Shown piece by piece: positions 1-64,000 of a stretch of DNA of 64,000 bases; within the stretch, counting starts at the first letter, position 1, and every line of letters begins with the position of its first letter. Origin of the DNA: Marispirochaeta aestuarii (GTDB lineage Bacteria; Spirochaetota; Spirochaetia; JC444; Marispirochaetaceae); the NCBI RefSeq assembly GCF_002087085.1, contig NZ_MWQY01000004.1:62001-126000 (forward strand), read 5' to 3'. The position numbers and the translations under genes are program-made. The notes beneath the pieces were generated by a model. The model was given only the letters and a program-made list of their open reading frames with translations. It was not told the DNA's origin and did not search any database.

Positions 1-894
1 AAGAAGACCGGCGTCAAGGTCCCTCCGATACCAGGGATACATATACTGGTCAAACCTTCCGGGAGAAATACTGTGTCCGTTCGATTCGATCTGCAGAACG
101 AGATGAACAAACCAGAAGGACTGCAGGGCTTCATGAAAGGTTCTGGCGGGCTCATCCGGAATCCTGGAACAAATCTCAGCTATTCCCGAGAGCTCCTTCC
201 GGCGCTCAGGATCCGTCTCTTCTGCCGCAAGCTTCTGTGCATAGCTGCTGCATCGCCGGGCAAAGCGGATAAGGGCCTCACAGACGATCCGTAGCGCCCG
301 GTAGAAATTCCTCTTTTCGATTGCTTCCTGTGAGTCCGTGATCAGGGCAGCTTCGAGGCGGGAAGAATCATCGATGATCCTGCGCAGACCGTAACGGATG
401 CAGCGTTCGTAATCGACGGCGATATGTCCGACGCCGCTGGACAGGGAGGTCAGAATAAAGACCAGCTCCCGGTTGGCGGATTCGATTTCCTGCGGCAGCA
501 ACTGCAACACCCTGTCCTGAACACACCTGCCCTCCCACCAGGGAAGAATATTCCGCAGACTCCCTTTGACGCTTTCATCGATGGTGAAAATATCCGAATC
601 CCGCTTTTCAAAATCATCAAGCTCTTTCAGGATCCAGCGGGTTGAGAATTCCGGAAAAACCTCGGCACAGCGGGGCCGGGGCGCCTGGTTCCCGGCCAGG
701 AGATCGTTTTCAAGAATATAGAGGGTTTTATTGTCAAGGATATCCTCCAGAGCCCTGGCACGCAGAATCAGGGGGTCCTCATGTCCATATTTCTTATAGG
801 AACGGGTTACAATCTCCGCCCGTTCGGCGGAGATGGAAGGTGTGCAGCTGACTACCTGATCCTTCAGAGACTGACCACGCTTACTGATTCCCAT
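1..894 (-). CDS. Glycyl-radical enzyme (pyruvate formate-lyase/diol dehydratase family), N-terminal part, cut by window edge
   Basis: The frame is open from an ATG at 894 to the window edge (298 codons) and continues outside. A strong AGGAGG site overlaps the TAG stop of the upstream activase gene, leaving only 10 bp between the two genes, so they are co-transcribed and probably coupled. The visible part is the helical PFL-like N-terminal domain; near its end it has the family signature SNGHSISPGRFDQYMYP (about residues 272-288). The catalytic Cys and the C-terminal Gly radical loop lie outside the window. The substrate class (diols, glycerol, choline, isethionate, hydroxyproline, formate-lyase) therefore cannot be read. 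The adjacent activase with two extra ferredoxin clusters and the LacI-type operators favour a catabolic lyase or dehydratase over housekeeping PflB. Family call confident, substrate unknown. Confidence 0.85.
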   Translation of the reverse strand, partial: MGISKRGQSLKDQVVSCTPSISAERAEIVTRSYKKYGHEDPLILRARALEDILDNKTLYILENDLLAGNQAPRPRCAEVFPEFSTRWILKELDDFEKRDSDIFTIDESVKGSLRNILPWWEGRCVQDRVLQLLPQEIESANRELVFILTSLSSGVGHIAVDYERCIRYGLRRIIDDSSRLEAALITDSQEAIEKRNFYRALRIVCEALIRFARRCSSYAQKLAAEETDPERRKELSGIAEICSRIPDEPARTFHEALQSFWFVHLVLQIESNGHSISPGRFDQYMYPWYRRDLDAGLL

Positions 895-904
895 ACGGCT
901 CCTC

Positions 905-1819
905 CTAACCTCTCAGGATTACCCTGACTCCCTTTTCTTCCACGATTCTCCTGGCCTCTTCTATCTCTCCGTCAGTGAGCCGGGGAACATCCTCGATCGC
1001 ATACGGCATGGAAAGCCGGTCATACTTGGACCTCCCAAGACGGTGATAGGGAAGCAGATGAATATCGGAAATGTGATTTTGGCGGGCAAAATCAGAGATC
1101 CCCTCCAGGGTATGCCTGTCGTTGTTGAATCCCGGAATAAGGGGGACCCGTATGATAATCTTTGAGTGCCTGTCGCTGAGGTGCGCGAAGTTCTCCAGAA
1201 TCAGGCCTGTATCCACTCCGGTAAACCGTGCATGCTTTTCGCCGTCCAGATGCTTGATATCGAAGAGAAACAGATCGCTTACCTCGGCCAGCCTGTCCAG
1301 GTCTTCACCACGGCCGTATCCGCAGGTTTCCACGGCCGTTGAATACCCCAGTTTTTTGCACTCCCTCAGGATCGCGCTGCTGAACTCCGGTTGCGACAGG
1401 GGCTCTCCTCCGGAAAGCGTAACGCCGCCGCCGGATTTTCTGTAGAAGAGTTCGTCCCTTCTCACCCGGTCGACAACTTCCACAACCCGCATCTTCCTGC
1501 CGAAGCGTTCGATGGCACCGGTGGGGCATGCATCGGCGCAGGGCTGATCCGGACATTCGGCACATACTTTTACCGCGAAGCGTCGTTGCCCCTGTTCATC
1601 AACAGAAACAGCATCAAAGGGGCAGGCCTCCATGCAGATGTTACAGGAAATGCACTTCTGCCGGTCATAGCCGATCTGCGGATAGACTGCCTGGGATTCA
1701 GGATTACAGCACCACAGGCAGGAAAGAGGACAGCCCTTCAGGAAAACCAGGGTCCGTATTCCGGGACCATCATGTAGAGAAAATCGCTGTATGTCGAAAA
1801 CCATCCCCGCAGGTTCCAT
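905..1819 (-). CDS. Glycyl-radical enzyme activating protein (radical SAM)
   Basis: This radical-SAM activase generates the glycyl radical on the partner enzyme encoded 10 bp downstream. The SAM cluster motif is CPLSCLWC (CX3CX2C), about residues 30-37, after the typical opening MVFDIQRFSLHDGPGIRT. Two further [4Fe-4S] sites follow (CISCNICMEACP and CAECPDQPCADACP, about residues 56-100), an insertion typical of activases for non-PFL glycyl-radical enzymes. TLSGGEPLSQ is the usual SAM-binding GGE region. The 304-residue length is normal for the family. The start could also be the ATG at 1804 (MVFDIQ...); neither has a strong ribosome site. It is first in its operon, behind a promoter with two LacI-type palindromes. 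Confidence 0.92.
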   Translation of the reverse strand: MEPAGMVFDIQRFSLHDGPGIRTLVFLKGCPLSCLWCCNPESQAVYPQIGYDRQKCISCNICMEACPFDAVSVDEQGQRRFAVKVCAECPDQPCADACPTGAIERFGRKMRVVEVVDRVRRDELFYRKSGGGVTLSGGEPLSQPEFSSAILRECKKLGYSTAVETCGYGRGEDLDRLAEVSDLFLFDIKHLDGEKHARFTGVDTGLILENFAHLSDRHSKIIIRVPLIPGFNNDRHTLEGISDFARQNHISDIHLLPYHRLGRSKYDRLSMPYAIEDVPRLTDGEIEEARRIVEEKGVRVILRG

Positions 1820-1850
1820 AATCCATCCGGTATTAGTCTGTTATCGTATT

Positions 1851-1862
1851 GCAAACGTTTGC
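1851..1862. promoter_or_regulatory. LacI/GalR-type operator, downstream copy
   Basis: Perfect 12-bp palindrome GCAAACGTTTGC, centred about 15 bp downstream of the predicted start of the activase transcript. It is identical to the copy at 1884-1895; the centres are 33 bp apart (about three helical turns), which suits one repressor binding both sites on the same DNA face. The sequence resembles the CG-centred operators of LacI/GalR regulators. No LacI-family gene lies in this window. Confidence 0.75.
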
Positions 1863-1877
1863 CATACTCCTTCTCCC

Positions 1878-1906
1878 AGCTTAGCAAACGTTTGCAGAGC
1901 TGTCAA
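1878..1906 (-). promoter_or_regulatory. Promoter of the glycyl-radical operon with embedded operator
   Basis: Reading leftward: TTGACA (1906-1901), a 17-bp spacer, then TAAGCT (1883-1878). The palindrome GCAAACGTTTGC (1884-1895) fills most of the spacer, so a bound repressor would exclude RNA polymerase. With the second identical site at 1851-1862 this is a textbook repression arrangement. Confidence 0.75.
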
Positions 1907-1946
1907 ATTTTACCTTCTAATTTTTCTGCAAATCATCCCAGGGGGG

Positions 1947-3167
1947 ATGACAGGCTGGTCGAAAGCGGTGTTCACTGTATTCATGGCGCTGGATAAACGT
2001 ATAAAACGACACATCTGGGCAAAGGAACACCGCTTTCTGGTGACCCAGGTACCTCAGCTAAGAGCCGTCTGTGCCAAAGAGATACGGGAGGAAGGCCTTG
2101 CACTATCCGAGGAGACGGAGCAGGGGATCTATTTTACCGGCAGAATCGAGGATGCCTACCGGGCTCATCTGATGCTGCGCAGCGCCTCCAGGATCTGGCT
2201 CTGCCTTGAGAGTTTCAAGGCAGGTGCCAGGGAAGAGCTCTTCCGCAGGGCGACGGCCCTCCCCTGGGAACTCCTTCTCAACCCCCGGATACCCCTGGAT
2301 ATCTCCGCCCGGGTACGCCACAGCCGGCTGGAACACGAAGGGGAGACCGCCGAAACCCTGACGGCGGCAATACAGCGCCGCTTCAGTGAAGCGGGAGGGA
2401 ATTCACCGAAGGAGAAAGGTGCCGGAGACGAGAGTCCCGGTCAGCGCCTCCGGGTAATTGTGGAGAACAACCGCGTGGAGCTGCGGGTCGACCTGAGCGG
2501 AGAACATCTGCACAAACGGGGATACCGGCTGCGGCAGGGAGCCGCCCCCTTACGGGAGACCCTGGCGGCGGGAATTATCCTGTGGGCCCTGGAGATCCGG
2601 CGGAAGAGGCACCCGGAAGCAGCCTGGCCGGAAAGGATCCATGATCCCTTCTGCGGCTCCGGAACCATCCCCATCGAGGCGGAGATGCTGCGCCTGGGAA
2701 TCGGTCCCGGGGCAGGACGGGAGTTCCTCTTCATGCAGCAGCCCCACTTTCGTGCGGCCGCCTTCGGGCACCTCAGAAAAAAGGCTGCGCAGCCCTCCGG
2801 TCAGCCGCCGGCGTGCAGGGTCGGCGGCTCGGACTCCTCACGGGAAATGCTGGAGATTGCCCGGCAGAACTGTGCCGCGGCGGGACTGGAAATCGGATTC
2901 GATTACGCTGACGCCCTCGGCGCTTCTTTGGACAGGATATTTTCAAACGGAACCCTGATTATCTGCAATCCGCCCTACGGCGAGCGCCTGGCGGAAGGCG
3001 GGGTTCTGCTTTTTAGAAGGATTTTCGCCAGGATACAGGAGACGGGATGTTCCGGAGTTATTATCCTGCCCCGCGCCCTGGAAGCAAAGCTTCCCCATGA
3101 CGGATTTACCCGGAAACTGAGCTTTACCAACGGGGGAATCCCGGTATCCGCGGTCTACCTGGACTGA
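1947..3167 (+). CDS. THUMP-domain RNA (guanine-N2) methyltransferase, RlmL/YpsC-like
   Basis: Predicted SAM-dependent methyltransferase acting on 23S rRNA guanine (RlmL/YcbY and YpsC family). The N-terminal third (QVPQLRAVCAKEIREEGL...) is a ferredoxin-like/THUMP RNA-binding region. The C-terminal half is a Rossmann methylase with the motifs DPFCGSGTIPIEAE (SAM binding) and NPPYGERL (catalytic NPPY). The start is uncertain: ATG at 1947 follows a G run that is too close for a good ribosome site, and ATG at 1983 would still keep the whole domain. It diverges from the glycyl-radical operon, so its promoter must lie within or next to the operator region. It ends 13 bp from convergent pbpC. Confidence 0.82.
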   Translation: MTGWSKAVFTVFMALDKRIKRHIWAKEHRFLVTQVPQLRAVCAKEIREEGLALSEETEQGIYFTGRIEDAYRAHLMLRSASRIWLCLESFKAGAREELFRRATALPWELLLNPRIPLDISARVRHSRLEHEGETAETLTAAIQRRFSEAGGNSPKEKGAGDESPGQRLRVIVENNRVELRVDLSGEHLHKRGYRLRQGAAPLRETLAAGIILWALEIRRKRHPEAAWPERIHDPFCGSGTIPIEAEMLRLGIGPGAGREFLFMQQPHFRAAAFGHLRKKAAQPSGQPPACRVGGSDSSREMLEIARQNCAAAGLEIGFDYADALGASLDRIFSNGTLIICNPPYGERLAEGGVLLFRRIFARIQETGCSGVIILPRALEAKLPHDGFTRKLSFTNGGIPVSAVYLD

Positions 3168-3180
3168 CGGACGGCTGCGT

Positions 3181-5406
3181 TCAGCGGACGGTAAAACTCG
3201 ATTCAATCCGTCTGTCTGCCCCCTCCAAACCTATCCGGTGGGTCCCCGGACTCAAGGGGAAGCGAAGGGAAACGAAGTCTCTGCCCCTGGCCTGCAGGCT
3301 GCCGTTTATACTGAGAAGCAGCTCCCCCTGACCCTCAGCCTCGATACTCAGCACCTGGCTTTTCCCCGGAAGAGTGGGATCGAGATAAAATACCGCCCCA
3401 TCCGCGGGAGAAAGGATTCGCAGGGCCTGGTCCATTCTGTACTTCCAGGGAAGTCCCCGTTCATCTCCCCAGGACCGGTACAACGAAGGCATGTAGATTC
3501 CGTCCTCCCGGTGAGCGCCGCAGGTATCCGGCTCGGTGCCGGTCCGGAAGTACTCCTCCAGGCTCCCGGGACAGTGAGGCCCGGCCCGTTCTCCCGTCAA
3601 GGGACAGATCCTCACCAGGACAATCCCCGCGGGAGGAGAGCCGGGTTCTTCCGTTACCCGGTAGACCGGATTTTCCTGCAGAGCCGTCAGAACAGCCACC
3701 GCAGCTGCTGCGGGGATGGAGCTGCCGGGACGACCGATAACCGTCTCCCCGGAGAAATTCCCCATCCAGATCCCCAGGGCCACCTTTTCCGTGGCCCCCA
3801 GGGCCCAGATATTGTTGAACTGGTTGGACGTCCCTGTTTTAAACATTGCGGGATAGGAAGTATTCAGGATACTGCCGGAACCAAAGCCGGTGATCCGTCC
3901 CGACTCGGAGGAGAGGATATCCCGGATCAGAAAGGCGGTCTCCCGGGACATCACCCTTCGTGGGGAAGATCCCGGGAGCTCCCGTTCCACCGACGAGGAG
4001 AGAAACAGCCCGTCGCGCTGAAAAACCGAGAAAGCGCTAAGCAGTTCCAGCAGGCTGATCTCCGCGTTTCCCAGGGCAATACCTGCCCCCAGGGAATCCC
4101 TCTGGTCCTCAAGGGAGTCAAAACCCAGGGCAAGGAGCCAGTCTGCAAAATCCGCAACGCCGGTCCGCACCACAGTATGGACGGCGGGTATATTCAGACT
4201 CGAAGCCAGGGCTACCCGCAGCCGCACGGGACCGTGAAAGGTATTGGAAAAGTTCTCCGGAAGATACACGGCCTCGCTGCCGAAGGCTGAAGGGATATCC
4301 GGCAGGAGCGTGGCGGGAGTCATCCCCTTCTCCAGGGCAAGGGCGTAGAGGAAGGGCTTGATGGTCGAACCCGGCTGACGCCTGATCCGGACTCCGTCGA
4401 TCTGCCCCTGGCTTTCGGTGTCGAAAAAATCAGCCGAACCGACCCAGGCCAGGACCTCCCCGGTCTCCACGGAGATTGCGAGTCCGGCGCCGTTGCTTAT
4501 CCGGTTCTCTCCGGCGGAATCGACCCTGGCGGAGATCTCTCCCTGAAGGATTTCCTGCACCTCCGGGTCAAGACTGCTGACAAACGCTTCTTTGCTGTTT
4601 ATTCCAGGAAGGCCGTCGACATAGCGCACAAAATGGGGCGCCCGAAAGGGCCAGGGCTCTGTTTTCCCGATAGCTGCACCTCTTTCGGTAACTGCTCTCA
4701 GCTTCTTCCGGTCCGTTACAATTCCAGCCCGGTGCAGCAGATTCACGGCAGCCTCGATGCTGCCGCCCTGCCGGGGATCGTAACGCCGGGGATTCCGGGG
4801 GATGAGGGCCAGCAAAGCCGATTCTTCCGGGCTGAGGCTCTGAATATTCCGGGAAAAATACTCCCTGGCGGCGGAGGCGACGCCTTCAACATTGGACCCC
4901 ATGGGCAGGGTATTGAGCCACAGCTCGAGGATTTCCCCTTTCGACAATCGAGCCTCTATACGCAGGGCATTCCAGGCTTCACGAAGTTTCCCCCCCAGCC
5001 CCGGTCCTTCGGGAGCCGCTCTTCCGGCTAGCTGCATGGTAATGGTGGAAGCTCCGGAGACAACACCTCCTGCACGTAGATTCGAGACCGCCGCCCGGAC
5101 TGCCGCCGCCGGGTCCACCCCGGGATGCAGGAAAAACCTGTCGTCCTCTCCCGCGATGAATATGGCAAGCAGATACTGGGGCAAAGCATCCAGGGGCAGG
5201 TATTCCCTCCGCAGCCCCTCATCATTGACCGGCAGCACCTGCAGGAGCCCGCCCCTCCGGTCCTCCACTCTCAGGCTCCAGGGGCCTGAGCGGAGCTCCC
5301 GGAGTTCAGGGAAGGGAAGAAGCAGGGAGAGGCCTGCAAGCAGAGCTGCCGCAAGAATGCAGACCCAGGGCAGAAACAGCAGACCGGAGAGGGAGCGTTT
5401 ACTCAA
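3181..5406 (-). CDS. pbpC: Penicillin-binding protein 1C (bifunctional glycosyltransferase/transpeptidase)
   Basis: Bifunctional peptidoglycan synthase anchored by one N-terminal membrane segment (about residues 10-32). The GT51 glycosyltransferase shows the catalytic GEDDRFF (Glu87) and GASTITMQLA. The transpeptidase has STIK (Ser347-Lys350), SLN (403-405) and KTG (523-525). A C-terminal beta-domain (about 660-741) matches the BiPBP_C region specific to PBP1C. The length, 741 residues, is typical. Its ATG overlaps the end of the alpha-2-macroglobulin gene by 8 bp, so translation is coupled. This reproduces the pbpC/alpha-2-macroglobulin (YfhM) pairing known in proteobacteria, proposed to join periplasmic defence with cell-wall repair. 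Confidence 0.95.
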   Translation of the reverse strand: MSKRSLSGLLFLPWVCILAAALLAGLSLLLPFPELRELRSGPWSLRVEDRRGGLLQVLPVNDEGLRREYLPLDALPQYLLAIFIAGEDDRFFLHPGVDPAAAVRAAVSNLRAGGVVSGASTITMQLAGRAAPEGPGLGGKLREAWNALRIEARLSKGEILELWLNTLPMGSNVEGVASAAREYFSRNIQSLSPEESALLALIPRNPRRYDPRQGGSIEAAVNLLHRAGIVTDRKKLRAVTERGAAIGKTEPWPFRAPHFVRYVDGLPGINSKEAFVSSLDPEVQEILQGEISARVDSAGENRISNGAGLAISVETGEVLAWVGSADFFDTESQGQIDGVRIRRQPGSTIKPFLYALALEKGMTPATLLPDIPSAFGSEAVYLPENFSNTFHGPVRLRVALASSLNIPAVHTVVRTGVADFADWLLALGFDSLEDQRDSLGAGIALGNAEISLLELLSAFSVFQRDGLFLSSSVERELPGSSPRRVMSRETAFLIRDILSSESGRITGFGSGSILNTSYPAMFKTGTSNQFNNIWALGATEKVALGIWMGNFSGETVIGRPGSSIPAAAAVAVLTALQENPVYRVTEEPGSPPAGIVLVRICPLTGERAGPHCPGSLEEYFRTGTEPDTCGAHREDGIYMPSLYRSWGDERGLPWKYRMDQALRILSPADGAVFYLDPTLPGKSQVLSIEAEGQGELLLSINGSLQARGRDFVSLRFPLSPGTHRIGLEGADRRIESSFTVR

Positions 5407-8400
5407 TGATTACCAGCCTTCCGGCTCCCCTGCCGAATACCTCCTCCTCGTAGATTCCCCGGATCTCCGCCGGAGGAGTCGGAAATATACCCTTCCCTGT
5501 GGCACGTACCAGAAAATCGAGCTTCTGCTGTCCGGCGTAGAAGTGCCGAAAGTAGCAGCGGGCCTCATTGTCGAGAATCTTCCGTTCCGGCGCCAGGGAG
5601 CGGAAAATCATGAGGTCGGGATAGTAATACCCCTCGTCAAGGACCGTAATCTCCTCACCGTAGACCGTCTCCCGCTGAAAGCTGCCGCCGTCGGCTCCCC
5701 CCTCTTCCGCATAGCTGCGGGTACTGATCAGGTTCGCATCGACAATCTCGCAGCCCGAGGGGACGGGCACACGGAGCAGGGCCATGGAGCGGTCCCTGGC
5801 GGAGGAGACTGTCACCCGTACCCGATAGGTCTCTCCGGCAGCAAGGGTCGTAACCTTCTTCCCGTCCAGGCTCTCCATGGAGGTATATACGGAAAATCCC
5901 TCGTCCCTCGGCAGAGCGGCCTCGGCGGGCAATCCATAGCTGATGGTACCGGAGTAAAACACCGGGGAGCTTCCACTGCGGTTGAAGCTCAGGGGCAGCA
6001 CTGTATCCCTGGGCAGGGAAGCCGCAGGTTCCTCAAAGAGGGGAAGTTCAGCAGATACGGGGTCGGGATTCTCCGACGAAGCTGAGAGGATCGTCTGCCC
6101 CTGCAGACTGACCTCCGCGTTCAGCTCGCCGGAGGATTCGATGAAATCCCGGAAACTCTCTGCAAAACTTATCAGGACCCAGGTGTTGTCGTTCAGGGTC
6201 CCCCAGCGACCGTAGCGCTGACGCTGAATCAGGGTGTTTTGAACCCGGGTCAGCAGAGATGCCGGATCATCAAGGGAATGGAGAGCCATCTGCAGCAGAG
6301 AGAGTGCAGTCAGCTCCGAATCAAAGTAGAAACGCTTCTCATAGGTTTCGGTGATGTCCAGAGAGCGGGTACCGAGTTTCAGAAATTTCCGGACCCTTTC
6401 GAGGATCTCCCCGCCTTTATCGGGCCTGCCGATCTCGTTGAAACTGAGGGCCAGTAAAGCATATCCCGAGATTCCCAGGGCATCCCCCCGGGACAGGGCA
6501 TCCTTCAGCTCCTCCTCCGGCCGGTCCCTCAGCAGGCTGCGTACATAAAGGGAGTAGAGCCTGGTGAAATCGGAAAGCGTCCCGTTGCCGTACAGTCCCT
6601 TGAGGTAGGCCATGAGCCGGTCTGTATCCGGTTCCTGTACATCGAAGTCTCCCACCCGTGCCAGCGCCAGGTAGTGGGCAAGGCGGACGCTCAGCCAGGC
6701 CGACGAGTACTCACTGCCGGGCCGGTATCCGAAACCGCCGTCCCGGTTCTGATAGCCCTTGAGCATGGTGAAGAATTTCTCCACCTCCCGGGAATCATGG
6801 ACCGTATTGAAGAACTCCAGCTTATCCTTCAGAACCAGATGGGGGAGCACCCGGAACATTTCACCCTCAAGAATCTCATAGTCGGTTTCCAGAAGGCGTT
6901 CCACCAGATCCTTCAAAGGCCCCAGGGGATTGGGACTGAGGCGAAGACTGATGCTTCCGTACCCCGGTGCGATGGATGAAGGAACAAGCAGGGCCTCCTG
7001 CGCCGTATCGGACTCGTCCAGGGTCCCGGCTATGGTAAAGGATTCCCTTACCAGGGGTTTATCCACCGTCAGGGTCGACTCCAGGATCTCCGACAAAACC
7101 CCGGAGCGCAGAGTAAACTCGAGCTTTGCCTCTCCGCTCTCCTCTGCAAGCAGCGTAAAGGTCACCTCCCGGCTCTCGCCGGGTCCAAGGCTCAGGCTTT
7201 TTCGGGACTCCCCGTGGACACGGATCTCCGGCTCCGGGGAAGTACAGGCCAGGTCAATCTCCTGGACCTCGGCGGACAGATTGGTCAGAACGACTCCCGC
7301 TTCTGCAGTATCCCGCATCCTGAGCTTCCTCGGAAGAGCTGCCCGCATGGTGATGGGGTTCCGAACCGCCAGCTCCTCTTCCTTAAGACCGAAGCGGTTT
7401 CCCTTTACCGCCACCGCGGTGACCCGGTAGGTGGTCAGGGTATCCGGCAGGGTAAAGACCGCTTCGGCATACCCGTCAGGCCCGGTAACAAGCACTGGTT
7501 CAAAGACAGCCAGGGGAGAAAAGTCCTTCCTCCGCTCCAGCTTGCCCTCATCGTCACCGTCGCCGCCCTGAAGGTCCCTGACCTCGTAGGTTACCGGATT
7601 GATAAGCAGGGAACGGCTGTCCGCTCCCAGTACACCCAGGGGAAACTTGTGTTCGGCATAAAAAAAGCTCATGGGATCCGGAACATGATAATCGACGAGG
7701 TCCACGACTCCCCGGTCAACCGCCAGAAGGGTGACCTCCGCAGCTTCCACCGGGACACCGCCGGAGCTTACCCGAATTCGTGCCCGTCCCTCGTCTCCCG
7801 GACGGTAGAGCTTTTTATCCTGGCTCACGGAGACGTCCAGTGCAAGGCTCTCGGGACTGACCCGGAGACGGGCGATACCGAAAAGCCCCCGGGGCTTGCC
7901 CAGGTCCGGATCAAAGTAGCTTTTGGGAGCCTCGCCGCGGCGGGTATGGGAACTCAGGGCCACGTAAACCACCGGAATATGCTCACCCCTTACCGGAACA
8001 TCGATGGTGGCCGCGGATCCGGAGAGTTCCACAAAACGTTCCTCAACGATACTTTCCCGCTCCACGGTCAGCAGATAGGTTCCCGAGGGCAAAGGTGATT
8101 TGACCAGAATCCGCGCCGTATCCCCGGGGGAATACTGCTCCCTGTCGGGAACAAGTTCGATATCCCCGGGATCCGGCTGGTTCCACTGAACATAGCTGGA
8201 ACCCGTGGCGTAGAAGTCTATCTCCGAGAGGGCCCGTCTTCCTTCTCCGTCGGCGGCGGAGATGCGCAGTAGATACTCTCCCGCCTCGGGCGGGGTAATC
8301 TGGAACTCAAGTCTTTCTTTCCCGGCTTCCAGATCAAAGGCGGAAACGGGTTCTTCCACCAGTTCATAGCGATTGTTCAACCTGTCGTAGACCCCCCGCT

Positions 8401-11194
8401 GGCGGCTTACCTGCCAGCGCCTCCTGATCAGTTCTCCCCGGATTTCCTTACGTGGACCGCTGTATGCTGCACCGTCGGGTCGCACAAATACAGCCTCCAC
8501 GGAGACCTTCTCCCCGGCTTTTACAAAGGTGGACCAGCCGCCCTCGTGTCCGTCAAGAAACCTGGACCCGATGTAGAAGGCCGCCGGATGTACCAGCACC
8601 GAAGCCCGGGCGGCCAGTTCCTGCCTTGACTGGTCCCGGACGGCAAGCTCTGCCTGATAACGGTAGGGGAGCCCCGGAATATGATCTCCCCCGCTCTCCC
8701 GGGAGAGCAGAACCGTCCCCGTTCCGTCCAGGGCGCCCCGGTCCTCCTCCACGACCTGAAGTCCGCCCCAGCGCCGGGGAGCGAAGCGATAATCCCGCCA
8801 GGATGTTCCCGGGGGGACATAGGACCAGGGTTCCCGCATCCATAGGCTGTGGTAGAGACCTCCGGCAAGGGAGCCTCCGGAGAGGAAACGGGCCGTCCCT
8901 GTCATGTTGACGGTATCCCCGGAATAAAGCAGCCTCTCGGGGGATTGAAGCTTTACCTCGAAGGCCGCCCTGCGGAACTCCGCCACGGTAAAGGGGATCT
9001 CCTCGGTATGCCCCTCCCGCCGGTAGATGATGCGGTACTGTCCCGGCTCGAGCTCCTCGGGCAGGGTAAAACTGCCGTAAAAGCCGCCGGAAGCACTGCT
9101 TGTGCCCTCCGCACGATGGAAGGCCTCGGCCCTGTAGCGCTGCTCGCTCACCTCCAGGGTATAGGGTCCCTGGTAGGGGCTGTAGCTTCCGGCGCTCCAG
9201 CTGCGGTCGATTCCCCGGAAGGTTACCGTCTCGCCCTTCCGGTAGAGTCCCCGGTCGGTAAAGATAAAAGCCTCCATGCGCTCTTCCTCGATACTGCCGG
9301 GACGGGTAAAAGAGTAGACGCCGAAGTGATACTGGTTATGGGACCCGTTGGGGATAAACTCCGCCCTGTCCGCACCATTGCTTACACGGATACGCAGCCT
9401 GTCTCTCCCATCCACCAGAAAAAACCTTGAGTACTCACCCTCGGAAAAGGAAATTTCCCCCAGCCCTGACTGGTCGGTCAGGGTTTCAGCCAGAGCTGTC
9501 CGGTTTCTGAGGAGCTCCACCCGGGCCCCGGCTATCGGCTCTCCCGTCGACAGGGAGGCCGCCCAGACCAGGGCCCTGTTGTGGGCGATCCGCGTCGTTA
9601 TTCCGATATCGGTGACCTGAAGCTGAAGGTTGCGCTGTTCCCAGGAATTTCGCTTGCCCTTTTTCTCCTCACCGAAATTCCAGGAGATACCCACAGTGCC
9701 GAAGCCCTGAGGATTCAGGTAAGGAGAAAGATCGAGAACCTCAAAGTGCTTGGTATTCCGGGGGAGGCTGGAAAAATCGTAGGGTTCCAGGGCCTTCGCA
9801 TCAAAGGATGAGTAGGGATCATCGATGGACGATATGTGCCAGAGCCCGTCAAAAACATTCTGATACTCATAGATGATCTTCGGGTCAAACTGTGCTTCCA
9901 GCATGCGGCTTCCGGTGTCGGGAAAATAGTAGTACCTGGTTGCGGGTCCTACCTCCACATCCAGGCTTTCACCCGCAGCCAGGCTCCTGCCGTGGACATC
10001 CCTGAGCCCCGGGGCAATATCCACCCTGTAGACCGACTCATACTCCACCGGCAGATTGTTGAGCTTGATGGTATTGTCCCAGATCTCGATATGATCGGCG
10101 ATATCATCGACCTCCAGGCTGGTGGAAATAAAAGGGGCTATCTCCTCCGGCTCCGTCTCCCCCAGGGGATGGCTGAACTCGAGGAAGAGGGGATTCGCAT
10201 CCCCCTTGTCGCTCCCGGGAAAGGTATAGGAATAACTGCGCATGCGTCTGAAGACGAAGGGTTTCAGGGTCCGGAAGCTGCGCATCGAATCCTCCGTCCT
10301 TCCAAGGTATCCCTCGTCGGAAGCCGCGCCGGATTTCAGTACAACCTGGACATCACTGTCCTCAGGCAGGATCCTGTCCAGGGTCAGGACCAGGGTCCGT
10401 TCCAGTCGCTGCGCCGGTCCATCAAAGCTCTCCTCCCCGGGCCTTTCGGCCCTGAAGGAGTACTCAGTATTCCCGCTCCGGACCGACAGAAAGGAGGCTG
10501 TATACTCCGGATTCACCGGCCAGGTGAACTCACAGGTAATGTGCCGGGCGGTTTCCGGGGGAACGTCATCCTGATCAACCAGACCGAAGCTTTCCGGTTT
10601 TCCGGCGTAAACCTGGGAGAAATCGAGATGTTCCGTATGAAAGGTAAACTCCAGGGCTTCATCGAGCTTTTTACCCCCCAGGCTGGCAATTCCCCGCTTC
10701 AGGCTCACCCGATATTCCCGCTGCCCCTCAAAAGGCTGAGAGGGCTCAAAGCTGAGCAGGCGTGAACCGTACCAGCGAAAGAAACCGTCCACAGGAGGCT
10801 CGATGCTCAGATGGGGATGCGTCTTCAGGGGATCTCCCAGCTTCGAAAGGGGGACCATGGGCTGGTTGAAAGCCACATAGATATCCGGTCTCTTCATCTC
10901 CACCGGAAGCTCCCCTTCAGGGCCATAAGCCGTTACCGTCAGGGAATCAGCGGTCTCAACAGGAGAAAAAAACTCGTCTCCTTTGACGTCGGCATCGTAA
11001 TAGACGATTCCCCCCTCCCGGTTCAGGGACGACTCTTTCAACCCCAGCTGCAGCGCCTCACTTGCAGCACCTCCCTTTACGGCGGAGCTAAAACTCACTT
11101 CGGGAGCCCCTCCACAGCCGGTAATCGAGACTGCAAAAAAAATAGATAAAACCGGGAAAATAAAGCCTTTAAGGATGAGACCGATGTTTTTCAT
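5399..11194 (-). CDS. Bacterial alpha-2-macroglobulin-like lipoprotein, thioester motif lost
   Basis: Large periplasmic lipoprotein of about 1,931 residues. I start it at the ATG at 11194 because this gives a clean lipoprotein signal (MKNIGLILKG..., lipobox ITGC, Cys27). AAGG lies 6 nt upstream, and an extended -10 (TGCTATACT, hexamer 11246-11241) precedes it. The frame itself stays open to 11272. MG-type beta-domains, a bait-like middle region and a C-terminal complement-like helical domain (KGYQNRDGGFGYRPGSEYSSAW) identify the family. Where family members with a reactive thioester read YGCxEQ, this protein reads YEILEG (about residue 1439, codons near 6880), so the Cys and Gln are absent. 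It therefore probably cannot trap proteases covalently and may act by conformational trapping or as a scaffold for PBP1C, which is co-encoded with an 8-bp overlap. Confidence 0.92.
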   Translation of the reverse strand: MKNIGLILKGFIFPVLSIFFAVSITGCGGAPEVSFSSAVKGGAASEALQLGLKESSLNREGGIVYYDADVKGDEFFSPVETADSLTVTAYGPEGELPVEMKRPDIYVAFNQPMVPLSKLGDPLKTHPHLSIEPPVDGFFRWYGSRLLSFEPSQPFEGQREYRVSLKRGIASLGGKKLDEALEFTFHTEHLDFSQVYAGKPESFGLVDQDDVPPETARHITCEFTWPVNPEYTASFLSVRSGNTEYSFRAERPGEESFDGPAQRLERTLVLTLDRILPEDSDVQVVLKSGAASDEGYLGRTEDSMRSFRTLKPFVFRRMRSYSYTFPGSDKGDANPLFLEFSHPLGETEPEEIAPFISTSLEVDDIADHIEIWDNTIKLNNLPVEYESVYRVDIAPGLRDVHGRSLAAGESLDVEVGPATRYYYFPDTGSRMLEAQFDPKIIYEYQNVFDGLWHISSIDDPYSSFDAKALEPYDFSSLPRNTKHFEVLDLSPYLNPQGFGTVGISWNFGEEKKGKRNSWEQRNLQLQVTDIGITTRIAHNRALVWAASLSTGEPIAGARVELLRNRTALAETLTDQSGLGEISFSEGEYSRFFLVDGRDRLRIRVSNGADRAEFIPNGSHNQYHFGVYSFTRPGSIEEERMEAFIFTDRGLYRKGETVTFRGIDRSWSAGSYSPYQGPYTLEVSEQRYRAEAFHRAEGTSSASGGFYGSFTLPEELEPGQYRIIYRREGHTEEIPFTVAEFRRAAFEVKLQSPERLLYSGDTVNMTGTARFLSGGSLAGGLYHSLWMREPWSYVPPGTSWRDYRFAPRRWGGLQVVEEDRGALDGTGTVLLSRESGGDHIPGLPYRYQAELAVRDQSRQELAARASVLVHPAAFYIGSRFLDGHEGGWSTFVKAGEKVSVEAVFVRPDGAAYSGPRKEIRGELIRRRWQVSRQRGVYDRLNNRYELVEEPVSAFDLEAGKERLEFQITPPEAGEYLLRISAADGEGRRALSEIDFYATGSSYVQWNQPDPGDIELVPDREQYSPGDTARILVKSPLPSGTYLLTVERESIVEERFVELSGSAATIDVPVRGEHIPVVYVALSSHTRRGEAPKSYFDPDLGKPRGLFGIARLRVSPESLALDVSVSQDKKLYRPGDEGRARIRVSSGGVPVEAAEVTLLAVDRGVVDLVDYHVPDPMSFFYAEHKFPLGVLGADSRSLLINPVTYEVRDLQGGDGDDEGKLERRKDFSPLAVFEPVLVTGPDGYAEAVFTLPDTLTTYRVTAVAVKGNRFGLKEEELAVRNPITMRAALPRKLRMRDTAEAGVVLTNLSAEVQEIDLACTSPEPEIRVHGESRKSLSLGPGESREVTFTLLAEESGEAKLEFTLRSGVLSEILESTLTVDKPLVRESFTIAGTLDESDTAQEALLVPSSIAPGYGSISLRLSPNPLGPLKDLVERLLETDYEILEGEMFRVLPHLVLKDKLEFFNTVHDSREVEKFFTMLKGYQNRDGGFGYRPGSEYSSAWLSVRLAHYLALARVGDFDVQEPDTDRLMAYLKGLYGNGTLSDFTRLYSLYVRSLLRDRPEEELKDALSRGDALGISGYALLALSFNEIGRPDKGGEILERVRKFLKLGTRSLDITETYEKRFYFDSELTALSLLQMALHSLDDPASLLTRVQNTLIQRQRYGRWGTLNDNTWVLISFAESFRDFIESSGELNAEVSLQGQTILSASSENPDPVSAELPLFEEPAASLPRDTVLPLSFNRSGSSPVFYSGTISYGLPAEAALPRDEGFSVYTSMESLDGKKVTTLAAGETYRVRVTVSSARDRSMALLRVPVPSGCEIVDANLISTRSYAEEGGADGGSFQRETVYGEEITVLDEGYYYPDLMIFRSLAPERKILDNEARCYFRHFYAGQQKLDFLVRATGKGIFPTPPAEIRGIYEEEVFGRGAGRLVIIE

Positions 11195-11359
11195 TTTTAC
11201 CTTGTTCCTGCCCTTGATGTTTTTGCTGATTTCGAAAGCCAGTATAGCAACATTCACCAGGACACTCCACAAGAAAAGACAGGCAGAACCATCACTTGAT
11301 AATTTTTCCGGAATAAGAAGTGCCGGAGCCGGTGATATGGATTACAATGAAAGGGAGGA

Positions 11360-12505
11360 ATGGAAATCAACACAAAAACCAAGGCAGGTCTCATTACCGT
11401 GATCCGGGTACTGCGAAGACTCTGGACGGGCGGGCCAGCCAGCCGGGCTACACTGGCCCGGGAGCTCGAACTGGACAAGTCGACCCTGACCAAGGTATGC
11501 GGAAGGCTGATCAAGGCCGGTCTCATACACCGGGTCATGGAAGGTACGGTAGGGCGTCAGGGCGGAAGACGTCCCACCCTGCTGGACATCAGGGCCGCGA
11601 AAGGAGCCGTCGCCGGTCTGGAAATTCAGCCGGACCGCATACGCATGGTGTATACGGATCTTCAGGGGCAGACTCTTATGGAAGAGACCCGGGAAATCCT
11701 CAGCAGCAACAGAAAACTCAGCGCCATACTCGATACAGTGGCAGAAGGTTTCTCCCGCGACCGTGACGGACTCCCCGTTCTGGGAGCGGGCATCGCCATC
11801 CCGGGGATCATCGATCCATGGGAGGGAAAAATTCTCCGATCAACACCCCTGCAGGTGGACAAGGCCTTCCCCCTGGCAGAGGAGATGGAGCAGCGCCTTG
11901 CGGTTCCGGTGATCTGCGATAACGATGCCAACTGCTGCGCCTGGGGATCCATTTTCGCTATACCCGACCTGGGAAACCGGACCAGTTTCGCAGCCCTGCT
12001 TGGGGATCTTCGGGGCAGTGTTTTGTCCACCGGCTTCTCCCTTGTCCTCGGGGGCGAAGAGGTCTACCACGGTTCCGGATATTCCGCCGGAGAGTTCCGG
12101 AGCATCTTCTGTCCCGAAGGAGGGGACAGGCAGTTTGCCGCTGCTGCACGGCCCCGGGAAGAAACACTCCCGGCTCATACCCCGGCAGACACTATGGAGG
12201 AACTCTGCCGAAATACAGCCTTCCTGGTGAATATGCTGAACCTCAATGCCGTTGCCATCGCCGGGACCCTGGCGGATGAGCGTGAAACCTTCAGTTCCAC
12301 CCTTCAGCGGGAGATCAGGCGCAACTGGATTTATCCCCCCGCCCCTGAATGCCCGGTCTATTGCGCCCCCGGAGGAAAGCACTCGTCCGCCTTCGGCGCC
12401 GCCGCACTCTTTCTGCGGCAGCTCTGCCGGGTTCCTGTTCTGAGCAGAACAGGATACGGTTACGACGGAAGCCTGTTTCTCAGGGTTTTCGGTTCCTCCC
12501 TCTGA
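11360..12505 (+). CDS. ROK-family transcriptional regulator (NagC/XylR-like)
   Basis: 381 residues. An N-terminal winged HTH ([26 protein letters not shown] written in pieces: [21 protein letters not shown], about residues 25-55) is followed by a sugar-kinase-like ROK domain with [11 protein letters not shown] and [11 protein letters not shown]. The zinc-binding CXCGXXGCXE signature of classical ROK proteins is not visible (the region reads [13 protein letters not shown]), so the effector site is probably altered. GGGAGG lies just upstream of the ATG. It diverges from the alpha-2-macroglobulin gene and could regulate that operon, a sugar operon elsewhere, or itself; the sequence does not decide. 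Confidence 0.85.
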
Positions 12506-12612
12506 TCCGGGTCATCATCATCCGGAAAACGGCTTGCCTTCTCATTCCTGACTATTTAGATTATATATACGGTTTCAAGAAAACCGACAACTCAAAATCC
12601 GAGGAGGACTAT

Positions 12613-13218
12613 ATGAGTCATACTTTACCCGATCTGCCCTATGCGTTTAACGCGCTGGAACCATATATCGATGCCCGTACCATGGAAATTCATCATGACA
12701 AACACCACGGAGGCTATGTATCGAAACTGAACGATGCCCTGTCAAAGCACCCGAATCTGGCGGAGAAACCCCTGGAAGAGCTGCTGTCGGATCTCAGCGC
12801 CGTTCCAGAGGATATCCGTACCGCCGTCCGGAATAACGGCGGTGGTCACTTCAACCACAGTCTCTTCTGGAAGGTCCTGGGTCCCGGAGGCGGCAGTCCC
12901 GAGGGAGACCTCAAAGCGGCTCTGGAGAGCACCTTCGGCAGCCTGGAGGCTTTCAAGGAGAGTTTCAGCAATGCCGCGGCGACCCGTTTCGGCAGCGGCT
13001 GGGCATGGCTGTCCGTTGATTCCCAGGGAAAACTGGTGGTTCACTCAACCCCGAACCAGGACACGCCCCTGGCAGAAGGCCTGCGTCCGATCCTCGGACT
13101 GGATGTCTGGGAACACGCCTACTACCTGAATTATCAGAACCGCAGGCCCGAATACATCAAATCCTTCTGGGAAGTGGTCAACTGGAAGCAGGTGGCAAAG
13201 AACTTCAGCGCTGCATGA
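12613..13218 (+). CDS. sodA: Superoxide dismutase, Mn/Fe family (Mn-type signature)
   Basis: 201-residue cytoplasmic dismutase that converts superoxide to peroxide and oxygen. Metal ligands are recognisable: His27 (EIHHDKHH), His82 (HFNHSLFW), and Asp and His in [15 protein letters not shown] and NQDTPL (Gln in the second-sphere position) are typical of Mn or cambialistic enzymes rather than Fe enzymes. A strong GAGGAGG lies 6 nt before the ATG. Single-gene unit closed by a strong terminator. With the peroxidase/OhrR pair at 62.3-63.2 kb it indicates regular exposure to oxygen. Confidence 0.97.
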
Positions 13219-13229
13219 GAAATCAGCTG

Positions 13230-13261
13230 GCTCTCCCGCCCCCAAGGCGGGAGAGCTTTTC
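13230..13261 (+). terminator. Rho-independent terminator after sodA
   Basis: An 11-bp perfect stem (GCTCTCCCGCC / GGCGGGAGAGC) with a CCCAA loop is followed by TTTT. A second, weaker hairpin (AAAGGCA / TGCCTTT, 13267-13288) follows directly and overlaps an alternative stem with a GAAA tetraloop (13261-13274). Confidence 0.93.
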
Positions 13262-13315
13262 TGCCGAAAGGCAGGGTATTTTGCCTTTTGGGAACCTCTA
13301 AAACCAGAGGCGCCT

Positions 13316-13344
13316 TTGATAAAATCCGGAAAAAGGTCTACCCT
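13316..13344 (+). promoter_or_regulatory. Promoter of the diguanylate cyclase gene
   Basis: TTGATA (13316-13321), 17-bp spacer, TACCCT (13339-13344). The hexamer ends 8 nt before the ATG at 13353, so the transcript would have almost no leader, consistent with the lack of a correctly spaced ribosome site. Confidence 0.45.
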
Positions 13345-13352
13345 TATGGGGT

Positions 13353-14390
13353 ATGAAACGTGACTCCTCTGCCAGCGATCTTGTCAAGCTCTCCTATTTT
13401 GCCGACATGGCAAAGAGGATTACCTCCGCGTATACCGTCTCCGAAACAATAAAAGCCCTTCAGCATCATATAGGAACAATATTCTCTCCCAGGAACTGGT
13501 CCATCCTGCTCACCGAGCCGGAGAGCGGAAAGCTTCGTTTTCAGGAGGTTACCGGAGAGGGGGCCGACAAGCTGAGGGGACAGGAAATACCCCGGGGCTC
13601 GGGAATCGCCGGCTGGATAGCGCGAAACGCTCTGCCCCTGATCGTGGAGGATGTCTCCAAAGATCCGCGTTTTGATCCAAGCATGGACGAACTGATAGGA
13701 TTTACCACCAAATCCATCATAGGGGTACCCCTCATCAACCGCGGCAGGGTTTTCGGCGTAATCGAACTTGTCAATAAACTTGACGGAACCAGCTTCAGTC
13801 CCCTGGAGCTGAAAACCCTGGTCACCATCGCCGAATTCGGGGCTATCGCGATAGAGAAAGCCTATTATACCGCGGCCCTGAAAAGAATCGCCATGACCGA
13901 CCCCCTTACCGGAGCACTCAACCGGCGGGGCATGGAAAAATCCCTGGAACGGGAACTTTCGCGGTGCAAACGAAAAAGCGCACCCGTCACGATCCTCATG
14001 TTCGATGTCGACCATTTCAAGGAGATCAACGACACCTACGGGCACATCAAGGGAGACGAAGTGCTGAAGGAACTGGCGGATGTCCTGAAAAAAAATGTCC
14101 GAAAAGCGGATATTATCTGCCGCTACGGAGGCGATGAGTTTGCGGTCATCATGCCCGAAGCAGGCCCGGAAAAGGCCGAGTTTGTCAAAAGCCGGATCCA
14201 GGCCCATCTTGCCATCGAAAACGATCGGCGGGAATTCCCCTTCGGCGTCAGCATCGGTATCCATTCCGGAGAACCCGATACCCTGGCGGATATCTTCGAT
14301 TCCGCCGACAAGGCCCTCTATTTTGAAAAGACCCGCAAGATTGAGATGGACATAGACAATCTGAGTACAAATCTGCCGGAATTCCTCTGA
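13353..14390 (+). CDS. GAF-GGDEF diguanylate cyclase
   Basis: Cytoplasmic c-di-GMP synthase of 345 residues. A GAF sensor domain (about 25-170, with RGSGIAGWIA and GFTTKSIIGVPL) precedes a GGDEF domain (about 178-335). The active-site motif GGDEF is intact at 259-263. An RKAD inhibitory site (RxxD, 250-253) sits exactly five residues before it, so product feedback inhibition is expected. No membrane segments, so the ligand sensed by GAF is cytoplasmic. Stands alone after the sodA terminator, with its own candidate promoter. Confidence 0.95.
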   Translation: MKRDSSASDLVKLSYFADMAKRITSAYTVSETIKALQHHIGTIFSPRNWSILLTEPESGKLRFQEVTGEGADKLRGQEIPRGSGIAGWIARNALPLIVEDVSKDPRFDPSMDELIGFTTKSIIGVPLINRGRVFGVIELVNKLDGTSFSPLELKTLVTIAEFGAIAIEKAYYTAALKRIAMTDPLTGALNRRGMEKSLERELSRCKRKSAPVTILMFDVDHFKEINDTYGHIKGDEVLKELADVLKKNVRKADIICRYGGDEFAVIMPEAGPEKAEFVKSRIQAHLAIENDRREFPFGVSIGIHSGEPDTLADIFDSADKALYFEKTRKIEMDIDNLSTNLPEFL

Positions 14391-14416
14391 TCAATCCATT
14401 GCCGTACATGGCGCTC

Positions 14417-14446
14417 TTGCTCATCTGCCGCAGGGAGTGATACTGT
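14417..14446 (+). promoter_or_regulatory. Promoter with -10 immediately before the AEC permease start
   Basis: TTGCTC (14417-14422), 18-bp spacer, TACTGT (14441-14446), then 6 nt to the ATG at 14453. GGGAG at 14433-14437 is too far upstream to be a good ribosome site. One of several candidate leaderless starts in this window. Confidence 0.4.
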
Positions 14447-14452
14447 TCGCCC

Positions 14453-15424
14453 ATGTCCGGATCCATCGCCCCCCTTATCCTGGAAAAACTTGCCGTCCTT
14501 TTTCTTCTTATCGGGACCGGCGGCTTAGTACGCAAAGCAGGCCTCATCTCCGAGGAAGGAGAATCCGTCGTCAGCACCCTGCTGGTGGACCTCTTCTGGC
14601 CGGCTCTTATCTTTACCTCCATTACCATGAACCTGAGCAGGGACGATATTCTCCGCAATATCAGCCTGCCCCTCTTTGCGGCTGTAACCATCCTCACCGG
14701 CGGAGGTCTGGGACTTATCGCCGTAAAGCTGATGAAATACCGGGGTGTCCGGCGAAACAGCTTTCTGTTCCAGAGTATGATGAACAACTTCGTCTTTCTG
14801 GTTCTTCCTTTTGCAGTCCTCTTCCTTCCCGAACGGGGAGCGGGACTTCTTTTTGTGCATAACCTGGGGACAATCCTGCTTCTCTGGACTCTCTGCGTCC
14901 CGGTGCTGCAGGGAGAAAACCGCGACAGGGAAAAGGTACTGTTCAAGAGCCTTCTGAAGAACCCGGGAATCATATCCACCCTGGCTGCCATTATCCTGGT
15001 GCTGACAGGGCTCAATACCCGGCTCCCCGCGGCGATTACAATAACCATGGATTATCTTGGTGCCCCCACCATGGCCGTTGCGATGCTGGTAGCCGGTTCA
15101 CGAATCGCGGGAACCGGCCTCAAGGCAGTCCGCCTGGACGCCTGGAACCTGCTGATCGCCCTGATACGGCTTATCCTGGTTCCCCTTATCCTGCTGGGAC
15201 TCTCCCTGATAATCTGGAACGCCGGACTGGCGGGCCCGGAGACCCTGCTGATCTTCATGCTGGTCAACATCGTCCCCGTGGGGGTCTTTTCCGTCAGCCT
15301 TGCCAACAAGTACAGGGCATCCCCGGAGCTCATGGCCCAGTCGGTCGCCCTGACTCACGTAATCGGCGCGGGTACAATGCTTGTCTGGCTGCTTGTACTG
15401 CAGAAGATGCCCTTTTTTCCCTGA
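14453..15424 (+). CDS. AEC-family permease (auxin efflux carrier/malonate transporter type)
   Basis: Integral membrane protein of 323 residues with about ten hydrophobic segments in two repeats. The short loops near residues 45-60 (LLVDLFWPALIF) and near 270 (LVNIVPVGVFSVSLANKY) match the AEC fold. Bacterial members move dicarboxylates such as malonate or malate; the substrate cannot be assigned. It is followed 21 bp later by a small cytoplasmic gene with its own good ribosome site, probably in the same transcript. Confidence 0.85.
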   Translation: MSGSIAPLILEKLAVLFLLIGTGGLVRKAGLISEEGESVVSTLLVDLFWPALIFTSITMNLSRDDILRNISLPLFAAVTILTGGGLGLIAVKLMKYRGVRRNSFLFQSMMNNFVFLVLPFAVLFLPERGAGLLFVHNLGTILLLWTLCVPVLQGENRDREKVLFKSLLKNPGIISTLAAIILVLTGLNTRLPAAITITMDYLGAPTMAVAMLVAGSRIAGTGLKAVRLDAWNLLIALIRLILVPLILLGLSLIIWNAGLAGPETLLIFMLVNIVPVGVFSVSLANKYRASPELMAQSVALTHVIGAGTMLVWLLVLQKMPFFP

Positions 15425-15445
15425 TCCGACATAAGGAGGAGACCC

Positions 15446-15841
15446 ATGGACGCAGACCGTTTTTACCGCCGTATGCTGAAAATCGCCAAGGAGAAGAGCA
15501 GTGAGGAAGAACGCCTGGACTGGATCCGGGATGCCTTTGTGGAGGGGCTCCCTCCCCTTCCCGGAGAGATGGGCATCGACCTCTTCTGGGAAATCGCCGA
15601 TCTTCTGGATATGCGAAGCACCCTGCAGGAACAGCGGCCCCGGGAAGAGTTTCTGCAACTCGCCGTAATCCTTACCCAGGTGGTGGAACTCTTCCGGGAA
15701 GAGTTCGGCGCCACGGAAGGTGAGTTTCCCGATGGACTGTGGGAGATAGTACGGGACTGTGTAAACGACTACGCCCTGGAACTGGACGAGGACCTGTTAA
15801 ACTACCTTATGGGCCTGGTGCTGGATCACGGGAAGATATAG
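15446..15841 (+). CDS. Small acidic helical protein of unknown function
   Basis: 131 residues, no signal peptide, strongly acidic and predicted mostly helical (EELLDWIRDAF-like segments, then a C-terminal NDYALELDEDLLNYLMGL). AAGGAGGAG stands about 7 nt before the ATG. It probably shares a transcript with the AEC permease. Its last 16 bp overlap the end of the convergent DUF554 gene. I do not recognise the family. Confidence 0.75.
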   Translation: MDADRFYRRMLKIAKEKSSEEERLDWIRDAFVEGLPPLPGEMGIDLFWEIADLLDMRSTLQEQRPREEFLQLAVILTQVVELFREEFGATEGEFPDGLWEIVRDCVNDYALELDEDLLNYLMGLVLDHGKI

Positions 15842-16503
15842 GCCAGCAGGGTAATAAAGATAAGCGCCGGAAGCAGGTTCGCGATCTTTATCTTTTTGAT
15901 CTCCAGAATCGACAGGCCAAGGCCCACCAGAAGTACACCCCCCACGGCGCTCAAGGCTGCGATCATCTCCGGAGTAAAGAGTTCGTGCAGCCAGGACGCA
16001 AAGAGGGTAAGTCCCCCCTGAAACAGAAAGAGAGGAAGCGCGGAAAAAAGGACCCCCACCCCCAGGGATGCAGCCAGGGCGATGGATGAGAAACCGTCCA
16101 GAACGGCCTTGGTCATCAGCAGGGTCGGCTCGCCCCCCAGCCCCTCCTCAAAAGCACCGAGAATCGTCATGGAACCCATGCAGAAGAGAAAAAACGCCGT
16201 AATGAGCCCCTCGGTAAAGCCGGCGTGGGATATCTTCAAACGTGTTTTCAGTCTGTCGCTCAGGGAGTTCAGCCCGGCATCGATATCCAGAAGCTCCCCC
16301 GTAATTGCACCAAGAACCAGACTGAAGATCATGATAAGATAACGGTCCGACTTGAAGGCCATAGTAAACCCCAGGACCAGGGTAAAAAGACCGATGGCCT
16401 GAAAGACGATCCCGCTGATCTTCCTGGGCATCCTGGAATGTATCAGCAGTCCCAGAAGACTGCCGGCAATCACGGTGGCGGTGTTGGTTATGGTTCCGAT
16501 CAT
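15826..16503 (-). CDS. DUF554 family membrane protein
   Basis: Polytopic membrane protein of 225 residues, about seven hydrophobic segments, matching the DUF554 pattern (MIGTITNTATVIAGSLLGLL at the N-terminus, ALSAVGGVLLVGLGL near the C-terminus). I start it at the ATG at 16503, which begins with the conserved MIGTI and has AAAGGAG upstream (spacing long, about 13 nt). The frame also allows 16536. Function unknown in the family; a transport role has been suggested elsewhere. Confidence 0.85.
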   Translation of the reverse strand: MIGTITNTATVIAGSLLGLLIHSRMPRKISGIVFQAIGLFTLVLGFTMAFKSDRYLIMIFSLVLGAITGELLDIDAGLNSLSDRLKTRLKISHAGFTEGLITAFFLFCMGSMTILGAFEEGLGGEPTLLMTKAVLDGFSSIALAASLGVGVLFSALPLFLFQGGLTLFASWLHELFTPEMIAALSAVGGVLLVGLGLSILEIKKIKIANLLPALIFITLLAYIFP

Positions 16504-16598
16504 TGATGAAACTGGTACTCCTTTGATTCTGTTCAATGAGACAGTCTCAAGGATTCAGGAAAATCGCCTTTTCTGCAATACCCTGACGCCGCACATCT

Positions 16599-19049
16599 TC
16601 AGACCACGGGAAAAGTAATGTAAAACACGGGGACAGGTTTGCGGGAAAGCGTAATACTCCCCTGAAGCTGTTTGACAAAGGCTGGAATCAGCTGCATCCC
16701 CAGGGACCGGGCATCGTTAAAATCGATATCCTCCGGGAAAGGACGTCCGGAATTGGAAAGCGTAAGGGAATATTCACCCCTGCTGAAATCCTGCGTCAAC
16801 TGTACCGTGAAGGACGGATCTTTTTCTTCACCGAAGCCGTGTTTGAGAGCGTTTATCGCTATCTCGTTCGTCAGCAGCGCGATGGGTATCGCCCTCCGGT
16901 GGTCCATGGAAATCTCCGCGACATCGTTGACTATCCGGATCGGGAACGATGAAAATGAAAAGACCGTTTCCAGGACCTCCTGCAGGTAGGTATGCAGATT
17001 TATACTTGAGAAGCTGTTTCCCCGGTACAACCTGGTGTTAAGAATATTGATGGCCTCAATATGCCGTTCTATATCCGACAGATCAACCTGATTCTCCAGT
17101 GTCGTACTTTTAAGCCTGATGAGGGACAGAATCATCGCCAGGTTATTCTTTGCCCGGTGACTGAACTCCTTCATCAGATAATCCTTTTCCTCCACCAGGG
17201 ACTGCAGATGCTGCTCTTCGTTTTTCCTGCCGGTAATGTCCCTGACTATTACAACAAGCGCATTCTCGTTGGGAAGAGGAGTCGCGCTTACTTCTACAAA
17301 GAGGCTGTTGTCTCCCGCGGTCCGATGAATCGTCTCAAAGGTTTCTCCTCCGCTCTCCATAATCCGGTGAAGATGGTCGTGAACATCCTTTCCTGTCTCC
17401 AGCAGATCGATATCCCCGATGGACATCTCCAGAAGCTCCGCTCTCGGGAATCCGGTCAGCGAACAGTAGGCACCGTTGACATCGGTTATGTGTGCATTGC
17501 CGTCGATCAACAGAAAACCGTCCTGCATGGTATGAACGATGGTTCGGTACTTTTCTTCCGCCAGCTTCTGTTCGCTTATATCCATATTAAATCCGACGAA
17601 GCGGACAGGAACACCTTCCGCATTGAAGATCGCCTTGCCGCGGCCAGATATCCAGCGATAGCTGCCGTCTTTGGCCCGCAGGCGAAAGACAGATTCGTAT
17701 ATATCCCTGGCCCCCGAAAGATACTCCTCCACACTCCTGAAGGCCTGCTCCCTGTCCTCAGGATGCAGCAGCTCGCTCCAGGCTTCGGATGTGTAGGGCA
17801 GTTCATCGGGATCATAGCCCAGCATGCGGGCGAAACGGTCTGAATGATATGCCTCGTTGGTTTCCAGGTTCCAGTCCCAGAGCCCGTCCCGGCTGCCTTC
17901 AACTGCCATACGCAGGCGTTCCTCGCTGATCATGAGGGATTCCTCTGCTGCCCTGAGACTGGAAATATCGTGAAAAATAGCCTGCAGGCAGTCATCGTGA
18001 ACCTTTTTACTGTTCATGATCACCGGGACAAGAGTCCCGTCTTTTTTCCGGATATTACGTTCCCGCTGTACGGTTTCACCCGCGTATACACGGCGGTAGG
18101 AGAGGGGATGCTCCGCCATTTCCTGCTGATCAAAAAGCACCCGGATATTTCTGCCCACCAGTTCTTCCCGGGAATACCCGGTAAGCTCGGTCATGTTTCT
18201 GTTAGCTTCGGTGATTATCCCCTCGGCATTGCCTATAAGAATGCCGTCTGCAGCCTGTTCAAAAATTGCCTTGAACCGATGTTCGCTTCTTTTCAGCTGT
18301 ATTTCGACTTCCTTCTTTTCACTGATGTCCCTGGTAATCGACAAAATATGAGGTTCGCCGTTCAGGGTGATCAATCGTGCCGACATCAGACCGGTTTTCC
18401 GACTGCCGTCCCTGCAGCGGAATACGGATTCCAAGTTCTCAACGATTCCGTCCTGTTTCAAGCCATTGACCAGTTTTTCCCGGTCCTCAGGTGATGCCCA
18501 GATATCGATATCGGAGGAGAGACGGCCGATAACATCTTCCCGGGTGAATCCGGTCATAGAAGTAAATCCTTCGTTGATATCCACATAGAGACCATCGAGC
18601 CTGTTGATGTTTATCGAATCCGGGCTGGTCATGAATGCAGCCCGATACTTCTGCTCGCTCTCTTTAATCTTCGACGAGGCATCGAAGAGCTTGTAGGCCA
18701 TCCGGATTGATTCGATCAGGATAAATTCCCCCGAATTCTTGAGAACATATCCGTACCCGCTGATCTGTTCCACCCGGTCAACGTACTGCTTTTCCGAGTG
18801 GCTGGTTAAAAAGATTATGGGAAGGTCCCGGATTTCGAGGATGCCCGCGGCCGCCGCTGTTCCGTCCATACCCTTGCCGAGATCGATATCCATGAGAACA
18901 AGGGAAATATCCGGATCCGATTGTACCAGGGATATGGCATCCTCTCCGTTTAACGCCGTATCAACAATAAAGTTGTGCTTTTTCAGTACCCGTGCTTCGG
19001 AGAGGGCGATAATAGATTCATCCTCGACCAGCAATATTTTTTTCGGCAT
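16599..19049 (-). CDS. Receiver-PAS(4)-HisKA_2 sensor kinase
   Basis: 816-residue cytoplasmic signalling protein. Order: receiver domain (about 1-125, phospho-acceptor Asp54 in VLMDIDLG), four PAS domains (about 135-255, 265-380, 385-500, 510-625), a HisKA_2 dimerisation region with the acceptor motif EFSHRAKNNL, and a HATPase with N box NEIAINALKHGF. HisKA_2 kinases of this build usually signal to a separate response regulator, often in stress or light and redox sensing. The receiver at the N-terminus suggests the kinase is itself an intermediate in a phosphorelay. No partner regulator is adjacent. No membrane segments. Confidence 0.93.
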   Translation of the reverse strand: MPKKILLVEDESIIALSEARVLKKHNFIVDTALNGEDAISLVQSDPDISLVLMDIDLGKGMDGTAAAAGILEIRDLPIIFLTSHSEKQYVDRVEQISGYGYVLKNSGEFILIESIRMAYKLFDASSKIKESEQKYRAAFMTSPDSININRLDGLYVDINEGFTSMTGFTREDVIGRLSSDIDIWASPEDREKLVNGLKQDGIVENLESVFRCRDGSRKTGLMSARLITLNGEPHILSITRDISEKKEVEIQLKRSEHRFKAIFEQAADGILIGNAEGIITEANRNMTELTGYSREELVGRNIRVLFDQQEMAEHPLSYRRVYAGETVQRERNIRKKDGTLVPVIMNSKKVHDDCLQAIFHDISSLRAAEESLMISEERLRMAVEGSRDGLWDWNLETNEAYHSDRFARMLGYDPDELPYTSEAWSELLHPEDREQAFRSVEEYLSGARDIYESVFRLRAKDGSYRWISGRGKAIFNAEGVPVRFVGFNMDISEQKLAEEKYRTIVHTMQDGFLLIDGNAHITDVNGAYCSLTGFPRAELLEMSIGDIDLLETGKDVHDHLHRIMESGGETFETIHRTAGDNSLFVEVSATPLPNENALVVIVRDITGRKNEEQHLQSLVEEKDYLMKEFSHRAKNNLAMILSLIRLKSTTLENQVDLSDIERHIEAINILNTRLYRGNSFSSINLHTYLQEVLETVFSFSSFPIRIVNDVAEISMDHRRAIPIALLTNEIAINALKHGFGEEKDPSFTVQLTQDFSRGEYSLTLSNSGRPFPEDIDFNDARSLGMQLIPAFVKQLQGSITLSRKPVPVFYITFPVV

Positions 19050-19085
19050 TCAGGTCCCCAGAACTCCACCGGCAAGATACCTAGA

Positions 19086-19114
19086 AGTATACGGGACTTT
19101 CAGCGGGAAAACAA
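19086..19114 (-). promoter_or_regulatory. Promoter of the receiver-PAS kinase gene
   Basis: Reading leftward: TTGTTT (19114-19109), 17-bp spacer, TATACT (19091-19086). The predicted transcript starts about 30-35 nt before the ATG at 19049. Confidence 0.55.
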
Positions 19115-19172
19115 ACAGCTCTGGTCGAAAATACGGGTCCCGGAAGAAAACGTCTGAGCACATAAACAGGCA

Positions 19173-19198
19173 GGCCGGCAGAAATTACCGGCCTTTTT
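19173..19198 (+). terminator. Orphan rho-independent terminator
   Basis: GGCCGG (19173-19178), 9-nt loop, CCGGCC (19188-19193), then TTTTT. It works only on the plus strand, yet the nearest upstream gene is on the minus strand, so it either ends an unannotated short transcript or protects the downstream lipoprotein gene from antisense read-through. The rest of 19050-19327 holds the divergent promoters; I see no gene in it. Confidence 0.65.
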
Positions 19199-19327
19199 CG
19201 TGCATCATGCACAACGCGGCTGCAGGGCATACCGGGATCAGCGGGAAAAATTGATTCGTCCCGGGAAATGTGATAGTCTGGAGTATAAACAATGGTTTAT
19301 CCATAAAAATGTATCGAGGAGTATCCC

Positions 19328-21565
19328 ATGAAAAAACCCGCAGCGGCAGCCGTTCTGTTTTACCTTGCCATCTTTACAGCTTTTATCCTTACAGGCTGCA
19401 GCGGCGGTGGGGCCGGGGGAGGAGAGCAACCCTATGCTCCTCAATCATCACTGGACGATATAATCCTGGACACGGATTTCTTACAACATGTCTATCTCGA
19501 CATTACCCAGAGTCAGATTGCCAATACATCCGTGGATATGGAATACAGCCTTACCGATGGATCCACCTGGGTGGACTGTACCGACAATCCCCAACCGGTG
19601 GTATTGACGGTCGGAACCGGAGTGTGGATCCGTAATGAAGGAGACGGTTCATCCGAGCGCTTTCTCGGCCAGGTGGATGCTTTATCCGGTCCCGATATTA
19701 ATGCGGGGGATGAGCTGTATGTCGGTGTCTATGACGCCGGAGCCAACACCTGGGACGATGTCTCCTCTGTGTCACCGGGAAATATCCTCAATATTCTTGC
19801 CTATATCCAAAATATCGGTACCGATGCCTGCCCTTCCGGTCACCGCTTCGACTTCTATATTTCGGATGACACGACAATAACGACTGCCGATACATTGATC
19901 CGCAGCTATGTGTATACCTCCGCTACAGCTGCCGGCGGAACAATGTCTTTCGTCCTCACCTTCCAGGTTCCCTCCGGCTTCTCCGCCGGGACCTACTACA
20001 TCGGATATATCGCCGACGCAGGGAATACTGTCAGCGAGATGAACGAGGGCAACAACACCTCCGCTCCCGAGGGGGTTACTCCGCTGATCGTCAAGGACAA
20101 TTCAGCAGTCCCGGGCGGGGCCGTTAAAATCTACAATTCCTGGGGTGAAGGGAACGGCTGGGAGAATAATGCCGACGGATACTACTGGATGCCCTACGAG
20201 GTCCTGAAAAATAACCGGATGCTGGTGAGCTACTACTACAACGATTTTACCCGGGAGTATAATCCCACCTCTGTACTGGTCTTTTCACTGACCCATCCGG
20301 AACGGGATAAGCTGCGCGTTACCGTCGGCCTGGGAGATCCAGCTGATCCGTATATGAAAAAAACATTTCAAAGTGAATGGAACAGCACAGACCTGATCAG
20401 CGGAGCGATCCCTTTTCCAGCCAACAGCATGATCCTGGATATAAGTGAGTTCGCAAGCGGCATCAACAGCTACGATCTCTTTTTCATGGTGGAAAATTCC
20501 AGCGGTACTTCCGGTTCACTTGGCAATCTGAGTCTCGAACTCTACGGCGATTATGATTCCCCCGCAATAAGAACGCTGAATTCTGTCTCCACCACATTAC
20601 CCGCAACCCTTTCTGCAAACGCAGAAACAACCGTATACCTCAGCACTGCAGGAGAACTGACCCTGACCGAACAACAGCAGATTCTCCCCATGTCCCGTTC
20701 CACGAGCCTGTCGGGCATTACTTTTAATGAACGTATGCCCTCCTCCGGAGAAATTGCCCGAAACATAGACCGCTACGGAGTGTATATTCCCGGAAAAAAC
20801 TACAACACAATAGTCAAGCAAGGTTTCGGAACCGGATATGCCCCCCCGTCTCGAAGCGTATGGGAAAGCACCAGGATCCTGGAGAGTATCGATACCGGAA
20901 TAACCAGGGGTACACTGCCCATGGCGGTTGACAACTCCGCCAGCGTTTATTTCCCCCCAACAGGCAATCAGGGATCCGAAGGTTCCTGTTCAGCCTTCTC
21001 GGTGGGCTATTACATCCAGACCTATACGGAAGCAAAGGAACACAACTGGGATCTTTCTTCAACAAGCTGGACCGGCGGCGCCACAGGTTCACCATCTTCA
21101 AACCTGGATAAAATTTTCAGCCCGGATTTTATCTATCATCAGATAAACGACGGCGGTGATAACGGGTCGAACATCATTCAGGCGGCCGGGCTGGTAACCA
21201 GAATCGGCGGCGCGACATGGAACACCATGCCCTACGATACTGCTGATTCAACCTCCTGGCCATCGGAGGCCGCCTGGCGGGAAGCCCCGAAATACCGGGG
21301 GCGGGAACCGGCCAAGTATTATTGGGACAATCTTTCAGCCGGTTATTTCGTTATAGAAGACGATTCAGGCATTCAGCTTCTGAAAAGTCTTCTCAACGCG
21401 GGCTACTGCGTCAGTACCGGTATTGCAGCAGAAACGGTGTATAACGGACTCGATATCAATGACGTCGTGAATTCGGCTGTTACGTGGACATCCACCAATC
21501 ATGCCCAGACTATTGTAGGCTATAAGGAGGGGACCTCGTGGGACCCGTCAAATCCCGACTCCTGA
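19328..21565 (+). CDS. Lipoprotein with CARDB domain and apparently permuted papain-like (C1A) peptidase
   Basis: 745 residues. Lipoprotein signal with lipobox LTGC (Cys24). A CARDB-type beta domain follows (about 125-255, ending in VSEMNEGNNTS). Next comes VKIYNSWGEGNGWENNADGYYW: NSWG (Asn270) is the motif that normally closes a C1A catalytic domain. A beta-sandwich-like stretch follows (about 290-410). Only later come the oxyanion Gln548 and catalytic Cys554 (QGSEGSCSAFS), then His725 (NHAQTIVGY). The chain stops 20 residues after the His, just where NSWG would normally follow. The Cys-His-Asn elements are thus all present but in the order Asn-Cys-His. The gene has GAGGAG before its ATG and a weak promoter (TTGATT 19251, TAGTCT 19274). 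Peptidase family confident; activity unproven. Confidence 0.85.
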   Translation: MKKPAAAAVLFYLAIFTAFILTGCSGGGAGGGEQPYAPQSSLDDIILDTDFLQHVYLDITQSQIANTSVDMEYSLTDGSTWVDCTDNPQPVVLTVGTGVWIRNEGDGSSERFLGQVDALSGPDINAGDELYVGVYDAGANTWDDVSSVSPGNILNILAYIQNIGTDACPSGHRFDFYISDDTTITTADTLIRSYVYTSATAAGGTMSFVLTFQVPSGFSAGTYYIGYIADAGNTVSEMNEGNNTSAPEGVTPLIVKDNSAVPGGAVKIYNSWGEGNGWENNADGYYWMPYEVLKNNRMLVSYYYNDFTREYNPTSVLVFSLTHPERDKLRVTVGLGDPADPYMKKTFQSEWNSTDLISGAIPFPANSMILDISEFASGINSYDLFFMVENSSGTSGSLGNLSLELYGDYDSPAIRTLNSVSTTLPATLSANAETTVYLSTAGELTLTEQQQILPMSRSTSLSGITFNERMPSSGEIARNIDRYGVYIPGKNYNTIVKQGFGTGYAPPSRSVWESTRILESIDTGITRGTLPMAVDNSASVYFPPTGNQGSEGSCSAFSVGYYIQTYTEAKEHNWDLSSTSWTGGATGSPSSNLDKIFSPDFIYHQINDGGDNGSNIIQAAGLVTRIGGATWNTMPYDTADSTSWPSEAAWREAPKYRGREPAKYYWDNLSAGYFVIEDDSGIQLLKSLLNAGYCVSTGIAAETVYNGLDINDVVNSAVTWTSTNHAQTIVGYKEGTSWDPSNPDS

Positions 21566-21936
21566 TCATACTCATGATCCCGGCAATTGCGGCTCCAGCG
21601 TTCTCTTCAGGTCCCCGGGAGAGAGCGCAGGAAAACGTGGTCAATCCAGCCCCGGAGACTGAAGCGTCAGGCGGTCTTACGGGGGGATTCAGGAAAGCGG
21701 AAAAGGACAATCCTCATGTAATCGAATCTGTCCGTTTTCTGAAAGCAGAAATGGACGCCCGGGGGATCAGGGTTCAGGAAGTCCGCAGTTCGGAAATCCA
21801 GGTTGTATCGGGATATAAAGTGCATCTTGTGGCTGAGTACCGAAAAAATGGAACCAGCGACGTTCTGGATGCCCTGATCTATCTGCCTCCCCGGGGAGAG
21901 CCTCAGTTATTATCGCTTACATACGGTGCTGAATAA
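21538..21936 (+). CDS. Small secreted protein of unknown function
   Basis: 132 residues from a GTG at 21538, with AAGGAGG 7 nt upstream, inside the 3' end of the peptidase gene (28-bp overlap in another frame). The N-terminus VGPVKSRLLIILMIPAIAAP is a signal peptide, so the product is exported. The mature part has alternating beta-like segments (VQEVRSSEIQVVSGYKVHLV) and ends in YGAE. Not recognised. Its coupling to the peptidase lipoprotein suggests a joint envelope role, perhaps as an inhibitor or partner, but nothing in the sequence proves this. Confidence 0.75.
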   Translation: MGPVKSRLLIILMIPAIAAPAFSSGPRERAQENVVNPAPETEASGGLTGGFRKAEKDNPHVIESVRFLKAEMDARGIRVQEVRSSEIQVVSGYKVHLVAEYRKNGTSDVLDALIYLPPRGEPQLLSLTYGAE

Positions 21937-21974
21937 AAAGCAGGAGTCAGCTGTACAGGTCTGAAGCTTCCCCC

Positions 21975-22703
21975 TCAGGCATACCACCGGCAAAACAGCC
22001 GCTGCAGCAGGTCCAGGACCGCAAAAAAGAGAAGTCCCGCCAGGCTCAGGGCCATGATGCCGGCGTACATACGGGTGTAGGAGATCCTGGACCAGCTGTC
22101 CATGATGTACCAGCCTATCCCCGTCTGAGTGGCGAAGGTCTCAGCCAGAAACAGCACCGCGAAGGCGGTCCCCAGAGTCAGCCTCAGGGAGCTGAAAATC
22201 CGCGGAAGCAGGGCAGGCAGAATCACGTGGACCAGAAGGTCCCGCCTGCTTCCCCCCAGGGTATAGAGAGAGTCGAAATAATGCCTGTTGATTCCCGCGG
22301 TTCCGTCCCGAATTTCCAGGTAAAACTGAAAGAAAACGATCAGGGCCACGAGAAATATCTTTGAAAGGTCCCCAAGCCCCAGAAAGAGCAGAATGATCGG
22401 CAGAAGGGCGATTTTCGGAACCGGAAAGAGAACATAGACCACGGGGCTCACGACAGAGTCCGCTGCGCCGACGGTCCCGGAAAGAATTCCCAGAACCAGG
22501 GCTGGAACAAAGGCCGCAGCCAGTGCGGCCAGCACGCGAAAGAGAGAAGAACCGAGATGGAGCATCAGTTCGCCCCTGACAATCTCCGTAAACATTTCAC
22601 GGCCGACGGACACGGGGGAGGGCAGAAAGGGCCGGGCCACCAGGAACGAAGCGATCCACCACAGGGCAAAGAGGAACACCACGGCAAAGGCTGTCCTTTT
22701 CAT
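21975..22703 (-). CDS. ABC importer permease (SsuC/TauC/NMT1-type)
   Basis: 242 residues with six hydrophobic segments and the binding-protein-dependent transport motif (TLGGSRRDLLVHVILPALLPRIF, the EAA loop, about residues 150-172). It is the last gene of the six-gene operon that starts with ubiD and overlaps the ATPase gene by 4 bp (ATGA). The family imports small organic anions or heterocycles: sulfonates, nitrate, thiamine precursors, aromatic acids. Confidence 0.92.
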   Translation of the reverse strand: MKRTAFAVVFLFALWWIASFLVARPFLPSPVSVGREMFTEIVRGELMLHLGSSLFRVLAALAAAFVPALVLGILSGTVGAADSVVSPVVYVLFPVPKIALLPIILLFLGLGDLSKIFLVALIVFFQFYLEIRDGTAGINRHYFDSLYTLGGSRRDLLVHVILPALLPRIFSSLRLTLGTAFAVLFLAETFATQTGIGWYIMDSWSRISYTRMYAGIMALSLAGLLFFAVLDLLQRLFCRWYA

Positions 22704-23452
22704 ATCCTGCCTCCGGCGGGCTTCGCGGTAATGCTTTCCAGGGTATTCCTGATTTCGACACAGCTGGAAAAAAAACCGCCGCTTTTTCGGTCCCCTGCCC
22801 TGGAGGATGTATTGCTGATCCTCGTGATGCCGCCCTGCATGTCCATTACATGAATCTCATCGCTCAGATAGGCGGCCTCTTCAATGCTGTGGGTAACCAG
22901 GATAATCGTCATGGCCCTCTCCCGGTGAACGGCAAGCAGGTAGTCCTGAAGCTGTTCCCGGGTCATGGCGTCCAGGGACGAGAAGGGTTCATCCAGGAGC
23001 ATCAGGTCCGGGTCGAGGACCAGGGAGCGCCCCACGGCGAGGCGTTGCTTCTCTCCTCCCGAGAGCTTTGCGGGATAGCTTTTTTCCTTGCCCCCGAGAC
23101 CCAGCTCCCCCAGGACCCGGTCGATCCTGAAAGCCCGTTCAGTCCGGGAAAAACCCCGGAGCCTGAGGCCCAGGGCCATGTTCTCGCAGACCGTCTTCCA
23201 CGGAAAGAGCCCGTACTCCTGCAGGATTACCGCCGTCTTCTCCCGTCCTCTTTGGGGAGCCTCCCCGTTCAGGAGCAGACCTCCCCGTTTGGCAGACAGG
23301 AGCCCGGCGATGAGATAAAGCAGGGTTGTCTTTCCGCAGCCCGATGGCCCTATGACCACATGCAGCTTCCCCGCCTCAAAGGAGTGGGAAAGTCCCCGGA
23401 ACACCCGCTGTCCGGAGCTATAGTCAAAATCCAGGTCCCGGATATGAATCAT
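22700..23452 (-). CDS. ABC importer ATPase (SsuB/TauB/NMT1-type)
   Basis: 250-residue nucleotide-binding subunit: Walker A GPSGCGKTT, Q-loop region LQEYGLFPW, signature LSGGEKQRLAVGRS, Walker B LMLLDEPFSSLD, and switch His in VTHSIEEA. About 30 extra C-terminal residues beyond the core. It lies 8 bp after the binding-protein gene and overlaps the permease by 4 bp, so it powers that importer. Confidence 0.95.
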   Translation of the reverse strand: MIHIRDLDFDYSSGQRVFRGLSHSFEAGKLHVVIGPSGCGKTTLLYLIAGLLSAKRGGLLLNGEAPQRGREKTAVILQEYGLFPWKTVCENMALGLRLRGFSRTERAFRIDRVLGELGLGGKEKSYPAKLSGGEKQRLAVGRSLVLDPDLMLLDEPFSSLDAMTREQLQDYLLAVHRERAMTIILVTHSIEEAAYLSDEIHVMDMQGGITRISNTSSRAGDRKSGGFFSSCVEIRNTLESITAKPAGGRI

Positions 23453-23460
23453 CTAAGGTT

Positions 23461-24408
23461 TTATTGCTCCAGTTCTTCAACTACGGCATCAAAACAGAGA
23501 TCCTCGTATTCCGGAGGGGCTTCAATCATTCCGCGCCGCATCATCCAGTCGGCGGCAGCGCTTATCTCCTCCCGTTCCGGAAGCCGGGGATACTCATACT
23601 CCACAAAGGAGAAGCTTTCCCTGATCACCGGCGGAAATCCCATTACGTCCACCAGAAAATCCCGGTAGGCGTCAGGATCGGTGTTGATATTCCTGCAGGC
23701 TTCCCAGTAGGCCCGGTAGACCCGCACTATCTCATCGGAGCGCTCCCGGAGGACCTCCCCGTCAAAGAGCATGACCCCCGGATCCATACCCAGGGCATTG
23801 CTGTCTCCCAGGGGCACCGCACCTCTGGCCACCGCGAGGGCATAGAGAGGTTCAGGAAGACAGGCTGCAGGGAGCTTTCCGTTAAGAAGAAGTTCCATCC
23901 TTACCGGGATTTTGGGTACCGCCAGGGGCTTGAACCCGGAATCCGGAATCCCTGCCTCGCTGAGCAGGCTGGAGGCCACGTACTCGATCACGGTATTGGA
24001 TGAGACACCGATCTCCTTTCCTGCAAGATCCGCGGGGCTCCCGGCATTCGATCCCGGGGCGGCGGCCAGCCCGTAGCGTCCGGTGGTAATGGAGGCAATC
24101 CGGACGTCCATGCCCCCGGTAAAAAGGAGGATCGATCCGATGGCATCGGCAATGATTCCATCGATCTGCCCTGCCTGGAAGGCTGCATCCCGTTCCACGG
24201 GATTCTGAAACATCACCAGTTCAACCGCCGCCCCTGCATCGGAAAAACGACCCTCCTCCCGGGCGACCAGAAAAGGCAGGGAATCGGCATCCGGGAGAAG
24301 TCCGATTTTAAGGGCCTCGTCAGGTTTTTCACCGGCACCTCCGGCAAAGAGCAGGGCGGAAACAGAAAACAGCAGAATGAGAAAAATTGTTGTTCGTTGT
24401 GCAGACAT
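23461..24408 (-). CDS. ABC importer substrate-binding protein (NMT1/SsuA-like)
   Basis: 315 residues with an N-terminal signal (TTIFLILLFSVSALLFAGGAGE; no clear lipobox Cys). The two-lobed NMT1-like fold is shown by KIGLLPDADSLPF at the start, the hinge region DLAGKEIGVSS and AACLPEPLYALAVARG. Its ATG overlaps the ubiX stop in TAATG, a coupling that binds the transporter to the ubi genes. The ligand is unknown; the context suggests an aromatic or quinone-pathway compound. The same fold also occurs in MqnA/MqnD-type enzymes, but the signal peptide and the adjacent ATPase and permease argue for transport. Confidence 0.9.
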   Translation of the reverse strand: MSAQRTTIFLILLFSVSALLFAGGAGEKPDEALKIGLLPDADSLPFLVAREEGRFSDAGAAVELVMFQNPVERDAAFQAGQIDGIIADAIGSILLFTGGMDVRIASITTGRYGLAAAPGSNAGSPADLAGKEIGVSSNTVIEYVASSLLSEAGIPDSGFKPLAVPKIPVRMELLLNGKLPAACLPEPLYALAVARGAVPLGDSNALGMDPGVMLFDGEVLRERSDEIVRVYRAYWEACRNINTDPDAYRDFLVDVMGFPPVIRESFSFVEYEYPRLPEREEISAAADWMMRRGMIEAPPEYEDLCFDAVVEELEQ

Positions 24409-25004
24409 TACGACTCCTGACCCGAATTCCAGCGGCGCGCCCTGGATGACGGGAGCCCCAGAAGGTCGAGGACCCGGTAAAGGCTCTGGTCAACAAGCTC
24501 GTCGATGCTTTTCGGCTGGGTATAAAATGCGGGAACAGGGGGCATGATAATGCCCCCCGCCCGGGTTACTTTCAGCATGTTCTCCAGGTGTATCCCCGAA
24601 AGGGGGGTCTCCCTGGTCAGCAGAATCAGGGGACGCCGTTCCTTGAGGCTCACGTCCGCCGCCCGTTCCACCAGGGAATCGGAGGTTCCGGAAGCGATTC
24701 GTCCCAGGGCGCCCATGGAACAGGGAGCCGCGACCATACCCCGGGTAAGGAATGAACCCGAGGCGATGGGGGAAAAATAATCCGTAATCTCCGGGGTTTC
24801 AAGGCTCCCGACGGCGCGAAACTCCCGCAGCCACTCGTCCCGGCTCCGGCCGGTCTCCTGCAGGATTACATCCTCACCGTTTCTCGAGAGGAGCAGATAA
24901 AGGGGTATACCCTGCTCCATCAAGAGCTGCACCAGACGCAGACCGTAAACGGCGCCGCTTGCTCCGGTGATGGCGACGACAACGGGGAGTCCACGTTCAG
25001 CCAT
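24408..25004 (-). CDS. ubiX: UbiX-like flavin prenyltransferase
   Basis: Makes the prenylated FMN cofactor that UbiD decarboxylases need. 198 residues from the ATG at 25004 (GGAGG 5 nt upstream); an in-frame extension to 25040 would lie inside ubiA. Family features: VVVAITGASGAVYGLRL (Rossmann-like FMN-binding start), then VAAPCSMGALGRIASG and LLTRETPLSGIHLENML. Overlaps ubiA by 8 bp upstream and the binding-protein gene by 1 bp downstream. Confidence 0.95.
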   Translation of the reverse strand: MAERGLPVVVAITGASGAVYGLRLVQLLMEQGIPLYLLLSRNGEDVILQETGRSRDEWLREFRAVGSLETPEITDYFSPIASGSFLTRGMVAAPCSMGALGRIASGTSDSLVERAADVSLKERRPLILLTRETPLSGIHLENMLKVTRAGGIIMPPVPAFYTQPKSIDELVDQSLYRVLDLLGLPSSRARRWNSGQES

Positions 25005-25887
25005 GGAGTCCTCCGGGAAGGTAGACCGCCGCAAGTGCAAAGAGCAGGAATATCGGAGACAGAGTCTGATTCAATTTATAAGCTGCAAAGGGGATCCTGT
25101 TTTCCGGGGACTTTTCACTCTTCCAGGCTATCAGCAGTTCCCAGCAAAGGATTCCCCCGGAAACAGCGACCCCGGCGTAATACCAGGCATTGAATCCGTA
25201 AAGCAGGCCGTGCATTACGGTACCGGCCATAAAGACGGCAAAACTCGCCGCAGCGAATCCGAGAGCGGGGAATCTGCCAAAGCGGGCCGGGATAGATCGG
25301 AGTCCGTGGCTTCGGTCGTGGTCGATATCCTGCAGGGCGTAGATTATGTCGAAACCGGCCACCCAGAACATGACCGCCCCCGTCAGCGGAAAAAAGCGCC
25401 ACTGAAAGCTGCCGGTCAGAGCCAGAAAGGTACCCATGACCGCGGCGGAGCAGGTAAATCCCAGCCAGTAGTGACAGAGCCAGGTAAAGCGCTTGGTGTA
25501 GGAATACCCCATGATCATGACAGCGGCTGCCGGTACCAGAGCCAGGCAGAGGGGATTCAGCATCCAGGCGGAAACCAGCAGCAGGAGCCCGCAGAAGAGG
25601 GTAAAGAGTATCAGCTCCAGGCGACGGACCCTGCCTGTCTGCAGGGGTCTGTCGGCGGTCCGGGGGTTTTCCGCGTCAATCTTCTCGTCCACCAGGCGGT
25701 TGAGGGCATTCGCCCCGTTTCTGGCGGCCACCACGGCCAGAATGATCCAGCCCACCGTGCTCCAGGGGGGTCGTCCCGCACTCTCGGAGAGGAGGGCGAC
25801 AAGGGCAAAGGGCAGGGAGAAGAGGCTGTGCTCGATCATGACGGCCCTGCCGATGCCCCGTCCCCTTCGAAGGAGTCTTTTAATCAA
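24997..25887 (-). CDS. ubiA: UbiA-family prenyltransferase
   Basis: Membrane enzyme that attaches a polyprenyl chain to an aromatic acceptor in quinone synthesis (UbiA, or MqnP of the futalosine route). Asp-rich motifs: NRLVDEKIDAENPRT (NxxxDxxxD) and YALQDIDHDRSHG. Eight to nine hydrophobic segments. I place the start at a TTG at 25887: GGAG lies 7 nt upstream and the TTG overlaps the ubiD stop (TTGATTAA). The next in-frame ATG upstream (25932) would force a 53-bp overlap and an odd extension. This gives 296 residues, the normal length. Confidence 0.9.
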   Translation of the reverse strand: MIKRLLRRGRGIGRAVMIEHSLFSLPFALVALLSESAGRPPWSTVGWIILAVVAARNGANALNRLVDEKIDAENPRTADRPLQTGRVRRLELILFTLFCGLLLLVSAWMLNPLCLALVPAAAVMIMGYSYTKRFTWLCHYWLGFTCSAAVMGTFLALTGSFQWRFFPLTGAVMFWVAGFDIIYALQDIDHDRSHGLRSIPARFGRFPALGFAAASFAVFMAGTVMHGLLYGFNAWYYAGVAVSGGILCWELLIAWKSEKSPENRIPFAAYKLNQTLSPIFLLFALAAVYLPGGLHG

Positions 25888-27328
25888 GACCAAACTCCTT
25901 CCAGCGCTCGTCGACCCTGCGGACGATCTCATCGCTCATGACGATGTCGTCGGGCCACTCCCGTTCATGCCCGTCCAGAGGCCCTTTCCGGGTTGCATCC
26001 ACCCCCAGGCGGGTACCGAAACGGGGCCGCGGAGAGGCATGGTCCAGGGTATCCAGGGGCCCCTGGGAGAAGATCAGGTCCCGTTGGGCATCGATATTGT
26101 TGAAAACCTTCCACATTACGGTGCTCAGGTTCTGCACATCCACATCAGCGTCCACGACTATGATCATCTTGGTGTACATCATCTGCCCAAGTCCCCACAG
26201 CATGTTCAGCACCTTGTGGACCTGACCGGGGTAGCGTTTTTCTATTGAAATGATCGCACAGTTGTGGAACACCCCTTCCAGGGGCAGGTTCATATCCTGA
26301 ATTTCCGGAGCCATCCGCTTTAAGAGGGGCAGAAATATCCGCTCCGTGGCCTTTGCCATATAGCAGTCCTCCATGGGGGGCTGCCCTACGATTGTGGCGG
26401 GATAGACGGGCTTTTTTTTGCGGGTAATACAGGTCACATGAAAAACCGGGTAGTCATCGCAGAGGGAGTAATACCCCGTATGGTCCCCGAAGGGCCCCTC
26501 CTTTCGCAGAGCTTCGGCGGGATCAACGTAGCCTTCCAGCACAAACTCCGCGTTGGCGGGAACCTGAATATCGCAGGTCAGGCATTTGACCGTCTCCACC
26601 GGCTTTCCCCGGAGGTAGCCGGCAAAAAAGAGTTCCGATATACCCTCAGGCAGGGGCGCCGTGGCGGCGTAGGTTACCGCCGGATCATCGCCGAAGGCAA
26701 CGGCCACCGGCATCTTCTCTCCCCTTTTCCGGTACTTCTGAAAATAGTGGGCCCCGTCCTTATGGTGATGCCAGTGCATCCCGGTGCTGGTCTTATCGAA
26801 ACGCTGCATGCGGTACATGCCCATGTTCTGATTTCCCGTGTCAGGATCGATGGTAAATACCATGGGCAGGGTAAAAAATGGCCCCCCGTCCCCGGGCCAG
26901 CAGGTCAGCACCGGCAGCTTCGTTAAATCCGGGTCGTAATCGACGATCTCCTGGCAGGGCGCCTTGTTTACCCGGCTGGGAAAAAAGAGTCTGGCCCACT
27001 TGAGCTTCGGAAAAAAACTGGCGATATCGAGCTTGCGCGCCTGGGAGAATCCCCAGTCCATCAGCTCCTCAAGCTCCCCGGCCTTTTCTTCCAGAGACTT
27101 CGCACCCAGGGCCAGGGCCATACGTTCATAGGAACCGAAGGCATTAATCAGGACGGGGAACTGCGAACCCTTCACCTTTTCAAATAAAAGTGCGGGACCT
27201 CCCGACTTGCTTACCCGGTCGCATATCTCGGTGATTTCCAGGTAAGGATCAACCTCCGCGTGTATACGCTTCAGTTCTCCCCTGGACTCGAGGAGCTTCA
27301 TGAATTCCTGAATATTCTTGTAAGCCAT
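25880..27328 (-). CDS. ubiD: UbiD-family prenyl-FMN-dependent decarboxylase
   Basis: 482 residues, typical for UbiD, which decarboxylates prenylated hydroxybenzoate in ubiquinone synthesis or the naphthoate acid in the futalosine menaquinone route. Family segments: GPALLFEKVKGSQFPVL near the N-terminus, GMYRMQRFDKTSTGMHW (cofactor region), EGPFGDHTGYYS (includes a conserved catalytic Glu), and NCAIISIEKRYPGQ. It is first in a six-gene operon (ubiD-ubiA-ubiX-binding protein-ATPase-permease) in which every junction overlaps or is within 8 bp. No ribosome site precedes the ATG; a promoter lies directly before it. Confidence 0.95.
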   Translation of the reverse strand: MAYKNIQEFMKLLESRGELKRIHAEVDPYLEITEICDRVSKSGGPALLFEKVKGSQFPVLINAFGSYERMALALGAKSLEEKAGELEELMDWGFSQARKLDIASFFPKLKWARLFFPSRVNKAPCQEIVDYDPDLTKLPVLTCWPGDGGPFFTLPMVFTIDPDTGNQNMGMYRMQRFDKTSTGMHWHHHKDGAHYFQKYRKRGEKMPVAVAFGDDPAVTYAATAPLPEGISELFFAGYLRGKPVETVKCLTCDIQVPANAEFVLEGYVDPAEALRKEGPFGDHTGYYSLCDDYPVFHVTCITRKKKPVYPATIVGQPPMEDCYMAKATERIFLPLLKRMAPEIQDMNLPLEGVFHNCAIISIEKRYPGQVHKVLNMLWGLGQMMYTKMIIVVDADVDVQNLSTVMWKVFNNIDAQRDLIFSQGPLDTLDHASPRPRFGTRLGVDATRKGPLDGHEREWPDDIVMSDEIVRRVDERWKEFGLD

Positions 27329-27334
27329 GGGGGG

Positions 27335-27363
27335 AGTATACCGACAGAAAAGGATACTGTCTA
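27335..27363 (-). promoter_or_regulatory. Promoter of the ubiDAX-ABC operon, leaderless geometry
   Basis: Reading leftward: TAGACA (27363-27358), 17-bp spacer, TATACT (27340-27335), then six C residues and the ATG at 27328. The predicted transcript starts at or within a base of the initiation codon. Strongest of the candidate leaderless promoters here. Confidence 0.7.
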
Positions 27364-27400
27364 TTTACGACTCAAAGGACAGCATTATTTTCAGAGCCCT

Positions 27401-28567
27401 TCAGCGCGTCAGGTTGCGCCAGCTGAAGGGTTCGAGGAGATCCTGCAGGGGTTCTTCCCTGAGACTGTAGAACTGCTTCCACAGGGGATCCATTTTCTCA
27501 TCCGTGATCAGTTCGGTGTAGGAAGCAAGCACCATCCCTCGTCCGGGGTCCCGGTACGAGATAACCGGGACAGCGCTGACACCGCGGATTGAGGCGCCCC
27601 GTTCCGGAGAATGGACCAGATTGACCCGGTAGATAGCCCCTTCCCCGCGGGAGGGAATTTCGGTATGAACCTCATCGGGCGTCATATGCCAGGTCTGTCC
27701 GCTGATAAAGTTTCCCGCAGAGTTGATGATCAGGGCCTGCCTCCCGTCATGGCGGAGAACCATCTCCCAGGGCTGGAGTACATGGGGATGATGTCCCCAG
27801 ACAATATCCACCCCAGCCTCGATGAGTTCATGAAAAAACGCGTGTTTCCCCCTGCCGGGAAGCGTGGCATATTCCACCCCTCCATGCACCGAAAGAATGA
27901 ACAGATCGTACAGCTTCCGGATTTCAGAGATATAGTTCAGAAAGGATTCACGACGCTCAGGATCAGCGTAGTCGATCCGATTCACAAGGGCACTCCCCTC
28001 ATCCATGTTCAGGAAAGCCGTGACGGCGAGAAATCCGATCCGCATGCCTTCGGCTTCGATCAACTCCGGCAACAAGGGATCATCGGCATGATGCCGCAGT
28101 CCCGACCAGCGCGTCTCCTTCTCTGAACGCAGGATGTCGAGGTATTCGGCGGTGGCCAGGATCGATTCAGGCCCCTGGTCGGCGGAGTGGTTATTCGCCG
28201 CCGAAAAAACCTGAAAACCCGCATCCACCGCCGCATCCACATAGGAGGGATGCACATTGAAACGCGGATAGTTCTGCAGAGGCTTTGATGCATCCACGGG
28301 AAACTCAAGATTCCCGAAACTGAGGAGATCCTGCTGCAGGAAGGGTCCCACCCCGCGGTAAATCTCTTCGTAGGAGGGATTCAGGTAGTTCACATCATGA
28401 GCCATTATGTCACCGACAAAACTGAGGACAAAAACCTCGCTTGTGCGGGCCGGCGACGGGGGCGGTGTTCTGCGAATATAATCCAGACGCTGATACAGGC
28501 CAAGGAGATTTATGCAGACAAGCAGGACTGTACATAAAATAATCGTTAGACCCGGAGAGACTCGCAT
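27401..28567 (-). CDS. CapA/PgsA-like metallophosphatase-fold protein
   Basis: 388 residues with an N-terminal membrane anchor (about 8-25), so the domain faces the periplasm. The calcineurin-like metal motifs of the CapA family are present: GDIMAHD, GNLEFPV, AANNHSADQG, LSVHGGVEY and WGHHPHVLQP. CapA proteins act in poly-gamma-glutamate capsule assembly, but many bacteria carry a lone CapA-like protein of unknown job, as here (no capB or capC nearby). No clear ribosome site; a perfect TATAAT reads leftward at 28657-28652 without a good -35. Confidence 0.88.
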   Translation of the reverse strand: MRVSPGLTIILCTVLLVCINLLGLYQRLDYIRRTPPPSPARTSEVFVLSFVGDIMAHDVNYLNPSYEEIYRGVGPFLQQDLLSFGNLEFPVDASKPLQNYPRFNVHPSYVDAAVDAGFQVFSAANNHSADQGPESILATAEYLDILRSEKETRWSGLRHHADDPLLPELIEAEGMRIGFLAVTAFLNMDEGSALVNRIDYADPERRESFLNYISEIRKLYDLFILSVHGGVEYATLPGRGKHAFFHELIEAGVDIVWGHHPHVLQPWEMVLRHDGRQALIINSAGNFISGQTWHMTPDEVHTEIPSRGEGAIYRVNLVHSPERGASIRGVSAVPVISYRDPGRGMVLASYTELITDEKMDPLWKQFYSLREEPLQDLLEPFSWRNLTR

Positions 28568-28630
28568 AAGCTATCGGATAGATAGTATTGACCATGGGAG
28601 GATATTTTTCCATTCTTTTTTCAATTTTTC

Positions 28631-28659
28631 TTGTTGTACCTTACTTATTTAATTATATT
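28631..28659 (+). promoter_or_regulatory. Strong promoter for an intergenic small RNA
   Basis: TTGTTG (28631-28636), 17-bp spacer, TATATT (28654-28659). Predicted start near 28666, about 110 nt before a terminator and with no good open reading frame between. Confidence 0.65.
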
Positions 28660-28665
28660 TAATCC

Positions 28666-28776
28666 CGAACAGATGCTTTATTACGGCGGTTTTGCAGATC
28701 CGCCGTCTGCAGAAAAAAAGTCGTACCCTCCGTTTCTCCCGCGTAAACGTGCCCCGCTCCGGGGCACGTTTTTTTT
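28666..28776 (+). ncRNA. Candidate trans-acting small RNA, about 110 nt
   Basis: A consensus-like promoter, a compact body and a strong terminator define a free-standing transcript. Near its 5' end a perfect 7-bp stem (ACGGCGG 28683-28689 / CCGCCGT 28700-28706) competes with an alternative stem (GCAGA 28694-28698 / TCTGC 28706-28710). The stretch between this hairpin and the terminator looks unpaired and carries two C-rich motifs, CCCTCC (28726-28731) and TCTCCC (28735-28740), which can pair with Shine-Dalgarno sequences, as in the UCCC-type seeds of RsaE-like sRNAs. I match it to no known family. Exact 5' end and function are inference. Confidence 0.55.
28747..28776 (+). terminator. Rho-independent terminator of the small RNA
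   Basis: 9-bp perfect stem ACGTGCCCC / GGGGCACGT, 5-nt loop GCTCC, followed by eight T. On the other strand only three T follow, so it acts on plus-strand transcription. Confidence 0.9.
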
Positions 28777-28807
28777 GATCCTGTATTAACTTTATACGAA
28801 TATTATA

Positions 28808-28823
28808 TGTTATATTTTTCACA
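28808..28823. promoter_or_regulatory. Possible Rex-binding site upstream of hydCBA
   Basis: TGTTAT-N4-TTCACA: one half is a perfect Rex half-site, the other has one mismatch to the TGTTAA variant. It lies 35 bp upstream of the -35 element. The rex gene and a better Rex palindrome are at 42.9 kb. Weak on sequence alone. Confidence 0.3.
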
Positions 28824-28857
28824 TAAAGCACTATATTTATATATTCATAACAATATT

Positions 28858-28886
28858 TTGACAATATGCACATTATATGATATTTT
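28858..28886 (+). promoter_or_regulatory. Promoter of the hydCBA operon
   Basis: Perfect TTGACA (28858-28863), 17-bp spacer, TATTTT (28881-28886). The predicted start near 28893 gives a leader of about 108 nt to hydC. Confidence 0.75.
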
Positions 28887-29000
28887 TTTGCAAGAGGCAG
28901 AGCCTCTCTACACAACAAAACGCAACTGCACCAGTAATGCATCCGGTCAGGCTCCAGTTCACTGAGGTTCTCCTCATAACCGCGCCAAAAGGAGTACCGT

Positions 29001-29531
29001 ATGCAGACGCAGACAAATCCCGCAAAGCAGACTGTTTCATCGGAATCTGAACAAGAGCTTCTAAAAAATTTTCAGGAATTACTCCCGCAATTTGATCCCG
29101 AAAAAGGTGGTCTGATTCCTGCCCTGCAGTCTGCACAGAACCTCTTCGGATACATTCCCGAAGAGGCCATGCGCCTTATTTCCCGCTCCATGGATATACC
29201 CTTCAGCGAGGTAGCCGGGGTAGTCAGTTTCTATTCCTACTTTTCCACCGTACCCAGGGGGCGCCATGTTGTCCGGGTCTGCCTGGGAACCGCCTGCTAT
29301 GTTCGGGGAGGAAAGGAGGTACTGGCGGCTATGCAGAATGAACTGGGTATCGGAATCGGAGAGACCACCGAGGACAGGCAGTTCAGCCTGGAGGTTGGAC
29401 GCTGCTTCGGCGCCTGCGGCCTTGCTCCCGTTGTAATGATTGACGATCAGGTCCATCAGAGGGTACGCCCGACCTCTATCCGCAGCATTATAGACGCCTA
29501 CAGGGACGATAGCGAAGAGGAGGTACTATGA
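29001..29531 (+). CDS. hydC: Trimeric [FeFe] hydrogenase subunit, NuoE-like [2Fe-2S] protein
   Basis: 176 residues, thioredoxin-like [2Fe-2S] fold of NuoE/HydC/HndA. The four cysteine ligands appear as CLGTACYVRGG and CFGACGLAP (the usual CX4C...CX3C). It passes electrons between the flavin subunit and the hydrogenase in the bifurcating HydABC complex, in the cytoplasm. AAAGGAGT precedes the ATG. Overlaps hydB by 4 bp (ATGA). Confidence 0.95.
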   Translation: MQTQTNPAKQTVSSESEQELLKNFQELLPQFDPEKGGLIPALQSAQNLFGYIPEEAMRLISRSMDIPFSEVAGVVSFYSYFSTVPRGRHVVRVCLGTACYVRGGKEVLAAMQNELGIGIGETTEDRQFSLEVGRCFGACGLAPVVMIDDQVHQRVRPTSIRSIIDAYRDDSEEEVL

Positions 29532-32500
29532 TCCAGCGTATCAACGACAGGGAACACCTGGACAAGCTCTCACGGGAATATGCTGCGGACAAAAATGAGC
29601 AGACCATACTCCTGTGCGCCGGCGGCGGATGCATGGCCTCCGGGGCCATGGATGTAAAGGAAGCCCTTCAGGATGCCCTGAAGCGCAACAGTCTCTCCAT
29701 ACCCGTTAAGGAGACGGGCTGCATGGGGCCCTGCGCCGCGGGACCGGTTATAATGATCCATCCGGAAAAAATCGTCTACGAACGGGTGAGCCCGGAAGAT
29801 GCCGACGAGATCGTCACTTCCCATTTCATCGGGAAAAAACTCCTCAGCCGGCTGATCCACAAAAACTCCGGGTCCCGGGAAGAGGCCCCGGAGATGGATT
29901 CCATCGATTTCCTGAAGAATCAGAAAAAAATCGTCCTGAGAAACTGCGGCCGGATCGATCCCGGAAGAATCGAGGATTATTATGGCGAAGGGGGATACAC
30001 CGCCCTGGCGAAAGTTCTTACAGGCATGAAACCGGAAGATGTGGTTCAGGCGATAAAGATCTCCGGACTGAGGGGACGGGGAGGAGCCGGATTCCCCACC
30101 TGGATGAAGTGGGAGTTTACCCGTAAAGCAGAAGGGGACCTGAAATACGCATTATGCAATGCCGACGAGGGAGACCCCGGCGCGTTCATGGACCGCAGCG
30201 TGCTTGAAGGGGACCCCCACAGTCTGATAGAAGGCATGGCCATTGCCGCCTACGCCATCGGAGCCAGAGAAGGTTTCGTCTACGTACGGGCCGAATATCC
30301 CCTGGCGGTTTCCCGACTCCACAAGGCCCTGGAACAGGCCAGGGAGGCCGGGCTGCTGGGTGAAAACATTTTGAACACCGGCTTCTCCTTTGATCTCTCC
30401 ATACGGATGGGCTCGGGCGCCTTTGTCTGCGGAGAAGAGACCGCCCTCATCAGCTCCATCGAAGGACACCGGGGAGAACCGCGTCCCCGTCCTCCCTTTC
30501 CCGCCCAGAAGGGTCTCTGGCAGAAACCGACTTTGCTGAACAACGTGGAGACCTACGCCAATGTTCCCGCCATCCTGATGAACGGTCCGGAAAAGTACGC
30601 CGCCATCGGGTCGGACAAGAGCTCCGGAACCAAGGTCTTTGCCCTGGCGGGGGCCATCGAGACCAGCGGCCTGGTGGAAGTCCCCATCGGCACCTCCCTT
30701 GGAGAACTGATCTACGATATCGGCGGCGGTATCAAGAACGGGAAAACCTTCAAGGCCGCCCAGATAGGGGGTCCCTCGGGGGGCTGCATTCCCAAGGAGC
30801 ACCTCTCGGTACCCCTGGATTACGACAGCCTCGCGGAGCTGGGTGCCATCATGGGGTCCGGCGGTCTGATCGTCATGGACGAGGACACCTGCATGGTGGA
30901 TGTGGCCAGGTTCTTCCTGGAGTTCGTTCAGGAAGAGTCCTGCGGCAAATGCGTCCCCTGCCGGGTCGGCACGAAGCGCATGCTGGAGATTCTGAACCGG
31001 ATATGTGAAGGCAAGGGAGAAGAAGGCGATATCGAGCGTCTCATCGAGCTGGGCACAATGATCAAGGAGACCTCCCTCTGCGGCCTGGGCCAGACGGCTC
31101 CGAACCCCGTCCTGTCGACGATCCGTCACTTCCGTCACGAGTACGAAGACCATATCCGGCGGAAGCACTGCGAGGCGGGGGTCTGTCCGGGACTCGTACG
31201 GGCACCCTGCCAGAGCGCCTGCCCTGCGAATGTGGACATTCCCGGTTTTGTCTCGCTGGTCAGGGAAAAGCGCTACGCCGAGGCGCTCCGGCTGCACCGG
31301 GAACGAAACCCCTTTGCGGCGGTCTGCGCCAGGGTATGCTTTCATACCTGCGAGGATCACTGCCGCCGCTCGACCCTGGACGAGCCGGTTTCGATCCGCG
31401 GGATAAAGCGTTTCCTGGTAGAACAGGAGGTTACAATTCAGATCCCCGAGGTTCGGGAGAATCCCGAAAACGAAAAGCGGCGGGTAGCCATTATCGGGGC
31501 CGGCCCCGCGGGCCTCTCCTGCGGATTCTTCCTCGCACGGCTGGGCTACAAGCCGGAGATTTTCGAAGCGGAATCACGCCCCGGCGGCATGCTGGCCCAG
31601 ACGATTCCGGCCTACCGTCTGCCCCGGGAGACTCTTGCCCGGGAGGTCCGCATGATCGAGCGTATGGGGGTAAAGATCCATACCGAAAAGCGGCTGGGCA
31701 GGGACTTTAGCCTGGAGGGCCTTAAGGAGGATGGTTACGAGGCAGTATTCATGGCCCTGGGAGCCCCGGAGAACCTGCCCCTCGGTGTAGCGGGAGAAGA
31801 CGCGAAGGGTGTCGTACAGGCCGTACCATTCCTCAGGGAGTACAACATACGGGGATCCGTTCCGGTGGGGAACCGGGTCATCGTAATCGGCGGCGGCAAC
31901 GCTGCTGTTGACGCTGCCAGGACAGCCATCCGACTGGAGGCGGAGGAGGTTACCATCCTGTATCGCAGGAGCCAGGAACAGATGCCCGCCTATGCGGAGG
32001 AACTGGAAGAGGCCCTCAATGAAGGAGTCGCATTGCGTACCCTGGTGCAGCCGGTGGAGATAGTCTCCGACAAAAACGGCACTGTCACCGGTCTGCGCTG
32101 CCTGCCAATGACCCTGGGCGACTTTGACCGAAGCGGCCGCCGGGGACCGAAGGCCGTGGAAGAAGAGCCCGAGTTCATTCCCGCTGACCAGATCATCATC
32201 GCCATCGGGCAGCGCCTGGATCCCAAACCCGTCCTTGGATCCCTGGAGCTTGCAACCAGGCCTGACCACTTTATAATCGCAAATCAGATTAACGGCCAGA
32301 CCTCGGTTCCCTGGATTTTTTCCGGGGGAGACATGGTTTCCGGTCCCTCCTCGGTGGTCTCCGCCATCGCCGCCGGAGAACGGGCTGCTGCGGGAATTGA
32401 CGAATATTTAAGCGGAGAAAACCACGCCTTCTGGCGTGAAGAGTGGAACAACGATACCGCCTACGATCCGGATGAGGCCCCGGTACCCTACCCCAGGGAG

Positions 32501-32668
32501 AAGCTGCCCACCATAGACGTGGAACGGAGACGATCAAACTTCGATGAAGTGGAACTCTGCTGGACCGAGGCCTCGGCCATGCGTCAATGCGGCCGCTGTC
32601 TGCGCTGCGATTACGGTAAATCCCCGGTCCGCCGGGAGACAAAGGAAAAGGAGGCCGCCCATGTATAA
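29528..32668 (+). CDS. hydB: HydB/NuoF-like flavin subunit fused to a GltD/NfnB-like NADPH oxidoreductase domain
   Basis: 1,046 residues, much longer than a usual HydB (about 600). Order: a thioredoxin-like [2Fe-2S] domain (about 28-100, CAGGGC and GCMGPC), a NuoF core with NADH and FMN sites (GRGGAGFPTW near 182) and the [4Fe-4S] motif ESCGKCVPCRVG near 468. In place of the ferredoxin tail normally found in HydB there is a GltD/NfnB-type unit: an N-terminal Fe-S domain (CQSACPANVDIPGF, CARVCFHTCEDHC), an FAD site GAGPAGLSCG near 656, an NAD(P)H site GGGNAAVDAARTA near 788, and a C-terminal CGRCLRC near 1021. The second flavin centre suggests the complex couples H2, NAD(H), NADP(H) and perhaps ferredoxin. 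Overlaps hydC by 4 bp and hydA by 8 bp. Confidence 0.92.
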   Translation: MIQRINDREHLDKLSREYAADKNEQTILLCAGGGCMASGAMDVKEALQDALKRNSLSIPVKETGCMGPCAAGPVIMIHPEKIVYERVSPEDADEIVTSHFIGKKLLSRLIHKNSGSREEAPEMDSIDFLKNQKKIVLRNCGRIDPGRIEDYYGEGGYTALAKVLTGMKPEDVVQAIKISGLRGRGGAGFPTWMKWEFTRKAEGDLKYALCNADEGDPGAFMDRSVLEGDPHSLIEGMAIAAYAIGAREGFVYVRAEYPLAVSRLHKALEQAREAGLLGENILNTGFSFDLSIRMGSGAFVCGEETALISSIEGHRGEPRPRPPFPAQKGLWQKPTLLNNVETYANVPAILMNGPEKYAAIGSDKSSGTKVFALAGAIETSGLVEVPIGTSLGELIYDIGGGIKNGKTFKAAQIGGPSGGCIPKEHLSVPLDYDSLAELGAIMGSGGLIVMDEDTCMVDVARFFLEFVQEESCGKCVPCRVGTKRMLEILNRICEGKGEEGDIERLIELGTMIKETSLCGLGQTAPNPVLSTIRHFRHEYEDHIRRKHCEAGVCPGLVRAPCQSACPANVDIPGFVSLVREKRYAEALRLHRERNPFAAVCARVCFHTCEDHCRRSTLDEPVSIRGIKRFLVEQEVTIQIPEVRENPENEKRRVAIIGAGPAGLSCGFFLARLGYKPEIFEAESRPGGMLAQTIPAYRLPRETLAREVRMIERMGVKIHTEKRLGRDFSLEGLKEDGYEAVFMALGAPENLPLGVAGEDAKGVVQAVPFLREYNIRGSVPVGNRVIVIGGGNAAVDAARTAIRLEAEEVTILYRRSQEQMPAYAEELEEALNEGVALRTLVQPVEIVSDKNGTVTGLRCLPMTLGDFDRSGRRGPKAVEEEPEFIPADQIIIAIGQRLDPKPVLGSLELATRPDHFIIANQINGQTSVPWIFSGGDMVSGPSSVVSAIAAGERAAAGIDEYLSGENHAFWREEWNNDTAYDPDEAPVPYPREKLPTIDVERRRSNFDEVELCWTEASAMRQCGRCLRCDYGKSPVRRETKEKEAAHV

Positions 32669-34436
32669 CATTACCATCAACTCACTCCCGGTCAGCGTGG
32701 ACAGGAACATGACCATCCTCGAGGCGGCCAGGAAAACAGGCATCCGCATACCGACCCTCTGTTTTCTCGAAGGACACGCTCCCCTGGGAGCCTGCCGGGT
32801 CTGCGTCGTAGAAGTGGAAGGGGCGAAAACCCTGATGCCCGCCTGCGCCACCCCGGTACAGGACGGCATGTCAATAAAAACCAACAGCCGCCGTGTACGG
32901 GAGGCCCGCCGCATGGTTGTGGAACTGCTGTTGAGCGAGCACAACGGCGACTGCAAATACTGCGACCGGGGTGAGGACTGTGAACTGAAAGATCTGGCCA
33001 TCGAACTGGGAATCGAGGATGAGCGCTTCAGCGGAGAGCGGCTGGAACCCACCCTGGACGATTCCACCCCGGCGCTTACCAGGGAAGCATCAAAGTGCAT
33101 AAAGTGCCGGCGCTGCGTAACCGTCTGCAACGAGGTACAGGGGGTTGGAGCGCTGTTTCCCCAGTATCGGGGCTTCTCTGCTGTTATAGGACCTGCCTTC
33201 AGCCGGCCCCTGGACAGTGTAGCCTGCGTGCAGTGCGGCCAGTGCGCCGCGGTCTGCCCCGTGGGGGCCATAACCGAACGCAACCACATAGACGCGGTCT
33301 GGGCAGCCCTGGACGACCCCGGTAAACACGTGGTCGTGCAGACCGCCCCGGCAATCAGAGCCGCCCTGGGAGAGGAGTTCGGCCTGGAACCCGGCACCCT
33401 GGTGACCGGCAGGATGGTGAGCGCCCTCCGGGCTATGGGCTTTGACGCGGTCTTTGATACCAACTTTGCAGCAGACCTTACAATCATGGAAGAGGGCAGC
33501 GAGCTGCTCATGCGCCTGACCAGACTCCTCAAGAACCATGAGAAAGCCGCCCTTCCCCAGTTCTCATCCTGTTCCCCCGGCTGGATCAAATACCTGGAGT
33601 ACTACTATCCCGAGATGATCCCCAACGTTTCATCATGCAAGTCCCCCCAGCAGATGTTCGGTGCCCTGGCAAAAACCTATTACGCCGACAAAATCGGTAA
33701 GAAAGCGGAAGAGATCACCGTGGTTTCGGTAATGCCCTGTACGGCCAAGAAGTTCGAAGCCCTGCGGCCTGAAATGCGGGATTCCGGAGTCCAGGACGTG
33801 GACTACGTCCTGACCACCCGGGAGCTGGCACGGATGATAAAGGGAAGCGGCGTCGCCTTTACCGAACTTCCCGAGGGAGAGATGGACGCCCCACTGGGAC
33901 TCTCCTCCGGTGCGGCGGACATTTTTGCCAATACCGGCGGCGTTATGGAAGCCGCCCTGCGCACTGTTTATGAGCTCGTTACCGGACGTCCCCTGCCAGG
34001 AGAAAACCTTCATGTTCAGCCCCTTGCAGGTCTGGAAGGGATAAAAGAGGCCTCCCTGATTCTGGAGAACGTCAAGCCGGAGTTCGATTTTCTTGAAGAG
34101 GTAGAGGTTCGTGTAGCCGTTGCCCACGGCCTGGGGAATGCAGGAAAACTCCTGAACAGGATTCAGGCCGGAAAAGGGGACTACCACTTTGTCGAGATCA
34201 TGACCTGCCCCGGCGGCTGCATCGGCGGCGGCGGACAGCCCCGTTTTACCGATGATTCGGTCAGACAGAAGAGGATCGAGGCAATCTACAAGGAGGATGA
34301 GGGCAAACCGATACGGAAGTCCCACGAAAATCCGGCCATAACCCGGATCTACGAGGAGTATCTGGGAGAACCGTTGAGCGAACGCTCTCATCATCTGCTG
34401 CATACGAAGTACAATGCCCGGGAAGTAGTGCAGTAG
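32661..34436 (+). CDS. hydA: [FeFe] hydrogenase catalytic subunit (M3 type, trimeric class)
   Basis: 591 residues from the ATG at 32661 (AAAAGGAGG 6-8 nt upstream, 8-bp overlap with hydB); the longer in-frame extension to 32544 is not needed. Clusters in order: [2Fe-2S] domain (CFLEGHAPLGACRVC), His-ligated [4Fe-4S] (HNGDCKYC, residue 94), two [4Fe-4S] (CIKCRRCVTVC and CVQCGQCAAVCP), then the H-cluster domain with L1 SSCSPGW (about 303), L2 MPCTAKKFE (about 359) and L3 EIMTCPGGCIGGGGQP (about 512). L1 differs from the TSCCPGW of clostridial monomeric enzymes. It makes or consumes H2 as part of the HydABC complex. No maturases (HydEFG) lie in the window. Confidence 0.95.
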   Translation: MYNITINSLPVSVDRNMTILEAARKTGIRIPTLCFLEGHAPLGACRVCVVEVEGAKTLMPACATPVQDGMSIKTNSRRVREARRMVVELLLSEHNGDCKYCDRGEDCELKDLAIELGIEDERFSGERLEPTLDDSTPALTREASKCIKCRRCVTVCNEVQGVGALFPQYRGFSAVIGPAFSRPLDSVACVQCGQCAAVCPVGAITERNHIDAVWAALDDPGKHVVVQTAPAIRAALGEEFGLEPGTLVTGRMVSALRAMGFDAVFDTNFAADLTIMEEGSELLMRLTRLLKNHEKAALPQFSSCSPGWIKYLEYYYPEMIPNVSSCKSPQQMFGALAKTYYADKIGKKAEEITVVSVMPCTAKKFEALRPEMRDSGVQDVDYVLTTRELARMIKGSGVAFTELPEGEMDAPLGLSSGAADIFANTGGVMEAALRTVYELVTGRPLPGENLHVQPLAGLEGIKEASLILENVKPEFDFLEEVEVRVAVAHGLGNAGKLLNRIQAGKGDYHFVEIMTCPGGCIGGGGQPRFTDDSVRQKRIEAIYKEDEGKPIRKSHENPAITRIYEEYLGEPLSERSHHLLHTKYNAREVVQ

Positions 34437-34462
34437 CAGAACAATCCGGCAAAATAATCAGC

Positions 34463-34490
34463 GGACGGTGTCTTCGGGCACCGTCCTTTT
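34463..34490 (+). terminator. Rho-independent terminator of hydCBA
   Basis: 8-bp stem GGACGGTG / CACCGTCC, loop TCTTCGGG, then TTTT. Confidence 0.88.
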
Positions 34491-34501
34491 GTCATCAGGG
34501 A

Positions 34502-34530
34502 TTGCATGGAAACGCGCATCAGGATAATAT
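34502..34530 (+). promoter_or_regulatory. Promoter of the MATE-marR operon
   Basis: TTGCAT (34502-34507), 17-bp spacer, TAATAT (34525-34530). The predicted start falls within the palindrome that begins at the next base. Confidence 0.7.
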
Positions 34531-34546
34531 AGTTGCAATTGCAACT
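34531..34546. promoter_or_regulatory. MarR-type operator (16-bp perfect palindrome)
   Basis: AGTTGCAATTGCAACT is fully symmetric and abuts the -10 hexamer, covering the transcription start. The operon it controls ends with a MarR-family gene, so autoregulation with ligand-induced release of the pump gene is the natural reading. Confidence 0.7.
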
Positions 34547-34571
34547 TTCTGTTCGCAGGAAAGGATCTTTC

Positions 34572-35990
34572 ATGAAAACGCTCAACAATCAGAATGATCG
34601 CTATATTCGCATGACAACCGAACCCGTATCGAAGCTCATTACAAGCCTCGCCACTCCGACCATCATGAGCATGCTCGTAAGCGCATTCTACAACACGGCG
34701 GATACCTACTTCGTCGGAAAAATCAATACAAGTGCGACCGGTGCGGTGGGGATTGTTTTTTCCCTGATGATTATCATTCAGGTAGTGGGAATAATGATCG
34801 GGGTCGGCTCCGGCAGCTACATTGCACGACTTCTGGGAAAAAGACAGGCAGACAGGGCAAGCAGGGCCACATCCACCGCCTTTTTCATGGTCATTGCCTG
34901 GGGCATCGGCCTGACTGTTCTCGGTGAAATCTTCCTCGATCCATTTATGCGGCTGTTGGGTTCAACGGAAACGATACTGCCCTACGCCAAATCCTACGGG
35001 GGAATCATCCTGCTGGGAGCTCCCTACATGGCGGCCAGCTTCGTTATGAATACCAACCTCCGATCGGAAGGAAACGCCCTCCTGGCGATGATCGGTATTG
35101 TCAGCGGTGCTGTTGTGAATATCATTCTGGACCCGATCTTCATCTTCGGTTTCCGTATGGGTATCGCCGGGGCGGCGACGGCGACCATAATAAGTCAGCT
35201 GATCAGTTTCCTTATTCTCCTGTCCCACTACATCAGACGACGAAGCACCCTTCGGATACATCCGAAGAATATTCTGTTCGAAAAGGAGATGTTCCGTGAG
35301 ATCCTGGGTTCCGGGCTGCCCTCATTTTTCAGGCAGTCCGTTGCAATTCTGGCTGCCATTATTCTGAACACCTGCGCCGGCGTTTACGGTGACGCCGCTG
35401 TAGCGGGTATGTCCGTGGTGAATAGGATTATCCTGTTCCTGGGTTCGGCCCTTATCGGTTTCGGCCAGGGATTCCAGCCGGTGGCGGCTTTCAACTATGC
35501 CGCCGGATTCGGACGGCGGGTTTATGATGCCTTCTGGTTCGCGGTAAAAACCGGCACAGTGTTTCTTCTGATTTTCTCGACCGCCGCGTGCATTTTCGCC
35601 CCCCAGATTATAAGACTCTTCAGGAATGATCCCGAGGTAATCCGCATCGGTGCTCTGGCCCTGCGACTGCAGTGCGTCACGTTTCCCTTTTCCGCCTTTA
35701 TCGTAATGTCCAACATGATGTTTCAATACATAGGAAAGCCCGCAAAGGCCTCATTGCTGGCCCTGTCCCGGCAGGGGCTGGTGTTCATACCGGTAATCAT
35801 GATCCTTTCACAAGTCCTCGGTTTGAGGGGAATACAGATGAGTCAGGCCCTGTCGGACGGAACGACCTTCCTGATTGCTGTTCCACTGACGGCGGGGACC
35901 CTCAAAGTACTGAAAAACCCGGAACCCCTTCATGAAACCGGCGAAATCCCCGGAAGAGGAAGCCTGAGAGACTGCACTCAGAATGCCTGA
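34572..35990 (+). CDS. MATE-family multidrug/Na+ antiporter
   Basis: 472-residue inner-membrane efflux protein with about twelve hydrophobic segments. The MATE repeats are clear (PTIMSMLVSAFYNTADTYFVG in the first half; FFRQSVAILAAIILN and the GFQPVAAFNYAAG region in the second). I start it at the ATG at 34572 (AGGAAAGGA upstream); an in-frame extension to 34533 would begin inside the operator. Followed after 14 bp by a MarR gene, so expression is likely drug-inducible. Confidence 0.93.
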   Translation: MKTLNNQNDRYIRMTTEPVSKLITSLATPTIMSMLVSAFYNTADTYFVGKINTSATGAVGIVFSLMIIIQVVGIMIGVGSGSYIARLLGKRQADRASRATSTAFFMVIAWGIGLTVLGEIFLDPFMRLLGSTETILPYAKSYGGIILLGAPYMAASFVMNTNLRSEGNALLAMIGIVSGAVVNIILDPIFIFGFRMGIAGAATATIISQLISFLILLSHYIRRRSTLRIHPKNILFEKEMFREILGSGLPSFFRQSVAILAAIILNTCAGVYGDAAVAGMSVVNRIILFLGSALIGFGQGFQPVAAFNYAAGFGRRVYDAFWFAVKTGTVFLLIFSTAACIFAPQIIRLFRNDPEVIRIGALALRLQCVTFPFSAFIVMSNMMFQYIGKPAKASLLALSRQGLVFIPVIMILSQVLGLRGIQMSQALSDGTTFLIAVPLTAGTLKVLKNPEPLHETGEIPGRGSLRDCTQNA

Positions 35991-36004
35991 GGAGAAGAAC
36001 GAGC

Positions 36005-36463
36005 ATGAACAGACCCACCATACTCCGATACATATCCATTCTGTACCGCTTCAGCCAGATCCATATCGCCCAGCAGCTGAAACCCCATAAAATCGGATCG
36101 GGACAATACCCTTTTATATTCTCAGTCTGCCGGAATCCCGGGATTAACCAGGACGGGCTTTCGGAACGGCTCCTTATCGACAAAGGGACCACCGCAAAGG
36201 CGGTAAAAATCCTTGAAGCCGGAGGCTTTCTGCGCAGGGAACAGGACCCTGCCGACCGCCGCGTATACCGGCTCTATGCCACTCCCGAAGGTGAGAAACT
36301 GGGAAAAACCCTGGAGTCGATTCTTCCCCTGTGGCAGGAACTGCTGTGGAAGGGTTTCAGCCGGCAGGAAAAGGAGCAGGCCTATTCCCTGGTTCAGCGT
36401 ATGTCCGAAAACGCAAAAGACTTCCTGACCCGTTCCGCGGAGGAGAACAGTGCCCCTTACTGA
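36005..36463 (+). CDS. MarR-family regulator of the adjacent MATE pump
   Basis: 152 residues with the winged-helix core (NQDGLSERLLIDKGTTAKAV for HTH; wing EQDPADRRVYRLYATPEG with the typical DxRxxR pattern, about 75-95). GAGGAGAA lies 7-8 nt upstream of the ATG. Co-transcribed with the pump and expected to bind the palindrome at 34531-34546. Its last 7 bp overlap the convergent anti-sigma gene. Confidence 0.92.
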   Translation: MNRPTILRYISILYRFSQIHIAQQLKPHKIGSGQYPFIFSVCRNPGINQDGLSERLLIDKGTTAKAVKILEAGGFLRREQDPADRRVYRLYATPEGEKLGKTLESILPLWQELLWKGFSRQEKEQAYSLVQRMSENAKDFLTRSAEENSAPY

Positions 36464-36858
36464 AACCAGCTGCTTTCATACCCGGGATCGCTGGAATCTG
36501 CGTGCTCGAAAAGACCGCCATCAATAACGGATTCAGCGAGTTCCCGGAAATATGCCCGGCGCAGGGCGGCATCCTGGATTCGCGGGAGAGCGAAGAATCC
36601 TCCGACCGCCAGCATGAACATGAAAACCGCCGCCGCGCTAAGCAGAGCAGGCTTGCGTCGGGAAGCAGCAGCACAGACAGGATTCCGTTCCGAAACAGGG
36701 GAGGACACTTCCCGTCCGTACGCGGCAATGATACGGCGGTACAGCTTCAGGTTTTCTGAACAAAAAGAGCATACCTCCAGATGATCCCGTACCCCCACGG
36801 AAAACTCATTCCCTGAATCAAGCTCGTTTTGTATCTTTTTCCATTCTCTGCATTTCAT
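36457..36858 (-). CDS. Zinc-binding anti-sigma factor (ZAS type), membrane-anchored
   Basis: 133 residues from the ATG at 36858 (GGAG 6 nt upstream; an ATG at 36870 is an alternative). The N-terminus has Cys3, His26, Cys30 and Cys33, matching the HX3CX2C zinc motif that clamps ECF sigma factors. One membrane segment follows (about 70-92), then a short periplasmic tail. It overlaps the sigma gene by 41 bp, so it is coupled to it. Expected to hold the sigma factor inactive until a periplasmic signal arrives. Confidence 0.85.
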   Translation of the reverse strand: MKCREWKKIQNELDSGNEFSVGVRDHLEVCSFCSENLKLYRRIIAAYGREVSSPVSERNPVCAAASRRKPALLSAAAVFMFMLAVGGFFALPRIQDAALRRAYFRELAESVIDGGLFEHADSSDPGYESSWFQ

Positions 36859-37414
36859 TGCCTTCTCCATCTTTCCCCAACATGCGCCTGCCTGTTTTTA
36901 TCATTGTGTTTCTGGCCCGATGCAGCCGGGACTTGACAGTCCCTTCCGGAATTCCCATCAGTTCAGCCACATCCTTCAAGGAGTACCCTTCGATCTCCTT
37001 CAGTAAAATGAGACTGCGTTCTTCTTCCTTCATTCTGTTCAGGACCTTATATAAAAAATGACGGTCTTCAGCCTCCATACTGCCTTGTTCGGGACTCCAG
37101 GGTCCCGGGATCTCCGGCACAGCATAAACAAGATGCTTGCGCCTTTTGGCCAGAGACCGAAGATGATCGATTCCCTTGTTCCGTGTCAGGCGATACAGAT
37201 ACGTAGTGAACTCTGCCGCATGAGAAAAATTCTTCACCCCCCCGGCAAGGGCTATCAATACTTCCTGCTCCGTCTCTTCCGCCTCGTCAGGCCAGCCGCC
37301 AAAGACGCCAAAGATGATGCGCCGGATAAACCGCCGATGACGGGAGACGAGCATCTCGAATGCGACCTCGTCTCCCGAATCAATAAACTGTTTAATCAGG
37401 TCAGAGTCGGACAC
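36818..37414 (-). CDS. ECF-type RNA polymerase sigma factor
   Basis: 198 residues from a GTG at 37414. Region 2 (FEMLVSRHRRFIRRIIFG, then YLYRLTRNKGIDHLRS) and region 4 (GYSLKDVAELMGIPEGTVKSRLHRAR) are intact. It starts 6 bp after the gene for the periplasmic protein and overlaps the anti-sigma gene, so the three are one unit. No strong ribosome site of its own, which fits coupled translation. Confidence 0.93.
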   Translation of the reverse strand: MSDSDLIKQFIDSGDEVAFEMLVSRHRRFIRRIIFGVFGGWPDEAEETEQEVLIALAGGVKNFSHAAEFTTYLYRLTRNKGIDHLRSLAKRRKHLVYAVPEIPGPWSPEQGSMEAEDRHFLYKVLNRMKEEERSLILLKEIEGYSLKDVAELMGIPEGTVKSRLHRARNTMIKTGRRMLGKDGEGNEMQRMEKDTKRA

Positions 37415-37420
37415 AGAATA

Positions 37421-37984
37421 CTATCGCCGCCCTGAAGACCCGGAGCCACCGGAGGAACCGGCATCACCTGAAGAACCGGACGACCCGGCCCCCCCGCCGC
37501 TTCCCGTTCCGGAGCTTTCACCGGAATTGCGGGATGAACGGGACTCCCTGTTTTCCGCCGGTTCATTGCCGGAGGGAATGTCTCCGGTACGAGTTGAAGT
37601 TTGCCGGCGATATTCATTTCGATATCGCAGGAATTCCATCCATTTCTCCTCGCCCAGCAGCCGACGCATTTCCATGGTTCGTTCAATATTCTGCATTTCG
37701 ACCTTCAGTTTCAACTCCAGGGACTCCCGAAGCAGCTCTTCTATCCGCTTCATATCCGGATTTCTGTCAAGCAGCATCCTTTCGAGTCGTGCCTGGAGTA
37801 TCTTCTGTTCCGCTCCTGCCGTAATGACGACATCGATCCTGTCCCTGTCCATATCCCGGAGCCGGTCTCTGGTTGCAGTGGACAGTCGAAGCCGGTCAAG
37901 GATTTGACTGTCCGGTAAATCCTGGGCTTCTGCAATGACGACAAATACCAGGAGAACTGCCATGAGGACAATAATTTTTTTCAT
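37421..37984 (-). CDS. Periplasmic helical protein, Spy/CpxP/CnrX-like, with Gly/Ser-rich tail
   Basis: 187 residues from the ATG at 37984 (GGGAGGTG about 8 nt upstream); the frame upstream of this ATG runs into lplA and is not used. A signal peptide (MKKIIVLMAVLLVFVVIAEA, cleavage near Ala20) exports it. The mature part is a charged alpha-helical hairpin (about 25-130), recalling the metal- or misfold-sensing fold of Spy, CpxP, ZraP and CnrX. The last 40 residues are Gly/Ser repeats (SGTGSGGGAGSSGSSG). Its place directly before an ECF sigma and anti-sigma suggests it senses envelope stress or metals for them. Fold assignment is moderate. Confidence 0.75.
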   Translation of the reverse strand: MKKIIVLMAVLLVFVVIAEAQDLPDSQILDRLRLSTATRDRLRDMDRDRIDVVITAGAEQKILQARLERMLLDRNPDMKRIEELLRESLELKLKVEMQNIERTMEMRRLLGEEKWMEFLRYRNEYRRQTSTRTGDIPSGNEPAENRESRSSRNSGESSGTGSGGGAGSSGSSGDAGSSGGSGSSGRR

Positions 37985-38018
37985 ATCCGTACACCTCCCA
38001 TTCAATGGAATCTGTACA

Positions 38019-38864
38019 TTAGTCGGTGGAGGGGCCCTCCAGGTTCCATAACTGATCGACTTTTTGTCCGAAAAACGAAGAACTGACAATTCTTCCCTTC
38101 ACCACATCCAATCGGATACTCCGGTCTTCGAAAAGAAGATCAAAGGCGAAACGGGGCGTCCGGCCGAAGATCCACTCCCAGGAGGAGAACTCTTCCATCC
38201 TGTGCCGGCTGTTGCGGTAAAGCTCAGCTTCCGGCGGGATCTCCTCCCACACACCGCGGTTGAAGCTCTGCACCAGGGTATGGATGACATGCTCGACTCT
38301 GAGCTCCGGAACCACCTGGTTCAGGCAGAGCACCGGCGACCTGACCGAAGCCACACCCTTCCCCTCGATTCCGGGAAAACTCGGTTTGAGGGCGGAACTC
38401 AGAAGGGAGAGGTCCGAGGAGATCAACAGGGTCCCGTGGTGCAGGGCCTTCTCCTTTGTAAGGCGATAGGCGCTGCCGGAGAATTTTTTTCCCCCCGCCA
38501 CCAGGTCGTTTCTCTCGGTCACCTCAGCGGAGATTCCCAGCTTTGCCAGGGATTCGATGATCCGGCGGGAGTTCTGAACCTTGTCATAGCCACGGCGAGG
38601 CTGAATAAAGGTGTAATTCAGGTTTCCGGGATCGTGGTAGACCGTCCCGCCGCCCGTGTAGCGCCGGACCAGGGGCATTCCATATCGCCGCAGAACCCGC
38701 AGATCGGCCTCAAGAAAGGGGTTCTGGGATCGGCCTATCACCACGCAGGGCCGGTTCACATACAACAGCAGCATCTCTTGATTCGGATCACAGCTTTCAA
38801 AGAGAAAACGCTCCGCCGCCAGATTGGCAAAGGGGTCCCCGGACCCCAGCAGGAGGACCCGCAT
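38019..38864 (-). CDS. lplA: Lipoate-protein ligase A
   Basis: 281 residues. Attaches lipoate to lipoyl domains of 2-oxoacid dehydrogenases or GcvH. Motifs: VNRPCVVIGRSQNPF, RRYTGGGTVYHD (the RRxxGGGxVYHD signature), and the catalytic Lys in AGGKKFSGSA. A C-terminal accessory domain is present (about 200-281), so it is a full-length bifunctional LplA. The start overlaps the end of the ABC exporter gene (TGATG). Confidence 0.95.
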   Translation of the reverse strand: MRVLLLGSGDPFANLAAERFLFESCDPNQEMLLLYVNRPCVVIGRSQNPFLEADLRVLRRYGMPLVRRYTGGGTVYHDPGNLNYTFIQPRRGYDKVQNSRRIIESLAKLGISAEVTERNDLVAGGKKFSGSAYRLTKEKALHHGTLLISSDLSLLSSALKPSFPGIEGKGVASVRSPVLCLNQVVPELRVEHVIHTLVQSFNRGVWEEIPPEAELYRNSRHRMEEFSSWEWIFGRTPRFAFDLLFEDRSIRLDVVKGRIVSSSFFGQKVDQLWNLEGPSTD

Positions 38865-40999
38865 CAGGCTTCCCGGACAGCCGCAGCGCCGCTGTACTGG
38901 AGCCGGTACAGGTTGTAGTAGAGTCCTTTAAGGGCGATAAGCTCTTCGTGCTTCCCCTGCTCCACCAGGTGTCCATGGCTCAGGACCAGGATACGGTCCG
39001 CATTTTTTATGGTGGAGAGACGGTGGGCGATTACCAGGGAGGTGCGTCCTTCCAGCAGCACCTTGAGGGCGCTCTGTATAAGCCGCTCCGTTTCGGTGTC
39101 CACGTTGGAGGTCGCTTCATCAAGGATCAGGACCCGGGGATTCTGGGCGATAACCCGGGCGAAAGAGATCAGCTGCTTCTGCCCGGTGGATATGTTGCTA
39201 CCCCTCTCCTGCAGCATGGTATCGTAGCCCTGGGGCAGCTTCTCGATAAAACTATGGGCGTTTACCATCCTTGCCGCTTCTATGACCTCCTCCCGGGGAA
39301 TCGGGGCGCCCAGGGTAATGTTTTCCTCGATGGTTCCGGAAAAAAGGAACACGTCCTGCTGCACCGGCTGAATAAGACTCCGCAAGGCTGCCAGGGAGAG
39401 ATCCCTGATGTCCATCCCGTCCAGGAGGATCCTGCCTTTCTGGATGTCCCAGAAGCGGGTCAGCAGGTTCGCGATGGTTGTTTTACCTGCTCCGGTGTAA
39501 CCCACAACCGCCACGGTCTCCCCCGGATTCACCGAGAAAGAGAGATTCTTGAGCACCGGTTCATCGGGAACGTAGGCAAAATCGACTCCCTGGAACTGCA
39601 GTTCACCCCTGACATCCCCGGTATTATGCATCTGCCGGGTTCCCATGTCCGGTATTTCCTGCCGGGTATCCAGGATTCCGAAGATCCGTTCCCCCCCGGC
39701 CATGGCGGACTGCATGATGGTGAACTTTTCCGAGAGATCCATAACCGGCTGGTAGAACATCCTGATCAGGCTGATAAAGGCTATCAGCACCCCCAGGGAG
39801 ACCGAAAGCTCCACGAACATTCCGGCACCATAATAGAGAATCACCCCGGTGGAAATGGTGGTAAGAAAATCGATGGAAGCCCGAAATGGGGCGAACACGA
39901 AAAGCTCCTTCATGGAGGCGTCGTAAAGCTCGTCGTTCCTCTGGTTAAAAGCCTCTCCCACAGCTTTTTCCCGGCCGAACATCTGCACAACCTCCATTCC
40001 GGAAAGGTGTTCGGAGAGATAGGCGTTGACCTTCGCCACACCGGAGCGTACAAGGCGGTAGGCCTCCCGGGCTTTGACCCGGAAGTAGAGGGTCGCGATA
40101 ATCACCGGGGGCAGAGTGAATACGGTAATGGTGGCAAGCCGGGGATTCATCAGATAGAGGGTTACCACGACCCCTATCATCAGGCTGAAGTTCTTGATAA
40201 AGGAGATCGCAACGGTGGCGAAGAGTTCGTTGATGGTATCCACGTCGCTGGTCAACCGGGACACGAGACTCCCCACCGGGGTCCGCTGCAGGTAGGCCAG
40301 GGACTGACGGAGCAGATGACCCAGCAGGGACAGCCGTAAATCCCGCATTACGTTCTGCCCCAGGGCTGCCATGATATAGATCTGCAGGAAGGTAAAGACC
40401 AGGTTGCCCCCCAGGAGTCCCAGGTAAAACCAGGCATTACCGGCAATTCCAAGGCGGTCCGCGCGCCTGAGCAGTCTTCGTTCCCCGGCATCGAAGGAAT
40501 TCAGCACTTCCCTGGTAAGGGCGAAGCCTCCGCCTTCCCGCTGAATCCCGTTTCTGTCCGGATCCAGCAGTCCCAGTACCCGACCCCATTCCTCCGAAGA
40601 ATAATCTTCAGGCAGGACAAGATACCACCCACCCTCCTCCAGGGCGCCGGCATCCCGCAGGCGGCGCTTCTCCTCCCCCGAAAGGGACGAGGCGATATCC
40701 TGGGGCAGATATACGCGTCCGTCATTGCCGGCGACAACAGCAGGATCATCAAGACGTGCCTTGAGTCCGGCCCCTTCGGCTCCGCTGTCCTTTTGGGGAC
40801 TGTAGCGCAGGTAGTAGCCCATTATATGCCGGTCGATGGCCCGCTGCAGCACCACGGGACCGGCGAGTTCTGCAACTGTGGCCGCCAGCAGAGCGATAAC
40901 GGCAACCAGGGCAAGGGCCTTGTAGGGTTTCAGGTACCCCGCAAGACGGCGGACGATCTTCCAGTCGAAGGCCTTTATTTGAAGCTCCCCGCTCCTCAT
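38864..40999 (-). CDS. ABC exporter half-transporter, consensus-Walker B subunit with large extracytoplasmic insert
   Basis: 711 residues: a six-helix transmembrane domain fused to an ATPase. Between helices 1 and 2 there is an insert of about 110 residues (about 65-180), so one extracytoplasmic loop is a small domain, as in BmrD-type subunits. ATPase motifs: Walker A GYTGAGKTT, a non-canonical signature STGQKQL instead of LSGGQ, Walker B ILILDEATSNVD with catalytic Glu, and H-loop AHRLS. The deviant signature pairs with the deviant Walker B of the neighbour, giving one degenerate and one active ATP site. 4-bp overlap with the partner gene. Confidence 0.93.
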   Translation of the reverse strand: MRSGELQIKAFDWKIVRRLAGYLKPYKALALVAVIALLAATVAELAGPVVLQRAIDRHIMGYYLRYSPQKDSGAEGAGLKARLDDPAVVAGNDGRVYLPQDIASSLSGEEKRRLRDAGALEEGGWYLVLPEDYSSEEWGRVLGLLDPDRNGIQREGGGFALTREVLNSFDAGERRLLRRADRLGIAGNAWFYLGLLGGNLVFTFLQIYIMAALGQNVMRDLRLSLLGHLLRQSLAYLQRTPVGSLVSRLTSDVDTINELFATVAISFIKNFSLMIGVVVTLYLMNPRLATITVFTLPPVIIATLYFRVKAREAYRLVRSGVAKVNAYLSEHLSGMEVVQMFGREKAVGEAFNQRNDELYDASMKELFVFAPFRASIDFLTTISTGVILYYGAGMFVELSVSLGVLIAFISLIRMFYQPVMDLSEKFTIMQSAMAGGERIFGILDTRQEIPDMGTRQMHNTGDVRGELQFQGVDFAYVPDEPVLKNLSFSVNPGETVAVVGYTGAGKTTIANLLTRFWDIQKGRILLDGMDIRDLSLAALRSLIQPVQQDVFLFSGTIEENITLGAPIPREEVIEAARMVNAHSFIEKLPQGYDTMLQERGSNISTGQKQLISFARVIAQNPRVLILDEATSNVDTETERLIQSALKVLLEGRTSLVIAHRLSTIKNADRILVLSHGHLVEQGKHEELIALKGLYYNLYRLQYSGAAAVREA

Positions 41000-42804
41000 G
41001 CCGATTCCTCCTCTTCAAGGCGCTGGAGATTCGCGATCTCCGCGTAGAAGCCCTCCCTGGCGATCAGCTCTTCGTGGGTTCCGGCCTGTACAATGGCCCC
41101 CTCTTCGAGAACAATAATGTGGTCCGCAAATTTCAGGGTCGACACCCGGTGGGATATGAGAATATTGGTCTTTCCCCTGCGGAGGTCGATGAAGCCCTCC
41201 AGGATGCTCTCCTCGGTGGAGGTATCCACCGAGGCCAGGGCATCGTCGAAGACAAGGATCTCAGGCTTCGTGAGCAGGGCCCGGGATATGGCAATGCGCT
41301 GTTTCTGACCTCCCGAGAGGGTTATTCCCCGCTCCCCGACCTCGGTCTCGTAGCCATGAGGAAAAAGTCGTATATCCCGGCTGATGGTGGAGGCCTCCGC
41401 CGCCGCTTCCACGGCTTCCCGGGGGGCATCGTCAACACCGAAGGCTATATTGTCGCTCAGGGTGCTTGAAAACAGAAAAGTCTCCTGGGGAACGATACCG
41501 AAGGAACTCCTCAGACTGGAGAGTTCATACTCCCTGACGTCCCTGCCCGAGATAAACACCGTTCCCGGAGGCGTATCCAGAAGCCTGGGGAGCAGCCGTA
41601 TAAGGGTGCTTTTCCCGGATCCCGTGCGGCCCAGAATACCCAGGGTCTGTCCCGGACGGACCGTAAAGGAGACATTCCGCAGGGCGGGAACGCGGGAACC
41701 GGGATAGGTGAAACTCAGGTCCCGTACCTCGATTGGACCGGCCTGGGGACAGCAGACGCCCTCCTCCGGGGAACGGATCTCCGGCTCTTCCCGGAGAATC
41801 GCGTTGATCCGGGCCAGGGACGCCCCTCCACGCTCCAGCATATTGACGGTAAATCCCATCCCCAGCATGGGCCAGATCAGCATTGCAAGATAACTCATGG
41901 CGGCTACAAAATCACCGGGACTCATGCCCCCCTCAAGAACCGACATCCCCCCGAAACGCAGCAGCAGGAGGGTTACAATGCCGCCGAGAAAGTGAATCAT
42001 CGGAAAGGCAAAACCCCACAGGCGTACCAGGGCCAGGTTCCGGTGCTTGTAGTCTTCGTTCTTGCCGGAGAATACCTTGAGATTGGAATCCTCCCGGACA
42101 AAGGCCTTCAGAACGAGGATTCCGCTCAAAGCCTCCTGCACGTGACTGCTCAACGAGGCATAGCCCTCCTGAACGGCCTTGAAAAGACGCCCCAGAAAAC
42201 GCCCAATCCCCAGTACCTGCAGGGTAATCAGCGGAAAGGGGGCAAGCACGATCAGGGCAAGCTGGGGAAACTGGAAAACAATAATCGCGATAATGAACAG
42301 GGTCATGAAAAGACCGTCGAAGAGGGCCACGAATCCCATTCCCGAGGCCATGCGTACATGGTGCATGTCGCCGGTTGCCCTGGCCATAAGATCGCCGGTG
42401 GAGATTCGTCCGTAGAAGGATGGGGAAAGGGTCAGCAGATGCCCGAACAGTCGGGCTCGAAGTCTCTTTTCGATTTTCCGGGAGGCCCCGTGAATATAGT
42501 AGCGCCATCCGAAGCGTCCCACCGCCACCAGAAAAGCAATACCAACCATGAAAAGAACCTTCATACCCACCAGGGAGAGGTCCACATTCCCGGCGGATAT
42601 ATGGTCGATCACCGATCGGATAAGCTGGGGAAGATAGAGCTGCCCCGCGTCTGTGATAAATAAAAAGAGAAAGCCCATGGCATAGCGTCCGGCATAGGTT
42701 TTGTAATAGGGAAGCAGGGTACGAAATTCCTTCAGCATCGCGTGTTGTATCCTCAAATCGGTCGTATCGAGCGCCATCGGCAGGGCGATTTTCTTTATGG
42801 GCAC
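40996..42804 (-). CDS. ABC exporter half-transporter, degenerate-site subunit
   Basis: 602 residues, TMD plus ATPase. Walker A GRTGSGKSTL, canonical signature LSGGQKQRIA, but Walker B reads ILVFDDALASVD, with Asp in place of the catalytic Glu. This marks it as the degenerate partner in a heterodimeric exporter (TM287/288, LmrCD, BmrCD type), which extrudes drugs or lipids. The start is uncertain: GTG at 42804 sits 5 nt after a good -10; ATG at 42738 (MLKEFRTLLPYYK) would give a typical N-terminus with GAGG 12 nt upstream. Confidence 0.92.
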   Translation of the reverse strand: MPIKKIALPMALDTTDLRIQHAMLKEFRTLLPYYKTYAGRYAMGFLFLFITDAGQLYLPQLIRSVIDHISAGNVDLSLVGMKVLFMVGIAFLVAVGRFGWRYYIHGASRKIEKRLRARLFGHLLTLSPSFYGRISTGDLMARATGDMHHVRMASGMGFVALFDGLFMTLFIIAIIVFQFPQLALIVLAPFPLITLQVLGIGRFLGRLFKAVQEGYASLSSHVQEALSGILVLKAFVREDSNLKVFSGKNEDYKHRNLALVRLWGFAFPMIHFLGGIVTLLLLRFGGMSVLEGGMSPGDFVAAMSYLAMLIWPMLGMGFTVNMLERGGASLARINAILREEPEIRSPEEGVCCPQAGPIEVRDLSFTYPGSRVPALRNVSFTVRPGQTLGILGRTGSGKSTLIRLLPRLLDTPPGTVFISGRDVREYELSSLRSSFGIVPQETFLFSSTLSDNIAFGVDDAPREAVEAAAEASTISRDIRLFPHGYETEVGERGITLSGGQKQRIAISRALLTKPEILVFDDALASVDTSTEESILEGFIDLRRGKTNILISHRVSTLKFADHIIVLEEGAIVQAGTHEELIAREGFYAEIANLQRLEEEESA

Positions 42805-42809
42805 CTTTA

Positions 42810-42838
42810 AATGTAGCCAATGCGCCCCGTCCCGTCAA
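42810..42838 (-). promoter_or_regulatory. Promoter of the ABC exporter-lplA operon
   Basis: Reading leftward: TTGACG (42838-42833), 17-bp spacer, TACATT (42815-42810). If the GTG at 42804 is the start codon, this transcript is leaderless. Confidence 0.65.
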
Positions 42839-42907
42839 TTTACCGGGAATCATTTACCGGCCCCTTGACGAAAAATGTAAAACGGTTCAGGATTCGCCAT
42901 AAATACC

Positions 42908-42921
42908 GTGAAATATTTCAC
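42908..42921. promoter_or_regulatory. Rex operator
   Basis: Perfect palindrome GTGAAATATTTCAC, which matches the TTGTGAA-N4-TTCACAA Rex consensus except at the outermost positions. It lies 17 bp before the rex start codon, next to a -10-like ATAAAT, so it should block rex transcription when NADH is low. Confidence 0.75.
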
Positions 42922-42938
42922 AGGTCAAGGGGGCTTTA

Positions 42939-43580
42939 ATGAAAAGGACCCTCCCGCTTCCCAGCCTGGAACGCTTGTGCGGGATCTACGGACTGCTGGA
43001 CAGTCTGCCGGAGACACTGGGCAACCGGGTTTCCTCCAGGGAACTTGGCCGCGCCATCGGCCAGACAGCGGAAACCGTACGCAAGGATATTGCCCACATG
43101 AAGGCGGATATTGTTTCGGCGGGAGGATACGATCCGGCGGAACTCAAAGGGGCGATCGCTTCCTACCTGGGTCTTCAGGAGCCCCGCAGGGCCTGTATTG
43201 CAGGACTCGGCAGGCTGGGGCAGGCGATTCTGCGCTATCCGGGATTTCAGGACGCCGGAATCGAGATATGTGCCGGTTTCGACAGTGACACGAACAAGCT
43301 GGAACTCCTTGCCTCGCCGGTGCCCCTGCTGCCCTCGTACCGGATTACCGAGTATGTTCAGAAAGAGAAGATCAGCCTGGGTATCATCGCCGTTCCTCCC
43401 GATCAGGCCCAGATTACAGCTGACCGCCTGACCGCAGGGGGCGTCCGGGGAATAGTAAATTTTACCGTTCCCGTTTCGGTACCTGAGACTGTGAACATGC
43501 GTCATGTTTCCGTTCTTGACGAATTACGTATTCTGGCCGCCCTGGCGGACGGCGCGGATCAAAACATACAGGAGAAATGA
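42939..43580 (+). CDS. rex: Redox-sensing transcriptional repressor Rex
   Basis: 213 residues: N-terminal winged helix (SSRELGRAIGQTAETVRKDIAH), Rossmann NAD(H)-binding domain with GLGRLGQAIL, and a C-terminal domain-swapping helix. Rex binds DNA when NADH is low and releases it when NADH rises, derepressing fermentative genes such as hydrogenases. AAGGGGG precedes the ATG, and a Rex palindrome is just upstream. serA follows after 1 bp, so the two share a transcript. Confidence 0.95.
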   Translation: MKRTLPLPSLERLCGIYGLLDSLPETLGNRVSSRELGRAIGQTAETVRKDIAHMKADIVSAGGYDPAELKGAIASYLGLQEPRRACIAGLGRLGQAILRYPGFQDAGIEICAGFDSDTNKLELLASPVPLLPSYRITEYVQKEKISLGIIAVPPDQAQITADRLTAGGVRGIVNFTVPVSVPETVNMRHVSVLDELRILAALADGADQNIQEK

Positions 43581-43581
43581 T

Positions 43582-44754
43582 ATGCACAAGATTCTGACCC
43601 TCAACAAGATTGCTTCCAAAGGTCTGGACCTCTTTTCCAGGGACCTCTACGAGGTAGCTTCCGAGATAGGCCACCCGGACGCGATCATCGTCCGAAGCCA
43701 GGACATGCACTCCTTCGAGATCCCGGAAACCGTAAAGGCCATCGCCCGGGCCGGTGCCGGGACCAATAATATTCCCGTGGATACCTGTTCTCAGCGGGGA
43801 ATTGTGGTCTTCAACACCCCGGGGGCTAATGCGAATTCCGTCAAGGAGCTCACCCTCACCGGGATGTTCCTCGCCTCCCGTAAAATATTCCGGGGCATGG
43901 AATGGGTAAAGAGCCTTGTCGGAAGAGGAGACGAGATTCCCGCCCTGGTGGAAAAAGGGAAGAAGGAGTTCACCGGCAACGAAATCCGCGGCAAGAAGCT
44001 GGGGGTAATCGGGCTGGGGGCCATAGGCGTTGACGTGGCCAACGATGCCGAACGCCTGGGGATGATCGTCAGCGGCTATGACCCCTTCATTTCGGTGGAA
44101 GCAGCCTGGGGACTCTCTCCCAGCATTAAAAAAGCTGAAACCCTGGAAGCCCTGATCTCCGAATCCGATTATATCAGCGTCCACATACCCCTGAACGATC
44201 AGACCAGGGGAATCCTTAACCGGGAGCGCTTTTCCAGGATGAAGAGAGGTGTGAAGGTGCTGAACTTCTCCCGGGGAGGACTGGTGAACAACACCGACAT
44301 GCTGGAGGCGATTCAAGCCGGTATTGTGGACCGCTACGTTACCGATTTTCCCGACGACAGCCTTCTCAGGGAGGAAAACGTAATCGCCATTCCCCACCTG
44401 GGAGCTTCCACACCGGAGGCGGAGGAAAACTGTGCCGTAATGGCTGCCCGACAGCTGATCACCTTCCTGGAAACCGGGAACATATTGAACTCCGTCAACT
44501 TTCCCGACTGCTCCATGCCCCTGACGACGGGTACCCGGATCATCATCGGCAACAGAAACATCCCCAACATGGTCGGACAGATTACCACCATTCTTGCCGA
44601 GGAGTCCATGAATATTTCGGAAATGATAAACCGTCACAAGGACGGCTACGCCTACAACATCATCGACGTCGAATCCCCGGGGACGGATGCCCTCCTGACA
44701 AAACTTAAGGGAATCGAAGGGGTCGTTATGGCCAGGATTATCGATAAAAAGTAA
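43582..44754 (+). CDS. serA: D-3-phosphoglycerate dehydrogenase
   Basis: First step of serine synthesis, NAD-linked oxidation of 3-phosphoglycerate. 390 residues from the ATG at 43582 (AGGAGA upstream); an in-frame extension to 43504 lies inside rex. Catalytic-domain features: ARAGAGTNNIPVD, Rossmann GVIGLGAIGVDVAN, NFSRGGLV and HLGASTPEAEEN (catalytic His). The C-terminus is an ACT domain (about 320-390, NIPNMVGQITTIL), so serine feedback is possible. Being behind rex, it would be under NADH/NAD control, unusual for a serine gene. Confidence 0.95.
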   Translation: MHKILTLNKIASKGLDLFSRDLYEVASEIGHPDAIIVRSQDMHSFEIPETVKAIARAGAGTNNIPVDTCSQRGIVVFNTPGANANSVKELTLTGMFLASRKIFRGMEWVKSLVGRGDEIPALVEKGKKEFTGNEIRGKKLGVIGLGAIGVDVANDAERLGMIVSGYDPFISVEAAWGLSPSIKKAETLEALISESDYISVHIPLNDQTRGILNRERFSRMKRGVKVLNFSRGGLVNNTDMLEAIQAGIVDRYVTDFPDDSLLREENVIAIPHLGASTPEAEENCAVMAARQLITFLETGNILNSVNFPDCSMPLTTGTRIIIGNRNIPNMVGQITTILAEESMNISEMINRHKDGYAYNIIDVESPGTDALLTKLKGIEGVVMARIIDKK

Positions 44755-44762
44755 AAGTCCGC

Positions 44763-44792
44763 TTGACCGTAACAGTCGGGTCCGCCTATGCT
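44763..44792 (+). promoter_or_regulatory. Promoter of the hybrid kinase gene
   Basis: TTGACC (44763-44768), 18-bp spacer, TATGCT (44787-44792). The transcript would start about 5 nt before the ATG at 44805, giving a near-leaderless message. Confidence 0.5.
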
Positions 44793-44804
44793 GAGAACCG
44801 AAGA

Positions 44805-46757
44805 ATGGAAACACAGGGCCCGACGTATCGGAAAAAACAGGAAACCACCGGATCCGGGGCCGCTTCAAAAGAACGGCCCTCCAGTCCCTTTCCGGGTATC
44901 TCCTTTGATCTGGAACTGGACGCGGACGGTACCGCCCGGGTGCTTGATGTCGGTCCGCTGCCGGACCTCATCACCCGGATGTCTCCGGACCCTGTGGCAG
45001 CGTTAGGCTCTCTGCTGGGGGAACACTGGAACCGGCTGATCCGCCTGGCGAAGGACACGGCAGCAACAGGTATTCCGGGGGTGGTCGACATTCCCCTGGA
45101 TGTGTCCCGGGAAAATAAAGAGGAACCCCGCTGGTTTATGCTTTCCACCTCCCCGGACCTGTCACACCCCGGAAGCGGGAAGATCCACGCACTCCTGCTG
45201 GACATTCACCAGGAACATGCGGCCTCGGAAGACCTGGTAAGGGCCAAAGAGGCGGCGGAACAGGCAAACCGGACCAAGACGGAATTTCTTGCCAATATCA
45301 GCCACGAACTCAGGACGCCCCTGAACGGTATCATCGGCATGACAGACCTGCTGCTGGAAACCGAACTGAGCAGCGAACAGGCCGAGTTTGCCCGTACGGT
45401 AAAGATTTCCAGCGATTCCCTGGTGGCCATAATCAGCGATATCCTTGACCTCTCCAGGATTGAAGCGGGAAAGCTGATCACCATCGACAAATCCTCCGTC
45501 AACCTCTACAGCCTGGTCCGCAGTGTCTGTGAAACCCTGCTCCCCGCGGCGGAGAGTGCCGGGCTGGACCTGCTTTTTTATTATGATCCGGGACTCCCTC
45601 TGGAATTTCTCGCCGACAATGCCCGGCTGAAACAGATTCTGTACAACCTTGTGGGCAATGCCGTCAAGTTCACCCCCGAGGGATACATCATGGTAAAAGT
45701 CGAAGCAGGAGACTCCAGACATCCTCAGAGGGGAATCCGATTCAGTGTTATGGATACCGGGATAGGAATACCCGAGGACAAGCATGAGCTGATTTTCGAA
45801 AAATTCAGTCAGGTCGACGCCTCCATAACCAGACGTTACGGCGGTGCGGGTCTCGGACTGCCCATAAGCCGCTCCCTCATCGAGGTTATGGGAGGGACCC
45901 TGAAGCTTGAAAGCCGGGAGGGAGAAGGATCCAGATTTACATTCACCCTTCCCCTGGACAGTGCACCGGGGAGCGCCCTGTTCGGGGAGCTTCTTGATCT
46001 GAAACAGGCGAGGATCGCTCTACTCTGCAAAAACCGAAGAACGGAGGAGCTCTACGCATCCTATTTCCGTGCATGGAAAGGCAGCCCCGTTATCTTGAAC
46101 AAGAATGAATTATCCCGGGAAAAATGGACCCTTCTGCTCACCGATTTGGCTGCGGAGGAGCTTGAAGCCCTCATGCCGGGTCTGTCGGAGGTGGAAATGC
46201 TGATAATCATCTCCGACATTCGAAGTATCCATACCTACGGAAAAATCGGCCTGAAAAACAGCATTATAACAAATCCGCCTTTCGACCTGCTGAGGATCGT
46301 GGAGTCCCTGACAGGGAATAAAGCATGCGAGACCTTCCTGAGCTCCAGGGTTCCCGACAGCCCCCCGACCTTCCGCAGGATACTGATCGCCGAGGACAAC
46401 GAGATCAACCAGGACGTACTGTCAAAGATCTTTGAGCGTTTTGGATGCAGTGTAACCCTGGCCAATGACGGAGACCAGGCCCACCGGATCTGGAGCAGGA
46501 GTACCTTTGATGCGATTTTTATGGACTGCCAGATGCCCGGAGTGGACGGACTCGAGGCCACCCTCCGGATTCGTTCGGAAGAACCAGAGGATCAGCACGT
46601 TCCAATAATAGCCCTCACCGGCCATGCCATGCCGGGTGACCGGGAACGTTTTTTATCCGTCGGAATGGACGATTACCTCAGCAAGCCGGTGAGCGCCGCA
46701 GACCTGAAAGAGGCGCTGGAACGCTGGACACGGCAGGCGGCGGAGAAAACTTCCTAG
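44805..46757 (+). CDS. Cytoplasmic hybrid sensor histidine kinase
   Basis: About 650 residues from the ATG at 44805; a TTG at 44763 is possible but coincides with a -35 element. Order: a PAS-like sensor region (about 30-140), HisKA with FLANISHELRTPLNG (His167), HATPase with N box NLVGNAVKF and G box DTGIGIPE, a degenerate receiver-like segment (about 390-505, no acidic pocket seen), and a true C-terminal receiver (AIFMDCQMPGVDG). The build is that of BarA-like hybrids without membrane segments. Its downstream partner is not in the window. The signal is unknown. Confidence 0.92.
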   Translation: METQGPTYRKKQETTGSGAASKERPSSPFPGISFDLELDADGTARVLDVGPLPDLITRMSPDPVAALGSLLGEHWNRLIRLAKDTAATGIPGVVDIPLDVSRENKEEPRWFMLSTSPDLSHPGSGKIHALLLDIHQEHAASEDLVRAKEAAEQANRTKTEFLANISHELRTPLNGIIGMTDLLLETELSSEQAEFARTVKISSDSLVAIISDILDLSRIEAGKLITIDKSSVNLYSLVRSVCETLLPAAESAGLDLLFYYDPGLPLEFLADNARLKQILYNLVGNAVKFTPEGYIMVKVEAGDSRHPQRGIRFSVMDTGIGIPEDKHELIFEKFSQVDASITRRYGGAGLGLPISRSLIEVMGGTLKLESREGEGSRFTFTLPLDSAPGSALFGELLDLKQARIALLCKNRRTEELYASYFRAWKGSPVILNKNELSREKWTLLLTDLAAEELEALMPGLSEVEMLIIISDIRSIHTYGKIGLKNSIITNPPFDLLRIVESLTGNKACETFLSSRVPDSPPTFRRILIAEDNEINQDVLSKIFERFGCSVTLANDGDQAHRIWSRSTFDAIFMDCQMPGVDGLEATLRIRSEEPEDQHVPIIALTGHAMPGDRERFLSVGMDDYLSKPVSAADLKEALERWTRQAAEKTS

Positions 46758-46786
46758 AGCTTACCGGAGACCGATCCCCCACCCGC

Positions 46787-46815
46787 TTGCCCCCCCGTCC
46801 CTTCCGTGGTAGCAT
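46787..46815 (+). promoter_or_regulatory. Possible promoter of the immunophilin gene
   Basis: TTGCCC (46787-46792), 17-bp spacer, TAGCAT (46810-46815), ending 8 nt before the ATG at 46824. No ribosome site is visible. Modest match, listed because the geometry repeats at other genes. Confidence 0.35.
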
Positions 46816-46823
46816 TGCGTTCT

Positions 46824-47885
46824 ATGACACATAACACAGGAAATCTTTTCGCCCCCGCAAGGCGCGGTCTGCTGCGGACCCCCGGGGGCATAATTATCAG
46901 CCTGTTATTAGGAGTATTTTTCATGACCAGCTGCAATGCTCAGCCGGAGTTCAGCGACGGACTCTACGCCGCGATTAACACGGAGAAGGGAACCATCTAC
47001 CTTGAACTCGAATACCGGAAAGCCCCTCTGACGGTGTCCAATTTTGTGGGTCTTGCCGAAGGAAGTATCGACCATGATGAAGGAGACGGCCCTTTTTATG
47101 ACGGACTGAACTTTCACCGGGTGGTGGATGACTTCGTTATACAGGGAGGCTGTCCTCAGGGAAACGGAACCGGAGGTCCCGGGTACAGTTTTCCCGATGA
47201 ATTTCACCCCGAGCTGCGCCACGACGGACCGGGAATCCTCTCCATGGCCAACAGCGGCGCCAATACCAACGGAAGCCAGTTTTTCATTACCCACCGGGAA
47301 ACTCCGCACCTGGACGACCGACATTCGGTATTCGGCCGCGTAGTCGAAGGAATGGATGTGGTCAACAAGATAGAGGCGGGAGACCGGATCAATTCCGTGG
47401 AGATACTGCGCGTAGGTTCCGAGGCGGAAGCCTTTACCGTAAACCAGGACGGTTTCGATGAGCTGATCCAGAAAATCCGGAAGGAGACAGCGGAGAAAAA
47501 GGCAGCGGCACAACAGGGACTTTTAAAGCAGATAACCGACAAATGGCCCGGCCTGTCTTCAACAGAATCCGGGGTATACTACGAAATCCTGCAGTCCGGC
47601 TCGGGTCAGACTGCGGACGCAAAACGTCCCGTTACCGTACATTACAAGCTCAGCCTTTTGAACGGCAGCGTCATACAGTCCAGCTTCGGAGGAGACCCGG
47701 TGGAATTCTCCCTGGACAAGGTAATCCCCGGATGGCGGGAAGGAATCCTTGCCGGAGACGGCATGAAGGCCGGAGAAAAGAGACGCCTGGTAATCCCTCC
47801 CCACCTGGGATACGGAGAACAGGGGTATCCGGGAGTCATACCTCCCAACTCCTTTCTGGTTTTTGTTGTCGAATTGTTGAAATAA
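46824..47885 (+). CDS. Cyclophilin-FKBP dual-family immunophilin, lipoprotein
   Basis: 353 residues. A signal sequence with lipobox-like FMTSC (Cys37) places it in the periplasm on a lipid anchor. The N-terminal half is a cyclophilin (about 42-200: FHRVVDDFVIQGG with catalytic Arg, SGANTNGSQFFIT). A linker rich in Lys and Ala follows, then an FKBP domain (about 265-353: VTVHYKLSLLNG, GWREGILAGDGMKAGEKRRLVIPP written in parts). Both are peptidyl-prolyl isomerases that fold exported proteins. This CFBP arrangement is known from Treponema. GTG at 46806 is an alternative start. Confidence 0.93.
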   Translation: MTHNTGNLFAPARRGLLRTPGGIIISLLLGVFFMTSCNAQPEFSDGLYAAINTEKGTIYLELEYRKAPLTVSNFVGLAEGSIDHDEGDGPFYDGLNFHRVVDDFVIQGGCPQGNGTGGPGYSFPDEFHPELRHDGPGILSMANSGANTNGSQFFITHRETPHLDDRHSVFGRVVEGMDVVNKIEAGDRINSVEILRVGSEAEAFTVNQDGFDELIQKIRKETAEKKAAAQQGLLKQITDKWPGLSSTESGVYYEILQSGSGQTADAKRPVTVHYKLSLLNGSVIQSSFGGDPVEFSLDKVIPGWREGILAGDGMKAGEKRRLVIPPHLGYGEQGYPGVIPPNSFLVFVVELLK

Positions 47886-47933
47886 CAGTACCGGCATGAG
47901 TATTTTGAGTCAAATACATACGCGAGGTGATAC

Positions 47934-48389
47934 ATGAGACGCAATCTTCTGATTCTTCTTGTGCTGCTGATCTTTGCCCTCCCCGCCGCCGCCAGCGATA
48001 TCGGCGCGGGCATCATTATTGGTGAACCCACGGGACTGAGCTTTTCCCTGAACAACCAGTTCGTTCTGGGGGCCGCCTGGTCCTTCCGGGAGTATGTGCA
48101 CCTCCACGGTGATTACATCTTCCTGCGAAACGGAATCGAGAAAATCGAAGAAGAGATTGCCAAGCCCTTCGGCTGGTATCTCGGCGGAGGAGCAAAGGTG
48201 AGAATCTTTACCCGGGACAAGGACACCGATGATTCCGCCGTCGGCCTGGGTCTCAGAATTCCGGTGGGAGTAACCTTTTATCCCGCCGAGAAGATCGAAC
48301 TGTTCCTCGAGCTGGCTCCCGGAATCGCCCTCTTTCCCGATACCGAAGGCGATCTCGACGGCGGTATCGGCATTCGGTACCACTTCTGA
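47934..48389 (+). CDS. Small outer-membrane beta-barrel protein, BAPKO_0422-like
   Basis: 151 residues with a signal peptide (RRNLLILLVLLIFALPAAAS). The mature part has alternating hydrophobic strands (IGAGIIIGEPTGLSFSL, GWYLGGGAKVRIF, IELFLELAPGIALF) and ends in the aromatic IRYHF, as expected for an eight-stranded barrel. The pattern recalls the BAPKO_0422/DUF3996 proteins of Borrelia. GAGGTGAT precedes the ATG. Its stop codon overlaps the presumed radA start (CTGA). Confidence 0.8.
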   Translation: MRRNLLILLVLLIFALPAAASDIGAGIIIGEPTGLSFSLNNQFVLGAAWSFREYVHLHGDYIFLRNGIEKIEEEIAKPFGWYLGGGAKVRIFTRDKDTDDSAVGLGLRIPVGVTFYPAEKIELFLELAPGIALFPDTEGDLDGGIGIRYHF

Positions 48390-49738
48390 AAAAAAACGCC
48401 GTCCGCTTCGTCTGCTCTTCCTGCGGGCATGCGGAAGCAAAGTGGCTCGGCCGCTGCCCCTCCTGCGGACAGTGGAACACCCTCACCGAGGAGAGTGTCT
48501 CTCCCCGGGAGGGGAAAAAGCCGCCTTCCCGACGTACAGCACATCAGGCCGAAACCCTCTCCCGGATACCCGAGGATGCCGTTAAACGGCTGGATACGGG
48601 CATCCCCGAACTGAACCAGGTCCTGGGGGGCGGCATGGTCCCCGGCAGTTCGGTACTCATCGGCGGTCAGCCTGGAATCGGAAAATCCACCCTGCTGCTA
48701 CAGGTATCCCGCAGCGTCCGCTGTTCCGGTACGGTACTGTACATCTCCGGGGAGGAATCCCCCCGGCAGATCGCCATGCGGGCCCGGCGCATCGGGGCTG
48801 CTTCGGACACGATAAAGGTCCTCTGCGAAACCGACGTTACCAGCCTGCTGCGGCACATGGAGGCCATACAGCCCGCCCTGGTGGTGGTGGATTCCATCCA
48901 GACCCTGATCTGCGAAGAGCTGGGGCCGGTACCGGGGACGGTGAACCAGATAAAGTACGGCAGTCACGAAGTCAGCGACTGGTGCCGGGAACACCAGGTG
49001 CCCCTCTTTCTGGTGGCCCACGTAACAAAGGAGGGCTCCATTGCCGGTCCCAAGGTGGTGGAGCACATGGTGGATGCGGTGCTCTATTTCGAGGAGGCCG
49101 AGGGCGGTATCCGGCTTCTCCGGGCCATGAAAAACCGCTTCGGACCGGTGAACGAGCTGGGGATCTTCTCCATGGAGGAGCGGGGTCTCATCGGCGTGGA
49201 CAATCCATCCTCCCTCTTTCTGCAGAACCGCGAAGGGGGACTTCCTCCGGGAGCTGCAATCGCTCCGGTTTACGAAGGCAGCCGGGTGCTTCTGGTGGAG
49301 ATCCAGGCTCTTACGGTTCCCGCAAAGAGCGGTATTTCCCGGACCTTCGCCGACCGCATAGACTCACGCAGGGTGTCGCGCATCGCGGCGGTCCTGGAAA
49401 AACACGTGGGTCTGCGCTTCAGCGACCAGGATCTCTACGTCAACGTTGCGGGAGGTATCCGTCTCGACGAGGTGGGAATCGATCTTCCCCTGGCGGTGGC
49501 CCTCTATTCCGCCCGAACCGGTCTGGCCGCTCCTGAGGGTACCGTATTCGCCGGAGAGGTCAGCCTTGCCGGGGAGGTCCGGCCGGTCCCTCAGGCGGAG
49601 ATGCGCAGCAGGGCCGCGGAGAAGCTCGGGTTTTCCGCCCGCATCGGTCCCGGAAGGGATGGCGGAGACGAAAAGGGGAAAAATCTCCGGGGCCTCAAGG
49701 ATACCCTGGCAGAGCTCTTTTCAGCAAAACAGAACTGA
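48386..49738 (+). CDS. radA: DNA repair protein RadA, apparently starting at CTG
   Basis: 450 residues in the only reading that includes the essential N-terminus. The zinc finger (Cys10, Cys13, Cys24, Cys27; FVCSSCG, GRCPSCGQW) is encoded upstream of the first in-frame ATG (48635), and the frame has no ATG, GTG or TTG before the finger. A CTG at 48386 gives LKKNAVRFVCSSCG, exactly aligned with the normal RadA start, and overlaps the previous stop as CTGA. Other motifs: Walker A GGQPGIGKST (Lys100), the RadA-specific KNRFG (MKNRFGPVNELG), and a Lon-like C-terminal domain. RadA promotes branch migration in recombination repair. Confidence 0.9.
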   Translation: MKKNAVRFVCSSCGHAEAKWLGRCPSCGQWNTLTEESVSPREGKKPPSRRTAHQAETLSRIPEDAVKRLDTGIPELNQVLGGGMVPGSSVLIGGQPGIGKSTLLLQVSRSVRCSGTVLYISGEESPRQIAMRARRIGAASDTIKVLCETDVTSLLRHMEAIQPALVVVDSIQTLICEELGPVPGTVNQIKYGSHEVSDWCREHQVPLFLVAHVTKEGSIAGPKVVEHMVDAVLYFEEAEGGIRLLRAMKNRFGPVNELGIFSMEERGLIGVDNPSSLFLQNREGGLPPGAAIAPVYEGSRVLLVEIQALTVPAKSGISRTFADRIDSRRVSRIAAVLEKHVGLRFSDQDLYVNVAGGIRLDEVGIDLPLAVALYSARTGLAAPEGTVFAGEVSLAGEVRPVPQAEMRSRAAEKLGFSARIGPGRDGGDEKGKNLRGLKDTLAELFSAKQN

Positions 49739-49775
49739 TCCTTCCGCCTGCGGGAAGATTGAGGAGGAGCCTTCC

Positions 49776-50084
49776 ATGTATCAGCTCTATTTCTACGTAC
49801 CCGAATCCCATAAGGAGAAGGTAAAAGAGGCCTGTTTCGGCGCCGGAGCCGGTACCATCGGGGAGTACAGCCGCTGTTCCTGGGAGGTGAAGGGAAGCGG
49901 ACAATTCCTGCCGGGAGATGCAAGCACTCCCTTTCTGGGCAAGAAAGGGCAGCTTCAGAGAGAGCCGGAATACCGTGTGGAGATGGTTCTCGAAGATCCC
50001 CTGAAAGAAGGGGTCATACAGGCACTGAAAGAGACCCATCCCTATGAAACTCCCGCTTTCGGACTTCTGCGAATCGAGATATAA
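49776..50084 (+). CDS. NIF3/YqfO insertion-domain-like small protein
   Basis: 102 residues from the ATG at 49776 with GAGGAGGAG 6-8 nt upstream; the longer frame open to 49446 lies inside radA. The sequence (MYQLYFYVPESHKEKVKEA, GAGTIGEYSRCSW, THPYETPAFGLLRI) matches the CutA/PII-like insertion domain of NIF3 proteins, which also occurs as a stand-alone protein. The fold suggests small-molecule or metal binding; the function is unknown. Confidence 0.85.
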   Translation: MYQLYFYVPESHKEKVKEACFGAGAGTIGEYSRCSWEVKGSGQFLPGDASTPFLGKKGQLQREPEYRVEMVLEDPLKEGVIQALKETHPYETPAFGLLRIEI

Positions 50085-50127
50085 TCTGCACTGATCACCT
50101 TAATGTAAAATCAGGAGTACGGAATCA

Positions 50128-51456
50128 ATGAATTTTCCAAAGGATTTTCTTTTCGGCTCAGCTACGGCCAGCTATCAGGTGGAAGGCGCCTGGGACAAAG
50201 ACGGCAGAACCATGAGTATCTGGGACACCTTCTGCAGGACCCCCGGAGCGGTGCGTCACGGCCACACGGGGGACAGGGCCTGCGACCAGTACCACAGATA
50301 CCCTGAAGACATCGACCTCATGTACCGGGCCGGGATCCAGTCCTACCGCTTCTCCCTCGCCTGGCCCAGGATCTTTCCGAAGGGAGGCAGTACCCCCAAC
50401 CCCGCAGGAATCGATTATTATAATCGCCTTATCGACGCCCTTCTGGATAAGGGCATAACACCCGCAATCACCCTCTATCACTGGGACCTTCCCCAGGAAC
50501 TGCAGGATTCGGGGGGCTGGACCGTCAGGAAAACCGCCGAAAAATACGCTGATTATGCAGCCTTCTGCTTCAAGACCTTCGGCGACCGGGTGAAGACCTG
50601 GATCACCCTGAACGAGCCCTGGTGCTCATCCCACCTCGGCTACCTTCATGGCGAACACGCACCGGGTATTCGTGACCGGGCCATGGCCTACAGGGCTGTA
50701 CACCACCTCAACCTGGCCCATGGCCTGGCGGTACAGCGCTTTCGCAGCATGAACCTGAAGGGCAGAATCGGCATATCCCTGAACCTGAGCACCCCCCGGC
50801 CGGCTGCACGCCACCCGGAAGATCTCCACGCTGCGGACCGGGCCGCCGACGGCCAGAGCAGGATCTACCTCGACCCGCTTTTCGGAAAAGGCTATCCCCA
50901 GCGGCACCTGGATACAGAACCGGCTGTGCACATGCCCATAGAGCCCGGAGATATGGAAATAATCTCATCCCCCATCGATTTTCTCGGTCTGAACTACTAC
51001 TGGGAGGAGGTGGTTCGGCATGACGCCTCCGCAGCGGAGGAGTTTGTCGCCGTCCCTTCTCATTTCAAAAAGACCGCCATGGGCTGGGATGTGGTACCTG
51101 AGGGGCTGTACCGGCAGATCAGATGGGTCCACGAAACCTACGGTCCCCTGGACCTCTACATCACCGAAAACGGCGCGGCCTTTCCGGACCGGCTGGACGA
51201 AAGCGGAACGGCCTGCCATGACCCGGAGCGCATCGAATATTTACGAGAGCACCTGCGGGTGTGCAAACGCCTCTGCAGCGAAGGCATTCCCTTGAAGGGC
51301 TACTTTCTCTGGTCCCTCCTGGACAACTTTGAGTGGGCCCACGGCTATACGAAGCGTTTCGGGATTATCTATATCGACTACGGCGATATGCGAAGGATCC
51401 CCAAGGACAGCTACTATTTTTACCGGGATGTTATAGCGGGAACGGAGCCGCTGTAG
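50128..51456 (+). CDS. GH1 beta-glucosidase
   Basis: 442-residue cytoplasmic glycoside hydrolase that cleaves beta-linked (possibly 6-phospho-free) disaccharides. Family features: FLFGSATASYQVEG at the start, acid/base Glu163 in TLNEP, nucleophile Glu347 in YITENGAA, and the C-terminal GYFLWSLLDNFEWAHGY. No basic phosphate-binding loop typical of 6-phospho-beta-glucosidases is evident, so plain beta-glucosidase is preferred. AGGAGT is 9 nt before the ATG. It overlaps the convergent DUF429 gene by 37 bp. Confidence 0.95.
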   Translation: MNFPKDFLFGSATASYQVEGAWDKDGRTMSIWDTFCRTPGAVRHGHTGDRACDQYHRYPEDIDLMYRAGIQSYRFSLAWPRIFPKGGSTPNPAGIDYYNRLIDALLDKGITPAITLYHWDLPQELQDSGGWTVRKTAEKYADYAAFCFKTFGDRVKTWITLNEPWCSSHLGYLHGEHAPGIRDRAMAYRAVHHLNLAHGLAVQRFRSMNLKGRIGISLNLSTPRPAARHPEDLHAADRAADGQSRIYLDPLFGKGYPQRHLDTEPAVHMPIEPGDMEIISSPIDFLGLNYYWEEVVRHDASAAEEFVAVPSHFKKTAMGWDVVPEGLYRQIRWVHETYGPLDLYITENGAAFPDRLDESGTACHDPERIEYLREHLRVCKRLCSEGIPLKGYFLWSLLDNFEWAHGYTKRFGIIYIDYGDMRRIPKDSYYFYRDVIAGTEPL

Positions 51457-52199
51457 TCGGACAGCCAGATCCAGCCCTCCCTGCGGACCAGGGATTCCTT
51501 TTCCGCGGGGGGACGGATTACCCTGCCTTCAAGATAGTCCCTGCAGACAAGGGTACACAGGAGGGCATCCAGAATATCAGCATCCTCGAGGAAAGGCTCC
51601 CGGGGAACTTCCATGAACAGCTCCTTTTCAAGCTCTGCAAGAATAAACCTCCGCTGGTCCAGCTGGTCCTTCTTCTTGTAGGAATGGTCCGGCAGTCCTG
51701 AAACCTTGAGCCAGGCTGCGGGGTAAGTCTCCAGCACCGCGGAACGTGCCGCTGTTCCCGGATCCCACCCCGGGGAGAAGGAAAGACTGCTCAGGCGCCT
51801 TATTTCATCCAGGAGGCGAAGAGCGGCATGGGCCGTGCGGGCAATGCGGTCCGCCCCGACGTCCATGGGACGTTTACCGATTGCCCGGGCGGTAAAATCA
51901 TCGGTGTAACGGCGGAAGAGTTCGTTGGCAGGGGGGAGCAGGGCATCCCCGGCGCGGTGGAGGCTCAGAGATTCCGACAGAGCAACCGGCCAGCCCAGGG
52001 GTGCATCCATTCCCAGCAGAACCGGAAGCCCGGGTTTTGCCGCTATCCAGCGGGCTGCGATCTCCGCCGGAGAATCCTTAAGCCCGGAGCAGGCTTCCAG
52101 GACACGCAGGGTCTCACCTTTCCGATACTGCGCCAGGCACAGCCCGATATTGGAAGGATCGACAGCACAGTCAATCCCGATGAGCAGTACGGAGCTCAC
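51420..52199 (-). CDS. DUF429 protein (predicted RNase H-like fold)
   Basis: 259 residues. The start VLLIGIDCAVDPSNIGL and the segment GMDAPLGWP carry the acidic residues of the RNase H-like DUF429 family, followed by RYTDDFTAR and LETYPAAWLK. No experimental function is known for the family. It overlaps nspC by 4 bp (ATGA), so it is translated with that polyamine gene. Confidence 0.85.
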   Translation of the reverse strand: MSSVLLIGIDCAVDPSNIGLCLAQYRKGETLRVLEACSGLKDSPAEIAARWIAAKPGLPVLLGMDAPLGWPVALSESLSLHRAGDALLPPANELFRRYTDDFTARAIGKRPMDVGADRIARTAHAALRLLDEIRRLSSLSFSPGWDPGTAARSAVLETYPAAWLKVSGLPDHSYKKKDQLDQRRFILAELEKELFMEVPREPFLEDADILDALLCTLVCRDYLEGRVIRPPAEKESLVRREGWIWLSDYSGSVPAITSR

Positions 52200-53350
52200 G
52201 ACAGGCGGTCCCGGTAGTCCCCGTAAGCGAATTCCCGCAGCAGCTCGCGGCTGCCGTCCCTCCTGACAATTCCGATGGAAGGATGGGCGACCCCGTTGAA
52301 CATGCTGGTCTTTACCATGGTGTAGTGAATCATGTCCTCGAATATAATCTCGTCCCCCGGGGCCAGGGGTTCATCGAAGAGCCAGTCGCCCATTACGTCC
52401 CCGGCAAGACAGCTGTTTCCCCCCATGCGGTACCTGTAGCCCCTCGTATCCTCTGCGGAAGCAATCCGCGCCCCCCGGATCCGGGGCTGATAGGGCATCT
52501 CCAGACAGTCGGGCATGTGGGCGGTAAAGGAGACATCCAGGATCGCAGTCAACACCCCTCCCCTGCTTACAATGTCCTGGACCGTGGATTTCAGGTACCC
52601 CGTCTCCCAGGCGAAAGCGCTGCCGGGCTCGAGGATCACCATCAGGTTCGGATACTCCGCCTTCAGGCCCTTGAGGCTGCGGTCAAGAAGGTCCAGATCA
52701 TAGGTTTTCCTGGTCAGCAGGTGGCCGCCCCCCAGGTTCAGCCAGGAAAGGGAGGAAAGCAGATCGCCGTAGCCTTCCCGTACAGCCTGGATAAGGTCTG
52801 CGCTGTTCCGGGCACTGGACTCGCAGAGGGCATGCACATGAAGGCCCTCGGGGGAACACTCAGTCATCAGCTCATCAAGCTCTTCCCGGGGCATTCCCAG
52901 GCGGCTTACCGGCGAGGCGGGATTGTAGAGGGCCGTCTCGACGGGAGACCATCCGGGATTGACCCGCACACCCCAGGAGACCCCGGCTGCAGCCCTCTTG
53001 TTGTACCCCTGAAGTCGGGGCAGAAAACGCCGCGCCTGAGCGGCGGAGTTGAAGGTGATATGGGAGGATATATCCAGGAGCCGGCTGAACTCCTTTTCTG
53101 CATAAACCGGGGCGTAGGTGTAACAGGGACGCCCCATCTCTTCGGCTATGAGGCGTGCCTCGTTCAGGGAACTTGCCGCTGCCCCATCCACGTACTCCGC
53201 CAGCAGGGGAAACACCCTCCACAGGGCAAAGCCCTTCAGGGCCGGGATAATGCGTACGCCGGCACTCCGTGCCAGGGAGCTGATGGTTTCGAGATTGGCA
53301 GTCAGCAGCTCTTCTTCCAGAACATAACAGGGAGACGGAAAGGATTTCAT
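52196..53350 (-). CDS. nspC: Carboxynorspermidine/carboxyspermidine decarboxylase
   Basis: 384 residues from the ATG at 53350; the open frame upstream (to 53503) has no support. It is a PLP-dependent, alanine-racemase-fold decarboxylase that makes spermidine or norspermidine. Lys39 (PALKGFALW) is the PLP lysine; CESSARNSAD, LNLGGGHLLT and LEPGSAFAW fit NspC. The partner dehydrogenase is encoded 4 kb away at 57141-58343, so the aspartate-semialdehyde route is complete. No ribosome site precedes the ATG; a promoter lies directly upstream. Confidence 0.93.
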   Translation of the reverse strand: MKSFPSPCYVLEEELLTANLETISSLARSAGVRIIPALKGFALWRVFPLLAEYVDGAAASSLNEARLIAEEMGRPCYTYAPVYAEKEFSRLLDISSHITFNSAAQARRFLPRLQGYNKRAAAGVSWGVRVNPGWSPVETALYNPASPVSRLGMPREELDELMTECSPEGLHVHALCESSARNSADLIQAVREGYGDLLSSLSWLNLGGGHLLTRKTYDLDLLDRSLKGLKAEYPNLMVILEPGSAFAWETGYLKSTVQDIVSRGGVLTAILDVSFTAHMPDCLEMPYQPRIRGARIASAEDTRGYRYRMGGNSCLAGDVMGDWLFDEPLAPGDEIIFEDMIHYTMVKTSMFNGVAHPSIGIVRRDGSRELLREFAYGDYRDRLS

Positions 53351-53357
53351 ACAGATC

Positions 53358-53386
53358 AGAGTACCCGTTGAAGAGTTCCTGTACAA
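53358..53386 (-). promoter_or_regulatory. Possible leaderless promoter of nspC-DUF429
   Basis: Reading leftward: TTGTAC (53386-53381), 17-bp spacer, TACTCT (53363-53358), then 7 nt to the ATG at 53350. Both hexamers match only partly, but no Shine-Dalgarno is available. Confidence 0.4.
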
Positions 53387-53411
53387 GGGACCTGTTTCCG
53401 GCTCCCGACAG

Positions 53412-55079
53412 CTAGGTCTCCTGCATTGCCAGGTAACGCTTCCGGGCGAAACTGTCAATGCCTCTCTGTTCGGCGATTCCCCTGAACCTGCCCTCCCCGT
53501 CAACGGCGGCGATATACTCGACCCCCGTTTTCCGCATTCTTTTCTCAGCCTCCCGCAGACTGAGTTCCGGGGAGGCGAGCACGGGAAGAGGACTCATGAT
53601 ATCCACAGCCAGCAGAAAATGGTTCAGTTCCGATGAAACGAGTACGGTCTTCAGATTATCGAAGCTTATTACCCCGATAAGCCGGTCGTTTTTATCCAGC
53701 ACGCACAGTTCGCTGAAGGAGGTCTCGGCAAAACGGTGTATTACTTCGCTGATGGGAGTCGCGTCCCTGACAAAGGCATCCTCCGGGCTCAGGAGTTCCG
53801 CAAGCTTGAGCTGCTCTTTAAGGACCTCCTCGCTGATATTTTTCCCGGCCTCATCCGCTTTATCGACGGCGTATTTAATCAGGGTCGGCCCCAGCAGCTG
53901 CAGTATGAATGTGGAGGTGGTAACCATGATCAGAATCGTTTCGCCGACGGCGCCGGGAAAACGCTGGGCTGCAACAATGGCCAGACCGACAGCCACACCG
54001 GACTGGCTGAGCAGACAATAGGGAAGATATTTCCTGAGTTTATTCGGCGCTCCCGAAAGACGACCGCCAAGACGTACACCCAGAGTTTTTCCCGTAAAAC
54101 GGGCAAGGATGAATATTCCGATCATCAGGAGAATCAGGGGAGACAGGCTTGCAAATTTAAGCGATGCACCGACAAAAACGAAAAAGAGAACATAGATGGG
54201 CGTGGAAAACCGCTCGATCAGATTAAAAACAATTTTGCTTTTCCTGGGAGCTTTATTTACCAGGACGGCACCCATGATCATGGCGGTCATAAGCATGTCG
54301 ACATCAAGAAAGATGGAGGCCCCAAGGACCAGAAGAATCGCCCCCATGGCAAAGACGAAGATCTTCTCCTCTTCGGTGTATTTCTTCAAAAGCCAGATCA
54401 ATGCAAAGCCCGAAAGCAGGCCAAGGGCCACCGCGCCGAAGGTTTCGTAGAGGGGAAACATCATGGAAGCCAGAAGGTTCTCTCCGCCGAAGCCCAGCAG
54501 AGGCGCCGCAACTCCCGCGAGAATGGTAAACAGAAACAGGGCGAGAATATCATCCAGAGCTATAATCCCCAGCAGGGTGGAGGTTACAATACCCCGTGCC
54601 CGGTACTCCGAGAGAACATCAGTGGTTCCGGCTGCAGCAGTGGCAGCGGCAATACTGCCCAGAAGAAGGCTGACTGCAAGAGCGACGGAATCGGAAAAAA
54701 GAAGCCGCAGGGGCCAGAAGACTGCCAGGCTGACCAGAAAGAAAGCACCCAGGGCCTCTAAAAACAGTATATAGGTAAACTGCCGGCCGTTCTTTTTCAG
54801 GGTGGCGAATTTGAGTTCCCCTCCCAGGCTGAAGCTTATCAATCCCAGGGCAAAATAGTTGATCGCCTGAAAACGGTCCAGAGTCACGGAGGAGAGAAAG
54901 CCCATGCCCGACTCCCCCAGGGCAAGACCGATGAGGATATACCCCACAACCTGGGGTATCCTGATCTTCTGAAAAAGCCGCCCCCCTATGGTACCGCCGA
55001 AAAGCGCAATGCCGATGAAGAGCAGGGCATTCAGCTCCTCGATCCTCATGCTGCCATTAATCAGTTCCAGAATCTTCAT
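53412..55079 (-). CDS. CPA2-type cation:proton antiporter with C-terminal CBS domains
   Basis: 555 residues: about 12-13 transmembrane segments of the KefB/NapA superfamily (conserved GIIALDDILALFLF, with the paired Asp of electroneutral/electrogenic exchangers), then a cytoplasmic tail with a tandem CBS pair (about 425-545: FVRDATPISEVIHRFAE, VDIMSPLPVLASPELSLREAE). CBS pairs usually bind adenine nucleotides and gate transport. No TrkA-N (KTN) domain is present. It overlaps the EIIA gene by 4 bp, suggesting direct control by that protein. Likely role: K+ or Na+ and pH homeostasis. Confidence 0.92.
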   Translation of the reverse strand: MKILELINGSMRIEELNALLFIGIALFGGTIGGRLFQKIRIPQVVGYILIGLALGESGMGFLSSVTLDRFQAINYFALGLISFSLGGELKFATLKKNGRQFTYILFLEALGAFFLVSLAVFWPLRLLFSDSVALAVSLLLGSIAAATAAAGTTDVLSEYRARGIVTSTLLGIIALDDILALFLFTILAGVAAPLLGFGGENLLASMMFPLYETFGAVALGLLSGFALIWLLKKYTEEEKIFVFAMGAILLVLGASIFLDVDMLMTAMIMGAVLVNKAPRKSKIVFNLIERFSTPIYVLFFVFVGASLKFASLSPLILLMIGIFILARFTGKTLGVRLGGRLSGAPNKLRKYLPYCLLSQSGVAVGLAIVAAQRFPGAVGETILIMVTTSTFILQLLGPTLIKYAVDKADEAGKNISEEVLKEQLKLAELLSPEDAFVRDATPISEVIHRFAETSFSELCVLDKNDRLIGVISFDNLKTVLVSSELNHFLLAVDIMSPLPVLASPELSLREAEKRMRKTGVEYIAAVDGEGRFRGIAEQRGIDSFARKRYLAMQET

Positions 55080-55552
55080 ACCTTCTGCTCCGTCGTTCCG
55101 TTCAGATAATCCCGGAGAAGATCATAACCCTGCTGAGCCGAGGAGATTGCCGCAAGCTGATTCCGCAGGTGCTCCATCTTCATAAGGGAGACAATTTCCG
55201 ACAGCAGGGCCACGTGCTCCCGCTGCTGATCCTCTTTTAAAAGAATCATAAAGAGTATTTTTACCGGCAGACCGTCTATGGACTCATAATCCGGGATCCC
55301 TTTGGGCTGAACGCCGATCCGCAGCACAGGCGTATTGATTCCAGCAGCGCGTATATGGGGAATACCGAGCCCCAGACCAATTCCGGTGCTCATAAGCTCC
55401 TCCCTGGCAAGGAGTTTCTCCAGAATCTCCTTGCCGCTCAGGGAAGAAGCGGCCTCCGGCACCGAGGAGACAAGCTGTCCCAGGGTATCGGTTTTTCCAG
55501 CCTCCTTGAGCAGCAGAATCGAGTCCGGGGTAATCAGTCTATTCAAATGCAT
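55076..55552 (-). CDS. PTS EIIA domain protein (Ntr/fructose type)
   Basis: 158 residues. LGLGIPHIRAAG holds the phospho-accepting His of EIIA(Fru/Ntr). There are no EIIB or EIIC genes, so it is regulatory rather than sugar-transporting. In other bacteria EIIANtr binds K+ transport proteins, and here it is fused in one operon with a cation antiporter. AGAGG lies before the ATG. Its leader starts from a near-consensus promoter. Confidence 0.92.
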   Translation of the reverse strand: MHLNRLITPDSILLLKEAGKTDTLGQLVSSVPEAASSLSGKEILEKLLAREELMSTGIGLGLGIPHIRAAGINTPVLRIGVQPKGIPDYESIDGLPVKILFMILLKEDQQREHVALLSEIVSLMKMEHLRNQLAAISSAQQGYDLLRDYLNGTTEQKV

Positions 55553-55573
55553 ACAAGCCTCTCTTGTTCATAT

Positions 55574-55627
55574 TTGTCATTTTCAGGGCACATATGTACA
55601 ATATAGTCCTTTATTGTCCATTGTCAA
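55574..55627. promoter_or_regulatory. Overlapping opposed promoters for the EIIA-antiporter and FecR operons
   Basis: Minus strand: TTGACA (55627-55622), 16-bp spacer, TATATT (55605-55600). Plus strand: TTGTCA (55574-55579), 17-bp spacer, TACAAT (55597-55602). The two -10 hexamers share three bases, so polymerases cannot occupy both at once; transcription of the two operons should be mutually exclusive in time. Confidence 0.65.
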
Positions 55628-55712
55628 GGATGCCTGAAAAAAATGCTCCGCAGAAATTGTTATTTTCTCTCTTTTATTACAATTTTTGTTATATTTAAAA
55701 CAAGGAAGAAGT

Positions 55713-56369
55713 ATGAGAGTAAAAATATGTGTGTATTCCCTGGTCCTCATGTTTATCAGCATTACAATAATAGCAGAAAGCTGGATGATAGCCTACATCG
55801 AAGGCGAAACCCATATTCACCGTGGAAGCACGCAGGAAATCGCGGATTTCGGTTCTCGGCTGCAACCCGGTGATACCGTGTCGACCGGAGCTGCCTCCCT
55901 GGCAATACTGGAGAGCAGCCGGGGAAGCAAAATAAAAATGAAGGAAAACACCCGGCTTCGCCTGGACAGCCTGGAGGAGAATGTGAAAGTTCATCTTCAG
56001 CGGGGAGGCGTTTTCTCCCGGATTGTCCGTCTTCTTAAGGACTCCTTTACCGTCACAACACCGTCGGTAGCTGCGGGGGTACGGGGAACGGAGTTCTTCA
56101 TCGCCTACGGCCTGGTAATAGAGGATGAGGCGGACATCTGGCTCTGCGTCAACGAAGGTTCAGTGGCAGTCAGGTCGGCACAGCAGGAGGTCCTGGTACA
56201 GGCCGGAGAGGGGGTCAATATTATAAACGGGTCCAGGATTACAGAGCCAAGGTTTTATCCCTGGACCCGTGGGCTGAACTGGAATACCGATCCGGAAGCT
56301 GGAAATGTCCGGGACACCACCGATCTGATCGCTCTTTACTACGATTTACTGGATATCGATTATGACTGA
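55713..56369 (+). CDS. FecR-domain periplasmic protein
   Basis: 218 residues from the ATG at 55713 (AAGGAAGA upstream). A signal sequence (VYSLVLMFISITIIAES) precedes a FecR beta-helical domain (about 25-165: RLQPGDTVSTGAASLAIL, then VTTPSVAAGVRGTEFFI, the family's best-conserved stretch). Stand-alone FecR-domain proteins occur in many spirochaetes; no ECF sigma or TonB receptor is adjacent. It overlaps the following barrel gene by 8 bp, so the two act together. Confidence 0.88.
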   Translation: MRVKICVYSLVLMFISITIIAESWMIAYIEGETHIHRGSTQEIADFGSRLQPGDTVSTGAASLAILESSRGSKIKMKENTRLRLDSLEENVKVHLQRGGVFSRIVRLLKDSFTVTTPSVAAGVRGTEFFIAYGLVIEDEADIWLCVNEGSVAVRSAQQEVLVQAGEGVNIINGSRITEPRFYPWTRGLNWNTDPEAGNVRDTTDLIALYYDLLDIDYD

Positions 56370-57135
56370 ACTATTTTTACTCCTTCGCAGACCGTCTGTA
56401 CTGATCCTGCTTATCCTGACGGCAATGCCGGGTATTTCCGAGCACATCCCGTCAGCCCGCACCGGAGAGTTCGATTATCAGTTCAGAATCAACCTGGCCA
56501 AGGATTATGGTTCCCTGGAACCTGTTGCCGAAGTCAGCGGACGTATCGAGGAGGGGGAATTCCGGTACCGCGCCCTTCTGGCAGGGGCTTACTATCGGTT
56601 TCACAAAAACCTTAAAGCAGGCGGCTTCTACACCCTGCTGGCCGGAGCCCGGCACGATGACGACTGGGTCGGCGACCCATCCCGCTGGTGGTGGGAAAAA
56701 ACAACTGACCGGCCGGAGCAGCTGCTTAGCCTGGATGTCAGTCCCCGCTTTCTCCTGGCCTCACTGCCCGGGGAAAACTGGGTCTTTATGCTGAAGAACA
56801 GGTACATATTCAATACCTATAACGGTCACCAGACCCTGATGGTCCGTCCCGGACTGACCTATGTACACATACAGGACCGGGAACCGGTCTTCAATATCGG
56901 CTTCCACTACGGGGTATACCTGCCCCTGAACTTCTCGGAAGTGCTGATCTATGAACACGATCCCTATGTCAATCTGATCTACCATGTGAACCGCAGGGTG
57001 AAACTGGAACTTTTCGGGGCATGGCGCTTTCGCACCTGGAGCACCTCGGAGGATGTTTCCGATGCGGGAGAGTCGGGGTATCGGGTTCAGGACCGGGTCT
57101 TTGTTCTGGGAACCGGGCTTATTGTACGCCTCTGA
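56362..57135 (+). CDS. Predicted outer-membrane beta-barrel protein (DUF2490-like)
   Basis: 257 residues with an N-terminal signal (LFLLLRRPSVLILLILTAMPGIS). The mature chain is a series of amphipathic strands with many Tyr, Trp and Arg (GAYYRFHKNLKAGGFYTLL, NLIYHVNRRVKLELFGAWRF) and ends in strand GTGLIVRL. The pattern recalls DUF2490 barrels, but I am not certain of the family. Translation is coupled to the FecR-domain gene, so it may be anchored or assembled with it. It ends 5 bp from the convergent dehydrogenase gene. Confidence 0.75.
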   Translation: MTELFLLLRRPSVLILLILTAMPGISEHIPSARTGEFDYQFRINLAKDYGSLEPVAEVSGRIEEGEFRYRALLAGAYYRFHKNLKAGGFYTLLAGARHDDDWVGDPSRWWWEKTTDRPEQLLSLDVSPRFLLASLPGENWVFMLKNRYIFNTYNGHQTLMVRPGLTYVHIQDREPVFNIGFHYGVYLPLNFSEVLIYEHDPYVNLIYHVNRRVKLELFGAWRFRTWSTSEDVSDAGESGYRVQDRVFVLGTGLIVRL

Positions 57136-57140
57136 AGCAG

Positions 57141-58343
57141 CTATAACTCAAGATCCCCGTCATGCTCCTCATGCCAGGGCAGTCCGTCGGATGCAAGCTG
57201 CTCAAGGAAGGGATCGGGATCAAACTCCTCAACGTTGTACACGCCGGGGCCCTTCCATTTTCCCTGGATGAACATCAGAGCCCCCACCACTGCCGGGACG
57301 CCGGTGGTATAGCTGACCCCCTGGGCGCCGGTCTCCTTATAGGCGTCTTCGTGGCTGCAGTTGTTCCAGATGTAGTAGCCGCGCTCCTTACCCCCTGCAA
57401 GGCCGCGGATACGGCAGCCGATGGAGGTTTCCCCGGTGTAGTTTTCTCCCAGTTCTCCGGGATCGGGAAGAACGGCCTTCAGGAACTGGATCGGCACAAT
57501 CTCTATGCCTTTGTAGATGATCGGATCGATCCTGGCCATCCCGATATTCTGAATCACCCGCAGGTGAGTCAGGTACTCCTGGCCGAAGGTCATCCAGAAG
57601 CGGGCCCGCTTCAGGCTGGGAAAGTTTTTTACCAGGGACTCCAGCTCCTCGTGGTAGATAAGGTAGGACTCTTTGGGGCCGATATTCGGATAGGTGACGG
57701 GCTGATGGATCTCGTGGGGTTCCGTGTAGACCCACTTTCCGTTTTCCCAGTATTTTCCTTTCTGGGTAACCTCGCGAATGTTGATTTCCGGATTGAAATT
57801 GGTTGCGAAAGCCTTTCCGTGGTCCCCGGCGTTACAGTCGATGATATCCAGGTAGTTGATCTCGTCAAAATAGTGTTTTGCAGCGTAGGCGGTAAAGACC
57901 CCGGTTACCCCCGGATCAAAACCGCAGCCCAGGATCGCCGTAAGTCCGGCGTCCTCGAACTTCTTTTTATAGGCCCACTGCCATTTGTATTCGAATTTTG
58001 CTTCATCCCTGGGTTCATAGTTGGCGGTATCCAGGTAATTTACCCCGGCGGCAAGGCAGGCATCCATAATGCACAGATCCTGATAGGGCAGAGCCACATT
58101 GATAACGATGTCGGGGGAAAAGTCCTTGAGGAGCGCCGTCAACGCGGGAACGTCCTCGGCGTCAACACCCGCCGTAGCAATGCGCACCCCGGTTTTCTCC
58201 TCCACCGCAGCGGCTATCGCATCGCACCTTTCTTTAGTGCGGCTTGCAAGGAGTATTTCAGTGAAATTCCCGCTGTGCCGGGCAGCTTTATGGGCAACAA
58301 CGGTTCCCACACCGCCGGCCCCGATAATCATCAGTCGTGCCAT
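57141..58343 (-). CDS. Carboxynorspermidine/carboxyspermidine dehydrogenase (LYS1-like)
   Basis: 400 residues from the ATG at 58343 (AGGAGG 5 nt upstream); the longer start at 58358 has no ribosome site. NADPH-dependent condensation of aspartate semialdehyde with putrescine or diaminopropane. Saccharopine-dehydrogenase fold: MIIGAGGVGTVVAHKAA (Rossmann), VNVALPYQDLCIMDACL, GCGFDPGVTGVFTAYA, FNPEINIREVTQKG. Its product is the substrate of NspC at 52.2-53.4 kb. Single-gene transcript on present evidence. Confidence 0.93.
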   Translation of the reverse strand: MARLMIIGAGGVGTVVAHKAARHSGNFTEILLASRTKERCDAIAAAVEEKTGVRIATAGVDAEDVPALTALLKDFSPDIVINVALPYQDLCIMDACLAAGVNYLDTANYEPRDEAKFEYKWQWAYKKKFEDAGLTAILGCGFDPGVTGVFTAYAAKHYFDEINYLDIIDCNAGDHGKAFATNFNPEINIREVTQKGKYWENGKWVYTEPHEIHQPVTYPNIGPKESYLIYHEELESLVKNFPSLKRARFWMTFGQEYLTHLRVIQNIGMARIDPIIYKGIEIVPIQFLKAVLPDPGELGENYTGETSIGCRIRGLAGGKERGYYIWNNCSHEDAYKETGAQGVSYTTGVPAVVGALMFIQGKWKGPGVYNVEEFDPDPFLEQLASDGLPWHEEHDGDLEL

Positions 58344-58400
58344 TTTCGCCTCCTGCAAAAAGGTGGATATCTATTTTCTACACCGCAAAGAAGGGTACTG

Positions 58401-59540
58401 TCAAAGGGAGGGGCGGGAAGAATCGACGAAGAGGATATGGAACTCTGTTCCGTCCTGTTCAGTGCTGGTAAACCCGACGGAGGCCTTTAAATACCCCTCA
58501 CCCAGTAGTTTCATGCTGTAGGTCCCGAGGCCCCGGTTCTCCCCCTTGGTGGAGAAGGAGCGGGTGAAAACTCTGAGCCGGGCTTCCTCATCCATGACTC
58601 CGGGATTCCAGACACTGAAAACTTTTCCCCCGGAGCGGGTACCGCAGAAAAGAGTAACCGTATCTCCCGATTCGGAGGCTTCAAGGGCGTTCTTCAGCAT
58701 GTTGCCCACCACCCGCCTCAGGAGTCCGGCGTCGGTAATCAGGGAGAATACCTCTGCAAAGGGTCGGATCTCAATGGAAACACCCCGCTTTTCAGCGAAA
58801 CCGCTGAACTGGTCAGCCAGGACTTTCAGCAGCTCCAGGGAGTGGACAAAATCCTTCCGCACCTGGAGGGTACCGTTTTCCGCCCCGCTGAGGGTCTTCT
58901 GGTCCTCGATTTCGCCGGTGAGACTGCTGCTGATCTCAAGAAGTTTCGTAACATCCGCCCGCACACCCGGCGGCAGATCCTTGCGGGCCAGCAGTTCAAG
59001 GTGCATCCGCAAACCCGTGGCGGTATTGAGCACATCATGAAAAAAGAGGCGCTCCATTACCATGCGGCGCTTTTCATCGCTCCTGTCCTCGAGAAACAGC
59101 AGAATGTACGGTTCATTCTCCCAGGAGATCGGGACCGCAGTTACCTGGTACTCAATCCCCTCCTCGGATACGGCGCCGCTCCGCCGCAGCAGACAGCGGC
59201 GCTTGACGGAGATACCCTCTTCCTGGGCTTCCAAAACGGCCAGAGCCAGCCCGCAGAAGCGGCAGGCTTGGGAGGTGCCGCAGCCCCCGGGGCAGCTTTT
59301 GGCGTGAACGCAGCCCAGGGCCTCTCCGGGACGCAGGCCGAGACCTTCCAGCAGATCCTCATGAAACCGGCCGGCATCCTCAGGATAGCTTTCCACGATC
59401 TGCCGCTGCCGGTTCAGTACAAAAAGGAGGAAATCGATGCGGGTAAAAAGCGCATCGAAGGGGAAGCCCTCTTTCAGTTTTACCCGCTGTTTCTCGATCT
59501 GAGCACGATCAAGGCGTTCCGGAAGGGCCGTACTACTCAT
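58401..59540 (-). CDS. PAS-type sensor kinase with a cysteine cluster
   Basis: 379 residues, cytoplasmic. The PAS-like N-terminal domain (about 28-155) contains Cys77, His79, Cys83, Cys87, Cys93 and Cys96 (GCVHAKSCPGGCGTSQACRFC), a spacing suited to binding a metal or iron-sulphur cluster. The kinase region shows FFHDVLNTATGL (His168, HDxxN-type box) and a compact HATPase (NMLKNALEAS, FTRSFSTKGENRGLG). It is the last gene in an operon with TraB and a TPR lipoprotein, 10 bp after traB. No response regulator is adjacent. Probably a redox or metal sensor; the signal is inferred. Confidence 0.85.
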   Translation of the reverse strand: MSSTALPERLDRAQIEKQRVKLKEGFPFDALFTRIDFLLFVLNRQRQIVESYPEDAGRFHEDLLEGLGLRPGEALGCVHAKSCPGGCGTSQACRFCGLALAVLEAQEEGISVKRRCLLRRSGAVSEEGIEYQVTAVPISWENEPYILLFLEDRSDEKRRMVMERLFFHDVLNTATGLRMHLELLARKDLPPGVRADVTKLLEISSSLTGEIEDQKTLSGAENGTLQVRKDFVHSLELLKVLADQFSGFAEKRGVSIEIRPFAEVFSLITDAGLLRRVVGNMLKNALEASESGDTVTLFCGTRSGGKVFSVWNPGVMDEEARLRVFTRSFSTKGENRGLGTYSMKLLGEGYLKASVGFTSTEQDGTEFHILFVDSSRPSL

Positions 59541-59550
59541 GCGGCACCCT

Positions 59551-60744
59551 TCAGCCTCCGATCAGGGAGGTCAGATAGGGAATTCCGATAAAGGTGCCGA
59601 CGGCGCTCCCCACGGAGGAGAGAAAAAAGACCAGCAGCGCATGGGTAAAGCGGTTGCGGTAAAATCCGCGGATACTCAGAATATCGTCATGGAGGGTCTC
59701 AAAGTCCTTTACCCGGGGCTTTCTCAGGACCCCTTCGATAAGCCCGGCGACGATACCCACCCCGATGGTCGGATTCAGCGAGGTAATCGGCGCCGCCACA
59801 AAGGACAAAATAATCGTCAGGGGATGGGCCAGGGCAATAATCGCTCCCAGGGCCGAGAGGGTTCCGTTGACCAGCACCCACATCCAGAGCATGGAGAGGG
59901 CGTTCTGCCAGCCGGAACTGACAAAACCGAGGCCTACAATTACAAGGATTACCGCCGGTACAAGCCAGGGCAGCACCCGGGAGATTCTTCCCCGGGGGGG
60001 AACACTGCTGATATCGGATAAATCAGTATTCCCGTTCTCCTCGTCAAGTTCGTGGAGGATCCTGATAATACCGGGACCGTGCCCGGCTCCGATTACCGCT
60101 ACGTTGCGTTCTCCAGGGGCCTGGAAGATCTTTGTTGCCAGAAAACGATCCCGCTCATCAATCAGCACCTCCTTTACGGACGGCAGATAACCGGCAAGCT
60201 CCTGCATCATGTCTTCCAGAGCGCTCTTCTCCTTGAGGCGTTCTATCTCCTCTTCCGAGAGCTTCTCGTTGGTAAACGCGGAACTCAGGAGGGCCGCAAC
60301 GAGCTTGTTCTTGCCCCAGAATCCGGATTTGGCCCAGGCCCGTCGCAGGGTGGTCTGGATCTCCCGGTCGGCAAAGGAAAAGGAGATATCCTCCTCTTCG
60401 CAAACAGAGACCGCCCGTTTCATCTCCTCCCCCGGGGCAATACCCAGGTCCATTCCCATGCGTCGCTGAAAGGAGGTAAGCACCAGGTTGACCAGAAGCA
60501 GAAAGGCCTTTCCCTGCTTCATGACCTGGCCGATATTCATGCTTTCCCAGCTCTGCTTCTTTTTCATGGCCGCGAATCGGCCTTCGTCAATCTCAATACA
60601 GACATGATCGGGCTTCTCTTCCCGGATTACCCGTTCCACCTCGTCGGCACTCTCTGAGGAGACATGGGCGGTTCCGATCAGAACGACTTCCTTGTTCCGC
60701 AGCTTTATTCTGGTCACCGTATCGCTTACATGGATATCCTTCAC
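59551..60744 (-). CDS. TraB/PrgY-family membrane protein
   Basis: 397 residues from a GTG at 60744 that overlaps the TPR gene stop (GTGA). The soluble TraB domain has GTAHVSSESADEV near residue 24, CIEIDEGRF and VIGAGHGPGI near 220. Four to five hydrophobic segments follow (about 250-395: LVPAVILVIVGLGFVSS, GAIIALAHPLTIILS). The TraB/PrgY group has GTAH and GAGH motifs resembling metallopeptidase sites; PrgY of Enterococcus blocks a peptide pheromone. The role here is unknown. Confidence 0.9.
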   Translation of the reverse strand: MKDIHVSDTVTRIKLRNKEVVLIGTAHVSSESADEVERVIREEKPDHVCIEIDEGRFAAMKKKQSWESMNIGQVMKQGKAFLLLVNLVLTSFQRRMGMDLGIAPGEEMKRAVSVCEEEDISFSFADREIQTTLRRAWAKSGFWGKNKLVAALLSSAFTNEKLSEEEIERLKEKSALEDMMQELAGYLPSVKEVLIDERDRFLATKIFQAPGERNVAVIGAGHGPGIIRILHELDEENGNTDLSDISSVPPRGRISRVLPWLVPAVILVIVGLGFVSSGWQNALSMLWMWVLVNGTLSALGAIIALAHPLTIILSFVAAPITSLNPTIGVGIVAGLIEGVLRKPRVKDFETLHDDILSIRGFYRNRFTHALLVFFLSSVGSAVGTFIGIPYLTSLIGG

Positions 60745-62147
60745 TCAATAACTCCCCGGCGCTTCAGGAACTCCCTGGCAAGCCGTGTCTCCCGGAGGGA
60801 GAGAATATTCGCGTCCGCCGTCTCCATTAAAAGGGTCTCCCCCAGGGCGGACATATCATGGGTGATGTAGAACATCCCCAGATAAAAAAACATCTGACTT
60901 TTCAGAAGAGGCTGCTTCTCCTCTTTCAGCTTCCTCAGGGCCGTTCCCTCGTAGCCGGGTTCCACAAAAGTCCTGGCAACATGATAGGCCCCGGAATCCC
61001 GCGGAAAGGTATTCACGATACCCCGGAAATACTCTGTTCCCTTCTCGGCATCCCCTTCCACAAAATAGAGAGCCCCGACCATCAGCTTGAATCCGGGGTT
61101 CTCCTGATCCTGTTCACTGCTCATGCGATAAAGACGGCGGGCCTCCGGGTAGCGCTCTGCCAGCACATAGAGCATACCGAGATCCGGATATACCGGATAG
61201 TAGTCCGGCCGCCTGGAAATAACAAACTCAAGATCCTTCAGGGCCTCAGCGTAGCGCCCCAGATCTATCAGGATGCCTCCCCGATAGACGTAGGCGTAAA
61301 AAAGCTCAGGGTTGATCTCAACGGCACGGTCGAAATCCTCCAGGGCCAGGGACGGTTTTGCAAGATCGATGAGCCGCACCTTGCCCCGGTCAATATAGTG
61401 CCAGTAGTGGTCCGGGAGCGCCTCTATGGCCCTGGTCAGATCCTCTTCCGCGCCTTTGGGGTTTCCGAGCCTGAGTTTGCTGCGGGCACGGTCGGCATAG
61501 ACGAAGGAGTAATCCGGGTCGATTCTGGCGGCCTCATTGAACTGCTCGACTGATTCCTGATAGTCCTCGGTCCTTCTGAGGGCATTCGCGTAACCCAGGC
61601 GGGCAACAAAGCTGTCGGGATCCGATTCCAGGCTGCGCCGGAAGGATTCCTTCGCTTTGCGGTATTCCCTGCGTTCCAGGTAGAGTTCGCCCAGGGAGGC
61701 GTTCGCCCGGGGCTCTCCCGCATCTATACTCAGGATCTCCTCCAGCGTTGATTCCCTGTCCTTGTTTTCTCCCCGGGCACCCTGCACAAGGGAAAGGTTG
61801 TAGAGGGCATTTATATTCTCCGGGTTCTCCTTAAGGACCGCTTCAAGCTCCGACTCCGCTTCGTCGAACTGTCCCACCGCCAAAAGCAGCGAAGAGTAGA
61901 GAACCCGGGTTTCCGGGTCCTCCGGAGCCTCCCGCTTCGCCCGTTCGAAGGCGGAGATCGCCGCTGAGGGATCTCCGGTGGCGGCGTAGTAGCTGACGCC
62001 CCGGTAGGTCTCTTCCTCCAGGCTGGTTTCCGGTATCGCTTCGGGTTCAGGTTCTACAGTTTTTGGCGCCGTGGCACAACCGAAGAAAATATAGGCAGCC
62101 AGGAGAGAAACAAGAAGCGGGGAGAATATGCGGTGCGTAGCTGACAT
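60741..62147 (-). CDS. TPR-repeat lipoprotein
   Basis: 468 residues from the ATG at 62147 (GAGG 9 nt upstream; the TTG at 62156 is less likely). Lipobox IFFGC anchors it in the envelope. After a Pro/Glu-rich linker, about ten tetratricopeptide repeats fill residues 50-440 (for example NPENINALYNLSLVQGARG, DPDSFVARLGYANALRR). TPR lipoproteins act as assembly platforms. A promoter is possible upstream (TTGCGG-N17-TAGAGT reading leftward). First gene of the TPR-TraB-kinase operon. Confidence 0.9.
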   Translation of the reverse strand: MSATHRIFSPLLVSLLAAYIFFGCATAPKTVEPEPEAIPETSLEEETYRGVSYYAATGDPSAAISAFERAKREAPEDPETRVLYSSLLLAVGQFDEAESELEAVLKENPENINALYNLSLVQGARGENKDRESTLEEILSIDAGEPRANASLGELYLERREYRKAKESFRRSLESDPDSFVARLGYANALRRTEDYQESVEQFNEAARIDPDYSFVYADRARSKLRLGNPKGAEEDLTRAIEALPDHYWHYIDRGKVRLIDLAKPSLALEDFDRAVEINPELFYAYVYRGGILIDLGRYAEALKDLEFVISRRPDYYPVYPDLGMLYVLAERYPEARRLYRMSSEQDQENPGFKLMVGALYFVEGDAEKGTEYFRGIVNTFPRDSGAYHVARTFVEPGYEGTALRKLKEEKQPLLKSQMFFYLGMFYITHDMSALGETLLMETADANILSLRETRLAREFLKRRGVIE

Positions 62148-62260
62148 GAAACTCAACCTCTACGTATAGGAAAATCTCCCGGAAACTCTACACGAAAGAG
62201 AGGCCCTCCGCAAGAAGATGAAAACCGGCACTTTTTATATCGCGCACGATAAAATCGCAC

Positions 62261-62289
62261 TTGATTCTTATTTGTAATGCAGGTATATT
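62261..62289 (+). promoter_or_regulatory. Promoter of the peroxidase gene, leaderless geometry, with possible OhrR site
   Basis: TTGATT (62261-62266), 17-bp spacer, TATATT (62284-62289), then 6 nt to the ATG at 62296. No Shine-Dalgarno is present. An inverted repeat GTAAT (62274-62278) / ATTAC (62287-62291) overlaps the -10 and could bind the OhrR-like regulator encoded downstream. Confidence 0.65.
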
Positions 62290-62295
62290 ACTCCC

Positions 62296-62784
62296 ATGAA
62301 ATCACCATTTTACAGTTTTCAGGCAGAAAGCCTGCAGGGTAAACCGGTATCCTTCGATGAATACGAAGGCAGGGTTGTGCTGGTCGTCAATACCGCAAGC
62401 AAATGCGGTTTAACCCCTCAATATGAAGGTCTCGAAACACTCTATAAAAAGTATCGGGATCGGGGACTCGTAATACTTGGATTTCCCTGCAATCAGTTCG
62501 GCAATCAGGAACCGGGAAACGAGAACTCGATACAAGAAGGATGTCTGATCAATTACGGAGTCAGCTTTCCCGTATTCAGAAAAATCGACGTAAACGGAAA
62601 TGACGCTCATCCGCTTTTCGCCTACCTGACTAAATCCCTTCCGGGAATATTCGGAGGAAAAATCAAGTGGAACTTTACCAAGTTCCTGCTGGATCGAAGG
62701 GGTAATCCCGTAAAAAGGTATGCCCCGTCGACAAAACCGGAAAAACTGGAACCTGCAATCAGGATGTTGCTGGATAAGAGCTGA
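62296..62784 (+). CDS. Thiol peroxidase of the glutathione peroxidase family
   Basis: 162 residues. Peroxidatic Cys37 (NTASKCGLT), the GFPCNQFGNQEPG signature, a likely resolving Cys83 (EGCLINYGV) and KWNFTKFL are present. The presence of a second Cys in the middle of the chain suggests thioredoxin as electron donor rather than glutathione. No signal peptide. It reduces organic hydroperoxides and H2O2 and is followed after 18 bp by an OhrR-like sensor of the same compounds. Confidence 0.95.
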   Translation: MKSPFYSFQAESLQGKPVSFDEYEGRVVLVVNTASKCGLTPQYEGLETLYKKYRDRGLVILGFPCNQFGNQEPGNENSIQEGCLINYGVSFPVFRKIDVNGNDAHPLFAYLTKSLPGIFGGKIKWNFTKFLLDRRGNPVKRYAPSTKPEKLEPAIRMLLDKS

Positions 62785-62790
62785 AGAGGC

Positions 62791-62796
62791 TATACT
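62791..62796 (+). promoter_or_regulatory. Possible -10 for a second, leaderless start at the ohrR gene
   Basis: TATACT (62791-62796) lies 6 nt before the ATG at 62803; TTGCTG 18 bp upstream (62767-62772) may be the -35. No ribosome site lies near the ATG, although GAAGAGG is 16-18 nt upstream. Confidence 0.4.
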
Positions 62797-62802
62797 TGCT
62801 GT

Positions 62803-63240
62803 ATGGCTGATTCTGATGATGTACTGAAACTGGAAAACCAGCTCTGTTTTCCCTTTTACGCGGTCTCCCGGCTCATTACCCGTCATTATCAGCCCCTGCT
62901 GGAAAAACTGAACCTGACCTACCCGCAGTACCTGGTTCTTCTGGTACTGTGGGAGCGTCAGTCCTCCAGCGTTACGGAGCTGAGCCGGATTCTTCTGCTC
63001 AACTCAAACACCCTGACCCCCCTGCTCAAACGCCTGGCAGCGCAGGGTTATATCGAGCGCACCCGCAGCGACGAAGATGAACGGAGGGTAATGATCAGTC
63101 TTACAGAAAGGGGCTGGAATCTGCGCAAAGAAGCCCTCGGCATTCCAGAAAAGCTGGTCGCCTCCCTGGAGTATTCAGAGGAAGATCTCATTGCATTGAA
63201 AAAACTGATCGATCCTTTCCTGGAAGCTTTGAAAAAATAG
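62803..63240 (+). CDS. ohrR: OhrR-like organic hydroperoxide sensor (MarR family)
   Basis: 145 residues. Cys15 in NQLCFPFYAVSRL is the reactive cysteine of OhrR at the usual position. Winged helix: VTELSRILLLNSNTLTPLLKRL and wing RTRSDEDERRVMISLTERG. No second conserved Cys, so it is the 1-Cys type that forms mixed disulphides. It probably represses the peroxidase operon and itself until oxidised. Confidence 0.93.
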   Translation: MADSDDVLKLENQLCFPFYAVSRLITRHYQPLLEKLNLTYPQYLVLLVLWERQSSSVTELSRILLLNSNTLTPLLKRLAAQGYIERTRSDEDERRVMISLTERGWNLRKEALGIPEKLVASLEYSEEDLIALKKLIDPFLEALKK

Positions 63241-63259
63241 AGGGCATCCCTGCAGTTTT

Positions 63260-63628
63260 TTACTCTCGCAGATTTGTTCTCTGATGAAAGATTACCTTCC
63301 ATTCCCCGTTCGTCGACTTCCAGATTGAGCTGCAGTTCGCCTTTGTTCTGCTGTTGTTCTTCGTTTTCACAGCTTCGTACAGCAAAAGGGCCGTATCCTC
63401 GGACAGCATGATCATTTCAGACGCTGTATCCGAGATGTAAAAGACACCGTCAAGTTTTTCCAGCCCGGCCTTGCTTGAATAGGCCTTTCGGCCATGTTCA
63501 TCGATTTCGATACAATTTTCTTCGACAATCCGGTTGATCTGCTCCCTGTCGTTCCGAATACCCTTATTCAATAACAGTTCTTCCCGCGCAATGAGTTCCT
63601 TTTTGCTTATCCCATTAGTATCCGTCAT
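63260..63628 (-). CDS. SnoaL-like DUF4440 protein
   Basis: 122 residues. The length, the segment SKAGLEKLDGVFYISD and the C-terminal SSIWKSTNGEWKVIFHQRT fit the DUF4440 group of the SnoaL/NTF2-like fold. GGGAG stands about 9 nt before the ATG. No signal peptide; AT content is higher than in neighbouring genes, a possible sign of recent acquisition. Function unknown. Confidence 0.8.
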   Translation of the reverse strand: MTDTNGISKKELIAREELLLNKGIRNDREQINRIVEENCIEIDEHGRKAYSSKAGLEKLDGVFYISDTASEMIMLSEDTALLLYEAVKTKNNSRTKANCSSIWKSTNGEWKVIFHQRTNLRE

Positions 63629-63702
63629 ATAACATGCTCCCGAGGCCCTGAATGTTTCTCCATGATATCAGATTCCCGATATCTTTTCTAATACCCTTCT
63701 GC

Positions 63703-63745
63703 GAGGAGATCCTGAAGTCTGCCAGGGAATATGGACGTCAATGAT
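63703..63745 (+). pseudogene. Remnant of a VapB/FitA-like antitoxin
   Basis: The end of a ribbon-helix-helix-type antitoxin can be read only with one frameshift: EEILKS in one frame (63703-63720), then LAREYGRQ and a stop in the next (63719-63745). The stop overlaps the toxin ATG as ATGA, the normal arrangement of such pairs. The upstream N-terminal DNA-binding part is not recognisable in 63629-63702, where I see no gene. Confidence 0.4.
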
Positions 63746-64000
63746 CGTCGTCGATACCAATGTAATCGCCTGGATGTTTCTCTTATCCCCATACAGAAAA
63801 GCTGCTGAAGAGCTGTACTGCAACGATTCTGACCGGGCGGCTCCCCGGCTCCGGCGCAGTGAGTTTCAGAACGTTCTGACTCATTATGTGCACAAACAGC
63901 TTCTCAGTACGGATGATACTGTCGGTATCTTTACTGCTGCATCGGATGTAACGAAGGGAAGGGGGTTCGGCCTATGTCTGCGAATTTGTGGATACAGCCC
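63742..64000 (+). pseudogene. PIN-domain (VapC-like) toxin, apparently decayed, cut by window edge
   Basis: The frame opens as MIVVDTNVIAWMF with the first catalytic Asp, then RRSEFQNVLTHYV, typical of PIN toxins that cleave RNA. After about residue 70 the frame no longer looks like a PIN domain. The family's SAYDCEFVALA-like strand is instead found in the +1 frame as GSAYVCEFVDTA (about 63960-64000), preceded by a stop in that frame, about 17-20 residues too early, and with the catalytic Asp changed to Val. This suggests an internal deletion plus frameshift. The end lies outside the window. Confidence 0.45.

Follow-up and report, generated by a model that had tools for sequence, protein, structure and literature searches.

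A lipoprotein gene in the window (the whole stretch of DNA analysed, 64,000 nucleotides from Marispirochaeta aestuarii) carries the active-site motifs of a C1A-type, papain-like peptidase in an unusual order, and comparison with archaeal homologues of normal order supports a circular permutation of the enzyme. The gene overlaps a second one, for a cystatin-like protein that is probably its inhibitor.

The peptidase motifs stand in a permuted and conserved order

The peptidase gene has the following layout.

19328 to 21565, + strand: coding sequence of the circularly permuted papain-like peptidase (745 aa, ATG start, stop included; from the ORF list)
19328 to 19399, + strand: signal peptide with the lipobox FILTG followed by Cys24 (read from the sequence; Cys24 is invariant in four orthologues)
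19760 to 20062, + strand: CARDB domain, residues 145-245 (Pfam PF07705, E 1.3e-9)
20117 to 20557, + strand: Asn module (GAVKIYNSWG...DGYYWMPYE) and then a beta-sandwich, residues 264-410 (two-module HMM, 205 bits)
20135 to 20137, + strand: codon of Asn270, of the catalytic type (invariant in 25 homologues)
20795 to 20914, + strand: pro-region-like segment, residues 490-529 around GTGYAPP (it also lies ahead of the Cys in archaeal relatives of normal order)
20804 to 21532, + strand: Cys-His module, residues 493-735 (two-module HMM, 378 bits; structural match to the cathepsin L heavy chain and xylellain)
20969 to 20989, + strand: Gln548 to Cys554, the oxyanion Gln and the nucleophile (invariant in 25 homologues)
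21500 to 21502, + strand: codon of His725, of the catalytic type (invariant in 25 homologues)

Along the chain, NSWG (270-273) comes first, QGSEGSC (with Gln548 and Cys554) follows, then NHAQTIVGY (with His725), and the stop codon lies 20 residues past His725. The colinear C1A order is Gln/Cys, His, Asn; here, Asn270 precedes the other three. A preliminary description of this DNA had noted the inversion, and both the ORF translation and the 25 homologues bear it out. Upstream of the gene, the search for a sigma-70 promoter gave no match.

We find the permuted order in 27 distinct homologues from the Spirochaetia and the Riflebacteria, on independent contigs. In an alignment of 25 homologues, covering the two bacterial phyla with identity down to about 31%, the Gln, Cys and His and all four residues of NSWG (N, S, W and G) are invariant and stand in the same order. 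The same order and the same invariant residues recur in four full-length orthologues. The full-length orthologue of the sister species, which has this order, is 86% identical, and those of two further spirochaete families are 44-47% identical. Neither a broken copy nor an assembly junction came to light.

The gene might instead be a relic, as the preliminary description had allowed, or the product of a frameshift or assembly artefact that retained its open frame. One relative fits such a picture: a permuted homologue (L033, in G183:C68) has its Cys module split over two frames and is itself a pseudogene or an assembly error. Opposed to this are the order shared by 27 proteins on independent contigs in two phyla, the lack of internal stops and the purifying selection on the gene. 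Measured against the sister species (G002), dN/dS of the window gene is 0.14 overall, 0.086 for the Asn module and 0.096 for the Cys module. Because the four active-site residues are invariant and selection is purifying, the relic is excluded, and we rejected this whole group of explanations as next to impossible. Judged by its sequence, the gene encodes a working protein.

The profile of the Asn module and beta-sandwich matches 20 of 395 genomes of the class. Full-length permuted forms occur in 4 of 40 Riflebacteria genomes, one of which holds four copies. Several of the Riflebacteria proteins (L038, L043, L044, L046) carry the permuted peptidase as the C-terminus of ORFs of about 1000-2050 aa; they include several paralogues from one genome and lack a cystatin-like neighbour. 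In G216:C47, two permuted peptidase genes (L025, L037) lie in tandem with a cystatin-like gene after the second, and no two-domain intermediate was found at this site.

Archaeal homologues hold the same modules in the normal order

The preliminary description had expected two separate Peptidase_C1 matches. This was not what the profile gave: PF00112 matched the window peptidase once, at 6.9 bits (gathering cut-off 20.7), with profile positions 2-176 of 220, the N-terminal part, aligned to the peptidase's C-terminal half. Searching the window proteins with Pfam, NCBIfam and PHROGs returned CARDB and sub-threshold matches only, and a PF00112 search of the window's genome returned zero matches. 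The permuted pair of matches was obtained with two HMMs built here. We split the homologue alignment into an ASN profile (Asn strand, hairpin, beta-sandwich) and a CYS profile (pro-like segment, Cys helix, His strand). Both profiles were then run against every ORF at every locus.

All bacterial homologues with the beta-sandwich showed the order ASN to CYS. In contrast, all Thermoplasmatota homologues, found in 12 of 145 genomes, showed CYS to ASN with the same beta-sandwich. With both segments at full length, we count 15 archaeal proteins of the CYS-ASN order versus 27 bacterial proteins of the ASN-CYS order. The segment at 20117 to 20557 corresponds to the C-terminal part of a normal-order enzyme and has its equivalents in L061-L064. 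The gap between the modules is roughly 8-15 residues in the Thermoplasmatota, and the linker from beta-sandwich to Cys module in the permuted form is long, about 80 residues. The archaeal junction reads NHANTVIGYDDN...GAFKIANSWG, whereas the bacterial proteins end in NHAQTIVGYKEG...stop and carry GAFKxVNSWG after CARDB. The pro-like stretch YNxIxxGxGTGxxPP stays with the Cys module in both orders.

Since archaeal homologues of normal order share the same modules, the break can be placed in the hairpin that joins the His strand to the Asn strand. The circular permutation of a C1A-type peptidase, as proposed in the preliminary description, is thus supported by sequence comparison.

Performing a phylogenetic analysis on the re-ordered modules, we recovered 26 of the 27 permuted proteins as one clade (100/99), nested among normal-order proteins and with archaeal tree neighbours. 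The long-branched L034 fell just outside, and an AU test did not reject a single clade of 27 (p 0.39). A single origin of all 27 is therefore not certain. Tandem duplication followed by loss of the outer halves is a plausible route to the permutant; no intermediate of this route was found. Re-ordering six sequences in silico into the normal order (A6) gave colinear alignments with cathepsin L, and the best E of this six-sequence profile was no stronger than that of the natural-order profile of 25 sequences. The case is thus decided by the archaeal homologues and not by this control. Viral contigs yielded two distant normal-order peptidases and nothing else.

The Thermoplasmatota proteins L061-L073 are C1-type peptidases of large size and normal order that share the beta-sandwich. 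In three of the four Thermoplasmatota peptidases scanned with Pfam (L047, L061, L062), PKD, Ig-like or beta-helix repeats come after these modules. Their close kinship with the bacterial permutants suggests a transfer between domains.

The predicted structure is a single C1A-like fold

We modelled residues 262-745 with AlphaFold2 using 25 sequences and obtained one compact fold with a pLDDT of 87 and a pTM of 0.90, a value that positions both modules confidently relative to each other. The best match among solved structures was xylellain (3ois; Z 16.2 over 203 residues), and procathepsins came next. Cathepsins K and L matched the Cys-His module with Z of about 14-15. From residue 229 of the model onward, the alignment starts at xylellain residue 27, upstream of the Cys module of xylellain, and profile positions 234-292 align with residues 75-129 of procathepsin K.

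Cathepsin L is cut in one loop after synthesis, giving a heavy and a light chain, with the Asn on the light chain. Model residues 269-475 (window residues 530-736) span the heavy chain of cathepsin L over its full length (1mhw, 1icf; Z 13.9), matching 168 of 174 residues; heavy chains are 174-175 residues long. The heavy chain, 1icf_A, ends at the loop of the natural cut. The end of the window peptidase chain coincides with that loop, so the termini of the permutant lie where an open chain is already tolerated.

The catalytic core has the C1A fold in the model, and the active-site Gln, Cys, His and Asn are each present in their own motifs and invariant in the 25 homologues. The PF00112 score is below the cut-off; L063, a relative of normal order, exceeds it at 24.3 bits. 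Of 25 permuted members, 12 match the profile with an E of 10 or less, the best being 7.6e-6. Because its motif order and profile score both depart from C1A, we class the peptidase as a permuted offshoot and not as a regular member. Permuted NlpC/P60 proteins (LRAT/YaeF) have the Cys helix after the His strand; here, Cys554 precedes His725. On sequence and model together, the best reading is that the protein would work like a C1A peptidase.

The permuted fold might also be dead or serve a non-proteolytic role (binding or transpeptidation) in adhesion or envelope structure. The CARDB domain and the beta-sandwich suggest binding, and the Peptidase_C1 score is far under the cut-off. Yet all four active-site residues are kept in 25 homologues from two phyla down to about 31% identity, and a dead enzyme would have no need of a neighbouring gene for a cystatin-type inhibitor. 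To our knowledge, dead papain homologues usually fail to keep all active-site residues. We consider a dead or non-proteolytic protein quite unlikely.

In a further alternative, the Asn segment would complete the site of a second molecule by domain swap, or the Asn module would be dispensable to a Cys-His dyad. In favour of this, the linker is long (about 80 residues), and dyad enzymes do occur in the superfamily (PMC10318531). The pTM of 0.90 was nevertheless reached with a single chain, and the Asn is invariant together with its NSWG context, which makes a swap or a dyad very unlikely in our view.

An overlapping gene encodes a cystatin-like protein

At its 3' end, the peptidase gene overlaps a gene that the preliminary description had not covered.

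21538 to 21936, + strand: coding sequence of an exported cystatin-superfamily homologue (132 aa, GTG start, 28-base overlap with the peptidase gene)
21524 to 21530, + strand: Shine-Dalgarno sequence AAGGAGG within the peptidase gene, 7 bases ahead of the cystatin-like start
21799 to 21813, + strand: QVVSG, an instance of the QxVxG inhibitory-loop motif of cystatins (nine homologues all keep Gln88 and Gly92)

The window gene starts with GTG, and the sister species has ATG at this position. The N-terminal Gly49 is also invariant in the nine homologues, and the Pro-Trp second hairpin of classical cystatins is replaced by LPP or xDP in these nine. Pfam PF00031 did not match the window protein; it matched four of the nine members weakly (best E 0.016). 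Searching the PDB with a nine-member profile, we found sialostatin L2 (E 1.1e-5) and tarocystatin (E 1.9e-4). The structural model has a block pLDDT of 93-97 over residues 51-130. Its leading matches in both Foldseek and VIA are cystatins: the top Foldseek match was tarocystatin from a complex with papain (probability 1.00), and the best Z, 12.7 (VIA), was with cystatin C bound to cathepsin K. Several homologues carry a lipobox, whereas the window copy, judged by its sequence, would simply be secreted.

We also considered that the KEG codons containing the Shine-Dalgarno sequence are conserved for translation signalling. This was rejected as not general: among the 17 permuted genes listed, AAGGAGG occurs at that site in three (the window, L002 and one G216 copy).

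The cystatin-like gene is probably paired with the peptidase

In nine spirochaete genomes, the cystatin-like gene lies directly 3' of the permuted peptidase gene. Because neighbouring genes were used to build the cystatin profile (A4), these nine top adjacencies are partly circular; this does not apply to G014 and G039, two further spirochaete genomes in which a normal-order C1 peptidase has a cystatin-like gene directly on its 5' side (L008/L089 and L005/L091). The gene is kept beside the permuted peptidase in the window's genome (G000), the sister species (G002) and G216, three genomes in which PF00112 found no other C1 peptidase. Across 395 genomes, a permuted peptidase occurs in 20, a strong cystatin match in 14 and both in ten (p = 7e-12, treating species as independent with relatedness uncorrected). 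From the three genomes without another C1 peptidase, the adjacency in G014 and G039 and the co-occurrence across genomes, the cystatin-like protein is probably the cognate inhibitor of the permuted peptidase. The pairing is not obligatory, as no recognisable cystatin gene was found beside many permuted peptidases, including those of the Riflebacteria and of spirochaete family f8.

Alternatively, the cystatin-like protein may target foreign C1 peptidases, from protists or other microbes, and not its neighbour. Host or eukaryotic targets have been proposed for bacterial cystatins (PMC2784779), and mid-scoring homologues in G207, G140 and G210 have no adjoining C1 peptidase on the contigs read. 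Such a role is difficult to reconcile with overlapping genes and an internal Shine-Dalgarno sequence, with adjacency in nine genomes and in two more beside a normal-order C1 peptidase, or with the three adjacency genomes in which no other C1 peptidase was found. We regard a foreign target as unlikely.

Proposed mechanism

We consider it likely, from sequence and model, that the window encodes an active, envelope-anchored permuted peptidase that is co-translated with a dedicated cystatin-like inhibitor. The lipoprotein anchor would hold the papain-type enzyme at the envelope. The upstream part would supply the Asn strand, hairpin and beta-sandwich, and the downstream part the pro-like segment, the Gln/Cys helix and the His strand. 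Across the permuted ends, the Asn strand would still dock beside the His strand. We infer an ordinary C1-type triad of Cys554, His725 and Asn270, with Gln548 as the oxyanion residue, and pro-like residues 490-530 may block the cleft until cleavage. The cystatin-like protein would be translated together with the peptidase from the overlapping gene. Going by homology and gene pairing, its N-terminal Gly and QVVSG loop would enter the active-site cleft and bind as a wedge. It may thereby shield the cell's own envelope proteins, in the periplasm or on the outer surface, until the peptidase meets its substrate.

More tentatively, cleavage at the pro-like segment between the modules might activate the enzyme into two chains, which, with the co-translated cystatin as a check, would make a bacterial cathepsin-cystatin pair; we hold this to be possible and somewhat doubtful. 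After such cleavage, the lipid-anchored Asn/beta-sandwich chain would hold a separate Cys-His chain, a mirror of two-chain cathepsin L.

Relation to known systems

The C1A peptidases xylellain and cathepsins K and L (MEROPS C1A) share with the window enzyme the Cys-His fold, the Gln/Cys/His/Asn set, NSWG and a pro-like segment before the Cys. Unlike in these enzymes, its Asn strand and following segment come first in the chain and then the beta-sandwich. Whereas the break in cathepsin L is a cut after synthesis, the break in the same loop here is encoded by the gene. The Thermoplasmatota peptidases (L047, L061-L073) have its pro-like segment, its two catalytic modules (Cys-His and Asn) and its beta-sandwich, but arranged in the usual way, with Cys first, then His and Asn, and the beta-sandwich after them.

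The papain fold has also been circularly permuted in nature in NlpC/P60 (LRAT, YaeF/YiiX) and PPPDE proteins (PMC3142127, PMC10318531); those of the LRAT/YaeF type are described in PMC3142127. A survey of papain-fold permutation covers the Cys helix, beta1' and, in OTU-like groups, beta3-beta5 (PMC10318531). In NlpC/P60-type permutants, the Cys helix, alone or together with strand beta1', has moved behind the His, whereas the window peptidase keeps the Cys-His order and has the Asn strand moved to the front. The string 'permut' is absent from a 2023 papain-family study (PMC10380794), and the literature searched, mostly outside subscription journals, contained no permuted C1A-like enzyme or break between the His and Asn strands. 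The papain-fold permutants described there belong to the NlpC/P60, PPPDE and OTU-like groups. Enzymes of both orders survive with one accessory domain in common, which allows a tree to give the event a direction, and a break in the loop that is cut in cathepsin L suggests why the permutation could be tolerated.

A papain-like peptidase gene adjoining a small inhibitor gene is also found in staphopain-staphostatin, SpeB-Spi and Bacteroides C10-Bti/Bfi (PMC3462683). Several of these pairs are co-transcribed, and some Bacteroides inhibitors are predicted lipoproteins (PMC3462683). Their peptidases differ from ours in belonging to families C47 and C10, which are not described as permuted (PMC3462683). 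Staphostatins resemble lipocalins and not cystatins, going by the title of Rzychon 2003 as cited in PMC3462683. By analogy, the window pair resembles these systems in its logic, with both protein partners different. Bacterial cystatins and stefins (PMC2784779) have the cystatin superfamily and QxVxG in common with the window neighbour. Their proposed targets are host peptidases, whereas the window type is exported and genetically tied to a resident C1-type peptidase. The linked gene thus offers a testable case of whether bacterial cystatins regulate resident rather than host peptidases.

Elsewhere in the window, positions 29001-34436 hold a hydrogenase operon of the electron-bifurcating type, in which a 1046-aa fusion of a NuoF-like protein with a GltD/Nfn-like pyridine nucleotide-disulphide oxidoreductase is followed by an [FeFe] hydrogenase.
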